Source of the DNA: Dactylellina haptotyla
Lineage: Eukaryota; Ascomycota; Orbiliomycetes; Orbiliales; Orbiliaceae
DNA length: 64,000 nt
Direction: 5' to 3'
Assembly (NCBI GenBank): GCA_031310005.1
Contig: CM062379.1
Location: forward strand, 1,364,001-1,428,000
A program made the position numbers and the translations under genes. Below, one piece after another: positions 1 through 64,000 of this stretch. The stretch's first letter is position 1. Each line of letters starts with the position of its first letter. A model generated the notes under the pieces. It was not told the DNA's origin. It did not search any database and was given only the letters and a program-made list of their open reading frames with translations.

Positions 1-1564
1 TCAAGAGGAAAGAATCTCTTGACATGCTGAGCCTGGTCACAGGTGCAGATAGCACACCGACACCGGATCTCTACAGTTTGGTTGATCTGATATTAACGGG
101 GCTAAGATCAAAATCGCAGCCTACTGTCGCATCCACCCTGAGATTAGTCTCCGCTATGGTCCGAAAATTCCATCCCTATGTCGCGGTATCTGTACTCAAA
201 ACGACACCGGTGGCTGTGAGTCCGAAATCTAGGACCCTAGGAATGCTCAATCACGAGCTTGAGTTGCTGTCATCTTTCATCTCAAGAGTAACGGAGGAGG
301 ACGACGATGACCCGACGTATGAGACATACGTCAGCGATATGTCTGTCCTCGTGGAAACGCATCCGTGCTCGGCGCATATGTTAGCCGCGAAACTAAACCA
401 GAGAAATCAACCCCCCGTCGCACACATGTCTGCTCCGTCTATTAAAGAACATATTGTACGACCGGATGACCCTGTCCTTGTTGCTTGTCTAAAGCTTCTG
501 GATACATTCTTTGGTAACACCGTTGAGACAAATCTCATGCTCACCTCACTTTTAATTGATATGGCGAGCTGCTGCAATGTCAGCCTTGAAAAGTGGCTAT
601 TAATGGATGCGTCAATGTACCACACCGACTCCTCAAATGGCGCCACCGACGATGACTCGGATGGGGAAGGAGAAGATACCTTCCTTGGAGATGATGGGTC
701 TAATCCATTTGGCATACCGATCGATGTGGACGACAGCGACGACGAGGAAATCATATCCGCGCAACTTCGAAAAATACTAGCTGCACGGAAACCTCCTACC
801 AAGTCCGTTGATGAAACTCCCTTCTTCAAAACACTAAGGAGCCTCGTCGAGCTCGTCGAGAAGTACCGCGCACAGTTACCAAACCTCGACAATAGACTTT
901 TCGAGCGTAAAAACGCCTTCAAATTCACCGAATCCCTTAACGATGCGCTGCTTAACACGCACTCCCCGCAGGCTGGTTCGCGGCGGCCATCTACTGCCCG
1001 TACGGGTGCGAGCTCCGATTTCGTAACCACACCGAGAAGGTCCGCGAGTCCTGCCATAAATGCTGCTACTGCGCATCTGTCGCCGAACAAATTACCGGCG
1101 AATATGGGTAGTTTACGGGGTAGACAAGGCGGACACGGGAGAAACATTAGCGCGAGCGTGATGAACCCCTTCGGACCTCATCTTGTGGGTACGCAGATTC
1201 GGATTAAACTCGTCAACGGGCGGGAGATATATAATGAACAGACAATGAAGCCGCTGCCCAGCTTACCTGGTGTTGGGGTTGAGCAGCAGGCGGAGAGCGA
1301 GGTGGCTAATATTGACGTGGCGGAGACGATGAGCGAAGCTGGCATGTCGTCGTTTTCGGCAGAAAGCGAGGAACAGCATATATCCGCCATGACGGTCTCG
1401 CACTTACTTACGAATATAGTGATTTTACAGGTACGTATTAACTTTCACTGTTTATGCATCCACGTTCTAACATTCCCGAACAGGAGTTTCTAAAAGAACT
1501 TTCGGCGCTGTTGCAAATTCGGAGTTCTTTGTACAATGACATATCATTCATCATACCATCATAA
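1..1564 (+). CDS. FHIP / RAI16-like Hook-interacting protein, 3' part
   Basis: The reading frame is open from the left edge of the window, so the gene begins upstream and only its C-terminal half is present. The protein resembles the RAI16-like (FHIP) family, which links Hook adaptors to dynein for early-endosome transport; the Aspergillus member is FhipA. Visible features are helical stretches (DLYSLVDLILTGLRSK near the start, then a DTFFGNTVETNLMLTSLL segment), an acidic linker around 640-760, a Ser/Pro-rich disordered stretch around 960-1150, and a conserved helical end. An intron at 1431-1483 (GTACGT...CAG, phase 0) joins NIVILQ to EFLKELSALLQIRSSLYND, and the stop is at 1562-1564. Without that intron the frame would end at 1493 with an unconserved tail. 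Family assignment is by recall of the C-terminal pattern. Confidence 0.75.
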
Positions 1565-1851
1565 TGCAATGCCAAGGGCTCAGTAATGTATATATAGAAG
1601 TTGCTTAACGTCTACTCAGGCTTCGAATAGAACCGAAAGGATACCTTGCAAAAGTTCCATAGTGGGGGTGGTTCACTCTCTGCTAGTAATACTCTTAAAG
1701 TGTTGTATTATATCTGACCTACAAAAAGCGGACACCAGAGGTAAAGATAAGCTTTTGCGCAAGTATTACTTCGTAAATGTGCATTTACGCATCCGTAATG
1801 CAACCGTGGCTCGCATCCACGACGTTCCTAAGAATAAATATTAGCATCTCA

Positions 1852-4583
1852 TTATATCGACCAGGTTCGGGAGGGGTCGACATACTTTGCATATTTGTAC
1901 AGAGTACCCTTGGTATACTTCAATGGCTTCTCAACAAACTTCTCCTTCCGTTTGGCAAGTATGGATTCGTCGACGACAAGGTCGAGTTTGCGGCCCTCGG
2001 CGTCGATAATAATTTCGTCACCATCTTCAACTAGGGCTAGCGGGCCGCCTTCCTGCGCTTCGGGAGTAATGTGACCGATAAGGAATCCATGCTAGTACAA
2101 CCGTATTTAGAAAAGAGGCTCCGGAAGAAAATATCAATGGAGGTTAAACTTACAGAACCCCCGGAGAATCTACCGTCGGTGATGAGAGCGACATCTTTAC
2201 CTAACCCGGCTCCCATAATAGCACTGCTAGGTTTCAACATTTCTAGAATTTCCCGGGTATAATTAGCAAGGCCTGTATCTTCTATGATTTTCTAGAAGCC
2301 TCGTACATACCGGGCATTCCTGGTCCACCCTTTGGACCCTCGTATCTGATAACGACAACCGTCTTCTCGCCCTTTTTGATCTCACCTCGCTCCAAAGCCT
2401 CGATAAACAGATCTTCCGCATCGTAGACCTTCGCCTTACCCTGGAACCTTAACCCTTCCTTCCCTGTGATCTTGCCGACAGCCCCACCAGGAGCCAATGA
2501 ACCCCTCAGGATCTGAATGTGCCCAGTCGGCTTAATAGGATTTGACAGCGGCCGGATGATATCCTGTTCCTTCGGAAAACCTTCGACTTTTGCCAAATTC
2601 TCAGCCAGGGTCTTTCCCGTCACTGTCATGATGCCACCATCGATCATATCGTTCTGAAGGAGATACTTGAGCAACGCCGGGGTGCCTCCGATTCGGTGGA
2701 TATCCGCCATCACATACTTCCCGCTAGGCTTGAGATCAGCTAGGAGCGGGATACGGTCGCTCACGCTCTGGAAATCATCGATCGTAAGGTCGACACCAAC
2801 CGAATGAGCGATCGCGATTAAATGTAACACAGCGTTTGTCGAACCACCCGTGATATTAACCACAATCATGGCGTTTTCGAACGCGGACCGTGTGAGGATC
2901 TGCTTCGGGGTGATATCCTTCTCGAGCAAGTTGCGGATCGCAGCACCCGCGGCCTGGCATTCGTCAAGCTTATCCTGCGAGTCCGCCGGGTTCGAAGAGG
3001 AGCCCGGGAGGGTCATTCCCATCGATTCGATGGCGGTGGCCATGGTGTTCGCGGTGTACATGCCACCGCAGGCACCTTGGCCCGGACATGCGTTCCTGAT
3101 GATGTCGAACCGGGTCTTCTCGTCTATAGCCCCGGTGATGTATTCGCCATATGCCTGAAAGGCTGTCTCCGACGGATTATGGCCGGAAAAGTTAGTCGTT
3201 TACAAAAACGGGTTACTTGTTTGGTTATAGGCAACCGTAGATGGGAGAAGAAGAAGAAAAAATTGAAAGAAAAGAAAGCAAAAAGGAAGTAATATGATCG
3301 ATATTAAGAATGGTAGTAAGAAAATGGCGTTACCTGAAACTATATCGATAGGTTTATCACCCAAGCATGCAGAACGACCTGCACGGATTGTGCCACCGTA
3401 TACCATTATTGAAGGCCGGTTTACCCTTCCCATCGCCTAAAGAGCTCGCAAATTAGAACCATTCGCGAAAGTGGGTTTGATCCTTTAGGGGCGGGCAAAT
3501 ATTGGTCAGACTATAGGCTGTGTTAGTAGATGTTGAAGACGCCATCGATCCTAAAGAATGCTTCCACCTACCCATTAAGACTCCTGGCATATTTTTATCA
3601 CAGCCAGGGATAGAGATATTTGCGTCGTACCATTGGCCACCCATGACGGTCTATTATTGAGCGGATACATTGATTTGAATTAGATAATAATACTCTCCGG
3701 TGGCACAGGCTAAGCAAAGACGGGCAGCAAATACCTCAATAGAATCTGCAATTAAGTCTCTCGATTGCAGGGAATAGCGCATTCCAGTGGTCCCCATCGA
3801 TATTGCATCGCTAGATATAATCACAGTTCGGTTTTAGTGAGAGCTCGTGTAGCATTAAAAGGTTTGCAAGTCGAGCCCCCACCTTACGCCAATAGTGTTA
3901 AATTGGTATCCGACCAAGCCGGCATCCTCCACACCCTTCTTCACCCTGTGATTGAAGTCGAGCAGATGCATGTTGCACGGATTTCCAGAATACCACACCT
4001 AAATAACGAGAAGTCGTCATACGGTAACACCGCGGTGTTACACATTCCACTCTGTCAGTGGACAATTTCTTTTTTCCTCTCTTTCAAATACTGTTATACT
4101 TGTTTGTTTCAATGGGGGGAAATAAACTCTGGTACGTCCCGAAAGATCGGGCAGAGTTCCACTCGGTCCACGTGGAGTCTCACAGATGATATGCCGACTT
4201 GGGCTTTGTCCATGTCGGGCTCTTTCAGACCTGTTGCATATACTACATTTCGAGTTTTGCCCCCATGGCGCGGAGATCAGTATCCTTTTCTGGCTTCGAC
4301 TCCATGCACTTTGGGGACTCCGAGGTCTCAAGGCTTCCTCCCTCGGTTTGGGCAGGAGTAGACGCTTACACATTGCTTGAGATGCACCCTGAGATTTCGG
4401 CTGGGTGATAGCATGGCTGGTTCGATTGAGCCCCTTCGGGGCTTCATTGGCCTGTTTGGATTGCGAAGTCGCTATGCAGCGGATCTGCGATTTGCTACAC
4501 CGAGATATATGAGCACTTCTGCACGACGTACGCCTTAGATCCGTGCAGGTATTGAGATGAGGAGGTTTTTTTTTTTTTACCAT
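1852..4583 (-). CDS. ILV3: Dihydroxyacid dehydratase, mitochondrial (branched-chain amino acid synthesis)
   Basis: Dehydrates 2,3-dihydroxy-isovalerate and 2,3-dihydroxy-3-methylvalerate to the 2-keto acids of valine and isoleucine synthesis, in the mitochondrial matrix. Family motifs appear in order across several exons: [90 protein letters not shown] and [12 protein letters not shown]. The three cluster cysteines (in NPCN, GCDK and ACGG) fit the [2Fe-2S] enzyme. Introns with clear GT...AG ends restore the frame, for example between DGRFSGGS and HGFLIGHIT and between GMP and EMLKPSS. The stop is at 1852-1854 after a C-terminus ending SRTWSI. The first in-frame ATG is at 4583. It is followed by a lysine run encoded by a 12-A tract and then an Arg/Ser-rich stretch that could be the import signal. 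A further upstream exon cannot be excluded. Confidence 0.9.
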
Positions 4584-6220
4584 TGCCGCCTTAGCAGCGG
4601 TCTGTACTGCGATATGAATGCTTGACGGAGCATATTTTTCGGTACTTCTTTTTAAAGATCGGTCCCGAGGTTTTGAGGAATGAAGCCCGCAGGAATCTTC
4701 CTTTTTCACTCCTGGGAAAAAGGCGCCGATTGCTGATGGGAGAGGCTTGATTGGAGTGGGTTTAAGCTTCGCGCTTCCCCAATCTCTCACGTTAACATAT
4801 TGACAATTTATAGTCGGCGCCTGACCCTAAATACCTCGGAAAACTTACCCGATCCGCACGTAGGAGATTTAAAAAACAGCCGAGTGCTCAGAATCACGGA
4901 CACAATGCAATGCAATCTCCAGCGTCCAAACAGCGGCGTCGCGAAGAAAATTCAGAGTGAAGAAAAAAACACAAACTGGCTTGATATCAATTGCACAGAC
5001 GACGATTGGCCAAAAACACGGTCGAGCTCGCGACCGTTCCCGCATTCGACAACGTTTGACCGGGGGCCTTTAGCCGATGCCGGGGAAAGAGCGTCGAGTC
5101 CGAGCAGCTGAGTGGAATGACGTACGCCTTGATGCGGCCATCGAAGCGAGGTTTCCGCACCACCGGCCAAGCCAAGCTCACCCGGCGGTTCTGGATTTGG
5201 CTGAAGGGCCTTCAACACCCTTGCATCGGTACCTCTGTTGCGTTTTGGAGGCGAACAACACCACCCCATCCTGCTTCTGGCGTCCTGGCCAATGGCATCA
5301 CGTAGCTAGCCAGATTGCTGTCCAATTTTACAAGAAACTTGCCGGTCTGCTCCTGCTTCCCTGCAGGGAAAAAAGAAAGGAAGGGGAGCGGGTTCTGCAT
5401 TTTGTTTGCCCTGTTACACAAACACATTCCACCTTGTTCTTTTCCAACGAAGGGGTAAGAGGAAAGAGGTGGGCTCAGATTCTGGGGACATATCGATATC
5501 TATCACATTTTGGACATGTGCATTGCTTCTACCTCTACGGAAACTGATCATCGACTAATACCCTCCTTCACTTCCGCTCCCTCAATGCCCTTGAAAAGCC
5601 GGTTTATCCGAGGAGGACAGCATACAATGTTTGGATGGCAAAAGTTGATTGGCTAGGAAATCAACGAATTGGGCTGTACAAATCAAATGGTATCATGCGT
5701 TCGTATGTCAAAAAACAAAAAGGAAAAAGTCGAGAAAAACATGAATAAGATCGGACGACCGAATAGCAAAATATTGGATGAAGTTGAATTCATATTTAAA
5801 AGGATATTTATGTAGAATTGAATAAAATAAGCAAAAAAGCTCGCAGAAGGGGTATCATATGAGTAACGTTAACAAGCAAAAAAGAGATAAAAAGGAAACA
5901 AACAAAAGAAAGAAAGCCAATGGAAGCAGTAGTAGCGAAACGGAAGTTTTTTCAATAATTGGATTTCTAAACATGCACGCAAATGCAAGGAACCAGATAA
6001 ATGAAAGCTCCCCATAAAATAAATGCATTAAAATAGATGTCGTAAAGTTGGCAAAAACCAGTAAGTTCGTATAGGAAAATATTGCCGAAGAAAAGAAAAA
6101 GGGGGTATCGTGTATTTCAAGCAACTAGATGCGTCGATATATGTTTAATGATTTCCTTGTTTTTTCTGCCATGTCCTCCTTTTTATTTTTTCTGCCTAGC
6201 CTTATTCGTTCAGTTTTCTT
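4584..6220. other. Intergenic: ILV3 upstream and velvet gene downstream region
   Basis: Tandem minus-strand gap of 1.6 kb. It holds the ILV3 promoter side and the velvet gene's 3' flank, which is A/T-rich from about 5700. No ORF looks conserved, and I found no TGACTCA-type Gcn4/CPC1 element by eye. Confidence 0.5.
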
Positions 6221-7819
6221 TTACGTTTTTCTCCGGCGTTTACCGCGGGAAGAACTATCCTGATCTGATTCGTCACCTTCACCGCTCTTCTCCTCCTCCT
6301 CGTCTTGAGGTGAAGTTTGGCCCTGAGTTGCCTTCTCGTTCCCTTTCTTGACTGATATCGCACACCCTTGACGCTTGAGGGCTTTGGTGAGACCTGTGCT
6401 AGGCCTCATGCCCGGGAACTCCTTCGCTGTGTACACCGTAAATACATCGCTCATAATTTCCGTTGTAACCGCTGTGAAATTAGACTGGTCGGCGCCGCCC
6501 ATGGGATCCAAGCACATCAACACAAACTTGAGTCGAAACTTGCCGTGCGTGCGGCAGGAAAGATCTGGGAAGCAGAAGAAGGTACCGTCGTCGCCATTCT
6601 CATCTTGACCAACGAACGGAGAGGACACTAGCGTTCCCATGAGCCGCCTAGTCAATCGCTTATCCTGTTGCTCTAATGCTGTCTCATCCGCTGTGCCCGC
6701 CACATTCCATAGTGTACAATGTACAACGTTGAAAGGATACTTTATGTCATTCTCGCTCGACGGATCAGCTGGATCAGCCGCGACGAGTTGAACAATTGGT
6801 GGTGGGTCAATGACTCGACGGTCCCTCTCTCCGAAACCGCACGCTCGGGCAGCAACGGGTTGTTGCCTCACAACAAGTTGAAATTTGTCTGACCTATTTT
6901 AGTTGAAAGAAAGAATTGTTTAGCCAATCAGTGTCATCGATATCTTGTAGTGTTTTGCGATTTGGTTGGCTCATACATTGGACGTGGAGGTAAGATGCTT
7001 CTCAGTAACTCAAGCTCACTAGATAGACTCGCCCTTGGAGTTACCGTGGTCACCGGTTTCGGTTCTTCAGAATAGGTCTCTTCGAATGCTCTCTTTTTTA
7101 CTGTTGTATAGCTGGCTCCTGGAGACTGCGCAATTGGGGTGTTCGATCTGAGAGGATGGTTGTGGTAAGCCGCAGCACTAGTAGGTTTATATATGAATAC
7201 TTATCCTTTTATATTGCAACGGGGAGGATAAAGTCCTGACTTACAGTCTACGGTCCCTGGGCGATCTCGATTGGCCTGGAAGGTGCCCTACTGGCTGAAT
7301 ATATCGTGGCGCAGCAAATTCCGATTCTGGTGAAACAACAGGTCCGTCGCCCCGATGGTACAATGGAGGAGGAGGTATATGTCTTCTTCTGCTCTGCTCC
7401 AACTCAACTGCGTACAACTCCGAATGTATCGCTACTCGTCCCACATCTGGACCGAAATGATGATACGCAGCGTCTGGAATGGGTAGACCGGGAGGTCGTC
7501 GAAGAATTGGCAACGGTGGCGCTAAGTTTGATCTTATTCGTGGGGATGACCCGGCGTGAGATGGAAGAGACCTTGGAGGCGGCGGTGGTGGAGGGGGAAA
7601 CGGTCGATAAGAAGAAGACGAAGGATACGAGTACCCTTCCGTAGTTTTAACCGGCGGCACATTCGGGGAGGTCCGTGGTAGTGGGGGTGGAGGGAGCAAG
7701 GGCGGCACAGGTCTATGAGATGGACTTGATGCGGCCTCTGATCGTTCAGGAGACAACAGTTGGCGTAAGTGAGTAAGGGGTGGTGGAGGAGGTTGAGGTG
7801 GAGGCCTAGGAGACATCAT
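6221..7819 (-). CDS. Velvet-domain regulator, VelC-like (VosA possible)
   Basis: Velvet proteins are fungal NF-kB-like DNA-binding regulators of spore development and secondary metabolism, acting in the nucleus as homo- or heterodimers. The N-terminal exon (from about 7819) is strongly proline-rich. A middle exon (about 6976-7160) carries YTTVKKRAFEE and leads into the velvet domain. The last exon (6221 to about 6896) gives LVVRQQPVAARACGFGERD, VIDPPPIVQL, FNVVHCTLWN, RRLMGTLVSSPFVGQDE, FFCFPDLSCRTHGKFRLKF and the terminal KEFPGM...LKRQGCAISVKKGNE block. After an acidic stretch the protein ends in RGKRRRKT, a likely nuclear signal. Two introns (about 7160-7242 and 6897-6975) have canonical ends. 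The long Pro-rich N-terminus and the wording of the first velvet block favour VelC, but VosA cannot be ruled out without a tree. The open frame extends 11 codons above the ATG to an acceptor-like TAG, so an upstream first exon is possible. Confidence 0.85.
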
Positions 7820-10800
7820 CCGGACACCGGTTTCTCTTGGAGAATATTCCACAATCTATTTTTTTTTTTTCTTTCCTCAACGGTGTTCAATTATGGATCA
7901 CCTAGGAGCGAGGAGGCAGAATTCGAAAGGCGATCGAATGCTTGTGCTGGGAACAGGGTTCAATTGTAACTTGCAAGAATATTCTTAAGGACATTCCATG
8001 GATCAAGATTTCGATCTAGGCTTGTGCTGCAGGCGCTGACTCGGTTCCGAGTTTCATGCTGCTGGGAATGGAATTTTTAGTTCTTTCTCGATAGCCTCCC
8101 GTCTACTGGTCCTGTGAGAAGTAGACCCTGCAGAAGAATGCTGTTGTTCAACGCAAAGCCAGGCCACAGCAAGGGGTCGTTGCGCGGGCCAGAATACCAC
8201 TCTCGGAATGAGAGAATCTCGAGTCACGGCAAGAGAAAGTTGATCCTAGTGGGCGGAAGGCGGCTTGGAAAACTGGATATCTTTTTTTTTTTTTTTTTTT
8301 CGCCAACAGAGTCAAGAATGAGGGCTAGCTAAGCAAGCGGCTCGGACGAGTGTCTGGGAGTTAAAGAGTTTCAGGATTGTGGCCCGTGGCGAAACCGTTC
8401 CGCGGCGGGATACCCACCTGCGAATCACAGGCAAGTTGGATATCACGTTAGCTTTGGTGGACATTTGAAAAGCCGCGTATCCGACTGGGGATTGCGGAAT
8501 ACGAGTTACGCATGCGATTGTGCATTTTAACCCGAAGGTTGATTGCTTTGATGTCTTGTTCTCCATCGTGCAAAACACAACCTTTTTTTGCGTTTGGCAG
8601 CAAGTGGCGGGGAGCACAAGCGTTGGAATTGATGGAAGTGGGTAACAATAAGAACGGTAGCTTACCAAGATTCGGAGCACCCTATATTCTGGGGTAAAAT
8701 GCTGGCCGCCCCACGGAACGGGCTAGGTCGGTTTTCGCCTTCGGGAAGCACTAGAGGCGGCAGAAATCGAGAGAGTGAGAGTGGAGGCTTAATGGCCAAG
8801 GGTTCACACCAGGCTAAATTTCGACGGTTATCCCAGAGACTGGATGACAGGATACCCGACAGGAAGAAAAAAATGTAATAATAGCGAGTGTCGTCTGCTC
8901 TGCGATATTTTCCCGGGATCGATCCTGAAGAATAGATTGAGAACCCTTGAACGTCGACGGCTTTGTCGGAAAGATAGGAAAGTTGTGGCTGCACAGGTTC
9001 GTCAAGGTGAATTAGCCATACAGCTGGGTCGGACGGTCTCTATAAACGTGCACTGGCTGAATATATCGATTTCAAGATTCCAGCGGGCCAGTACTCCCTC
9101 CAATCCCCAAAGTCCCCAAAATCCACTTCTGATACTAAGCGAACGAAGTCTTGCAGATGTGGTTCTCTCGTTAAAATAAAAATAAAGAAACACCCGGGCT
9201 CCGTTTACTGCGAAAATCCCCAGACCCGAAAAAAAAAAAAAAGATGTCAAATCAGATGAAGAGGAAGGCACAGACAAAAGGCGAGATTTAATCTCGAGGT
9301 CGGAAAGCTTGAACAACACAAATTAGAGTATCAATAACCGTTAAGAAATATTTATTTGGTAAAAAGGATGAACTAGGAGTGAAGATAATGAAGGGGGAAG
9401 TGATTCCGGATGGGAGGAACTGGGGATGGGAACAGTAATAAGTATAAACGATCGAACTAGGGAAGAACAAGAAAAAGAAACCCGAACAAGAAAAATGAAA
9501 AAATAAGAATGAAAAAGAAAGTGTCGAACTTGAACGTTGTGTTATGAATGAGGGGGTTAGGCTGGCTTGGGCGGATGAGGAGGTGGTGGACGTTGTGTGG
9601 TGCTTCAATGAGCATGTAACTAATAGTAGCAGTTTACTAACGGGCAGGTCACAAAAAGCGGCAAATAGGCAATAAAAAGCCCCAAGCGTACAGAACCTCT
9701 GCGTCTCCGTGCAGCGTCAAGTTATAATACACAAGCTCGGCATTTGCTAATCCCTCTATTTAGAGGACGAGAATTCCGTTTTCTGCGAAACTTTTAACCC
9801 GATAGATTAATTGGTTCGCGGGTTGGTTATAATTAGCATGCCACCCTGGACCACGCATTGCCGTACTACAAGTGAGTTCGAAGTGTCGATGAAAGGTGTG
9901 GTTAAAACAACAGCGGACCGACCAACATAACAGTGGACGGATCGATAGTAGACATTTCCCTAGGGAAAACATGGCATACGGCTATCGAATCGAATCGTGT
10001 CATCTGTACGAGGCGACGGGCATGACAGGCTAGTTCGTTGAACACTGCAGCATGGCAGCGAACGAAAACGCTGGGGCGGGAGCCTGAAAATTTGGCCTGT
10101 ATCCTGTCTCGTAGTATCTCTGGTCCTCCACTGTCTTTCGCCCGTCAACAAGTTTAGAACCAGTCTATTCCCTGCTAGTTAGATGAAACTTAGGCTTGGT
10201 GGCTCCTGTTGATGAGACTAAAGCAAAAAGCATTTTAATTAACATTCAATGCACGCGATAAATGTCGGGTTATGAGACACGTTCCGTTTTCTAGTCAAAA
10301 CGGCTTTCTTTTTCATTTTAAATACGAAACGTTGATTCTTTTAATTTTTATTTTCTTTTATAATACAGTCAGCAAAGCGAAAAAGTATTTTATTCGCTCG
10401 GAATGGCATCTAGCTGCGAATCCGTATCGCTGTGGGCAAACCTATGCCGCAGTGGCTGGTTCGATTTGGCTTAGACCGGGTGGAGTTATACCTTAAATTT
10501 CGGCATTAACCCAGAGTGCTTAAAATATTACTCTATACTGTGGGATCTGCCTGTCAGAAGCTGGAAGAGACAGGAAAACTCCGTTTCTTTGCCCGAAGAT
10601 GGGGCCATGGTCCCCGTCCAGGAACATCGGCAATGCACAAGGCAAGGTCTTTTGTCATCTCGTCAAGCTTCCCTCTTTTGATAGTACATTTTTCGTTAGT
10701 GTCGATTGTGAGCTAGTAATGTAAATACGCAGATGACCAAATGCAGCGATATGGAGGATAGGATTAGAATGATATGAGACCCCCGCACATGGAGCATGGC

Positions 10801-13800
10801 ACAGTCATCTTTGATACGAGGAGATCACATTCACAAGAAAATCGGAGCCTGGCATCGAGCCAGCATATCTCGTTCGTAATAAGCTTTGGGTGCATCTTGA
10901 AATCTTGACGAGAAGGGCATGAGTAAAAGTAGGCATCCGGCGGGGGATGTGGGGAAGGGCACCTCTTTCAGCTCCGGCCAGACTTGATCGTCGCTCGACA
11001 ATGCATCACTTGAACAGATGAGTGAGATCAGTGTTCAGCCTTTTACTTTTTGTTTTTGTTTTATAACTTGTGGTGTATATTGCCATTATCGCTACATTGT
11101 TACAATAGCCCGGATGGAATGCATCTAGCAGAAGTTGGAAATGCGGGTCGTCGACTGACCAAGCGGTTCGTACATGGCAACTTTTTTTTTTTTTTGTTCA
11201 CATACCATCAGTAACGACATGTCTGTCCAGACACTTGGCCGCTATCTCCCCAACACACACATATGCATTGTCCCCCGGGACGAGCTCAGGATCTACGAAG
11301 GAGTCTCCCGGCCTTGATGTTTTCCCTTCCGAGCAGGAAAAAAGCACGACTATCTGTTTGCCCTTTGCATTGTTCCCTTAACCGCCAAGGTTGTGAGCTC
11401 GAGTCGCTAGCTTTAGATGAGTTTCCCTGGAACTCCGTTCCGCCACATGCGGACATTACACCTGCATGTGGGCTCTGGTATATCCATAACGGCTGCGGGT
11501 AGGAAAGGCCATTTGCTGAGGGGGGTGGGATGCAAGCCCACTCGGTTAGCGAATGGTGCCCTGGTGCAACTGAGGTTTTCTTTTGAACAAGTGAATCTGG
11601 CGTGCTTTAACTAAGCGACAGCTCTTCTTTTTCCTCAAGTCGTAAATAGACCCGGGAATCACGAACGGCTGATTGATGCAGATTGGGGAGGATAAATTGC
11701 GGCATTTACTTGTCGTCTACCCTTCGAGGCTGTTGATCTCATAGATGGCTTGAAGGGGTTTGGCACTTGCACTCTGGGAAGCGGGACTCTAAAACTCCGT
11801 CAACACCAGCCCAAATACTCTTTCGATCACCACCATGGCGCACTATAATACACTAAGCCCGCACCCCGTGGCGGCGGCAGGATAACCATAACCTCCTATC
11901 ATGTTTGGGGGTGGGGCTCTTGCGTTGTTTAGCGATTGACCTTCCCTAAAGTTCGGGACTTGCTTATAAAACATACATATGCGCGGCACTCCACGAATAT
12001 CATATCATGTACAACAGTATGCTTGACCTGATAATAAAAGGCTTTTAGATAGCCTTGTTATTACCCCAAGGATACATTGCATACATTAAGTTATACGTCG
12101 TAACCGCTAGGGGGGATAAAGATATAAAAAAAACCAAGAAAATGGTTGAAAACAACAAAAAACTATTAAACCCAAAAGGAAATAAAAGACTAATCATAGA
12201 TTTTTGCAAAAGAAAAGTCGACGAAAGAAGCATTTTTCTGAAGGGCTACGGCACCCCCAGCATGATACCGGAGAAAGGGATGTATTGGCCTCCAATCATA
12301 CGCATTTACACCAATCTTGGTTCGAGGAGATCCCGTGTCCTCGTTAATGGTCATAAGTGGCGATATCATGAGTCTCTCTAAAGGGAAGGAGGAGGCATTC
12401 TCTATCGTTCCAGGCAGACAGGAAAGCTTAAGGTGTCCCCAAAACTTGGGATTTCCAACTTCTCCTTACAAACCTTGGATGAAGCCAGCTGGCCGAAAGT
12501 CCCGATATTCCTTTTTCGCCCAGCTCCAGAAATTTTCATCTGAAAATAATGTTTGTGTCTTTCATTCCGCGGTGTCGCCAGGACACCCCATCGCATTTGA
12601 ACGCTTTCAATTTTAAGGGGAGGTACATCTAGATACTTCTACCCGAGAGCCCAATCATATGGGCGGTTGTGTTCATGAAAACCTTCGCAAGACGATGGCC
12701 GTCTAGCAAGGGAATCCTGGGAAGGTTTGAATCGAGGGACGGAACGAAGTCTCACCGTATCTTGATAGGGCCTCTCATTACTTGCATTGAAATGTCTAAT
12801 CGAACCTGGTCATGGGACGCGAACTATTGAGACTAATTCTCTTTTCTTTTCTTTCTTTTCTTGTCCTCTCTTGTCACATCCGAAGATTTTCTTGGTACTC
12901 TTTTCAACCTAAAAAATAAACCGAAGCCTGTTTTTTGGTTGTTGCGTATCATCTTGAGAGCAGAGAAACCCCAAAAAAACGAACTAAAAAACTCGGCTGT
13001 TTTAGTCAACCGCATTATGTAGGTTCTCGTAACTCGGAGTTTTGACCTCTCACACTCCTGTCTAATATTAAATACTTGCATCCCCTTTCCCTCTCTTCTG
13101 ATTCCGTAGATCGCATGCAAGTGTGATCGTGTTGAAAACCTGGTCTAGAATTTAATTTATAACCCGTGTGAGGTTATTCTCGGTTTACCGCAGCAAAGAT
13201 TTTCCTGAGCCGTTAGTCGAGGTGGAGGAAAGCTACATGCCTGATCCCGGTAAAGATCATAACATATGTAAGATAAATTTCTCAAAGAGAGGGAGACCAG
13301 CCGAGATCGTGAGGTGAGCGGGAGGGGGAACCACCGAAAAGATCTCCACCTATTGGAGTATCTCGTGAAAGAAACTTAAGAGAGAGAGAAAAAGTGTTTC
13401 AAGCGGAACCACTCCATCTTGGGTGTTTCGTTATCAGTCAAGCTAACGCCACTTTTGTGGGTATTGACGGCTACCTTCTTCTCGCGGCCGAAGTTGGGAC
13501 AAAGATCAGCCGCCGTTTCCACCGTTGCGTCGATGCGGCAAGGATGTCCTTGCGTACTATTGAGAGAGCTGCGAAGAAAACCACCAAACATCCGGATATA
13601 CTGTAATTTTTCCCTTTCGTTCCCGGGACCTCTGTTGGGGTTGCAAGGCGTTCTGGCTATTATAAACCTATATTCCGCGCGTACTATGTTGACTCCCCGT
13701 ACCATGGCAGAAGGATGAGCATGGAATCGATCGTATCCAGTGGCTGCAACCTTTACAACTCAAAAAATCCCGTAAATTCCAGTTCGCAAGACCCAGCGAC

Positions 13801-14411
13801 GTATACCCGGCTGCGAATCTTGCAGCCCTTCATGCGAAGTTTTCTAAAATAGAGCGCATGGATGGAAGGGATATTTTCTCCGTAGACTTACTTAATCTTT
13901 TTGCGTCTGAAAAGAAATCCGGGTAAGTGGCCGTAGACATGGTTCTTCAAGATTTCATAAGCATGCCAAAGCATGTCAGGTCATGTCATCCCGCCCGGAT
14001 TTGACTCGACGGCGGCCAAGACCAAACCAATTATTGACATTTTATTTCCCCACATGCGCATTCTAACCGCTGGGACTAAACGCAATCCAGCTAACTTTGG
14101 CACGTTCGGGATTGTTTCCCCATCCGTGAAGGGTCCGCGGCACTATGAATCGCATGTTGGTGCCGAGAAGTGTCGAAAGTTGACATTTAGAGCACAATTT
14201 AGGCGTCAGACAGTCCTCACAAAAGTTTGAATTCCTTATATCTGTACAAGAATGAGAGAGAAAAATAGCGGATTGTAAAGAGGGGGTGACCTGGAATCTC
14301 TTTAATATATGTAAATAGCCAATATCTGTCTATTTAGGAAAAATCTAGCATGTCATGAACCAGGAGCTCTCGCGACCTCCTTACGTCGCCGTCTGTCGTT
14401 TACGTGGATAA
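7820..14411. other. Long gene-free region upstream of the velvet gene
   Basis: About 6.6 kb with only short, non-conserved ORFs on both strands (none over about 125 codons and none with a recognisable motif). It contains homopolymer T tracts (7860-7870, 19 T at 8282-8300, about 11181-11195), polypurine/polypyrimidine stretches and many scattered A/T-rich segments. I see no inverted-repeat termini, transposase, RT or tandem array. It may hold a long velvet-gene promoter and leader, non-coding transcripts, or fast-evolving genes I cannot recognise. Confidence 0.5.
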
Positions 14412-17262
14412 TCAACGTTTGCCCCATCTCTCTTCTTCACGTTCCCTCTCAACTCGCCTTTCTCGCTCGGCAGCAGTTTCTTCATCCTCGTATTTGGTTG
14501 AGTGTCGTCTGGATGAACGGGAACTTTTGGATTTTCTCTCTGCATCGTCACCATGCCTGTCGCCTCTATCCTCATCGTCTGCACGGCTCCGTTTGTGGTG
14601 CCCATGGCTCCGGTGTCTGCTTCGAGAACGTTTGCGGGATTTCTTGTCATCCCTCCTCCTATCATCTCTGCTACTATCCTTCTCCTTCCTTCGATCATCA
14701 CCATCCTTGTCTCGGTGTCTGGATCGAGGTTCCGCCTCGAGTGATTTCTCCGTCTCCTTTGATTCAATGTCGTTGACTTCGTCTTTGTCTTTGTCCTTTC
14801 GATCTCTGCTCCGACTTCTTGAGCGGTCTCGACGGTGTCTATGTGAAGAACTCTTGTGGCTACTTCGGTGAGACCGGCTGGAATCTTTCTCTCTCCTATC
14901 CTTCTCTCTGTCCTTTTCCCTATCTCTGTCTTTATCTCTATCGCTGTCCCGGTGTCGTTTCCGATCCCTGGATCTCGAGCGTGATCTGTCGCGAGATGCG
15001 CCTCCGCTGGGCCGTGGACTGGAACTTCTTTTGCGAGACCGGCTTCTATGGTGTTTGTGCTTTCGAGTCCGAGAACGGGACCGAGAACGACTGCGTCTCC
15101 TATCACGATCGTGCGATTCCTGATCTTTTCGAGATTCAACCGGCGACTGCTGCTTATCGTCGATCCGAGACTGTCGTCTGGAAGCACTGTCATAGTCACT
15201 TTCTGGCCCGGTGGGTAGACCGTTCTTACCGGATGATATTATTGAACCAGTCCGTAGATGATTGCTGGAAATATCGTCGCTGGTAACATTGAGGGGTTAG
15301 AAACGAAAACGTGGTCTTTTCGAGGACGAATCTGTTGTGCTCACCTTCCTGAGATCTGGGTTTGATGGTATCCACCTCTACCCATTCCACCGAAGAAACC
15401 ACCGCGCCCTCTACCTCTACCTCTCTCGCCTCGCTCTCTCATGGCCCTTGGTCCGGTTGGTGCACCTATTACACCTGGTACTGGAGCTTGCTGCTGCTGT
15501 TCTACATCCCCGGATACAATGTGACCAATGGAGTTATGATTCTGGTCCTTAGCTACATTACCAGACGCATCGTTAGACTCGGGATTTGGCTTATCATTAG
15601 AATCGCTTCCGATATCAATAGACGACATGGCATTCGTAGCACCATTGGTTTCACTAGAAATGCTGGTTTGAGAATCTTTATTTTCTGACTTTTCAGCTGA
15701 AACTTCGTCAACCAACACCTTTTCAGAGCTTTCACCTCTACCTTTATTGCCGAATTGAGAGGCAGCTTGATCGGCACCACCAGAAACAGCAGAATTCTGA
15801 TCTTGACCAGTTCCATTGATACCATGAAAGTTAGAAGAATCATTACCAGAAGCCAATTGTTGCATTTGCGGGTCGAAATTTCTGTTGCTGCCGCCCCGTG
15901 GACCGGGTCCTCCAAGCTGCTGTTGTTGCCCGCCATAATTCCCACGCATGTTCTGATTCGAGAAATTACGGTACTGATTATGGTGATAGCCACGAGACTG
16001 GAATTGTTGATGAGCCATCATGTGATTCTGTTGGGACTGATGATTTCCATATGATTGGTGATTATATCCACCTGCACCAGGGTAGAAACCAGCATTCATG
16101 CCAGCAGAATTGAAGTTCGCGCCATCCATTCCATTCTGCATATTCCAACCGTTTCCCCAATTGCCTTGTCCTTGCATCCCCATCCCATTGTTTCCAAAAC
16201 CTCCTTGACCGTATCCTGAATATCCCATGCCCATGTTTCCCATCCCGCCATAGCTGCCATCCGGGAAGGACTGCATTCCGTTGAACGAGTTCATGTTGCC
16301 CGATTGATCTGATGATATAGTTAGTAGACTGTAGACGTCGAAGGAGTGCATTATTTGAAAATATGAGATCACTTACCCATCATATTTTGTGCCCCATTAA
16401 CCCATCCGCCTTGCATATTATAACCAGAAGATTGATCATAGCCGTTCCAGCCCATATTATAACCCTGATATTGGCCATTTTGGTCCGAATATTGATTCAT
16501 GCCCTGCTGGTTGTTCCAAAAGGTACCGCTTTGGTTCTGGCTATTCATATCGTTCACTTCCTGGTCCTCTTGTCCTTGGGCTCCGTCCTTAACCCCATCT
16601 TGGTCGTTCTCAGGTCCGGCCGGCCCTTTATCCTCTTCCACCTAGGCTTAAAATTTAGTGTCTAAAGCTTTTGATACTGAATAGAAACAATTAATACATA
16701 CTTTGCTACCATCCTTCTCATCTGTTGCCTCTGCTTGGGCCGTCGGTTCTGGCTCAGCAGGCACAGAAGCTTCTCTTGGGGCCTCTGGTGATTTAGATGC
16801 AGCGAGAGCATCCGCTGGTTTCTCCACCGGTGTTGGTGGAGCTGGTGTTGATTCTTTCTTCGCCTTTGATAATGACCCATATTTCTTCTCGGCAGTCCGC
16901 AGAAAGATTGTGACGGTAGTCCTGAGCGAGGAGTGAATCTTACAGTCACCCGCATTTAGTGGTGTATGATCGCAAATCTTGCAAACAGTTGGTAGGCTCG
17001 ATTGACCTTATACAGTTATATTAGTCGCTTGCCCGCTGATCACGAAAAAAGAAGATTCGGGGTACGTACAACTGCCACAGATTGATTGTTCGCAGCATGG
17101 TAAGCGGTAGGCGTCCTGTGCGAGATTGTTGCACATAGAGCACCTTAAACGAACTGGGATTTCCTCTAACGGAATCGCAAGACTGGACAAAAGTGCATGT
17201 TAACGCTCAAATCGTTCCTCCTAGGATGGGTAGAGTGTTTCTTTGACGTACTTCGATGTCAT
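14412..17262 (-). CDS. RING-type protein with prion-like middle and RS/RD-rich tail
   Basis: The start is ATG at 17262 in an 11-nt coding exon, followed by an intron and a RING-like module. That module has the Cys pairs CSMC, CC, CGSC and CKIC with the spacing of a C4C4 or Mpe1/CNOT4-type RING, so the protein is a probable E3 ubiquitin ligase. It is followed by TAEKKYG and a Pro/Ala/Glu linker. The middle (about 15341-16640) is extremely rich in Gly, Asn, Gln, Met and Tyr and has an RGG-type cluster (RGERGRGRGRGGFFGG), typical of phase-separating RNA-binding proteins. The last exon (about 14412-15286) in the correct frame is a long Arg/Ser/Asp/Lys/Glu-rich domain ending EEERWGKR, with the stop at 14412-14414. 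The exon joint at QISGS/DDISSN keeps frame. The composition suggests an mRNA-processing role, but I do not recognise a named orthologue. Length is roughly 800 residues. Confidence 0.75.
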
Positions 17263-18333
17263 TTTGATGAAAATTAGATCGGGATGCGATGGTTCTCAAA
17301 TCTCGTTTTTGTAATGGTCCGAGTTAATTTCGTGGCTGCCGTGCGATCATTCCGGATGGATGACCGGCGCGTGCTGGTACTTTTTCCTATTGTGGGGATC
17401 GCAATTGAGTCGATTATATGGTCAATACGGAGGCATTGGGTTTCCAAATGGTAATTATCAAGCGTTTTCGGATAGTATCTGTAGGATGGAATTCGGAACG
17501 ATGGTTGTTATTGCGATAGACTGAAGGAAAAAGTTAGACGTTGGAAGGCTGGTGGAAAGCGGGAGGAGACTCACCAGCAAAGATTTTCAAGGAAATTCGT
17601 GACGGGATACCGAGTTTACAACGCTAAAGAGAAAAAGCACAAGGATGAAGACGAGATGCTGGAATCAAGGCCGGGGTGCTTCCGCTGCTCTGTGGGGAAA
17701 GAAAGATCGCGATCTGTGATACGGATGGACTCAGGTTGGGAGGATTCAAAGGGTGGTCGTCTGATGGGGCTCCCTTTGCCTTCGCCAATTAAATTTTCTC
17801 TGCGGCATCAAAACGCGTCACCGAACAAACGCGGCTCACAACTCAACTCCACCGAAGCATCCGTTCTGGCTATCGAAATTGCCATTGACATGCGCATGTT
17901 ACAGGTTATTATTAGCCGCTACGGTTTATAAACTTCCTGCGGTCAGAAGGTGGTAGAGGACGGATCAATAGTGCTTTATGCAATTGCGGGAGCGATTGCA
18001 AACCCAAATTGCTCGTACTCGCCAGGCACGATTTAATGCAAGTCATTCGAGATTCAATTGTGCAGCTCGCGACTGATATCAATCAAGATGAGGTCAAGCG
18101 CAAATGCCGAAACTTGGCTAAACGAACAGGCACCCCCTCCGACGGAGCAGGGATCTGCTGAAAGGGAAACACTGCACAAGACTCCAAGATCAAAGCCGTA
18201 TTCTTGTGATCCCAGCCCCCTATTATAATACCACTACCTTGTGCTACGTCGACCGTTGCAGTGCGCAGGGTTTTTCACAAGTATTTTCGAAAACTGCTTT
18301 CCAACGTCTATCCAGGGTAACTCGACAGAAGCG
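17263..18333. promoter_or_regulatory. Shared upstream region of divergent RING and hydrolase genes
   Basis: 1.07 kb between two divergent starts. No conserved ORF was seen. It should hold both promoters; no specific site is assigned. Confidence 0.4.
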
Positions 18334-19752
18334 ATGCATAGAGTCCTTGGGGTGGTATCTTGGCTGGACTGCTTGATATTCGTGATATTTCTAGCACCGC
18401 AGCTGCTTATTGACCCTCACGCAGGACTTGTAAAGGTTCTCTTCTGGCTGATAGCTGCTATTCCTTACTTTGGTAAGAGATTTGTGTGCCTGCGAACTCA
18501 TACGCAACGCAGTCCAGTCTGTTGTGTTTTTAGAGCTGCTGTTCCAATATCCCGAGAAGCTGACAGACATACGGGTCCATCGTTCCATCTCCAGTCTTCG
18601 AACTCCCGTACACATTCATTAGAGATCATTTCATCTTGCCCTACGAAAAGCGTCCCGAAATAGTAAAGAACTCAACCTTATTTCAAGAACTTGTCCTTCG
18701 TCTTGTCCGATATGCGTTTTCGAACCTCCCGTCGGAGATGGGCCGAGTCTTCTTTAAAAAAGAGATTGCATTACCCTTCTATAGATTTCGTCTCCTAAGA
18801 CACGGACTATGGCCGAATAACGTACCTTCCTGGAAGCCCGAAGAATTAAACATAAATGGAGTTAGAGGGATCTGGTTTAAGACGTTTAAAGATCGCAAGC
18901 CTGATATAGTATTATATTATATACACGGTAAATGGACTCAATAAATCTGAAAACAGTTGGACAAACTGCTGATAAGTTTCGAATTCTGATCATATAGGCG
19001 GCGGGTTTACAATGGGGTCGTCTTATTTTTACTTGGAGTTCCTAGCGTCTTTGGCATCAAAGTTGAAAGATACTGGATTTAAAAACCCTTCCGTATTTGC
19101 AATAGACTACACTTTAGTTCCGGACTCGAAGTTTCCCACTCAACTGAATGAGGCTTATAAAGGATACCAAATTTTGCATGAGCTTGCAGGAGAAGCTGAA
19201 TTGGTGATTTGCGGTGACAGTGCTGGCGGCAACCTTGCACTAGCATTGCTTTTATATCTCGCTCGACCTCCCAATGGGTATGAAATCGACAGGAGCCTCC
19301 GGAAACCTAGTTATGCAACCCTCATATCTCCCTGGACAGTTCTAGTGTCTCCAAATAATGATAACACCAAAGGCGATTTTCTTGACGCTCCTCAGCTACA
19401 TAACTACGGTATCTCCTACGCGAATTCCGGAGATATTAGTGATCCTTATAAGTCTCCTGGACTTTGTGAGGATTTAAAATGGTGGGAAGAAGCACTCCCG
19501 GTTAATGGGGTACATGTGGTATATGGAAATATGGAAGTCTTCTCGGCAGGAATCAGGAACCTGATCTCAATGATCGAAGAGATGAAGACTCTAAAGTTGA
19601 AGGTTACGGAAAGAACAACCGTCCACGCCTGGCCAGTCGTTCAGCTATTTTTGGGAGCAAGCATGCGGGAGCGCGAGGAAGGCTTAGATATCATAGCGGG
19701 GGCAATATCAGAGGCATTATTACTGAGGAAGACAACAGATGCGCCAAACTAG
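18334..19752 (+). CDS. Membrane-anchored alpha/beta hydrolase (HSL / Say1-like esterase)
   Basis: Three exons (18334-18472, 18595-18927, 18998-19752) give 408 residues with all joints in frame. An N-terminal hydrophobic segment (LDCLIFVIFLAPQLLI, then VKVLFWLIAAIPYF) should anchor the enzyme in the ER membrane. The oxyanion HGGG motif is rebuilt exactly across the second intron (about residues 157-160). The nucleophile sits in GDSAGGNLALAL (about 229-240). The probable acid lies in SGDISDPYKSP and the histidine in TTVHAWPV. This is the hormone-sensitive-lipase / arylacetamide-deacetylase fold; the anchor plus fold resemble yeast Say1 sterol deacetylase, but the substrate is not shown by sequence. 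An in-frame ATG at 18241 would add 31 residues; 18334 places the hydrophobic anchor at the N-terminus. Confidence 0.85.
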
Positions 19753-20587
19753 ATGTAATGAGATACATAAGGGACATTCAAGTACCTACCAGAGCAAATA
19801 AATTCTATCACATTAGACGAATCGTGTGAGTAATAGTATAAGTTCTTGAACTAAGACCAATATACTATGCTCCGAGCGCGACTGTTCCATCAACTCGCTT
19901 CAACAACCGAAAGCTAGTCTGTTTCTCTCTTCTACGAGAGCCGCTCTCCAACCCTGCGTGAATTTTCGGCATGACGAAGCAGAGGGGAAACGTTTAAGAA
20001 GCCTGCCCACGTAAACCCGCCCAGCTGGCTAGCCTCAGGTAATTTTTCGATACACTGTTCGACTAGACCCGGGCTTTCAGGCAGCTGTTGGAGCTACTAG
20101 TGTCGGCAATCTGGATAGAATGCCCTTTACAGGCATTTCGGCTCCGGAACATTTGAGCTTGACTTGGCAGTGCGCTAGCTGTTGCTTGAGGATACTTTAC
20201 ACTGAACGAACGGACCACTAACGACTGGGCGAGCTGCCGGCCTTCAACCTCTTCCAACTTTTTTTTACCCAACCCTACGAACCCCGACGGATCCCACGGA
20301 AGCTGTGAGCTGCTGGAAGAGCTCAGCTAGGTTTTCAAATTCTCATAGACCTCACCCACGACCGAAACCTATCGCGTCTGCCGACGAGCGAGCGAGACAT
20401 CGGTGTTATCCTGGCTCCGGGGTTCCCCCTTCTATCGCGAACCGAGTATCCAACACAACAAGTTGACAGCTAGCAACCAACCAACCAACCACCGGCCCTC
20501 TGCCGCAGTGATACACATCTCCCTCGACGAGCCGCGGCGGGCCTACTTTTATGTTTCCCTTGGATGGGGAACGTCATATCCGAATAG
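19753..20587. promoter_or_regulatory. Upstream region of PIK1
   Basis: 835 bp between tandem genes, GC-richer and pyrimidine-rich towards 20587. Nothing else was recognised. Confidence 0.4.
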
Positions 20588-23500
20588 ATGTCGTCGCGGG
20601 AGTTGCTTCTCCGGTTCTTCCAAAGCGACCATTTCAATAATGACCCCTTCTTAGCCGTTGCCTATCTACAGTCCGTCTGACACTCTCCGCTCAACCTTGA
20701 CACCCCGGATTACGCTAACAAGAATGACCGTGCAGGCGGTATCCAAACCAAATCGGCATCCATCACTACCTTTGCCACAAGCTACGGCAGTTCAGCTACG
20801 AGCAGATAGAGTTTTACATACCTCAGCTGTGTCATCTCCTCGTTAGCATCAATGACATTGATAGCGTGGCCTTGGAGGAGTTTGTGATCGAACTATGCGA
20901 GAAAAATGCGCATGGTGCTTTGATAGTTAGTCTTGCAGATTTCCATCTATTCTATGATTTGTTGCTAATGGACGGGTTTATTTGCAATAGACGTTCTGGT
21001 TATTTCAGACTCACCTTCACGACCTGGCTAAGGATCCTCAATCCAATGCTTTCAAGGTATGTCAGCATCTTCGGACCGCCGATGCAAACACCGAATGCTG
21101 AATGCAACCTATGTAGACGTGCCGTCGGATATATAACAAGGTGCAACATATCGTTTTCGGTTCGTCTCAGGTCGGAGAGAGGGATCCTATTCAGCACAAT
21201 GTTATCCCAGTTACCATACTTGCAAGTCTGGTCTTGGCCGGGATTGCGATGCCACTACTACCTGCGTACGCCGGTCCGATAGCTATAGCCCAAGCCAGGA
21301 AACAACCGCGGCCCGAACTCACCATCTCAGAAACCCCTCTAGCGTCACCGAGGCTTGGAAGAAGTAAAACCGTAGGTGCTACGACATCCGGATCAATTCG
21401 GGCGAGGAGAAAACGGGCAGAAGGATCTCAGTCAGCGTCAAAAATCAACGTCGTGGCACGAACCGGTACTGAGCCCATGTCACCGGACCAAGAAACTCCA
21501 AAATCTGCGAGGCCTATTCCCTCCCCGAAACGAACTTCCTCTGCCAGTGGTTCCCGTCGTCAATCCTACAAACAATCTTCTAAAACTCTTGAAGTTGGGA
21601 ACATGCCGTCGAACTCGACCTCGATGCCCGATCTTAGGTTAGCCGATAACGAAGACTCGGAGCCACCCGTAACCCCCCCACCTAGGAAAAGAGAAAGCAA
21701 ACACTCGCGATCCAAGTCAAAGAAAGTGGTGGAGCTGACTGAAAAGCAAAAGATTCACCTTTTGCGAAAAAATTATTTCCATTGTGAAACGCAGTTTCTA
21801 TCTGCATTGGAAGGGATATCGAATAAGCTAATACCAGTTCCAAAACCTGCCAGACTCAGCTCTCTACGAGCTGAGTTAGCCCTTCTCAATAATGATTTAC
21901 CATCTGAGGTCGACATTCCAGTTATCCTACCCTGCATCTCAGAATCCGGCTCCAAAGAGAAGAAGTCTGCATCCCACCACCGAATCGTCAGGATAAACCC
22001 CGCCGAAGCAACTGTTCTAAACAGTGCCGAGAGAGTACCTTATCTAATCATGGTTGAAGTCCTTTTAAATGATTTCGATTTCGATCCAAACAGCAAAGCA
22101 AACCAAGCCATAATAGCCGCGCAAAGCATGGATGATTCGAAATCTAAAAGACGGATATTCGATCTATCGGACGCAACACGAGTCGCTCAGCGCGACGAAC
22201 GGGCGAACGGCGACGATCCTGATAGTGTTTACGAACCCGCTATGGGAGATATCAGCAACTCGCCAATGCAAAAGTCCTACGGGTTCGATGAGACTCCACG
22301 GCAGAGTGTTGATCCTAGCTCTGTTTCTAAGTCTCCGACACAATCTACTTCGGGTTCTTCAAGCAGTGCTGCTACTTTGGTTGCCACTTTATCGTCAACA
22401 TCTGGTGTAGTAACGCCCAGAAATTCTGGTGCCGATGGGCGGTCCGAGAGCCCTATTCCGAGACGAGGGACACCGTTCACCCCATCCAAGGCAGACCAGG
22501 CTGAACTCTCTGCCCTAGCTACGCATATGCGCACAGCGGCGCACATGCTCTCGCAACTCGATGCTAGCAGCTCGAAACGACCGAGGGACGAAGTATCTGC
22601 GATCAAAGCAAAAATCATCGCCAGCATGCAGGCATTGGAGGAGCAAAGTTTTTTCGTTGAGGAGCCAAATTCCCCATTCGAGAGCATGATGGATGCCCAA
22701 GTGGCAACAGAAGCTGCAGAGGCACTTTCGGCTGCAGAGGGATCGACTGAAAAGATGCGTACCGAAGCAGGAGAGGCTAGAATGGAGAACGATTCGAAAA
22801 CTGCTGGTATTGCGAGAAGAGGGGATAAGGATGACCCGAGCGCCGCAACATTTGGTGAGGAGTGGAAGGCGAAAAGAGAGCGTATCAGGAAATCATCGCC
22901 ATATGGTCTTTATAAAAACTGGGATCTTCTCAGTGTTATTGTTAAAACTGGAGGTGATTTGCGACAGGAGATGTTTGCTTGTCAATTAATCCAATTCTGT
23001 GGCAGAGTCTGGGAGAATGCAAATGTCGATGTGTGGGTGCGAAGGATGAGAATCTTGGTTACTGGCGAGGTAAACTCACCACCGTTTGGCACATCGCGGC
23101 GTCACACGTTTAGCTAATTTCGTTTAGTCTTCGGGTCTTATCGAAACGATCACCAATGGAGTATCCTTACATTCTCTCAAGCGAAGCCTGACGCTTGCTT
23201 CCATGGCCGCAGGCAAAAACCCACGAGGAAAGTTTGCTACGCTCAAGGACCACTGGCAGAAGGTAAGGATCCAATGTCAATCTGTACCACAACAAGATGC
23301 TGACAAAACGTAGACTTTCGGAGAATCCGATTCTCAGCCTTACAAGGATGCTCTTGATGCATTCACGAAATCACTAGCGGCATATTCTATAATATGCTAC
23401 GTGCTCCAATTAAAGGACCGACATAATGGCAACATCCTCGTAGATAATGAAGGCCGTGAGTATATAGAACTCCTAAGAGATTTTTAGTCTAGTTAAAACT

Positions 23501-24052
23501 AACTTTCATTTTGATAAGATCTTATCCATATTGATTTTGGCTTTCTCTTGTCGAACTCTCCTGGATCTCTTGGCTTCGAAGCAGCTCCATTTAAGCTCCC
23601 ACATGAATATGTTGAATTAATGGGAGGCATCAATTCTGAACAATTTGCTTTGTTCAAGACATTGTGCAAGAAAGCTTTCCAAGGTAATCATTGACATCCT
23701 TCGGGACTATTTATCAAGACCAGTGTTAACGAAACGTTGCATACAGCTCTCAGAAAATCCGCTGATAATTTGATTATGATGGTTGAAATCATGGGCAAGG
23801 AGTCGGCGATGCCTTGTTTTGGGGTTGGCGTCGTTCAAGTTGTTGGTGCTCTAAGAACAAGATTCCAGCTTCAGCTCAGTCAAGACGAAGCTGAAGCTTT
23901 CGTTGAGAACGATTTGATTGTGAAGAGTATTGGGAGGTATGCTTCTAACCCGTGACATTGCCTTCTAAATTTTGACACCTGCTTACACAATGCACAGTTA
24001 CTATACTCGCATGTACGATGCATTCCAGTATCGGACACAAGGGATCTACTAA
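20588..24052 (+). CDS. PIK1: Phosphatidylinositol 4-kinase PIK1
   Basis: Makes PtdIns4P at the Golgi and in the nucleus for secretion. Nine exons (20588-20670, 20736-20925, 20991-21056, 21117-23069, 23128-23262, 23314-23455, 23519-23683, 23747-23936, 23998-24052) close in frame to 992 residues. The N-terminal lipid-kinase-unique region reads [54 protein letters not shown] and [17 protein letters not shown] long Ser/Pro-rich disordered middle follows. The catalytic domain spans about 690-992, with [15 protein letters not shown], the catalytic loop [22 protein letters not shown] (metal-binding Asp), [14 protein letters not shown] and the terminal [21 protein letters not shown] 20588 is the first codon of the conserved opening. 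Intron phases and the match throughout make this a firm assignment. Confidence 0.95.
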
Positions 24053-24867
24053 ACGTACACCTCTTGACGCCTCTGATATCTCCGGACCGGAATTTCGATA
24101 CCAATGGGTAAGACATGATGTATATTCGAAACCTATCGATCTTAGCATTGAGGGCGTTTTTACCACTATACATTTTTCCTATTAATTCTAAAAAATTTAC
24201 GAGCTTGTTTTATTTTTGATTAGCCATTTCTACTTCGCATAAGCGTAGATGAGAAATATGTACATAGATGCAATATTTCAGCTAATATATCATGACTTGA
24301 TGCCCTGATTCGTTTTGGAATGCGTATTTTGCTTTTTCATTTGCCTCACTCGGGATTTCTCAATAACCAAACTTCCCCTCGGCTTAAGCCGATGATGGTC
24401 TACGTAGTCAATTGGCGTTCTTTTGGGGGCTCGTCGTCGATGCATCGCAACTTTCGATCTTCGATACTCTCCGCTGTCGGAGATGTGGATGCAGTTTCGA
24501 GATTTCGATGCTGGTGGGGGGCCAGTCTGTGGCCAAGCCGCAGCGGGTCGGACCTGGGTATGTTGGGGGTGGGCCATGGGGCCGATGTTCCTTGTCGCCC
24601 GGCTTATCGATCGGGAGGAGCCCAGATCTCCCGGCTGACCACGCGCAACACAGTCCCAGCCAAAACGTCATTCATTAGGGGCTTGCGTGTCACCTGCGAC
24701 ACCACCCCCAAGGAACGGTCGGTTCCGAACGCGAGCGCACGTCTCGACTCATCTGATCCCTCGAGATCTGGATATATCTACTCTCGGTAGCCCCGCCGTC
24801 TCCTCCCCAGCGATACCCCGCCTCGGGCTTTATCTTTATATATATACACACACATAGACCTGCGAGC
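24053..24867. promoter_or_regulatory. Region between PIK1 and the nucleoside transporter
   Basis: 815 bp. The first part is the A/T-rich PIK1 3' flank. The rest is the transporter promoter, with a TA/CA run (about 24836-24853) just before the ATG. No gene was seen. Confidence 0.4.
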
Positions 24868-26359
24868 ATGGACAGAATACGAGAGGTGTTTCAAACGCGG
24901 AAGTCGGGATCTGCGATGCCCGTCGAATATACGCCGTTGGATGGCGAGGCTGGGGACTTGGACGTCGATGATGTCGATGCGGCATATGATCCGCCTTCGA
25001 TGACTTCGTCGACGGTCCTGCTCTCCCCTCGTGCGACTAAGACGTTTGGCGGGCGGCCGATATCGTATTTCGACTATGTAGTCTTTCTGATGTTGGGTGT
25101 GGCCATGTTGTGGGCGTGGAACTGCTTCCTTGCAGCGGCAGCGTGAGTATTAAGGGCCTGGTGGTAGATGAATAGAGCGTTCGGTACGAGTTTGCTGACT
25201 TTAACGGTGTGGATGTAGATATTTCCAGATGCGCTTCAAGGATAGCCAGGCGATCCTCAATACATTCCAGTCGTCAATCATGACGGTGTCGACCTCCGCA
25301 ACCCTGATCACAACCCTCGCCCTCTCGCACCTCAATAGAACAGCCCACTACCCTTACCGTATCACCTGCGCCCTTGTTATAAACATCGTAGTATTCACGC
25401 TCCTGGCCCTTTCCACGACTCTGTTCACCGACATCTCGGCTGGCGTGTACCTCGCCTTCACCCTTCTCATGGTTCTCGGAACTGCCATCTCGGCAGGATT
25501 CTTTCAGAACGGACTGTTCTCCTACGTGGGTAGTTTCGGGCCTATATATTCCCAGGCGGTCATGTCAGGCCAAGGCGTTGCCGGCGTGCTCCCGTCTATC
25601 GCCCAGATGATCTCCGTGCTCGCGATACCTCCCAAATCCCCAGAGAGCCAGGACGACAAAACTGCGTCCGCATCTCCGAAGTCTGCGTTTGCGTACTTTC
25701 TCACAGCCACGGCCGTCTCTGGTGCCGCATTGCTTCTCTTCCGAATTCTTCTATCCCGCCATAGTGATAAAGGCCACTCGAATCATCCAGTAGCAGACGA
25801 GCTCTCCGAACCTGATGCCCTCCAGCCGAAGAAGAACCTATCCCTTTGGCAACTGCTGAAGAAACTCCCATTACCCGCGTATACTGTATTCTTCACATTC
25901 GGCTTGACCATGATCTTCCCAGTGTTCACGCAGGCGACTTTCTCCGTGAGCCCGCCGTCGTCATCAGTATTCTCCCGCCCGGAGGTCTTTATTCCCTTCT
26001 CTTTCTTTATCTGGAACTCCGGCGACTTGATCGGCCGTGTCGTGTGCGGATTCCCGAAACTGGCGTGTACGAACCCTACCATTCTTGCCGTCGCATCGAC
26101 GGCGAGAATAGTGTACCTTCCTATCTATTTTTTGTGCAATATCAAGGGAGGGGGCGCAAAGGTGAACAGTGATTTCTTTTATGAGCTTGTGCAATTTACG
26201 TTTGGTTTGACCAATGGATACGTTGGTAGTAATACAATGATGTTGGCGCCGGGACTTGTCAGCGAAGATGAGATTTCCGCGGCCGGTGGGTTTATGGGTT
26301 TGTGTTTGGTAGCAGGGTTAGCAACCGGCAGCGCCGCAAGTTTTTTGTTGAATATTTAA
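24868..26359 (+). CDS. Equilibrative nucleoside transporter (ENT/FUN26 family)
   Basis: Two exons (24868-25142, 25219-26359; intron GTGAGT...TAG) give 471 residues. After an acidic cytosolic N-terminus, the first membrane segment reads FDYVVFLMLGVAMLWAWN, the classic ENT opening, followed by NTFQSSIMT. Further family patterns are the GFFQNGLFSYVGSFGPIYSQ and MSGQGVAGVLPS region, a Ser/Lys-rich central cytosolic loop (about 25630-25850), SFFIWNSGDLIGRVVCGFPK, and a C-terminal half with GYVGSNTMMLAP. About 11 hydrophobic helices are visible. Fungal members (Fun26 in yeast) move nucleosides across vacuolar or endosomal membranes; location here is inferred from the family. Confidence 0.92.
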
Positions 26360-26751
26360 GGCTGTTTTTTGTTCTTCTTTCCTTTCTTTATAGAGCTTTG
26401 GGGGATTTGTGTCTTTATTGGCGGTTCAGATTGGAATTCGGGCTTCGTTTGGGTATTTTCCAGCATTATGTTTGCATTTCTATTCTTGCTTAGGATATTC
26501 TGGTTTGAGGACGAGGTTATATACGGCGTTCATAGTAGCGGTTTATGCAAGTGTCTGGCTTTTATTATATGTATTATCAGTGGGTACATTTTGGAGATAG
26601 AAGTGCTTTAGATGGGCCATGTATGGTATGGGGGATGCTGTGATAGATAACTTTGATAACCATACATCCAATTTTGCCTCCTTTTTTTTGTTTTTAGTAC
26701 AATGGGTCAAGTTCCAAAGGCGTTCCGGTATGTGAAAGCCAAACAGTAAAA
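26360..26751. other. Convergent 3' flank of transporter and CDC37
   Basis: 392 bp between convergent stops, T-rich on the plus strand. It would contain both polyadenylation regions. No gene was seen. Confidence 0.5.
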
Positions 26752-28365
26752 CTAGTCAACCTCATCTGCTAGCGTATTATACTCATCTTCCTCTTTAATA
26801 GGCTCGCTGGCCAATCCTGGCTCTTTGCCTTTTCCTTTCTTCTCGGCTTCAAGTTCTGCGAGCTTGGCTTGTCCTTCTTCCGTTGTTGAATCAATTATTT
26901 CTTCAATGAGACTTAGCATACCGCTCTGCGTGATAAGATTGTTAGCATGCATTTTTTTGATATCATGGGCATCTAAATAAGTTATTTATACCTCGCTGAG
27001 TTTACCAACAATCTCCTCGGCCTCGTCCACTGACATTTTGCCAAGGACAACATTGATTTTATCAAGATCTTTTGTCTCAAGGGCTTTCTGGAAGCCTGGG
27101 GGGAAAGTCTCAAAGATCTTGCGAGCTTGTTGATCTTCGGGTTTCTCTGAATCCTTGGGTGGGATTTCAATATAAATTTGTTGGTTCGGATCAACTGCGT
27201 GTAGTTGGATTTGCTCGACTTCCTTCGGTTCATTTGCTCGCTCCTTGACAATTGCGGCGGCTCTGGTTTTGATCTTGTACGAGGTATCATTCACATCATC
27301 GAAGAATGCCTTTTGAGCGGTGTGGTTTGGCGTGGTGATCCTCTTGAAGAACATCTGGACCGCGTTTGCGCTCCCTCCTAAGGTTCGGCAGTACTGGATC
27401 AAAAGAGCCTGGTGAACGAGTTGCTTCGCTAGGGTATCCTTTCCATCCATCTGTGCATTGAAAGCCTCGATGAGCAGGCCATCAGATTCTCGTTCAGCCA
27501 GGACACTTGGATTTCGAGCGATGAATTCGGCGCTCGCCCGCAAGTCGGCCGATTTGATCTTGCCAAAGTCCTTGCCCAGTTGGGTGGCGTGGTGCTCTCT
27601 GTCGAATTCGCTCTCGTCGTCAGACTCCTCGTCAATATCCGCTTCAGCTCCAGATGATAAAGATTCCATGCCGCTAGCCTTGGATCCCGGAGAGTTTAAG
27701 AGTTCCACAGTCTCGACCTTTTTTGCTGCGACCTTTGGCTTTGACGCCTCGACCGTAGATGGACCCGGTGTCGAGTCCGCCTTTGCAACAAGTGTGGTGT
27801 TGAAACCATCTCTTAAACCAGATGAGGTGATCTTCCTGGCGTCTTCTCGCTCCATCTTCTCTAGTTCTGCCTTGCTGGTAGCGTTTCTGGTAGACAACTC
27901 TGCCTTGAACTTGACCAGACCTTCTTCGAATGCCTTCCACCTATCGACCACGTTCTTTGGGATCTCTTGGGAAACCTTGTCCGCCAACTTGGCTAGCATT
28001 TCCGCGTACGTGGGAGCTTTTGGGTCCGGTTTCCCAGCAACGGGGGCCTTCTGCATATCTTCTGGAGTGGTGGTTTCCAAAAGGGTCTGCAATACAAACT
28101 CTTCAGGTGTGCCGTCCTTGGTCTCGCTCTTCTCGATGTGGGACTTTAAGGCATTGTGGAGAGTCTCGATACGCGATAACAAGCGGTCGTTCATGATATG
28201 CTCGTTCTTCATGCCTTCCTTGTCATGGGCTCGTTGCTCGCGCTTCTGATGGATGTCCTGCTGTTTCCAGCGAATGAAGGAGCGCTTGTCGACATTGGGG
28301 TGGACCTCGATGTCCGAGTCGTCGGACAGCTCGAGATTGTCCCACTTGCTGTAGTCGATCACCAT
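26752..28365 (-). CDS. CDC37: Hsp90 co-chaperone Cdc37
   Basis: Recruits protein kinase clients to Hsp90 in the cytosol. Two exons (26992-28365 and 26752-26925; intron GTATAA...CAG) give 515 residues. The start MVIDYSKWDNLELSDDSD is the diagnostic Cdc37 N-terminus, including the serine in a CK2-type acidic context needed for kinase binding, followed by VHPNVDKRSFIRWKQQDIHQ and a coiled coil. A Lys/Glu-rich linker leads to the Hsp90-binding domain (FGKIKSADLRASAEFI ... VHQALLIQYCRTLGG ... AVQMFFKRI). The C-terminal domain ends in an acidic EEDEYNTLADEVD tail. ATG 28365 is fixed by the conserved first residues. Confidence 0.96.
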
Positions 28366-29137
28366 ATTGAACGGCAGCTACGCTGTAAGGGTAGAGGAAA
28401 CGATGGATGCGGGAGGGAAGTTGGAGAGAAGTGGGGGGTGGTGTTGGAGGGGCAGCAGAGATGTGGGTTGGCTGGTGGTGGCGACGTTGAGAACCGTCGT
28501 TGTCGTCGTCGTTGTGTTGCCGCTGGCTGGTGGGGCATTCGGCGGCGGGGTCCCTTTTGCGGGCGGCTGCCGGGCACGTCGAGCCAAGCACATCAACCAA
28601 GAAGGCAGGCAGGAAGGCCTGGGGCACCCCAAACATTGATATATTCTTATATAATCGGCCCCCGTGCGAACTGGCTCATCTCGAACCTGGAACTCCTCGG
28701 TAAAGCCTCCAGTCGTCCCAAACGGTCCCAGCAGAAGGTAGCGTCCAGTACATGTGCACTTCCCTCGTCACCTGCATCATCTCCCCGCGGAGTCCACTCG
28801 GTTCGGTTGGGGAACTGGTTGATTGTGCTCGCTAACTTTTCAAACCCAAACCTTCCCTCCAGCGCCGATGCCGTCATTCTAGTCACGGACCTTCGAGTGA
28901 ACAATAGATACCCGCCGTGAGCCTCAGAGAATGTCCGAGCCGCGCGAGTCGACCATCCGATGATCCATCTCTCTCATCTCATACTTTTATTCCGGTCCGT
29001 ACACCATCCCACGTTGCTAAGTACACATGGCTGACCGTCTATTCAAAACCCCAGCTTTTCTACTACTACTACCACCGCAGCCACCACCATAACACGCGGT
29101 GCCAATTGCCCGGCGCTCAAGTATTAAACGGGTTTCT
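28366..29137. promoter_or_regulatory. Divergent promoter region CDC37 / MDL1-like
   Basis: 772 bp between divergent starts. Contains GT/CA-skewed repeats (28480-28540) and a CTA/CAC-rich leader close to the ABC gene. No perfect heat-shock element triplet was found by eye. Confidence 0.45.
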
Positions 29138-32107
29138 ATGCTGCTGGCACCGCGTCCGTTCGCGGGATGCATTCTGCATGCCTCTAAATCTCCACTCCTC
29201 GTATCACAATGCTCGCTTAGATCTTTAATATCACCCCTCGCTCGATCGATACCTGTCCCGACGCATGCCGGCCGAGCTGTCGGACTGGGAATTCGACACT
29301 CGAGTTCTCACCATGCCGGTCTGCGGTTACCATCATCGAAGTCCCCGGCTCGTGTGAGAGATACCCAATTGCTCCGCTTCCTGGCTCTGAACAACCGGTC
29401 CCCTATACTGAGACGGTCCATTCGACTACTCTCGACATCTACCCCCAATCGGAAGGATGACTCTAAAGAGATCACGGAAGCGAACGATGAATCTCTCGAC
29501 CCCAGTACCAAGGAAAAGGCAGAGTTCGGACGTTCCGAGAAGGCAAGCAAAGCGGCACAGGTCAACCTCAGCGCGAGACTACGAAAGGATCCCGGTACCG
29601 TGGGCGGCTTTTCTGGTTTCGGCGAGATATGGAGACTGTTGAAGATTGCTAGGCCTGAGGCGAAATGGCTTGGAGGTAAGTTATTCGTATTTGGACTGCC
29701 TTGAGTCTGGATCGCTGACATGGTGTTCCTGGGATCAGCTGCCTTCTGCTTTCTCTTGGTGTCTTCGGCCATCTCAATGTCGATACCGTATGTTATCCAA
29801 CTCTTAACTTATAAAGCTTATCCAACCATTTCTAACCAAGCATTTAGATTCTCAATTGGCAAGATTCTCGATGCTGCTACTAACAGTGGAGGCGAGGGAA
29901 CACTCTTCGGTCTACCTATGAACCAGTTCTACGTCGCTCTCGGTGGAGGTATGCATATCCACTCTTTTATGGCCTTGCACATAGTACAACCTAACACGCA
30001 CACCTCGTAGTTCTCTGCATTGGCGCGATGGCCAATTACGGACGTATCATTCTCCTCCGTGTAGTCGGTGAAAGAATCGTCACACGATTAAGAAGCCAAC
30101 TTTACAAACGGACATATACTCAAGACGCCGAATTCTTCGATGCCAACCGTGTTGGTGATCTTATCTCACGGTTGTCGTCTGATACTATCATCGTCGGCAA
30201 GAGTATCACTCAAAATATCTCTGATGGTCTACGTGCCCTCGTCAGTGGAGCTGCGGGTCTCGTCATGATGCTTTATACCTCTGCTACTTTGACCGTATGT
30301 GCTAGATCTCTATACCTCATGCCTGGCCATCCTCGCTGACCCTAAATTTAGGGTGTTATGTCCCTTATGATCCCTCCGATTGGTATTGGTGCTTTCTTCT
30401 ATGGGCGAACGATCCGAAATATCTCTCGAAAAATCCAAAAGTCCATTGGTGATGCTACGAAAGTTGCCGAAGAACGTTTGGGCAACGTAAGGACATCGCA
30501 GTCTTTCGCGGGAGAGGCTCAGGAAGTCGGCAGGTATAACAAACAAATCCGGAAGATCTTTAAACTTGGTGTTCGCGAAGCGCTCGTCAGTGCGACCTTT
30601 TTTAGCACAGTAAGTCTGATCCCAAATATCGCATTTTTTTCACTTTCTTTTGGTCTAATAGAATTATAGACTGGGTTTGCCGGCAACGTTACGATTCTCG
30701 CGATCTTGGTGTTTGGTAGTCAACAGGTGAAAAGTGGTGCTATTTCTATTGGAGAGCTCACTTCGTTCTTGATGTACACCGCATACGCCGGGTCCAGTCT
30801 TTTTGGTTTATCGAGCTTTTACTCCGAACTCATGAAGGGAGTGGGTGCCGCGAGTCGATTATTTGAGCTCCAAGATCGAGAACCGTCTCACTCATTGACT
30901 AGTATGTTGAGTATAGCCCCATCGTTGCTTTAGAGGAGAGGCTGATAATCGTGTAGAGGGCCAAAAGGTAAAATCCGCAAAGGGAACAATTACATTCCAA
31001 GATGGTAAGCTTTGATCTTAATCAGGTAGCTTCGTCAATACTAACACTCGATAGTCGTTTTCAGCTATCCAACTCGTCCGGCAGTTGCTATCTTTGATGG
31101 GTTAAACTTTTCTATCCCTCCGGGATCTAATGGTAAGCTTCGACTTCCCGTTCTGATACCATATCAAGACTCATCTGACCGGTTTAGTTTCTATTGTCGG
31201 CCCAAGCGGTGGTGGAAAATCCACCGTCTCGTCCCTCTTACTCCGCTTCTATAGCCCTAGTGCTGGAAAGGTCCTCATTAACGGCATGGACTTGGAAGAA
31301 GTCAACGTCAAGTCTTTACGTCGGAAAATCGGAATTGTATCTCAGGAACCGGTCTTGTTCTCGGGTACGATCGCAGAGAACATCTCGTATGGAAAACCGG
31401 GTGCTACACGACAAGAAATCATCCAAGCCGCTCGTCGTGCAAATTGCCAGTTTATCAGCGATTTCGTACGTCAAAAGCCCATTTAAGTTATCGGAGTGCT
31501 ATTTCCTCGATCGTACAAGCTAACAAATTTCTGCTATTTGAAACTATAGCCTGATGGATTGGAAACGTATGTGGGACCAAGAGGTACACAGTTGAGCGGC
31601 GGCCAACGTCAACGAATTGCCATCGCTCGTGCTATCGTTAAGGAACCAGATATCATCATTCTCGACGAAGCCACCTCCGCGCTTGACGCAGAGTCAGAAA
31701 CCCTGGTTAACGAAGCTCTGCATAAATTGATGCAAGGGTCGACGACTACCATCTCCATCGCCCACCGTTTGTCCACGATCAAACGCTCGGAACGGATAAT
31801 TGTTCTAGGTACCGATGGAAAGGTGGCAGAAGAAGGGACTTATGCCGAATTAACAAGTAGGGAAGGAGCTTTTAGTAAGCTCATGGAGAGCCAGCTGGGT
31901 GGTGGGCCTGGTGCGGGTACCACGGAGTACACGAGGAGAGAGATGGATATCACTGAGCGAGAGGCGGATGAAGCTGAGCGGATAGAAAGGGAGAGGGAGA
32001 TAGTAGAGGCGGACGAGGAGCATAGAGCGGAAGAGAGCGATGACGAGGAACAAGTTTTGGTCGCGCGAGGCAAAGGTGTGGAGAAGGAGGCTGAAGAGAA
32101 ACGGTGA
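29138..32107 (+). CDS. MDL1: Mitochondrial ABC half-transporter, Mdl1/ABCB10-like
   Basis: Ten exons beginning 29138 and ending 32107 sum to 807 residues in frame. The first approximately 130 residues are Arg/Ser-rich and non-acidic, as expected of a matrix-targeting presequence. One transmembrane domain follows (from [18 protein letters not shown]), with ELLKGVG-type coupling motifs, then a single nucleotide-binding domain. That domain has Walker [10 protein letters not shown] (about 534-542), Q-loop [13 protein letters not shown], signature [15 protein letters not shown] (about 636), Walker [13 protein letters not shown] and H-loop ISIAHRLST. The C-terminus adds about 60 Glu/Arg-rich residues. 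Yeast Mdl1 exports peptides from the matrix. A GTG at 29099 lies in the same frame, but 29138 is the first ATG. The two nearest alternatives are Mdl2 and other ABCB half-transporters. Confidence 0.9.
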
Positions 32108-32534
32108 TGAGAGGTTTCTAGCTGCGCGTATGTGGCGGGTGGCGGTATATATACAATATATTTTTGGCGCGGTGCATTTCATTTTATGTATAATTGATCC
32201 TGCCAGTGTTAGAATACCATATGCTGCATCTATTTCTTTTTTGTATATATAATATCCTTTATAACGACACACTCCCTTATCTCTTTCAATTCTTCTCAGA
32301 ACATAACACCGCTTAGGAAGATTAAAAGGTTGGTAGTATTGTATATAGACAGTATTAAGTTTATACTAGAATATCTATCAGAGAAGATTTTGGAAAACTC
32401 TCTCGTGGTATAGAGAAGGAAAGCGACCAATCGACGCCAGGTATCAAAACATGCTAAGAAAAAAGAAACATGTACAATTGAACAAAACGGCCATGGATAT
32501 TGCTAAAACATCCATCCCGCGGGGTGCACCGAAA
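32108..32534. other. Convergent 3' flank of MDL1-like and TLG2
   Basis: 427 bp between convergent genes, A/T-rich, with no gene recognised. Confidence 0.5.
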
Positions 32535-33880
32535 CTACTCTGCTGAAACTTTCCGGCGCCGTCTCTCCTTGAGATCTATCGCCCTGATACTCTCTTTCGG
32601 CTGTACTGGAAGCGTGGCATCCGGGTCTCCCGTAGCACCTGGATCCCCTCCGGGATGGTTTATCCTATTCCCTCCACCGGGATTGATCAATCCAGGCACA
32701 TTTGTATCTTTACTCGGCGGCAACGGCGGATGCACTTCTTCCTTGCTCCGGGGCTTCAATGTCAACAGTATAATCACTCCGACAATACACAAAATGAGCA
32801 ATAATATCGCCTTCCGCTTTGTCGTTTTCTTCTGGTACCCGCTTGCGACCACCAATTCCTTCGCGGCCTCTTTCACGTTCGTCTTCATCATTTCGACGTT
32901 GTAGTCTATTCGGTCGAGGAGGGTACCCTGATCGATGACCATGGCTTGCAGTTCCTTGAAGATATCAGCGAGCTCGATGATGCCGTTTGCGATGTCTGTG
33001 ATTTCGCGTTCACGTTGCATGATGGCATTGTCGTTGGAGGTCAGGGTGGCAGATTGCTGCAAGGCGGAGCGGGAGTAGGAAACGTCGTTTTCTTCCTCCA
33101 AAATCGAGGACATGAATGCTGGGTTCGGGGAGCCGGAGCGTTCTATGGGTGGGGTTATGCCGCTAAGGCCGCGGAGTCCTATACAATTTATAATAGCGTG
33201 TCAGTACGTACGGGATTTCAAGGTTTTATGGTAAATCGGTATGGGTGGGATAGTACGTTTTAGATAGGCCGCTTGTTTTTTTCTAAACGATGCACTGGAT
33301 TGTTGGACTTTGGTTGCTAGAGATATCTGGATGTTCTTGCTCATGACCTCCTCGGCACGCGTGCCGCCTTGCGCGAGTCGTTCTATCCGCTTGATTGCCG
33401 CCTGGCATTCGTGGAATTTCGTGGTGATGTCGGTTGTCAGCCGCTCGATCTCGCCTTCCTCGGCTGATCTATTATCGTCGAAGCCGGGGAGGACGTGCTT
33501 CGCGTGCAGCTTGTCGAGCTTGGAAGACATGCGAGTGATATCGGCGAGGAGTTCGGCAACTTGGTCGGAGACGTCGGCCCATCGTGGAGGGAGGCGGTCC
33601 ATTTCTATGACGGCGTCGTGGCCGTTGGCGTCACCGTTTGCATCGTAGTCATCAGCGCTGCTGAGCAGGCCGCGACGGTCCTCGTCTTGGGAGTAGTCAT
33701 TGGGAGCGCCAGAGAAGCGGGGGCGCTTTGCGGGGCGGTGGGAGTATGATTGGCGGTAGGAGATGTAGCTGTTTGGGTGGTGGTGGTGGTTAGCGATATG
33801 TGGTTGATCGTATTGGGAAGCTATGCAGTGTAAGGGGTGGAAGGGATATATACGAACAGATTGGTCCGGTCTCGCCACAT
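32535..33880 (-). CDS. TLG2: t-SNARE Tlg2 / syntaxin-16
   Basis: Qa-SNARE of the trans-Golgi and endosomes. Exons 33858-33880, 33257-33768 and 32535-33178 give 392 residues. The first, 23-nt exon encodes MWRDRTNL and joins to YISYRQSYSHRPAKRPRF, the conserved Tlg2 N-peptide that binds the Sec1/Munc18 protein Vps45. The Habc region contains PRWADVSDQVAELL and ITRMSSKLDKLHAKHVLPGFDD. The SNARE motif (about 230-290) carries the central Gln in VIDQGTLLDRIDYNVE. The membrane anchor is AILLLILCIVGVIILLTL. About 70 residues follow the anchor; yeast Tlg2 also has a lumenal tail. The true first exon is easily missed, because the open frame of exon 2 runs through the intron. Confidence 0.94.
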
Positions 33881-35091
33881 GATTGCTCGAATGAATTCAA
33901 GATCTGTGCGGATGTGATAAAGCTTGAGAGAGGGGGCGTGAATGGAGAGTAGAGGTTACTGATTATGAGGAAGAGGGAGAGAGGTCGTGGTGGAGGTCTA
34001 GTACGAGGCCGGGCGGGTCATGAAGTCCAGCCGTTGGAACTGAGCTGCAGGCGCCGGGTGGGTGCTACGTAAGGAAATGCCCACCCCGGTTTGTAGTCAG
34101 GTCAGCCCGGACAGCGAGGCTCTCGGGTGGCAGGATACTAAAGGCACCGGTAATATAGCTATTGCACATGTATTATCGGGTCCGATGCAGGTGTCGATGG
34201 CGGTGGCGGTCGAAGTGGTGGTGATGGTGGTTACAATTACGGTGATGGGACGGTGACAGGTTGGGCTGGTGGTCGTAATGGCAAGCTGGGGACGTCGGCC
34301 TCGGCACGGTGCAGCATCCGCGCCAACGTTTGTGCGACAGGCGGTGGCCCAGACACCGCCTGTCATTACCATACTACATTACGCTCCAGAATAGCTCGTA
34401 GATACTCCGCAGGTACTCGCTTGCGTGGGTACTTGGGTCCGGGTACTTGCAATAGTAGATATCTCTGTAGCCATCTTGGGGAGATGCGCGAGATAGCGCT
34501 TCGCCGCTCACCTCGTATCTGATCGGTTACGTAGTGAGCTACGCACCCGTGACCGCACACGTCCGGTCCTCAGATTAACAGGTCGAGTCTCTCCCGTCCT
34601 CGATGCAGCCTGGGCGTCAGCTCCCCACGGCGCTCGAGAGGGGCACGGTCTCAGGAGACGGCTTCTCTGACTGGCGGGACGGTCTGCTGAGGGGTGCATC
34701 GGCCTGCATGGACAGACAGCCTGTGTGCCTTGTCCCGCGCCTCGAGCAGTCCCCCAACTCCAAAACCCACGGCCTGAAGCATGGAGCATGTAGCATGTAG
34801 AGTTCTGGAGGAGAAGAAGCAGAACTGTTATTCAGTATCAGGGTCCCGTTCGTGCTTTGCGGGACTAGCTCAGCTGGTTGGGTTTAGCTTAGCAGCTCCG
34901 TCAATCTGTTGGCGGCAGCACTCTTCTCCACCTTACTGGCAAACCCCTCCTTCTTAAACACCAGCTTCTCACCTCACCTCCACCGCTTCCTTTTTCCTTC
35001 GCGCACACGAACTCCCTCCGCATCAATTCACGACCCTCCGCGCAATCATCCAGCACGTATCATACCCGCTTGATCCACCTCCGTTCTCACA
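33881..35091. promoter_or_regulatory. Divergent region TLG2 / calmodulin
   Basis: 1.2 kb between divergent starts. Holds a GGT/GGC-rich stretch (34180-34260) and, close to calmodulin, a C/T-rich leader (34980-35091), as is common for strongly expressed fungal genes. A tRNA-like string at 34861 is discussed under rejected items. Confidence 0.45.
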
Positions 35092-36311
<1,220 letters not shown>

Positions 36312-36935
36312 ACGTTTGTCTTCCCTGTTTGGTTGGTGTTGGCACATGTCGTTTTTTTTTTTTTTTTGAGTGAAGACTTGAATTCAATTCTCCCCCTTTT
36401 GGTAAATTCATGTCGATAGGCTTGCTGTAGATGGGTAAGCAGGTCGTGGTGTGTGAGAAGAAGTAAGAAGAACAAAAAAAATGCTGGACATAAAGCAAAA
36501 AAGAAACCAATACAAGCCAATCAGTCGCTTTTCTTGTATTAGAACTGCCGTGTTTTCTTGTCGTTCGTCGAAGGCGTTTCTACTCTACGGCGTTTCTTTC
36601 GTGATTCCTTTTTTGGGCCTATACCTTAACACTTCACCTTGTGAATCCCGGGAATGGAAACCCTGGGCTGTATTGCACGTCTTGATACCGTAGACTTTTT
36701 GATTTTGAATGTGAGTTGTTCAATAATAACAAATGTATAGGTGTAAGATTGAAAGATAAAACAATATACAAGTAAGGCTTAAAAGCTTCCAATCCTGAAT
36801 CCCCGACGATCGTGTTCAAAAAGACAGTTTTATCACGGCAGTAATACTTTTGATTGTAAAGTGCTAATCACAAGAGGTGGAGGAGGATATAGAGGTTACG
36901 AGACGATGTGGATAAGAAGGAGAAAAAACAGACAA
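36312..36935. other. Convergent 3' flank of calmodulin and clathrin light chain
   Basis: 624 bp between convergent stops. A 16-T tract lies at 36352-36367 in the calmodulin 3' UTR. No gene was seen. Confidence 0.5.
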
Positions 36936-37999
36936 TTAGATACCGCTGGCGCCTGGCGCCTTCTCGTCCTTTCGCAGGGAGACAAGGAGTCTGCGTGTAT
37001 TATTGTTAGCACGAACTGAACACACTCGGAATTGCTAAACGAACAGAAACTAGAGAAGGAGGCAACGTACTCTCTGAACCGTGTCTTGTCGCTGTTTCCA
37101 GATCTGACGCCCTTGTCAGTGAGATCCACCAGCTTGGCAATACGCTCCCAGGAGGTACCGCCGGCAGAGGTGTTCTCGCGATTGGCGAGGAATTCCTCAG
37201 CTTCCTTGCTGTATTATCATAAGAAACATTTGTTAGACACTATTCCCATCTGACATACTGGGTGGGAAAGTATACATACCGCGTTTGCTCTATGCTCTTG
37301 TCCTTCTTAGAGTTGTAGTTGTCGTAAAAGTCGTCGATGGCAGCTCTGGCTTTATCCACCGTTTCCTGTTTCCTGGTCTCGGAGAGTTCGTCACGGCGTT
37401 GGATTTCGAGCTGTTGACGTTCGCGCCATTGTCTGGAGAAAAACGCGCGGCATGTTAGTAATAAGGTCTGATTATAGCGCGTTCGTGCGTAGATTCTTGC
37501 AAGATGGGTTCTCGGCATACTTGATGACGTCTGGCTCTTCTTCGGGGAGGGTGGAGGACGGGAAGTTTGTGTTCACGACACCTGGCATGTATGGTGCCCC
37601 GGTGCCTGTGATTGTTCCACCCGGACCGACAGCCTAGAAGTGATGGTAGATTTGGGTTAGCTGGTGCGGTTCTGTTGATATGACGTTTTTGTATTCGTCA
37701 GGCTGTGCTGCTCCTCGTCGTTCCCCTTTCTTCGCTCGCGGGCAGGTAGAAAGTACCTCGTTATCTCCTATTAAGTCGGGAAAGCTGCTTTCGAACTTGT
37801 GCGTCTCCTCATCGCCGCCTAGCAGGTCCGCCTCGTTGTCGAGCGCCGGGAAACGGTCAGCGCTGGCGGTGAACTGGTCGGCGTCGCTCCCGAGGATGGC
37901 TTGTTCGTGAGCTAGGAAATCGTCGGCGTTGTCGAAGGTGCCGGCGGCTGGGGCCACGACACCCTCGTCGAACTCTTCGATTGATGGGAAGTGGGACAT
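36936..37999 (-). CDS. CLC1: Clathrin light chain
   Basis: Structural subunit of clathrin coats. The ATG at 37999 opens MSHFPSIEEFDEG, then an acidic Ala-rich N-terminus (EQAILGSDADQFTA). After an intron there is AVGPGGTITGTGAPYMPG, then EEEPDVIKQWRERQQLEIQ, the conserved start of the heavy-chain-binding coiled coil. That coil continues through KKDKSIEQTR, then KEAEEFLANRENTSAGGTSW and ERIAKLVDLTDKG. The last short exon gives LLVSLRKDEKAPGASGI, with the stop at 36936-36938. Four introns have canonical ends. The intron before QWRERQ is phase 2 and rebuilds Lys-Gln correctly. The conserved TSWERI motif makes the identification firm. Confidence 0.93.
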
Positions 38000-38798
38000 T
38001 GCGGCGATGCGTGGAGATGTTCGTGGGACGGGGTTCGAGGAAGTGGCGGGGATGTCGGCGGATGGATGAGCGTGAGAATGGATGAGAGGTTTAGGACGTG
38101 GAAGCAGCAGCGGCGGCGGCAGTAGCTGTTGCCAGTAAAGTGATGCTTGGCCGCCGGGGAGCAGCTGGCTGGCTGAGCTTCGGACCTCGCACGCACTGTG
38201 GCTGGTGCGTTGCGTCCCTCGACTACGGTGGCTCCAACGTGCTCCAACGTCGAGATGTCGGATACAAAAAACAGCAAGTATACACCAGTTGATTTGACAA
38301 GTATTGAATACAAAGTGGGATATGAGCTATGAACCACTGAAGCCGCGTGTATCCCTCAGCGATGGCGCCCGGCCGCCCTCGCTGGCGGAGTTACGCAGCG
38401 GCGGTGGGAGCTGAGGCTTGGCTTCCAGATCGCGTCTTCCCGGCATCAAGTGCAGGCTTTTCCTCTTCCTTCCATCCTTTCCCACTCGCTCCTCCTCCAT
38501 CCCCAATCAACAACCTCCCCCTCGCCAAAGAACGCCAAACCTCCGTCGCCGTATCAGCCATCGGCAATCACACCGTTCCTCTGTACCGTAGCACGTTTCT
38601 TTGATGGCCCGTCCGTGATCCGTAGATACGACATTACGCTCTGTATAAAAACCTTTTGGTCGTGTGATTTCTGACGTAGAGCCTTGGGAGCGCAGAGAGA
38701 CCACTCTGTTTTAACTTTTGACGAAATTTTCTCATCTCCAAAAATACCCGAGCTCTCGCATTCAAATAGTCGCCTTTTCCGACAATTAATTCGCAATC
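38000..38798. promoter_or_regulatory. Divergent region clathrin light chain / RTT103-like
   Basis: 799 bp between divergent genes, with a GGC/AGC-rich stretch at 38095-38170. No gene was recognised. Confidence 0.45.
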
Positions 38799-40217
38799 AT
38801 GTCTCTCTCCGACGAAACCGTCTTCTCCAAGCTGAACTCCCTCAACGAGACTCAAGAGGGCATCGTTTCTATCGCCCAATGGGTCATGTTCCACAGAAGA
38901 CATGCTAAGCGCTTTGCCCAACTATGGTTCCAGCGACTCAAGGAGTCCTCAGCTCCGCGAAAACTCAACCTTGTCTACCTCGTTAACGGTGCGCCCTAAC
39001 CTTGGACCTGTTATTTTTATATCACGGAAATAGAGTTTCCAATATTGACTGTCCCATACAGAGGTCGTCCAGCAAATGAAGGCTCGGAAGAAGGAAGAAT
39101 TCGGTATCGCCTTCTCTCCGGTAGGATGCCAATTCCCCGTTATATCGCCGGGCTTTGTACACATTGCTAAATATTACATCTAAATTGTCTAGATAATCGC
39201 CGACGCTTGCGAAGCAGCATACAAAGGCTCGCCAGCCGACATCCAGCAGAAACTACGACGTGTTATTCAAGTCTGGAGACAGAGAGCCATCTTTGATCCG
39301 GATGTACTAGACGGTATTGATCAAAGGCTAGATGGTAAGCTCCATACCAAACCCTTTTAGTCAGAGAAACTCGATGTCCTAATACCGCCGTTCTATTAGA
39401 TGTCGACAAGGGTAAATCTAGTGCCGGAGCCGGACGAAGACTTGGTGGGGGTATCGGTGGCACCACACCAGCAGAGCTCACACGGCTTTCTGGCGCCCAG
39501 AGCAAGCTCAACGGCCAGCTCACCCATTCCACAATCGCCTTTGGTTCCGCTAGCGATGAGTACAAGAAGTATATGGAGGCGGAGGCTATTCCCCCGCCTG
39601 CAGTCTACGTGGCGAGGCTATCCCAACTGATCAAAACGCTGGATATCGCCCACGCTGCCGTCTCGGACGCCCTGTCCTCGCGGAAAGAGCTGATTAAGAA
39701 CCTGGAGTCGCTGCTGGAAACCAACAAGACTGCGCTGGCAGGCGAAGAAGCCCAGTTGAAGGAAGTGGAGGATAAGAAGGCGAGAACGGAGGATGTCAAG
39801 AAGGATGTGGAGAACATGCTACTCTCCGGGATGACGGACGACAAAAATGGTGATACGGCCATGCGCTCGACGACACCGGATATAGAGCCTCCGCGGGAAG
39901 TCGAGGCGCTCACCCCACCTCCCTTCACCGAAGAACCAGCCTATCAAGAGAGCGGGCCGTTTTCGTTCCAACAGAACTCACCGACCAAGACTCAGCCACC
40001 CGGGGATCTGCTGTCATCGATGCTCCAGTATGGGAATTATAGCAAAACCACAGCGCCACCAAAGCCTGCGGATAATCCTATGGCAGGGATGGAAGGACTG
40101 GACGCCGATGTCGTTGCGATGTTGCTTAAGGGTGTTAACAATGCAAAGGGCAACGGCGCATCACCATCGCAGCCGCAACCGATGGCCGAGGACGACGATG
40201 ACGAGTATCACCCTTGA
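38799..40217 (+). CDS. RTT103: RNA polymerase II CTD-interacting (CID) protein, Rtt103/RPRD-like
   Basis: Four exons (38799-38988, 39062-39120, 39193-39334, 39400-40217) sum to 402 residues. The N-terminal CID domain (about 1-130) reads LSDETVFSKLNSLNETQEGI, SIAQWVMFHRRHAKRFAQLW, KLNLVYLVNEVVQQMKARKK, FGIAFSPIIADACEAAY and LRRVIQVWRQRAIFD. Such domains bind Ser2-phosphorylated CTD heptads and help termination and 3'-end processing. A coiled coil (about 210-270, LIKNLESLLETNKTALAG) and a Pro-rich acidic tail ending DDDDEYHP follow. Domain content fits Rtt103; the homologous RPRD group is the metazoan counterpart. Confidence 0.88.
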
Positions 40218-41458
40218 GTTACTTTGCACCCCCTACTGTGGTTGGATTCGCAGCGTGTGAACCTATAATCCCAATTATCTAGAAAAATAGAATCAAAATA
40301 AAAAATAATAAAAGATGCAAAGTGTGTGTACAATGGAGATGGTCTACTTTAAATATTTAATATCTATCAATAGAATCTCTTCTATTTAGAATCCTTGGAG
40401 TCTGGTAAAACAATCAACTAACAACAATACGTGCTTGCGTTGCACGCTGCTAGACAAATTAAAGTAGCTACCTGGTACCAGACTGAGCTACCTGTAGGAA
40501 ATAAAGCTTTCACATGATGTTGAAGGTGCGATTGGTCAAAGCGTTGGAAAAGAGAAAATCGCCGGATTTGGATATCGGACTCAGGCCCACGGTGCGAGAA
40601 CCCCAATCCGGCGGGTGAGCGAAGAACCAGACCAATTAAACTCTAAGACGCACAAAATTCGGACGGAAGAAAGAAGAGAGGGAGAGAGGAGAGTGTTCCT
40701 GAAAGTTTAAAACAGGCACCAGTTGAGAATGCAGAGGGGGGCAAACCTAATCCAAAGCCACCCACAATGTTAGCACGTAAGAGCGGGCTTCAAGATACGA
40801 TATCACATGTGGTGGGTGTGATATGACTAGGAAATCGAATTCCGGCCTGCGATGCGTACGGGTCGGGCCAAGAGAAAATAAGTTCGGGCAAAGGAACCAG
40901 ATTCGCGGGCAGTGCGCGGGAGGGCAGCAAATGTCGCACTTCGCGAGCCCAAGCGGGCAGGCCATGTGCAGCGGACCATTGGCCATTAATTGCTCGACTA
41001 GCAGGCTGCTTAGCGGGGAGGGGCACAATCAGCATCCCACCTCTTCTTCATTTCCCCAGTCCCACAGGCGAGAGAGCTAACAAACACTAGCAGAACATCT
41101 CGAATGCCATTGCATTGCAATTTACATACCTTATTGATATTATTACACGAACGAGACGAGACAAAAAAAGAACGACCTTAACGTTAATACACGACGATTT
41201 ATTAAGTGGGCCACCCCAGCTAAACGAATAAATCCACACACACGTCGAAATTGCTCTCCGTCCACGCCGGGCTCCCATTCGAGTTCAGTTCGGAATCCTG
41301 TGCGGTGGCTTGCCCTCCCCCCTTCTGAAACGAAGCACGAGAGAAAAAGGGAAAATTATAACGAGGCGGATTTACACACGCACACACGCCGCTTTCTTTC
41401 GGCACGAACGAGAGAGAGATTGTTTTTTTCTTTCGTTTTGTCTCCTGTAGGAAGGGCC
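40218..41458. promoter_or_regulatory. Region between RTT103-like gene and kinase
   Basis: 1.24 kb. The first part is an A/T-rich 3' flank with AATAAAA-like strings near 40298. The second is the kinase leader, with a CA-rich stretch (41373-41391) and a T/C tract before the ATG. No gene was seen. Confidence 0.4.
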
Positions 41459-43800
41459 ATGAACGAGGTCGAGAGCGAGAACAAGCACAATCCTGCGAGT
41501 AGCTCGAGCGTGAGCAGCCTGGCTGCAGCGAATAATGGATCGTCCATTCCTCGCCTGCTGCACACCGATCAAGATGTTCTGCCGACGGACGGCTCTCAAC
41601 CCGTCGTAACCGTCGTCTCCACCGGGGCCACCAGCACGAGTGGGAATGCCGGTGAAACTACAAGTGCAGGTGCAAGTGCCGTGGGTGCTGTCCAGATCAG
41701 TGGAGGTGGTAGCGGAGAACCACTTCTTGATAACACTTCCTCAACACCACCACCACAACCACCACAACCACCAACCTCGCAGCACCGGCCTGCTCCCCGC
41801 CTTATATTCGCCAACCCTCCCCCCGAGGACCCGCCCCACCTCAACCACCCTCATTCCCCCTTCTCCAATTCTCACCAGCACCCTCCCGACCTTCGCCTCC
41901 AGACTAACGTAGTCATGACCTCTTCTTCCTCCTCATCCAACAATTCCATCCCCGTACCCCCCAGTGGCCCGGGCACTACCCGAGCTTCAGCAGCCGCCCT
42001 CTCTCGCTCGAACTCCTTCCAGAGCTCGTTATCTCCAAACTCCGCTGCCGGCTCACCTTCAATAGGTGGTTTCCTTTCCGAAATCACACCATTGCCATCT
42101 CCGGTCATCACTGCAGACTCGCCGGGTCCTTGGAGATTATTCAGAAATGGCAGTCTCAGTTCACGCCCGACATCTCGAGGATCGATAGCATCCCTGACAA
42201 TCCACGATGGCACCGACCCCCACCTCTACCACACCTCAGCCGAGCCCGGCATCGCCAGATCGACCAGTGTTGGACGATCACCCAGTAAACGCAAGCTGTA
42301 TCAAGGGTTGAATCATATAGATGCCCCGTACCAACCCACATCGAATGCCAGGAGTGTCAGCGAGCAGGTTACCAATTACAAACTCGATGTCCCTACAATA
42401 TCACGAACGAGTCAGACCGAGGGTGCGATTCACGAGAATCCGGAGACGACGTCGTCGAATGATAATAAGGTTGTCTCTGGTGCTCCCGCGAATGCCGTCC
42501 CGGCCCAGCCTTTTAAAAGAGAAGAACACCTTGCTGGAAAGCACGGTCACCAGTCACAACAGAGGGCTAGGAGCTCAGCGGACTTGCAGGTCCCCAGTGT
42601 CATCGATGGTGCCTCGGAATACAACAGCATACCCGAGGATTCCAGCGTTGCAACAGAGATATTCACAGCAACAACGTACCCAGGAAATAATATTCGACGA
42701 TGGCGGGCGGTGAGGCTCCTCGGCCAGGGGACATTTAGCAAAGTCATGCTGGCCACGCTCGAACTCAAGAAGGACACGGAGTCGGAAGCCGAGCTAGATA
42801 GAGAAAAGCTCGTAGCGGTCAAGATCGTGGAGAATACGGCGGCAGGAGGGGCGTCCAAAGCGAGGATAGAGAGCTCGCTGAAGCGAGAGCTGGACATTTT
42901 GAAGAGTCTGAAACATCCCTCATTGGTGCATCTCAAGGCGCAGAGTATCGAGCGGAAGCGGGCGTTGCTGATACTGGGATATTGTGCTGGCGGTGATCTC
43001 TTCGATCTGGCGAGCGGACATCCGAACCTGCTGACGCCGAGGTTTGTGAGGCGTATATTTGCAGAATTGGTCGGGGCGGTGAGGTATTTGCATACGTCCG
43101 GGATCGTTCACAGGGATATAAAACTCGAGAGTATGTTTTTTATCTATTTTATATTATCACTAATCACTGTGGTTACGCAAGAATAGTAATACTAACGGGT
43201 ACCTCCTTAGACGTCTTGATAAATTTCACAGCGGAAGAACTCGCCCAATCCGGAGATGAGATTCTCAATTCGAACCACTCAATAACCACACTTACAGATC
43301 TGGGTCTTTCCAGGCGTATAGATTTTAACGAACCGCTGTTGACGACTAGATGCGGATCGGAAGACTATGCCGCACCCGAACTGCTCCTCGGCCAGCCGTA
43401 CGATGGTCGTCAGACGGATGCGTGGGCGTTGGGTGTGCTCCTGTATGCCATCTGCGAGTCCAGGCTGCCTTTCGATCCTGTTCCGGGGGCAAATGAACAT
43501 AAGATGCGTTCTAGGACAGCGCATAGGATAGCAAGATGTGATTGGAAGTGGTTCAAGCTGGCGGATACCCCGCCACCAGTCGCAGAAGAGGGAGGCGCTG
43601 GAGAACAAGAGGGCGAGGTCAAGGAATCCTACGATCCTGCGTGGAACTCCGCGAAGGAAGTGGTCGACGGGTTGCTGAGGCGAGTCAAGAAGCGGGTGCC
43701 GCTGGAGGAAGTGGAGAAGACGGAATGGGTCACTGGTGCTATCACTGTACCTTTGGAAGATCCGCCGTCGACGGAGCAGCTGGAGGAGGATAGTGAATGA
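41459..43800 (+). CDS. Serine/threonine protein kinase with long disordered N-terminus
   Basis: Two exons (41459-43130, 43211-43800) give 753 residues. Residues 1-410 are Ser/Pro/Thr-rich and disordered, with a PPQPPQPP run. The kinase domain starts at about 413: WRAVRLLGQGTFSKVMLA (Gly-rich loop), VAVKIVE (VAIK Lys), SSLKRELDILKSL (alpha-C Glu), a catalytic loop HRDIKLENVLIN rebuilt exactly across the intron, TDLGLSRRI (DLG in place of DFG) and YAAPELLLGQ. The C-lobe has ALGVLLYAICESRLPFDP. All catalytic residues are present, so it should be active. The domain plan suggests the fungal nutrient/stress kinases of the Prr1/Npr1 class, but I cannot fix the orthologue. An ATG at 41300 in frame is upstream of a pyrimidine-rich leader, so 41459 is preferred. 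Confidence 0.85.
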
Positions 43801-45201
43801 TCTTCTTAGAAGTGACGTTTATTACCAATCAGTTGCTATCATGATGCCTTTCATTGTGAATCCATGGATTATTTCCTTTCTTTTCAAGGTTTCGGCTTTT
43901 TTTTTTTTTGTTCTTTCCTTTTTTTTTTCTTTCTGTGAGGCCATGAGGGTATGTGTGCATTTTCATTATTCTTCTTCTTCTTCTTTATTTCTGGGGGACA
44001 AATGCTGCGCTGGCGTGAGAACTGGGAGTATTCGCTCGTTCGTTGATGATTGAACCAAAAGACACAAAAGAAATGGAAGAGACAACAAGTCGGGTATGAT
44101 AATTTTTGCATCGAGCTAGAAGATAGCATCGTCACTTTTGTTATAGAATCTGATATAGACCATAGACCATAGACCACATTTTTGCCCAGTGCACTGGCTA
44201 TATGTATATATTATTGCTGATATTTTCCTACTTTTCCTATTTTTCCTATATTCCCAGAGCAAACCCGAATGCAGTTAATTTTCTGCGACATGGTGCCGGG
44301 TGTCTTGGGGGTTGTCTCGTCCTCGTTTGGCGGGCTTCGGACCTGTCAAAAGAGATTGCTTGGGCCCAGCTTCCCCTTATTCTCAGACCCGGCTCAGGCC
44401 AATTTCAGCGTGCGGTCCCACCAAGCTGTGTCATCGTCCTGCTGCTATTTCACATCGAGTAATCCCACTGCCGGCCACCTGCGTCGTCGACAAATTTAAA
44501 AATACCTTCATTGGCTGCTCGACGCATTCCTCCCATTCCTCCCTCTCACCCCTATCTTTCCCCTACGCCCTGCCTATCTATCTATCATTCTCCCAGGGGA
44601 GGTTTTCTCTTCGTTCTTCGTATTCGGTTCCCTTCCTTTTCAACTCCCTATACATTTAATTCCACTGTCCTGTTCACAGCTTTCTTCGGCTGACGACCAC
44701 CATCCCAGCTTAGCGTCTACCTCGGCACCTTGGTACCCAGCACATTCGTTCACTATTCGGAAGGTCGGCGTGTTTATTTTATCGATACATAACCTTATTC
44801 GCGAGCATCCAGCGGCCACTCCTTCTACTCTCACTCTCTTGCTTTCTTGCTACCTGCTTGCCGCATCGTGGGACGGAATCCGGCATCATTTGCATTTGGA
44901 CGGAGAGTAGCTCCTGAGAGCATTGTTAGATTAGGGCATCCCATTCCGACCGAAAGCTCCTGCTTTTGCGACTACCAACGCCACCAAATCCCACGACCGT
45001 GGTACTATTTCCTTCGCCATTCAGATATCTGTTCAGTCAATCGCGGGTTAATATGCACCAGTGTTGCTTGTAACTGCTGCGTAGTCCGTCTGCATATACA
45101 AGTAATTCGTTACCGTTGGCTCGCGGCTACTCCGGCTCTGTTTTATAAAAAGCACCTCGTATTCATTGTGTTTTTTCGATTTCCTCAATTTGACGCCGAA
45201 T
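43801..45201. promoter_or_regulatory. Region between kinase and GT34 gene
   Basis: 1.4 kb. Contains T tracts (about 43893-43907, 43921-43930), a CTT run (about 43970-43984), a short CTAT run (about 44574-44586) and a long C/T-rich stretch (44510-44660) that looks like promoter and leader of the GT34 gene. No conserved ORF was seen. Confidence 0.4.
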
Positions 45202-46785
45202 ATGGCTCGGCGTATATTCTCAAAGTGAGTTCCTCGCCCTCTTTCTTTCTTTTCTGCTTTAAACATCTTCCTTTGCATTTACTTTTGCATCCTTCATTTT
45301 TTACTTTTTAATTTTGGTACTACCAGCGTGGGTTTCACAGCTCGACGCTCCGATCTCTTCCCATCATTGCCGGAATTGAAAGAAACCTACAGAACTACGA
45401 ACCTCCCCATGCTAACCCGGTCTCTCGCCCACAGCTGCATGCTAGCATGTATAGCAATATTTCTCTTCGTCACTCTCCTTTCATTCTTCGATCCCGGATC
45501 AGGAACAAATACGGCGATAGGAAATGACGGCCTCTTCCACGAAGGCACAGGCGGTGACGACTCGTTGAACGGCGCAATAGGACAGCGGCCAGGGGAATCA
45601 ACTCCTGAACCTTATCAAGTTGCAGACCCACCGCAGAACAAACCAGACCCTCCAAAGCAAGAAGAACCCCAGGCACAGCAGCAGCAACAGCAGCCGCCGG
45701 CACCACAGCAAGATCAAAAGGAACCTCCCAAGCACAAGGACCCTGACACAGAAAAGAAGAAGAAAGGCCCGATCCCAGTCCCGAAACCACAATGGACCTT
45801 CGAAGTCAAGGATGACGTGTATTTTGACCCAGCCGGCCCTAAGCCGGAGCAAGTCGTCCTCCTGATGGCCAGCGACGGCAAGGGCCACAACGGCGGCATC
45901 AACAACCTCCTCGAACAGGCGACCAAGAACCGCCAAGAATACGCCGACTTCCACGGCTACCACTTCCACTTCATCAACATCTCCAAATATGACTTGCACG
46001 GCGCGGCCCCAGTCTGGGCCAAGATCCCAGCGCTGCTAGATACGTTCATCCAGTTCCCGGACGCGCACTGGGTGTGGTGGCTCGATCTCGATGCGATCAT
46101 CATGAACCCGGATATCGACCTCAACTCGCACATTCTCTCGCACGCCGCGATGCGCACCAAGTTCGAGGCTGGCGTCGAGTTCCTGAGGGGCGGTAGCGAG
46201 CACACAGGACATTACATGAGCAAGACTGCCGATCCGAAGGATATCGACATCATCATCGGACAGGACCACAACGGGCTAAACGCTGGAAGCTTCTTCTTGC
46301 GCCGCAGCGCTTTCACAAAGATGTTGATGGACTGGTGGGAGGAGCCGTTCTACGTGTACAACGGCTGGCCGGGGAAGGAGCAGGATGCTTTGGTAAGTTG
46401 CCGCGTTAAAGCCGCATCATTTCTACACGAGGAAAAAAAAGTGTATACTAATTGGTCTGTTTGCAAATAATAGCTACACATGGTTCAGCACCACCGCCAG
46501 GTCCGCGAACATACCGCGTTAGTGCCGCAGAGAGTTCTCAACGGCTTCCCGGTTGGGTGGGTGCATATGGGCTGGCATAAAGATGATCTGGTGGTGCATC
46601 TGGCTGGCTGCTGGGTCGAGAATGCGTGTAACCAGCGGTGGACAGACTTCTGGAACAAGAAGATCACGGTAGCAGATCTCAAGGACAGAGGGATCACAAA
46701 ACCGACGGATCATACGGGGATGATTACAAAAATCTCAGACGAGGGTACGGTATACGTCCGATTCGAAGACCGGACTGCGGCTTAA
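45202..46785 (+). CDS. Golgi alpha-1,6-mannosyltransferase, GT34 (MNN10/MNN11-like)
   Basis: Exons 45202-45224 (23 nt, MARRIFS), 45327-46392 and 46474-46785 sum to 466 residues. It is a type II membrane protein: the signal anchor is CMLACIAIFLFVTLLSFF (about 40-57), followed by a Pro/Gln-rich stem containing a QQQQQQQ-like run. The catalytic domain has VVLLMASDGKGHNGG, WAKIPALLDTFIQFPDAHW, the DxD metal site in WWLDLDAIIMNP (about 260), DHNGLNAGSFFLRRS, WWEEPF and HMGWHKDDLVVHLAGC. This matches Mnn10/Mnn11 subunits of the yeast M-Pol II complex that extends N-glycan mannan backbones. Which of the two it corresponds to is not decided. Confidence 0.9.
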
Positions 46786-48649
46786 GGGAATGGTCTGTGG
46801 AAGGTGCAAGGAGAGCTTAATTTTACGACTAAAGGGGTTTCAAGGGAAGTGATAAAGGGATGATTTTAAAACGAAAAAAGAAATTCATTTTTTTATAACG
46901 GGTTTTTAATTAGATGCATAGAGCATCGGAGCAGCGCACAAGCATTCTTATTCGGCAGTACTGTTTTTCTTTCTTTCCATATTGCGATTTTCATAGTTGT
47001 CTTTCAAAGCATAATTCCTTATCGATTAACCGAGAAGGGAGGGGGGATGCCTGTCAGCGTCACGTACAATATTTTGCTTTGGATGCTTTGGTATCTTTGC
47101 TGTCAAGGCGGGTGTTTCTGTTCATGTGTATATTATTATTATATTTTGACTAGGAGCATAAAGAATATGTTAATATTTTTTTTCGGATCGTTATATTTTC
47201 TTTTTGCTATAGCATTTCCCTTCATATATTAAGAAACCGCATTTTGGCAGCCAAGGTAATTAAGGATCCTTGAGCCAGGGGCGCATCGCGCATTCGCGAA
47301 TCAGATTAGATCAAGTAATTTTTTTTCCCTTTGGCCGGTATTGGCCAAAGCTCTCACGTTCCGAGCGAAGTGTTCCAAGCACGAAAAAAAAAAAAAAACC
47401 AACGAGGTAGAAATTAGGAAGTATATGCCACAGCCGTGAATATGATGAGGAAGTATACGCGGAGTGAAAAACAAAGAGCGTGTTTTCTGCCAAAAGAAAC
47501 GCTCCGGTGCGCCGGATGCTTCTTCGGCACGTCTGGTTTTTCTGTATATCCCATTTTTAATGTCATAAGGGTCCGATGGCGATATTAATTTTACCGAGTT
47601 TGGAATTTGTTTTTATTTTTTAATTTTTTTGAGCTGTACTAACTTCGCTCTGTTCTTGGGAACAAAACTGGAGTAGCTCGGGTATCATCACTGCGAAAGA
47701 AACAAAGAAAAGGAAGAGAGAGAAAAAACAATGTGGGGTCTTCGTGTGCGGACTTACGCTATGGGGTGGACGTATAATATGGGTGTAATATAATATGGGC
47801 GCGATGACAGCTATGACGCGAACCCGCGATGTTGTGATCGAGGGAGGGAAGAGAGTGTGTGGGTGAGAGAGTGCGCAGGTGGTAATGGTGGTGGTAGTTG
47901 ATGGATGATGATGTTGACAGGGGCGGGGCTGGCTGGGCTGGACGGGAGTGCGGTGGACGAACGAAGTCATTTAAGGTATATAAGGCCCGCCATGCAGCCC
48001 CTCGCCCGTTTCCCATTCTCCTGGCAAAAAGCGGAGGGGCCTCTTTCCAAGAACAGTCCGACATCCCGCAACACAACGCGCCCGCCCCAACACCTGTTTG
48101 TCCCGCGCCCGTAATTTCATATAAACCCGCCACCACGACGACTTTTCTGCCAGGTATGATACCCTTCTCTGTCTCTCCCACCGTATAACCGCCATAAATA
48201 GATATAAATAGATAGATAAATACATAAATATAAACAGACGGGTGGTGGGCTGCTTCCCGTGGATGTATTCTGGGGCGGAGCGCTTGTTATATATATTTAT
48301 CTATCTATCTATCTATCTATCTATCTCCCTGTATATTTCTATTGACTGTCGCTAACCTCCCTCCCTCCAGCGCCTCGGTGCCCTCCTCCTCCTTGCCCTC
48401 CCCGGCGTCTATCTGATAAAGAAACCTGCACATATTATTATACATCTTAATACGAGCCCTTAAGCCCTCGAGCGCTCGCCAGCCAGCCGTAGCAGTAGCC
48501 ATAATATTAATTATCCCACACCTCATCTCCGCGCTATTTCAGCCTAAGCTCGAGGCACAACCCGCCGCCCCACCACCCCTGGCGCGCTGGAACCGAAAAT
48601 CCGAACCGCGTAATTCCTTCTCGCTCACTGCCTCAAACCCGCAGTCCAA
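46786..48649. other. Intergenic region between GT34 gene and NC2 alpha
   Basis: 1.86 kb with A/T-rich sequence to about 47700, then a GC-rich segment (47880-48120) and the tetranucleotide array listed separately. ORFs here are short and without motifs. Confidence 0.45.
48301..48326. repeat. CTAT tetranucleotide microsatellite
   Basis: About six and a half perfect CTAT units. A looser array of GATA/AATA units lies about 75 bp before it (48196-48229) and is partly complementary to it. Confidence 0.9.
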
Positions 48650-49616
48650 ATGGAGGGATACAGCTCCTATCCACCTCCTGGTGGATACCAAAACAACCAA
48701 CGCAGCAATAGCTTCCAATATCAAAACCAATATCAACCTCCCACTCCGTCAACCCCCAATCCTTCCTCCCAGCAACCCCTCCCTCAGCTCTATCAGACAC
48801 AAGGCGCCGGCCAGCAATACACCCACCAGGCCTACCAACCTCCCACCCGTCAATTACGCTCATACAACGCCACGATGAACGCCTACAACCCACAGCAACC
48901 AGCCGCCGCCCCTCCTCCTCCTCCTCAACAGTACGGCCAGGCTCCGGCTCTGCAGCAACCATTCCCAGGTTCCTACCAACAACCTGTCTATCAGCCACCT
49001 CCGCATCCCATGGTAGCAGCTCCACAACCACTCGCTCAAGTTGAACCCGAGACTCCTTCTCGAGCCTCGAAACCTGTCCCACAGGTCAACATCAAGACAA
49101 AGTTCCCGGTTGCAAGGATAAAGAGAATCATGCAAGCTGACGAAGACGTCGGCAAAGTAGCCCAGGTCACGCCTGTGATAGTTTGTAAGTTTCAAAATCT
49201 CCAACTTTTTTTGTTGCAACGTTGCAAAAAAAGAAAAATAAGTACGCTAACAAGCTCCGTTTGCACCAATTACAGCAAAGGCTCTCGAACTCTTCATGGT
49301 TTCTCTCGTCACCAAGGCCGCCGAACAAGCCAAGGTACGAGGCAGCAAGCGCATTACCGCTGCCCATCTGAAACTCGCCGTCAACCAAGAAGAACAATTC
49401 GACTTCCTGTCAGACATTATCTCGAAAGCTCCGGACATCCCCACTGCCGGCGAAGGAAGCGGATCAGGAAAGGCCGCCGCCTCTAGCAACTCTGGCGGTG
49501 AGTTCGCCCAGGGCCAAGCGAACATGAACAACATCATCGAGGAGGACGGTGCTGCACCTAAGAAAGGACGAAGAGGGAGGAAGAAGAAGGTTAGCAGTGA
49601 TGACGAGGATTTCTAG
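48650..49616 (+). CDS. BUR6: Negative cofactor 2 alpha (Bur6/DRAP1), histone-fold transcription regulator
   Basis: Two exons (48650-49184, 49276-49616) give 291 residues; the intron splits the codon for Ser in VIVSKALELF. The first about 140 residues are Pro/Gln/Tyr-rich and disordered. The histone fold (about 147-235) reads [60 protein letters not shown] and [15 protein letters not shown], the NC2 alpha signature. NC2 alpha pairs with NC2 beta on TBP and blocks or redirects preinitiation-complex assembly. The C-terminus is acidic and Lys-rich ([10 protein letters not shown], then SSDDEDF). The Dpb3/NF-YC group shares the fold but lacks this precise opening. Confidence 0.92.
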
Positions 49617-51372
49617 AAAAGATCGCAGTCTACGAAGAAGCGGACGGCGAGTGAAATCAACGGAGAAGATGAAGAGAAAGAAAAAGAAGATAGTCCTAGC
49701 AAAAAAAGGAAGATTATTTTGAAATTCAAGAGATATTCTGCTGCCAAAAGTGCTAGCGAGAAATCAGAAAATATTCCCCAGACGCAGGCGGAAAATGATC
49801 TCCACAACGATGCAAGGCAACTCAGAGAATCGGGACTCGAGAAACAAACAATACTCTCGATACGACAGGAACATCAAAAGTTCTACCTTACTATCCGCCA
49901 ATTTCCCCGAGTCTCACTCTGAAATATCTTTTTCTATTCTTTTCGTGGATTTTCACCTCCCCGGACGTAGCAATATACACTGATACCCTTTATTGTTTTT
50001 ATCTCTACTTCTATATTAGCACATGTCTGCTTATCGCTTTGGAGATCTTCTCTCACGATACACTCTTCATGATGTCCCTTGATGAGACGACATGCTCTCT
50101 CTTTATTCATTACGATAGCGTTTCTATTCTCGCTTATTATTATTCATGTATATCTATATCCCTAGCCTCTTTATCATCTCTTTCTTCTATGCATATGTTT
50201 CATGGTGTTATCTTCAGGTCAATTTTTTTTCCCTTGTTTTACTTTTTTAAATGGGATTCGGGGGGTTCTATCTTTATTCTTCAAAACAAAAATAACGCGG
50301 GCTGGAAAAATATATAGATATGGTGCACGTGGTGCTTTTTGAGATTTATTCTTTCCGAGGAATAATACCTTTTATGTTTCGTGATAAATGTTCTTCGAGG
50401 TGTTCAGTGTTTCTCGATTATAAGGAGCAAGATATTTGTCTGTACAGCTAGAATAAAATATACGAGTCACAATCACACGGCCATTCTTCTTTCTCGAACA
50501 CTTTTTCGGTTTCTAGAACAAAAAAGTGATATACGTCATTTAAGGCACACTATATCCGAACACCTGCAATTGCATTTCACATTTGTATGAGAAAGCCAAG
50601 CATCGAAACGACAGCTTTTAAATTTCTCACAAGCACAGGTTACCGATTCTCACCCTCTAACGTCCCCTCATAGCGTTCTCATATGCTAATACAGGGTTTC
50701 AGAATGGGACCTTTCCCTAGACGGCTTGGTGGAGAGCCTCAAGAATGCGGCGTAAAACAATGGAGGCCATCGCTAAACCGCTCCCTGTTCGAACCATTAA
50801 AACTAGCACAGGAATCTCCGTCGTATCAGCTCCCTGTTACCTCCCAGCGAGCTCTCTGATTGGCCGGACACCTGGTCTCTGTACTAACCTCCAACGCAAC
50901 GCAGACACCCGACAGCGTCAGTTCGGAACATTCTGCCGTGCACTTGCAGGCACGGATACACGTTTGCATGTACTGTTACGGGTTTGTTACCCGGGGGGCT
51001 TATACCGTTTCTTCCGAGGGCTAACTATTATGAGACCCGGTTGCGTAGAGTATCTTGTTATATATAGTCTTTGGAATACTTCCTTCATGGCTTTCTTTCT
51101 TCTCACTCACTATCAACATCCAACAAACTACAATCAACCCTTCCACTTCATCTTTACTTCTTTGTGGCTGGTCCACCAAATTTTCAAGGCTGGTCCCTTT
51201 TTATTGATACTAACGATATAACGTTTCCAATCTTCGAATACTTCTATTATATTACTATACTCACGGATTTTCCATTTTTATTTAATTTACGACTTTTTTT
51301 TAATCTAATCATTTTCTCGGCCTCCCAGTCTAAGAAACATATATATATTTCAACTAATCACATATATTCAAG
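49617..51372. promoter_or_regulatory. Region upstream of the Kex2-repeat precursor gene
   Basis: 1.76 kb with no conserved ORF. A TATA-like TTATATATAG lies at 51058-51067. It is followed from about 51090 by a C/T/A-rich leader (CACTATCAACATCCAACAAA-like) typical of highly expressed fungal genes. The predicted 5' UTR is about 280 nt. Confidence 0.5.
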
Positions 51373-52833
51373 ATGAAGTTCACTCCAGAGATCGCCGCTG
51401 CTATCCTCCTCTTCTGCTCCTCTGTATCCGCAGGCCCCATCCGAGCCCGTGACGTCGCCGTATATGGTACGGACGGCGGCGATATCAGACACACCGCACG
51501 GGATGTTCAGAGCTGGGGTCAGAACCAGAGCTGGGACCAAAGTGAAGAAGCCGAACTTAGAGAACTTGCAGCACCAGCTGCTGCCAAATCTCAAAAGAGA
51601 CAGGTAGCTCAGAACTGGGGTCAGAACCAGAGCTGGGACCAGAGTGAGGAGGCAGAGCTTAGGGAACTCGCAGCGCCCGCCGCCGCCAAGTCACAGAAGC
51701 GGCAGGTAGCTCAGAGCTGGGGTCAAAATCAGAGCTGGGATCAGAGTGAAGAAGCTGAACTTAGAGAACTTGCAGCACCAGCTGCAGCTAAATCCCAGAA
51801 GCGACAGGTTGCTCAGAACTGGGGTCAAAACCAGAGCTGGGATCAGAGTGAGGAAGCCGAGCTTAGAGAACTCGCAGCACCAGCTGCAGCTAAATCTCAA
51901 AAGCGACAGGTAGCTCAGAACTGGGGTCAGAACCAGAGCTGGGACCAGAGTGAGGAGGCAGAACTTAGAGAACTTGCAGCGCCCGCCGCCGCTAAGTCAC
52001 AGAAGCGACAGGCTCAGAGCTGGGGTCAGAATCAGAGCTGGGACCAGAGTGAGGAGGCAGAACTTAGAGAACTTGCAGCGCCCGCCGCCGCTAAGTCACA
52101 GAAGCGACAGGCTCAGAGCTGGGGTCAGAATCAGAGCTGGGACCAGAGTGAGGAGGCAGAGCTCAGAGAACTCGCAGCACCAGCTGCGGCCAAGTCCCAG
52201 AAGCGACAGGTAGCTCAGAGCTGGGGCCAGAACAGCTGGGATCAGAGTGAGGAAGCGGAACTTAGAGAACTCGCGGCGCCTGCCGCCGCCAAGTCGCAGA
52301 AGCGTCAAGTGAAGTCCTCAAAGGAATGGGCGATTTCGATGGCCCAGCGCAAAAATATGGACCCAAAGTTCATTGAAGGTCTCCGCCAGACTCCTCTTGA
52401 GACCTTCGAGAAGCTCCGCATCGTCGGCAGGAAGCTCCACCAGGCCACCACCCTCCTCTGGGACGGCGAAAAGCCAAAAATGATCACCTTGCCCACTCCT
52501 CAGACTCCTGACCAGCGCAGCCGTGATCCCAACAGTCAGATCCGTGGTAAGATCACCTCGAAGGATTGGTTCCTCAAGTGGGCTGAGATGCGTCACCTCT
52601 CCGCCGATGCGAAGAAAGCTATCCAAGATATTGACCCTGCAAAGTTCGAGGCTCTCAAGGGCAAACCAACCAAGGAGAGGCTGATCGAAGAGGCCAAACT
52701 CATGAAGTTGGATGATAAGGTCAAGTTCTTCAATAGCGTCGATCAGAGCGTTTACGAAGAGATGGATAAGCTTAGAAACGCGGCTAAGGATGCTCGCACT
52801 GCCTGGAAGGAGGGAAAGAAGCCAACTTTGTAA
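51373..52833 (+). CDS. Secreted Kex2-processed repeat peptide precursor with helical C-terminal domain
   Basis: Intronless, 486 residues. Residues 1-20 form a signal peptide (hydrophobic AAAILLFCSS, likely cut after SVSA). A short propeptide follows. Residues 47-311 hold eight near-identical units of 33-34 residues, each with (N/S)WGQNQSWDQ, then SEEAELRELAAPAAA, and ending KSQKR; every unit ends in Lys-Arg, the Kex2 site. Cleavage would release several nearly identical peptides starting QVAQ or QAQ and a 175-residue C-terminal product starting QVKSSKEW. The mature units contain no cysteine. The C-terminal part is helical, with Trp in SKEW, TLLW, SKDW and TAW. The layout matches fungal Kex2-processed repeat proteins, which include alpha-pheromone precursors and dikaritin RiPP precursors. 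No UstYa-like or peptidase gene lies beside it. Function is unknown; I recognise no named homologue. Confidence 0.9.
   Translation: MKFTPEIAAAILLFCSSVSAGPIRARDVAVYGTDGGDIRHTARDVQSWGQNQSWDQSEEAELRELAAPAAAKSQKRQVAQNWGQNQSWDQSEEAELRELAAPAAAKSQKRQVAQSWGQNQSWDQSEEAELRELAAPAAAKSQKRQVAQNWGQNQSWDQSEEAELRELAAPAAAKSQKRQVAQNWGQNQSWDQSEEAELRELAAPAAAKSQKRQAQSWGQNQSWDQSEEAELRELAAPAAAKSQKRQAQSWGQNQSWDQSEEAELRELAAPAAAKSQKRQVAQSWGQNSWDQSEEAELRELAAPAAAKSQKRQVKSSKEWAISMAQRKNMDPKFIEGLRQTPLETFEKLRIVGRKLHQATTLLWDGEKPKMITLPTPQTPDQRSRDPNSQIRGKITSKDWFLKWAEMRHLSADAKKAIQDIDPAKFEALKGKPTKERLIEEAKLMKLDDKVKFFNSVDQSVYEEMDKLRNAAKDARTAWKEGKKPTL
51511..52305 (+). repeat. Eight tandem coding repeats (90-102 bp)
   Basis: Unit ends fall after each Lys-Arg codon pair: 51511-51600, 51601-51702, 51703-51804, 51805-51906, 51907-52008, 52009-52107, 52108-52206, 52207-52305. 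Units 6 and 7 lack one residue (QAQ in place of QVAQ), and unit 8 lacks one Gln (GQNSW). Protein identity is nearly complete while third codon positions vary widely. Confidence 0.97.
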
Positions 52834-53227
52834 ACGGCCGATGACCCTTTTATGATGATTATTTAAAGTCTTAAACAAATCCGTGAATATTGTAATATCT
52901 AGTTTTTAGCTTTAGAGTATTTTGGAAATCTATTTCGTTATTATCAAAAGAAAAAACCGTTCTTCGTAAACTACTATTAAGACGCTTCGGTGCTGGTGTC
53001 GATTTAAAACTTCAAGGAAACGTTTAAACCGCCAGTCAAAGTAATACAAGTATATAGTTAAACCATACTACCGAGATTCAAATTTTAGCAGCGCAGACCA
53101 CAGAATGACTTAGGAATGACTGTTATTATTATTTTTTAACACGGAAATAGCGCCATTTTATTTTCGAAAATTACTCAATATGTAAAGGTAAAGCAAATAC
53201 TATGGTACACTACTGATTCCTAGCAAC
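52834..53227. other. Convergent 3' flank of repeat precursor and carrier genes
   Basis: 394 bp of A/T-rich sequence between convergent stops. No gene was seen. Confidence 0.5.
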
Positions 53228-54871
53228 CTACTCTTTCACATCTTTCGGTGGTATGGAACTCGGTGAAATGGGATCTTCCCAATCTATCCCTCCGACCTCG
53301 CCGCTCACATCTCCAATATGTGACATTTCGGGATCTATGATCTGAGAGAGGCTATTCTTGGCATCGGTACTGATCTCCGATGCTTTGGAGGCTCCCGTTT
53401 CTACGGCTTTTTGGATCTGACTCTTGGTAAGTGATATGGTATCTTCTATTTTGCCAGTAGCTGTTTCAGCTGCCTGTTGGACCATGGATTTTGCCGCTTG
53501 AGCCTTCTCTTGAGACGCTACCACGATATTTTGTACGGTTTCTCTTTGTTCGCCTGTTGTATTTCTCTTGTACATGTCCTCGGCGGCGTCGGTGACCACA
53601 TCCGTGAGTGACTTGTTCCCATGGCGTAACCGCACGATAAGGAAGTACAAAGATAAGATTTGTCTATGTAGGGCTTCTTTGATGAGCATAGTGATGCCTA
53701 AGAAACCATAGTTAGCAATATTTTTTTTTAAAAATCATACCGACTTAAGAGGGTCTCATTACCATTTGAGAAGAAACCTTTCATTATTTCTCCTGATACG
53801 CCTTCATACAGTCCCGCCACCCCACCAGTTTTATAAGCCTCCTTCAAGGTTTCAAATATGGCAAATCCACCGCCAGTCTGTTTCTTCTTTCCCTGTTGCA
53901 CCTGAGATCTCGCCTTTGCCATCGAAATCGGGTACATTATTGAACTAGCCATGGCTTTGGAAATAGCCGCTAGTATAAACGTTTGCCCGCTTGTCGGCTT
54001 ATCTCTATATTTCCTCGGAAGCAGCGACTTGAAGGTTTCGTATAGGAAAAATGTTATTGCAGGATTCAGAGTCAGTATTAGGGTTGCATCGTATCCAGAC
54101 CAGAACCCCTTTACTCCCTTTTCGTCATAGATATCCTGAAGTATTGACTTGACATCGGATTTTATTTCCTTCGAACTTTCGCTTCCCCTCTTCGCGCGTA
54201 GAGCGGCAGTCTGCTTGCGAGTTACTACGTTGGCAATAGGTGCGGTGAAGAACTTTGCCATAGCACCAGCAAGCACACCAACAGATAGTTCCTCGAATAC
54301 ACCGAGTGTTTTGGGGGGTTTACCGGATGGCGATATATTTGCTTGTAGTCGTTTTTGGCGCAAAAAATTGTCTAGCAAATTGTTTTCTAAATTTAGTAAT
54401 AGTTAAAATGCAGAGTGACTGGTCCTTACATGAGAGGAAATATAGGAAGGCCGAGCACATAGAGTTCGCAGTGTCCTGAAAACATCCATAATAAAAAGCG
54501 CCTATCCCGCCCTCTTCTTTATATATCCGTTTCGCGGCATCCACAAAGTCGGTATATAATTCATCGCCCCCAGTTTTGCTACTTCCGTTCGGGTTGGCAT
54601 TCTGAATCGCGCGCTGTACTTGCAATCGTTTGACAATAAGATCGATTGGGTAGACTGCGATGTTTGATATCGAGGTGCCGATTGCCCCGGATAAACCTGC
54701 AATCACAGCGTTATATTCGTCTGGGGGTTGGATGCGAGTCTTTTGAGACTTAGAAGTCGATTCTAGAATTTCCTCGGCTCTAAAATGCGTAAGTTCCGTC
54801 AGAAATCTAATTCGTAAGCGATCGTTGTACCATGGATTTCTTGTACTCAAGGTGGTAGAGCTCGAAGGCAT
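53228..54871 (-). CDS. Peroxisomal-type mitochondrial carrier family protein (ANT1/PMP47-like)
   Basis: Exons 54430-54871, 53763-54371 and 53228-53697 give 506 residues. Three carrier repeats are visible, each with a degenerate PxDxxKxRxQ-type signature: YPIDLIVKRLQVQ, APIANVVTRKQ and YPISMAKARSQVQ. The repeats also carry YKEEGGIGAFYYGCFQD, YDEKGVKGFWSGYDATL and YKTGGVAGLYEGVSGEI. The second-repeat LTLNPAITFFLYE is typical of the peroxisomal ATP/AMP carriers (yeast Ant1, Candida Pmp47), which supply ATP for fatty-acid activation inside peroxisomes. After the last membrane helix about 120 extra residues follow, Ala/Gln/Lys/Thr-rich and probably helical, ending PPKDVKE. The first ATG is 54871; the frame extends to a GTG at 54883. 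Confidence 0.85.
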
Positions 54872-55492
54872 CCTAGCGAGCACGGAACCGAAACGTTTAG
54901 TTAAAAGATGTATTTACGCTTGCCCTAAGAATGAAGCTTACGAGATCGCTGTTGTAATGATTATATCGATTCATTTTCGGGAGCTTTTAGCTTCGTTTGT
55001 AGTGTAGCGATTCTTTTTCCCTTGGGTTGGAACCAATTCCGCCTGCTTGGTTTTATATGCTGGTCGCATTGCATTGCGTCTCGTTTATGACGTAGTTGAG
55101 GTCCGGATAGTTCGCTTCCTAACCAGACTAGCCGCAACATTGTTCTGTAAAACAACACCCGGATACCGCGGGTTCTCCGGCTTAGGTTTATCACTGATGC
55201 AATCTACCATTGTCTCTACCTATTATTAAGATTCTCAGCTTATAGATACTGCATCCTTTCTAGTACAGAATCTAAGAATTATAATTCCAAGTCGTCCGAT
55301 TGCAATTCTAGTATATGATAAACAGGGGTTCACATCCCAATCCGGAATCCAACAAGGTATTTGCCTTTCCACAAGAAAGATACGAGTCTATACTAACAAG
55401 ACTAGAAAAAATTAAAGATAATGAAGCCGGGCTAACTCGGACAAAAAGATGTACACTCTATCGTATAACAGACTTCCGTGCAAGACTGTATC
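54872..55492. other. Region between carrier and GT69 genes
   Basis: 621 bp holding the carrier promoter and the GT69 3' flank. No conserved ORF was seen. Confidence 0.45.
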
Positions 55493-56917
55493 TCAAATTG
55501 TGGTTGCATTCCCATCCGCTAGCAGATCGAGACCTTCATCCCAAGGAACCCACGAGGTCTGATGCCAGATTGGTATACATTTAATCGCCCCAGGCGGCTT
55601 TGGATCCCATTTGATCATTTCCCCCGGCCATTTGCTAGGGTCTATGGCAATCTTTCCTTCGTACAAATCAATGTTGTCACTAGTCCAGCCGTTCTTGGAT
55701 TTGGTCTTGTTGCCCGAATCCACGAAATATCCTAGGTTAATGCTCGGTACTACGGCAATGCGGTTATAGTTGTGGTACCATAGGTCTTTGCATAAATGCA
55801 CAGGTTCTCCGAGATGGCATTCGACGGCTTCACGCGTACCGTCCTCTTTGAATCCGGATAAGGCCTTCGAGCGGAACTTGATATCCCCCGTGATTATCGG
55901 GTCGGCGACAAATGTAACTGCCCCGTTCCAGCAGCTGAACACTTGGAACGGAACCTTACCGATGAGTCTTTTTCTTGTCCTTTGATCGTTCCAGAATAGG
56001 TTACCTGCGAAATCCCAGCTGGCGTCCTGCGGGATCTCGAAGAATAGATCTCCATTCATTCCACGAGACACCCAAACGTCGTAAAACGCACCTCCGTCAT
56101 TTACCCAATCCATGGCGCAGGTCATATGGGCAGATTGCTTCCGCCGTTGATGGAGAAGCTCGAGAATGTCTTCAGCACATATCGCCACGTCGTTGATGAA
56201 TATCACCGTGGTCTGGTATATGTTGAGGGGGTAAAGGTTGGCATTCTGAGCGAGGGGTTTGATGGCGAGATTGCGCAATGTTGCCAACGATATTATCCGA
56301 TCAGAACCCTCTCCTTTGGGATTGATATCGTTACTACCAAAGTAATACTTCAAGCCCATCTGCTTGAATACCGGGATGAGAAGCTTAAGCACCTCAAAAG
56401 TACCATCATTCGAACGGCCTTCAACAATTGACAAGGTGCATTTTTCTGGGCCGAGAATACGCACCACCTCCACGATCGAGCCTAAAAGTGTGGGGAGAAT
56501 GTGACGACATTCAAAGAGGTTGAGAGCGAAGAAATATTTTGGTTTTCGGGTTGATGGATACTTCCCCTCTGCCTCTGTTTCTGATACCGAATTCGCAAGG
56601 TACTCATAGCGTCCAGGCTTTGGACGGGGACAATCGAGACGATCAATAGTCGAGTTTACCGTCGTCGAATCAAGGATCATGCGAACATATTTATTACCCT
56701 GTGCGAGTAGTCTCAGGTCTCCGTTACGAACAGGATCCGGGTGCCATTCTTTTTTGGGAGGAATGGGGCCTCGGAGTTGCCCCAGAAGAGCTGGCTTCAG
56801 AGACAGTTTTGGCCTTACGGCGAAAATGGAAGACAGATGATATCCTAAATAAAATGTAGCAACTATGACGAGTATGAGACCAATCCTCAATCGATGGAAA
56901 CGGCGCGAAAGCGCCAT
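55493..56917 (-). CDS. GT69 glycosyltransferase (CAP59/CMT1-type mannosyltransferase)
   Basis: Intronless, 474 residues, ATG at 56917. Type II membrane topology: a short basic N-terminus, then IGLILVIVATFYLGYHL. The luminal domain carries YFFALNLFECRHILPTLLGS, LSIVEGRSNDGTFEVLKLL, VIFINDVAICAEDILELL, MDWVNDGGAFYDVWVSRGMN, WDFAGNLFWNDQRTRKRL, FQVFSCWNGAVTF, CHLGEPVHLCKDLW and VVPSINLGYF. This is the Cryptococcus Cap59/Cmt1 family; Cmt1 is an alpha-1,3-mannosyltransferase. In Pezizomycotina the acceptor is generally unknown but is presumably a cell-wall or glycoprotein glycan. It is divergent to a GT61 gene with only 373 bp between starts. Confidence 0.92.
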   Translation of the reverse strand: MALSRRFHRLRIGLILVIVATFYLGYHLSSIFAVRPKLSLKPALLGQLRGPIPPKKEWHPDPVRNGDLRLLAQGNKYVRMILDSTTVNSTIDRLDCPRPKPGRYEYLANSVSETEAEGKYPSTRKPKYFFALNLFECRHILPTLLGSIVEVVRILGPEKCTLSIVEGRSNDGTFEVLKLLIPVFKQMGLKYYFGSNDINPKGEGSDRIISLATLRNLAIKPLAQNANLYPLNIYQTTVIFINDVAICAEDILELLHQRRKQSAHMTCAMDWVNDGGAFYDVWVSRGMNGDLFFEIPQDASWDFAGNLFWNDQRTRKRLIGKVPFQVFSCWNGAVTFVADPIITGDIKFRSKALSGFKEDGTREAVECHLGEPVHLCKDLWYHNYNRIAVVPSINLGYFVDSGNKTKSKNGWTSDNIDLYEGKIAIDPSKWPGEMIKWDPKPPGAIKCIPIWHQTSWVPWDEGLDLLADGNATTI

Positions 56918-57290
56918 GATGGTGTAACAAGAGGTGGATCGAATGGACTGGAGCCGTTGAAGTGCAGCAAATGAATATCGTTACAGGCAGACTGGCAGGC
57001 GCATGAGCTGGAGGAGCAAACATTCGAATAGATGCTGATAATTTTCGATGAAGCTACATTGTGGGGGGGCTCTCTCCTATTTACGGTGTGACATCCCGAC
57101 TCACATGATATTCGGGATCATCGGTATCGATCATGGTCGAGTCGATCGACAATCGAATGGTACTACAACCGGATTTCCAGCCTATACATCTGCAACATAC
57201 CGAAGCACACTTTGGGGCGTGTGGTAGATGAGGATGAGGTGTCTTCAACTCTCACAGTAATGCTTTGCTACGTTAACGGAGGTTACCAAG
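56918..57290. promoter_or_regulatory. Bidirectional promoter of the GT69/GT61 pair
   Basis: 373 bp between divergent ATGs, short enough for shared regulation. No specific site is assigned. Confidence 0.5.
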
Positions 57291-59033
57291 ATGTTCTACT
57301 GCCCTATACACGTACGACGGTCCCGTGTGCTCTCGATACTTCTTTGCATGTCAATTGTCCTAAGCATCTATCGTATGAAATGGGCAGTCCCTTTGCGAAC
57401 AACCCTACAGCCGCTAGAGGGATACCCTAGCATTCACAGGATCGGGAATCAAATACTCGATCATGATACTGCTAACGACCAAGATAAACTCCCATGGGAA
57501 TTAGCTAGATCTCAGCCAGGCCAAGATGTTTTGTTGGACAACTTTCAGCCTTCTCGGCCACCTCTTTCCCCAAAGCATGATGAACCTCATTCGGAAAAAA
57601 CGGAGTTAGAACCTAACAGAGGTACATCACTGAGCAACTTTCAGCTTCCTGCAGATTATATCAATGCCCTACAAGGAGCGGATATCGGTAAGGAGAAGGA
57701 ATGGTGCGACCTTCACTTTGGCCTCCCGTATCTCGAGAATATGGCGTCGAATGTCGTCCAATACTGCACTCCGGATTCTCGTTCTCAAATCGACTGCATG
57801 CACGCAACTCTTGACCCGAATAAAACTAGACATGCCACCGAACAGTTCTGTGTAGTGTTGAATACCGCATGGCATAAAGGTAAATTCTACATTGACTGCA
57901 AGCTGCGTGCGCAGCACGAACTCGATGGTTTCCCGCCTCTCCTCAACTTTACCAAGTCGAAATTATGGTTCCGTAATGGCGCCGGCGAGATCTTAGAAGA
58001 CTGGGCCATCCTAGACGATAACACTGCAACTGCCGGTTATGAAGATTCCGGCTGTAGTAAGCACGATACGCCCTTCGAAGAAGACTACAAAGTGATATAT
58101 AAGCGCGACTCTAAAACCGTCGGCATGGAAAACCTATGGTGCACCTTAACGGAAATATCCTCCTGGTTCGTCACAATGGACGTTCTGCAAATGGCGACGA
58201 ACAAGAGAACCGGAAAGCCTTACATGTCCACAAAGGACGCTGCAAAACTCGAAACGATCACTATCGATGGTACGACCGCCGAAAGATTCGATGATATATA
58301 CAGCTACTTCTCCGGAAAACCCGTCCGCCCTCTCTCAGATTGGAACGTCGACGGCAAGGATGGCACCAAATGCCTCCGAAGGGCAATAATCCCCCTTATC
58401 GGTAGGAGCGGCACCTGGTGGGACATGCCATATAGGAAACTGAACTGCGACCACTCGATACTCGCGGAAACGATCCGCAACCGCTTCCTCAAGCACTTCC
58501 AAATTCCCACCGCTCGAAACTACGATTCCACATTAAATATGACCTTCATCGACCGCGGCAGCACCCCGCGGAGAAAGATCCAAAACATGGCTGAAGTGAC
58601 TGATCTAATTAGAAAGTCGTATCCAAACATCACCCTCACCGTCGTTGATATGAACCTCAAAGCATGGAGGGACCAACTGGACATAGTAACACATACGGAC
58701 ATTTTAGTAGGTGTTCACGGCGCAGGTCATGCGCATAATTTCTTCCTACCGCCACAATCCGCTGTAATCGAGTTGCTCCCCGGTCCCACGTTCAACCGGA
58801 GAAACTATAGGAACCTCGCCAAAATGAGAGGTATGCGTTACTTCTCTGGACATATCACCCAATTAGGCGACTGCGAATGGAGAGTGTGCGAGTGGGTTAA
58901 AGTTACGGACAAGGACGCATTTCTGAGACTAATAGATGCGGCCGTGCAGAGTATGTCCCACCGGGGTACTCTGACCAATAGTGTCGACACTAGTCGACAG
59001 GTTGAGCTACTAGGCCAGCATGATTTTGAATAA
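57291..59033 (+). CDS. GT61 (EOGT/DUF563-like) glycosyltransferase
   Basis: Intronless, 580 residues. An N-terminal signal anchor (RVLSILLCMSIVLSIY) is followed by a stem of about 110 residues and a luminal domain. Family landmarks are EWCDLHFGLPYLENMA, a DRGSTPRRKIQN segment, then DILVGVHGAGHAHNFFLPP (about 470-490) and SAVIELLPG, the conserved core of the DUF563/GT61 fold. GT61 enzymes include plant xylosyl- and arabinosyltransferases and animal EOGT (O-GlcNAc on EGF repeats). The donor here cannot be read from sequence. The ATG at 57291 keeps the hydrophobic anchor 12 residues in; a second ATG at 57348 would cut into it. Confidence 0.88.
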   Translation: MFYCPIHVRRSRVLSILLCMSIVLSIYRMKWAVPLRTTLQPLEGYPSIHRIGNQILDHDTANDQDKLPWELARSQPGQDVLLDNFQPSRPPLSPKHDEPHSEKTELEPNRGTSLSNFQLPADYINALQGADIGKEKEWCDLHFGLPYLENMASNVVQYCTPDSRSQIDCMHATLDPNKTRHATEQFCVVLNTAWHKGKFYIDCKLRAQHELDGFPPLLNFTKSKLWFRNGAGEILEDWAILDDNTATAGYEDSGCSKHDTPFEEDYKVIYKRDSKTVGMENLWCTLTEISSWFVTMDVLQMATNKRTGKPYMSTKDAAKLETITIDGTTAERFDDIYSYFSGKPVRPLSDWNVDGKDGTKCLRRAIIPLIGRSGTWWDMPYRKLNCDHSILAETIRNRFLKHFQIPTARNYDSTLNMTFIDRGSTPRRKIQNMAEVTDLIRKSYPNITLTVVDMNLKAWRDQLDIVTHTDILVGVHGAGHAHNFFLPPQSAVIELLPGPTFNRRNYRNLAKMRGMRYFSGHITQLGDCEWRVCEWVKVTDKDAFLRLIDAAVQSMSHRGTLTNSVDTSRQVELLGQHDFE

Positions 59034-59532
59034 CTATTGTTCTCCATCAGATGCTTGATTTTTTAAATAGCAAATAACTTACACAAAGCATAACTGAAAA
59101 CGAATGTGAATAAATTTTTTCTGAACTCCAAATACAAGTCATCGTGAAGAGAATAATACGGGGAATAGAAACAAAGGGCGAAGCCTTCACCGCATACAAA
59201 TTATGGAGGTCGTCAGATACATATACAACCAAAACAGCCTCGTTCCTGCTTGTCGGTATCGAAGAGCTTCTATTATAAGAAGAAAGGGTGCGAAAGTAAA
59301 AGACCAAAGTTTTATGGGGAAACAAACAGAAAATTAAGAAGAACCATATCGATCAAGCAGGTCAAGACTCCAATAACGCCATGCTTTAAACAGCCTGCCA
59401 TCCGAAATAACCCCTAGCCATTGTGAAAAGTACAGGTCGTGATTTTACTGATAAAAAACGGGGGGGTAAACAAACAAGATACCACCATCATGATTGCTAG
59501 AAAGAGGGCAGATATTTGTATCAACTTCCTTC
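59034..59532. other. Convergent 3' flank of GT61 and kinesin genes
   Basis: 499 bp between convergent stops, with no gene recognised. Confidence 0.5.
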
Positions 59533-62174
59533 CTAAGGAGATGCACTATCGACCCTGACTTTCTTCGCAGTGCCAATATTGACTTGCGATACCTTCTTTG
59601 CGAACTTCAAACTCGTCAAAGTCTCGCTCATATGAGCAAGCAATGGGCTGACCATGACAAACATCAATGTCTAGAAAAGTAGTTTGTTAGCCAAAATTCC
59701 AGAGAAGTATATGTAAAACTCGAGCTTGGTTTTCTCACCTTGCTATTTCCACCCAAGCTATTTTGAAGCAAATAGGTCAACTTGGAATTCCTGTACGGAA
59801 TATGCTTGACTTCTTTTCCACCTCCAAGCGCGCTAATAACATCACCGAGTGCACTCAAACTCTTGTTGATGTTTTGGGTTTCCTTCAATCGATCACCGGT
59901 AGCTTGACTGTGACTCAACCGCTCGGAACCAGCAAGATCTACTAGATTCAATGTGCCTTCGCACTTTTCGCCGGTAATACTGTTGATACCAGCAAGCTTG
60001 AGAATAAACACGGAATGACTTCGCGAAGATCTTTCGTTCGCCTTGGTAGCAGCTACCATGCGATTGTTCGACGCGCGTCGCATAACCTCTTCCATCATAT
60101 CCGGACCGTCCAGTGGGATAGTCGTGCACTCGGTTAATGTTGTACGTCCCTTATCGTGGCGAATTTCAATCTTCTTCTTGTCCAAATCTGTGTCCTTGCC
60201 GAGCAGATCGTTCAAGTTTTCATTGTATACCTCCACAAAACTTCCTTCCATAGTGTACGTCCATCCCTTCTCGGTAAGTTGGGTAGCGGTACGGAAGATC
60301 TGGTCGACGGCTTGAGGAATCATACCGTCCTTATTTGTCATAGTGTATGTCTTACCCGAGCCAGTTTGGCCATAGGCGAAGATGCAGACATTGTATCCAT
60401 CCAGTGCGGATTGAACAAGTTGCGAAATTTCCTCGAAGATAATATTGTTGTTGGACGCGGGGTTGAATACTTTATCGAACGTGAATGGATGCTCTTTGAC
60501 GGCTTCCACTCCCAGTGTAGACCTTTCCATAGAGAATAGTTTGATATCTTTAGCCTCCTCATCCTGATCAGGGAAATCAATTTTTGCCGGCTCCGCCTCT
60601 GCTTCGAGCGGAGGCCGGACACGGCAGAAGACACGAATATTTCCTTTCAACTCCAGAACCTGGTTATGGAGCTTGCGTCGGAGCGTCTCTTCTGTTCGAA
60701 GTTTCGCCATAGCAGTTTCGAGGCTCTGACGCATGTCGTGTACATTGCCATCGCGGAGTCTGATAGAATTATCACGTTCCGAGATTATAGATTCAAGAGA
60801 ACAAATCTTATCACGAAGAGCTCTCGCCGAGGACTCCATGTTGAGAGAGTTGACAGACTGTTCGGAGATGGTTGATCGCATGTCCTTATTCATTTTCTGG
60901 GCGATGGCAAGTTCGTCTTTCGTCTCGTTGTGGGCGGCAGTCTCGACCTTCAACTCGGCTCTAACTCTGACAAGTTCCGTTTCACAGGTACTCCTCAGAG
61001 TTGCGATTTCTGTCTGATACTGGTTTTTCATGGTCGACATCTCAAGCTCGTTCTTATTTCTCAGCTCCAAGATTTCGTTCCTGCTTCTCTGCTGGGCATC
61101 TTCGAGCTCTCGAGCTGCCGTTGCCTTCAAAGATGACAGTTCTTCTGCGTGCCTTCTCTTGTTCTCGGCCTCTTCCATCTTAAGCCTATCGAACGCCATC
61201 CGTAATTCATCTAGCTCGAACTTGTGCTTGGTCATGAGGTCGTTAACCTCGGTCTTACTCTTTCGTTCGAGGTTGTCAATATCGTCACGGGCTTTCCGTC
61301 GGAGTTCATCGGTTTCATTAAGAAGTTGGCGTCGTGCATCGTCAGCCTCGACCCTTCGTAATCGCTGTTCCTCAAGAAGTTCCATCCTGCATTTGTTGAG
61401 TTCGGCCTGGTCACGGCTGAGCTCGGATTGAAGATGCGAGTTCTTTGTTTCCAGAGTTGCTCTGATTGTTTCCAATTCAATGACTATAACACGAAATTAG
61501 CCGCCATATTGGATTCAGAATATATCAAGGTTGAACCTACCTTTCATAGAGCTCATGTCCTTCTGCTGGCTTGTATCTGCAAGTTTATCCATCATTTCTC
61601 TATGATCTTCTTCCAGATCTGCCAGGCGTCCCTTGATATCCCATCCGGCTCTCTGTGATCTTTTCTTGGGTTGGTAGGGTGCGGAGCCGGCCTTATCTTC
61701 ATCGGCCGACATTTCCTCCGTCGGCGAAGGAACGGCTTCCTGTCGGTTACGCAGGTTCATGCTTGTTTGCGGTCTGGCCAGACCGGCTTTCACGGCACCA
61801 CCGACTCTCGATGCACCTGGCTTTGCAACCATAGCACTCTTTCCAGTTGGCCGAACAGCACTCGCTTTGATTGCGGCTGCCGGGCCAGTCTGAGAGATCG
61901 CAGATCTAGCGATTTGAGCAGGGCGGTCGTTGGCGGTCTCATTGTTGTCCAGTGTGCTCGCTGGACGTTTCATGGGAGCCAATGTTCTTGACGGAGCAGG
62001 TGTTTTCAACACTGAAGGCTTTCCGATTGTGCTGGCACCGAATGTACCAATCCTCGAGTTAACAGTCGACTCTCCTAGATCACCGAGCGGCTGCTGGTGG
62101 GGTTGCGGTAGGCCAGAACTCGACGAGGGCGCTGGCAACCGCGACCCACCAGGTCGGGGCAGTGATGATTGCAT
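59533..62174 (-). CDS. klpA: Kinesin-14, C-terminal motor (KlpA/Kar3-like)
   Basis: Minus-end-directed spindle motor. Exons 61541-62174, 59739-61483 and 59533-59670 give 838 residues from the ATG at 62174. The Ser/Pro-rich basic tail begins MQSSLPRPGGSRLPAPSSSS and should bind microtubules. A coiled coil runs to about residue 480. The motor starts ELKGNIRVFCRVRPPLE, the kinesin-14 neck, with P-loop AYGQTGSGKTYTM, switch I ANERSSRSHSVF, switch II LNLVDLAGSERL and HIPYRNSKLTYLLQNSLGG. The last exon gives TLMFVMVSPLLAHMSETL, then TSLKFAKKVSQVNIGTAKK. The reading frame stays open far upstream of 62174, and a plausible spliced exon at 62681-62815 could extend the protein to 966 residues (see findings). 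Confidence 0.93.
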
Positions 62175-63090
62175 GTCTACTGATCTTTGGGGTTCGTTGT
62201 TTGGGTCCGCTGTTTGGTATGCCTCGTTCACACCGAGCTTGGAAGCCGGGGGAGGAAGAAGGGAACGGAAAGTAAAATCGATTGGCTGTATAGTATTATT
62301 CCTACTGGCGTCTTTGTTTGGGATGTTGCAGAGAAATAAAGGAGGTGGATTTGGATATTTCCTGCGAAGGACCTCGGACGGCGGGATGTGGTTTAGACGA
62401 AGCCGGAGAACACTCGGTGACGGCTAGCAAAGTCCGACATAGGTTAGATTCAGGTACTTGATCAATACGATAACGTATTTGCTATCGATATCGCCGTTGT
62501 GAAGTTGAAGTCGGACGTTGAAATCTAGGTACAAAACTGCGTTGAAATGTGAAGGTGCGTTTGGTGTTTACGGCAACACAAAGAGCTCTCGCGCCGTGTT
62601 TGTTGACATCACAACCAAAACAGACACAATTCACAACGGCACCCGAAAACACCAGAAAAGATACGGGATAGAGCACGTACCGGTAGAGACTTTGTCGGAC
62701 TGAGGATGTCGATATCCGGGTTCGGTGAGGCGGGGGCGGAAGCAGTGTTATTGCGGTAGGAGGACAGAGCCGCGACGGCGGAGAGTTTGGCGGTGGAGTT
62801 GAGGACGGCCTTCATTTTGCTGTTGTTTATATCTTTCCTCTTTCAAGCCGGCGTAAACAAACCTTCCTATTGGCCACGGCGCTCTTCTGTTCGGACCGGG
62901 GGTCTTCCACCAGGCGAGGCGAGGCCAAGCTTCAAACCATTCTGGCGATTCGTACCTGGACGATGGCGATGGGATTGTAATCGAGGAGGAACAATACAAC
63001 TACGACACGACGCAGAGGGCATTTGCCTACATATTACAATACACGACACCGCAGTCTGATCGCTGGACACTCGCCCCGCAAATCGCCACA
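62175..63090. promoter_or_regulatory. Kinesin / NOSIP divergent region, with possible kinesin upstream exon
   Basis: Either a 0.9 kb divergent promoter, or a 275-bp bidirectional promoter (62816-63090) plus upstream kinesin exons at 62681-62815 and 62175-62423. No other gene was seen. Confidence 0.5.
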
Positions 63091-64000
63091 ATGAATTCTT
63101 CCTCGTCCTGGTTCACGTACGCTCACAGATCCCGGTAGCTTAACATTCACACTCTATCAGGTATGCTAATACGCTCTGTCTGAATGGTAGCTCCTACGAG
63201 CGCTCGCTGCTCAAAACCGACTACGGCACCCAGCGCCAACGTCTGACCCGCGATCACGGTAAAGCCCTCGATTCCTGTAACCTCTGCCTCCAGCGCGCTC
63301 GCGACCCCGTCTGCTGCTCCACCCACGGCGACATCTTCTGCCGCGAATGCGCAATCTCCAACCTCCTCTCCCAACGACAGGAAATCAAACGTCTCCAGAA
63401 AGACATCGAGAAACGCCATGCAGAAGAGGAGGAGGATCGGGTACGGCTCGAGCGGGAAGCCGTCGACCGTGGTATCAAAGAGTTCGAAGAAGTGCAGATG
63501 GGACTGGAGCAACGAAGGGTCGACCTAAAACGAAAGGCCGGTGATGCAGATATTTCGCCTTCTACCTCCACCCCCACACAGCGGATCATAGGCCGTGAGA
63601 ACGGCAAGGTTACAATTGAGGAAAGCGACGAGTCCTCGCATGATAGCAAACGCCCGAAGACATTCACTCTTGATGAATCCGAGCTTCTTAAAATCGCCCG
63701 TTCGGACCGCGAGAGATTAAAAACCTCTATAACCGCCGAGAAATCCGCGGCCGCCGCTCCAAAGCTTCCGTCGTTCTGGATCCCATCCCTCACCCCTTCC
63801 TTATCGTCATCGGAAGTAGCTCCCTCGAAACCACCAAAATTACAACCAGTGTGCCCCGGCTCCGACCCGGAGAAACTTCACAATTACAGTTTAAAGTCTC
63901 TGGTGAGCGTCAAGTTTACTGAAGAGAACGAAGAGAAGAATAAACACGGCGAGAAGGCGAGAATATGTCCCAGCTGCAAGAAAGGATTGAGCAACGAGAC
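63091..64000 (+). CDS. NOSIP-type RING/U-box ubiquitin ligase, 5' part
   Basis: The gene runs off the right edge. The first exon is only 26 nt (63091-63116, MNSSSSWF), and a 74-nt intron (63117-63190, GTACGC...TAG) leads to SYERSLLKTDYGTQRQRLTR. The following DSCNLCLQRARDPVCCSTHG, DIFCRECAISNLLSQRQEIK is the split zinc-binding module of the NOSIP family, whose second half lies much further downstream. Then come a Glu/Arg-rich coiled coil (KRHAEEEEDRVRLEREAV), a Ser/Thr-rich linker, LPSFWIPSLTPS and ARICPSCKKGLSNE at the edge. The human homologue is an E3 ligase that binds nitric-oxide synthase; fungal roles are mostly unstudied. Confidence 0.85.

Follow-up and report, generated by a model that had tools for sequence, protein, structure and literature searches.

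Ustilago maydis Rep1 and Candida albicans Ece1, the source of candidalysin, are precursors from which several peptides of ~30-50 aa are released by Kex2; the Rep1 peptides form surface fibrils, and the Ece1 peptides differ from one another. In the ustiloxin-type dikaritins, a Tyr of the core is used in cyclisation. Rep1 and candidalysin have been named as derived from KEPs (PMC9769878), the fungal Kex2-processed repeat proteins for which definitions come from Le Marquer 2019 (PMC6339444) and from Umemura 2020 (PMC7329392), the Methods of the latter specifying at least three tandem repeats of 8-100 aa between Kex2 sites. In the excerpts of these sources used here, KEPs are described as widespread and mostly of unknown function, with a UstYa gene near 22% of them and absent near 78% (PMC7329392); the C-terminal fragment was initially set aside in the Le Marquer pipeline (PMC6339444), and Pfam was run on the KEPs by Umemura (PMC7329392). 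Additionally, Coprinopsis cinerea protein 365456 was reported to carry a signal sequence, a Kex2-flanked Gln-starting peptide and then a GH128 domain, Gln-starting Kex2 peptides of Coprinopsis were recovered as pyroglutamate forms, and knockouts of six KEPs in C. cinerea displayed no apparent phenotype (excerpts of PMC9769878), which is a warning on claims about function.

Dactylellina haptotyla, an orbiliomycete, is a nematode trapper with knobs as its infection structures (excerpts of PMC10580851 and PMC3828140); expression during nematode infection has been reported in its genome paper, and many of its highly upregulated infection transcripts have been described as species-specific small secreted proteins (excerpts of PMC3828140). 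A full-text search of the mostly open-access literature, with supplements outside its scope, found no paper on Dactylellina together with Kex2, and the gene studied here is not named among the matches listed (titles and abstract starts) in the literature on nematode-trapping fungi concerning Kex2, pheromone precursors, secreted repeats, effectors and ribosomal peptides. Here, we analysed a stretch of 64,000 nucleotides of D. haptotyla (assembly GCA_031310005.1, contig CM062379.1, positions 1,364,001 to 1,428,000 of the forward strand; hereafter the window), in which one gene combines an array of strictly conserved peptides with a domain whose family is traceable within the same genome, and supplies exact masses to seek.

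The precursor and its repeat units

The gene and its parts are as follows, in window coordinates:

51373..52833, + strand, precursor gene, 486 aa, one uninterrupted open frame
51373..51432, + strand, presumed signal peptide, aa 1-20; by inspection Lys2, a hydrophobic core and V-S-A ahead of the cut
51433..51501, + strand, short leader, aa 21-43, without a dibasic site ahead of unit 1
51502..51600, + strand, unit 1, aa 44-76, NQS sequon, closed by KR but with none ahead of it
51601..51702, + strand, unit 2, aa 77-110, KR on both sides, sequon
51703..51804, + strand, unit 3, aa 111-144, KR on both sides, sequon
51805..51906, + strand, unit 4, aa 145-178, KR on both sides, sequon
51907..52008, + strand, unit 5, aa 179-212, KR on both sides, sequon
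52009..52107, + strand, unit 6, aa 213-245, KR-QA start, sequon
52108..52206, + strand, unit 7, aa 246-278, KR-QA start, sequon
52207..52305, + strand, unit 8, aa 279-311, lacking one Gln and with it the sequon
52306..52830, + strand, C-terminal domain, aa 312-486, 175 aa, pI 9.8, net charge +11, with matches elsewhere in the genome

The initial annotation had described this frame as a single intronless ORF with eight Cys-free units each ending in Lys-Arg, and in these respects it was accurate. The KR sites are found at aa 75, 109, 143, 177, 211, 244, 277 and 310 (n=8), no further KR or RR occurs in the precursor, with RK and KK present in its C-terminal part, and its sole Cys is residue 15, within the presumed signal peptide, which has a typical look by inspection. 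Tandem Repeats Finder reported the array (51507-52304) with a period of 102 nt, 7.9 copies and a score of 1071, as the top of seven rows in the window, the next scoring 68. The 175-aa non-repeat part, residues 312-486, makes up 36% of the precursor.

The eight KR-ended units of 33-34 aa fall within the range of at least three tandem repeats of 8-100 aa between Kex2 sites, and, given its presumed signal peptide, the precursor is by the published definitions a KEP. The layout noted earlier, namely tandem KR-ended units behind a signal-like N-terminus, was thus borne out, with no other KR or RR to blur it. The announced release of eight peptides holds in part: all eight units are closed by KR, but only seven of them are flanked by KR on both sides, unit 1 having neither KR nor RR upstream.

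The first half of the unit is Q/N-rich with two Trp, and Tyr is absent from all eight units. Once K and R are removed, the units measure 31-32 aa with a net charge of -3, and those that follow a KR have an N-terminal Gln. The start after KR is QV in five of seven cases and QA, a Ste13-type XA/XP site, in two, and the linker right after KR changes in length between units, being either QVAQ or QAQ. The N-glycosylation sequon NQS is found in units 1-7 (7/8) and is missing from unit 8 because one Gln codon is missing there.

Constraint on the units

Units 1-7 were compared over 30 aligned codons; unit 8 lacks one codon and was excluded. Silent-only variation was found at 20/30 codons and an amino-acid change at 1/30, the single replacement being Ser/Asn just ahead of the first Trp; units 6 and 5, for example, are separated by one silent and one S/N change. 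The alignment has 22 variable nucleotide columns, 20 of them at third positions, and the pooled values are pN 0.008, pS 0.598 and pN/pS 0.013. When neutral change was simulated on a star-shaped tree with as many variable columns as in the alignment, a mean of 14.4 changed codons was obtained, with a minimum of 9 in 2000 runs, against the one observed.

Active RIP has been reported for D. haptotyla (excerpts of PMC3828140), but repeat-induced point mutation does not account for the silent pattern, RIP context being present at only 2 of the 17 transition columns of the unit alignment.

Because far fewer codons are changed than in the neutral runs and RIP context is rare, the precursor frame is real and the unit is held by selection over its whole length. 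On this codon evidence, the peptide sequence of the unit is under strong selection, nearly fixed while the DNA drifted. The constraint spans the stretch from the first Trp to KR, since the linker after KR varies in length, and the pattern suggests that selection sees all 30 residues of the unit instead of a short core.

An uncut repeat protein would also be compatible with strong selection on the units. One reading of this kind, which we regard as rather unlikely, is that of an extracellular repeat protein with a structural or adhesive role, whether cut or not, Rep1-like in kind and perhaps part of an adhesive knob coat. The unit length is within the range of the Rep1 peptides, the Q/N-rich, Trp-containing first half would suit such a role, and the species makes adhesive knobs. 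Furthermore, adhesin-like genes with a signal peptide and tandem repeats were mentioned by Meerupati et al. (excerpts of PMC3828140). However, the unit is neither strongly amphipathic nor hydrophobic (muH <=0.34 and mean H <=0.12, in 11-residue windows of one unit), and no significant domain, and so none known as an anchor or wall domain, came out of the Pfam scan of the window protein.

The C-terminal domain and its relatives

The 175-aa C-terminal domain is predicted to be mostly helical, as its structure model, a single-sequence prediction with a mean pLDDT of 64, is all-alpha. Three stretches were delimited from related units inside the domain together with this model:

52312..52476, + strand, helical unit a
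52552..52665, + strand, helical unit b
52666..52824, + strand, helical unit c

A protein search of the whole genome (11 contigs, 39,806,839 bases; contigs are labelled C1 and so on, the window lying on C1) found a family of at least five genes with at least six copies of this domain. The queries were the window protein and three of its four paralogs, and only the best candidates were scored, so that further members may exist. The four paralogs are:

C7:2.298 Mb, 413 aa, two domain copies in one protein, direct match to the window protein
C7:1.035 Mb, direct match to the window protein
C8:784189-785817 (0.785 Mb; locus L005), direct match to the window protein
C1:2115775-2116593 (2.116 Mb; locus L017), matched only by the C8 and C7:2.298 Mb queries

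The last of these is 17% identical to the window domain; the window protein as query misses it, and the reverse query misses the window gene at E<=0.01. Since neither finds the other, the family link of C1:2.116 Mb is indirect. Across the family, the domain copies are just 17-38% identical and their branching is unsupported, and therefore the family is, judged from these sequences, either old or fast-evolving.

By inspection, all five proteins have a signal-like N-terminus, the other four in the same style as the window gene. KR or RR occurs within ~15 residues upstream of five of the six domain copies; no KR or RR precedes the first copy of the C7:2.298 Mb protein, and the layout of a pro-region followed by a Kex2 cut is therefore not universal in the family. 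The domain part is basic in all five genes, with a net charge of +8 to +25, the upper value belonging to the two-copy protein.

The paralogs also show features of their own. The C8 paralog has a long pro-region with degenerate N-terminal units closed by KR or RR, a second KEP-like precursor of the family, and it carries seven sequons, each of them upstream of its domain: five NST, one NFT and one NKT. In the most divergent paralog, C1:2115775-2116593, the pro-region is very acidic (net -16), and small YDMDAS repeats stand in front of KR.

DUF2795 is a small domain of unknown function that is mainly bacterial. A match to it (PF11387) was obtained at E<=1 in all five family genes, with helical unit a or unit b holding the best stretch; at 40.5 bits, the C8 paralog is over the curated cut-off of 25, the window domain scores 15.1, and the three other genes stay below the cut-off.

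With such a family, the repeats might be an elongated, glycosylated pro-region that helps to fold or escort the domain, in which case the domain would be the active part and the peptides by-products. The five genes do have the domain in common and not the peptide, and the pro-regions vary by gene, as the first unit of the window protein gave no significant alignment with any of the four other pro-regions (best with locus L002, reached by 59 of 1000 shuffles). A generic pro-region, however, need not hold 29 of 30 residues identical in seven units while the silent sites diverge, and charge masking is no common theme, given that the net charge of the pro-regions runs from -16 to +10 across the five genes. 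We consider this alternative unlikely, although it deserves serious weight.

Outside this genome, two protein searches (best 8000 word-sharing candidates; 263 candidates) turned up no homolog of the precursor at E<=0.001, while a control search with the nearby gene 55496-56917 (- strand) recovered H072_6602 of D. haptotyla CBS 200.50 at 93% identity. The suggestion of a lineage-specific gene is consistent with this contrast, but its support is limited, as only the best candidates were scored. For a conserved mannosyltransferase (55496-56917, - strand), 93% seems low within one species, and the strain of the window and CBS 200.50 may, from this comparison, be separate species.

Peptide class, processing and known systems

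A Pfam scan of nine nearby ORFs (eight matched, one without a match) found no UstYa or peptidase domain, and the eight matched ORFs are kinase, histone-fold, glycosyltransferase, carrier and kinesin genes. At least three UstYa matches are present in the genome, at C1:6153432-6153986 (L007), on C10 (L008) and on C6 (L009); of these, the one on the contig of the window is at 6.15 Mb, ~4.7 Mb from the precursor at 1.415 Mb. Both the earlier statement that the flanking genes hold neither UstYa nor peptidase and the preference for a linear peptide over a clustered dikaritin agree with these results. It is highly improbable that the precursor is of the dikaritin type, with its core cyclised by an unlinked UstYa enzyme: ustiloxin precursors share the KEP layout and the genome does have at least three UstYa-family matches, but a UstYa/DUF3328 gene close to the precursor (none among the nine nearby ORFs) and the Tyr that the ustiloxin type has in its core (0/8 units) are both missing, and conservation covers all 30 residues of the unit rather than a short core.

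The C1 UstYa match runs through one TAA, possibly an intron, and the surroundings of the three matches may hold RiPP precursors. Near the precursor, three glycosyltransferase genes of separate families (GT34, CAP59 mannosyltransferase and GT61; 45328-46470, 55496-56917 and 57291-59030) lie within 14 kb.

The Ste2 receptor gene is present in the genome, and a canonical alpha-pheromone precursor was not found there with the PF04648 profile and two motif patterns; the profile gave two matches that fell short of the cut-off, one in a 33-aa and one in a 26-aa frame. The Ste2 ligand is thus unassigned by these searches, and for these reasons the idea that the precursor is an alpha-type mating pheromone precursor in a previously unrecognised form is kept, at low odds. 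The two QA starts would fit Ste13 processing, but five of the seven starts are QV, not XA/XP, and neither MF_alpha (PF04648) nor MF_alpha_N (PF05436) was detected in the precursor by Pfam at E up to 10, where the HMMER filters may drop very short models. To our knowledge, a large C-terminal domain with paralogs in other genes, here four, is not part of the alpha-pheromone family. The trimmed units of 31-32 aa are also outside the alpha-pheromone length class of 9-24 aa (excerpts of PMC6339444). A separate lead for an alpha-pheromone is C4:1010250 (L031), an ORF with the look of a secreted protein that has one KR-DADA (Ste13-type) site, more KR sites and no repeats.

Based on the findings in this work, the best reading is a KEP from which linear peptides, perhaps glycosylated, would be delivered together with a helical protein, and we hold it to be reasonably probable. 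A sequence-specific linear peptide together with a helical protein is most likely because the units show residue-level selection, the domain is predicted to be helical and has paralogs, and no modifying enzyme was found among the nine nearby ORFs. The initial annotation was right on the KEP layout and the lack of clustered RiPP enzymes, but overlooked the C-terminal domain, its paralogs, the sequons, the absent cut site and the codon-level selection.

A Kex2-type gene is present at C3:2745381, with a P domain over the cut-off; by eye, the locus also shows motifs of the subtilase type, a stretch of hydrophobic residues and a tail that is acidic. We infer signal-peptide cleavage, Kex2/Kex1 processing, glycosylation, secretion and any function from the sequence, and the Coprinopsis cases are precedents by analogy for the processing steps, not proof in D. 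haptotyla. First, the signal peptide would be removed, then Kex2 in the Golgi could cut behind each of the eight Lys-Arg pairs, whose K and R a Kex1-type carboxypeptidase could trim away. The expected products would be seven near-identical acidic peptides of 31-32 aa whose N-terminal Gln is open to pyroglutamate formation, one first unit with an N-terminal extension, and one free, basic, mostly helical protein of 175 aa. The monoisotopic masses calculated for the trimmed units are 3539.667, 3512.656, 3413.587 and 3384.597, each lower by 17.027 with pyroglutamate, and the free C-terminal protein would be of ~20.3 kDa. Six of the seven flanked peptides have the NQS sequon and may be N-glycosylated, and a glycosylated product could escape a mass search restricted to the bare 31-32-mers. 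The peptides could be extracellular linear ligands whose effect depends on their exact sequence, directed most likely at prey or the environment, or serving as self-signals, rather than modified toxins. About 7-8 of them would be delivered with each helical protein, itself a member of a small and strongly diverged secreted family with gene-specific N-terminal regions.

A bolder proposal, which we put forward as speculative and doubtful, is an undescribed family of secreted two-part precursors, each joining a diverged basic helical protein to gene-specific Kex2 peptides, the 7-8 selected glycopeptides here working jointly with that protein at the fungus-prey interface. The indirect link of the C1:2.116 Mb paralog and the one C7:2.298 Mb copy without a cut site count against the main two-part reading above.

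Compared with Rep1 and Ece1, by description only, the precursor is alike in that it would yield several Kex2-type peptides, whereas its units are acidic, hydrophilic and near-identical. The ascomycete alpha-pheromone precursors resemble it in the presumed signal peptide, repeated units, Kex2 sites and likely linear product, and it departs from them in product length, the absence of MF_alpha, the inconsistent Ste13 site and the large extra domain. Although all five genes match DUF2795 at E<=1, the unit is here repeated in a secreted-looking fungal protein, and at 486 aa the precursor is larger than the small secreted proteins of D. haptotyla (<300 aa). C. cinerea protein 365456 is similar in its signal sequence, which is presumed in the window protein, Kex2-flanked Gln-start peptide and folded C-terminal domain, but it has one peptide without repeats, and its domain is a GH128 glycoside hydrolase. 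The presumed secretion, the tandem units between Kex2 sites and the lack of a nearby UstYa gene are shared with the KEPs (excerpts of PMC6339444 and PMC7329392), from which the window protein differs by a 175-aa end domain that is common to other secreted-looking genes and has no Pfam match above the cut-off. In conclusion, we have seen no description, in those excerpts of PMC6339444 and PMC7329392, of this variant, in which a repeat array is fused to a domain that has secreted-looking paralogs.
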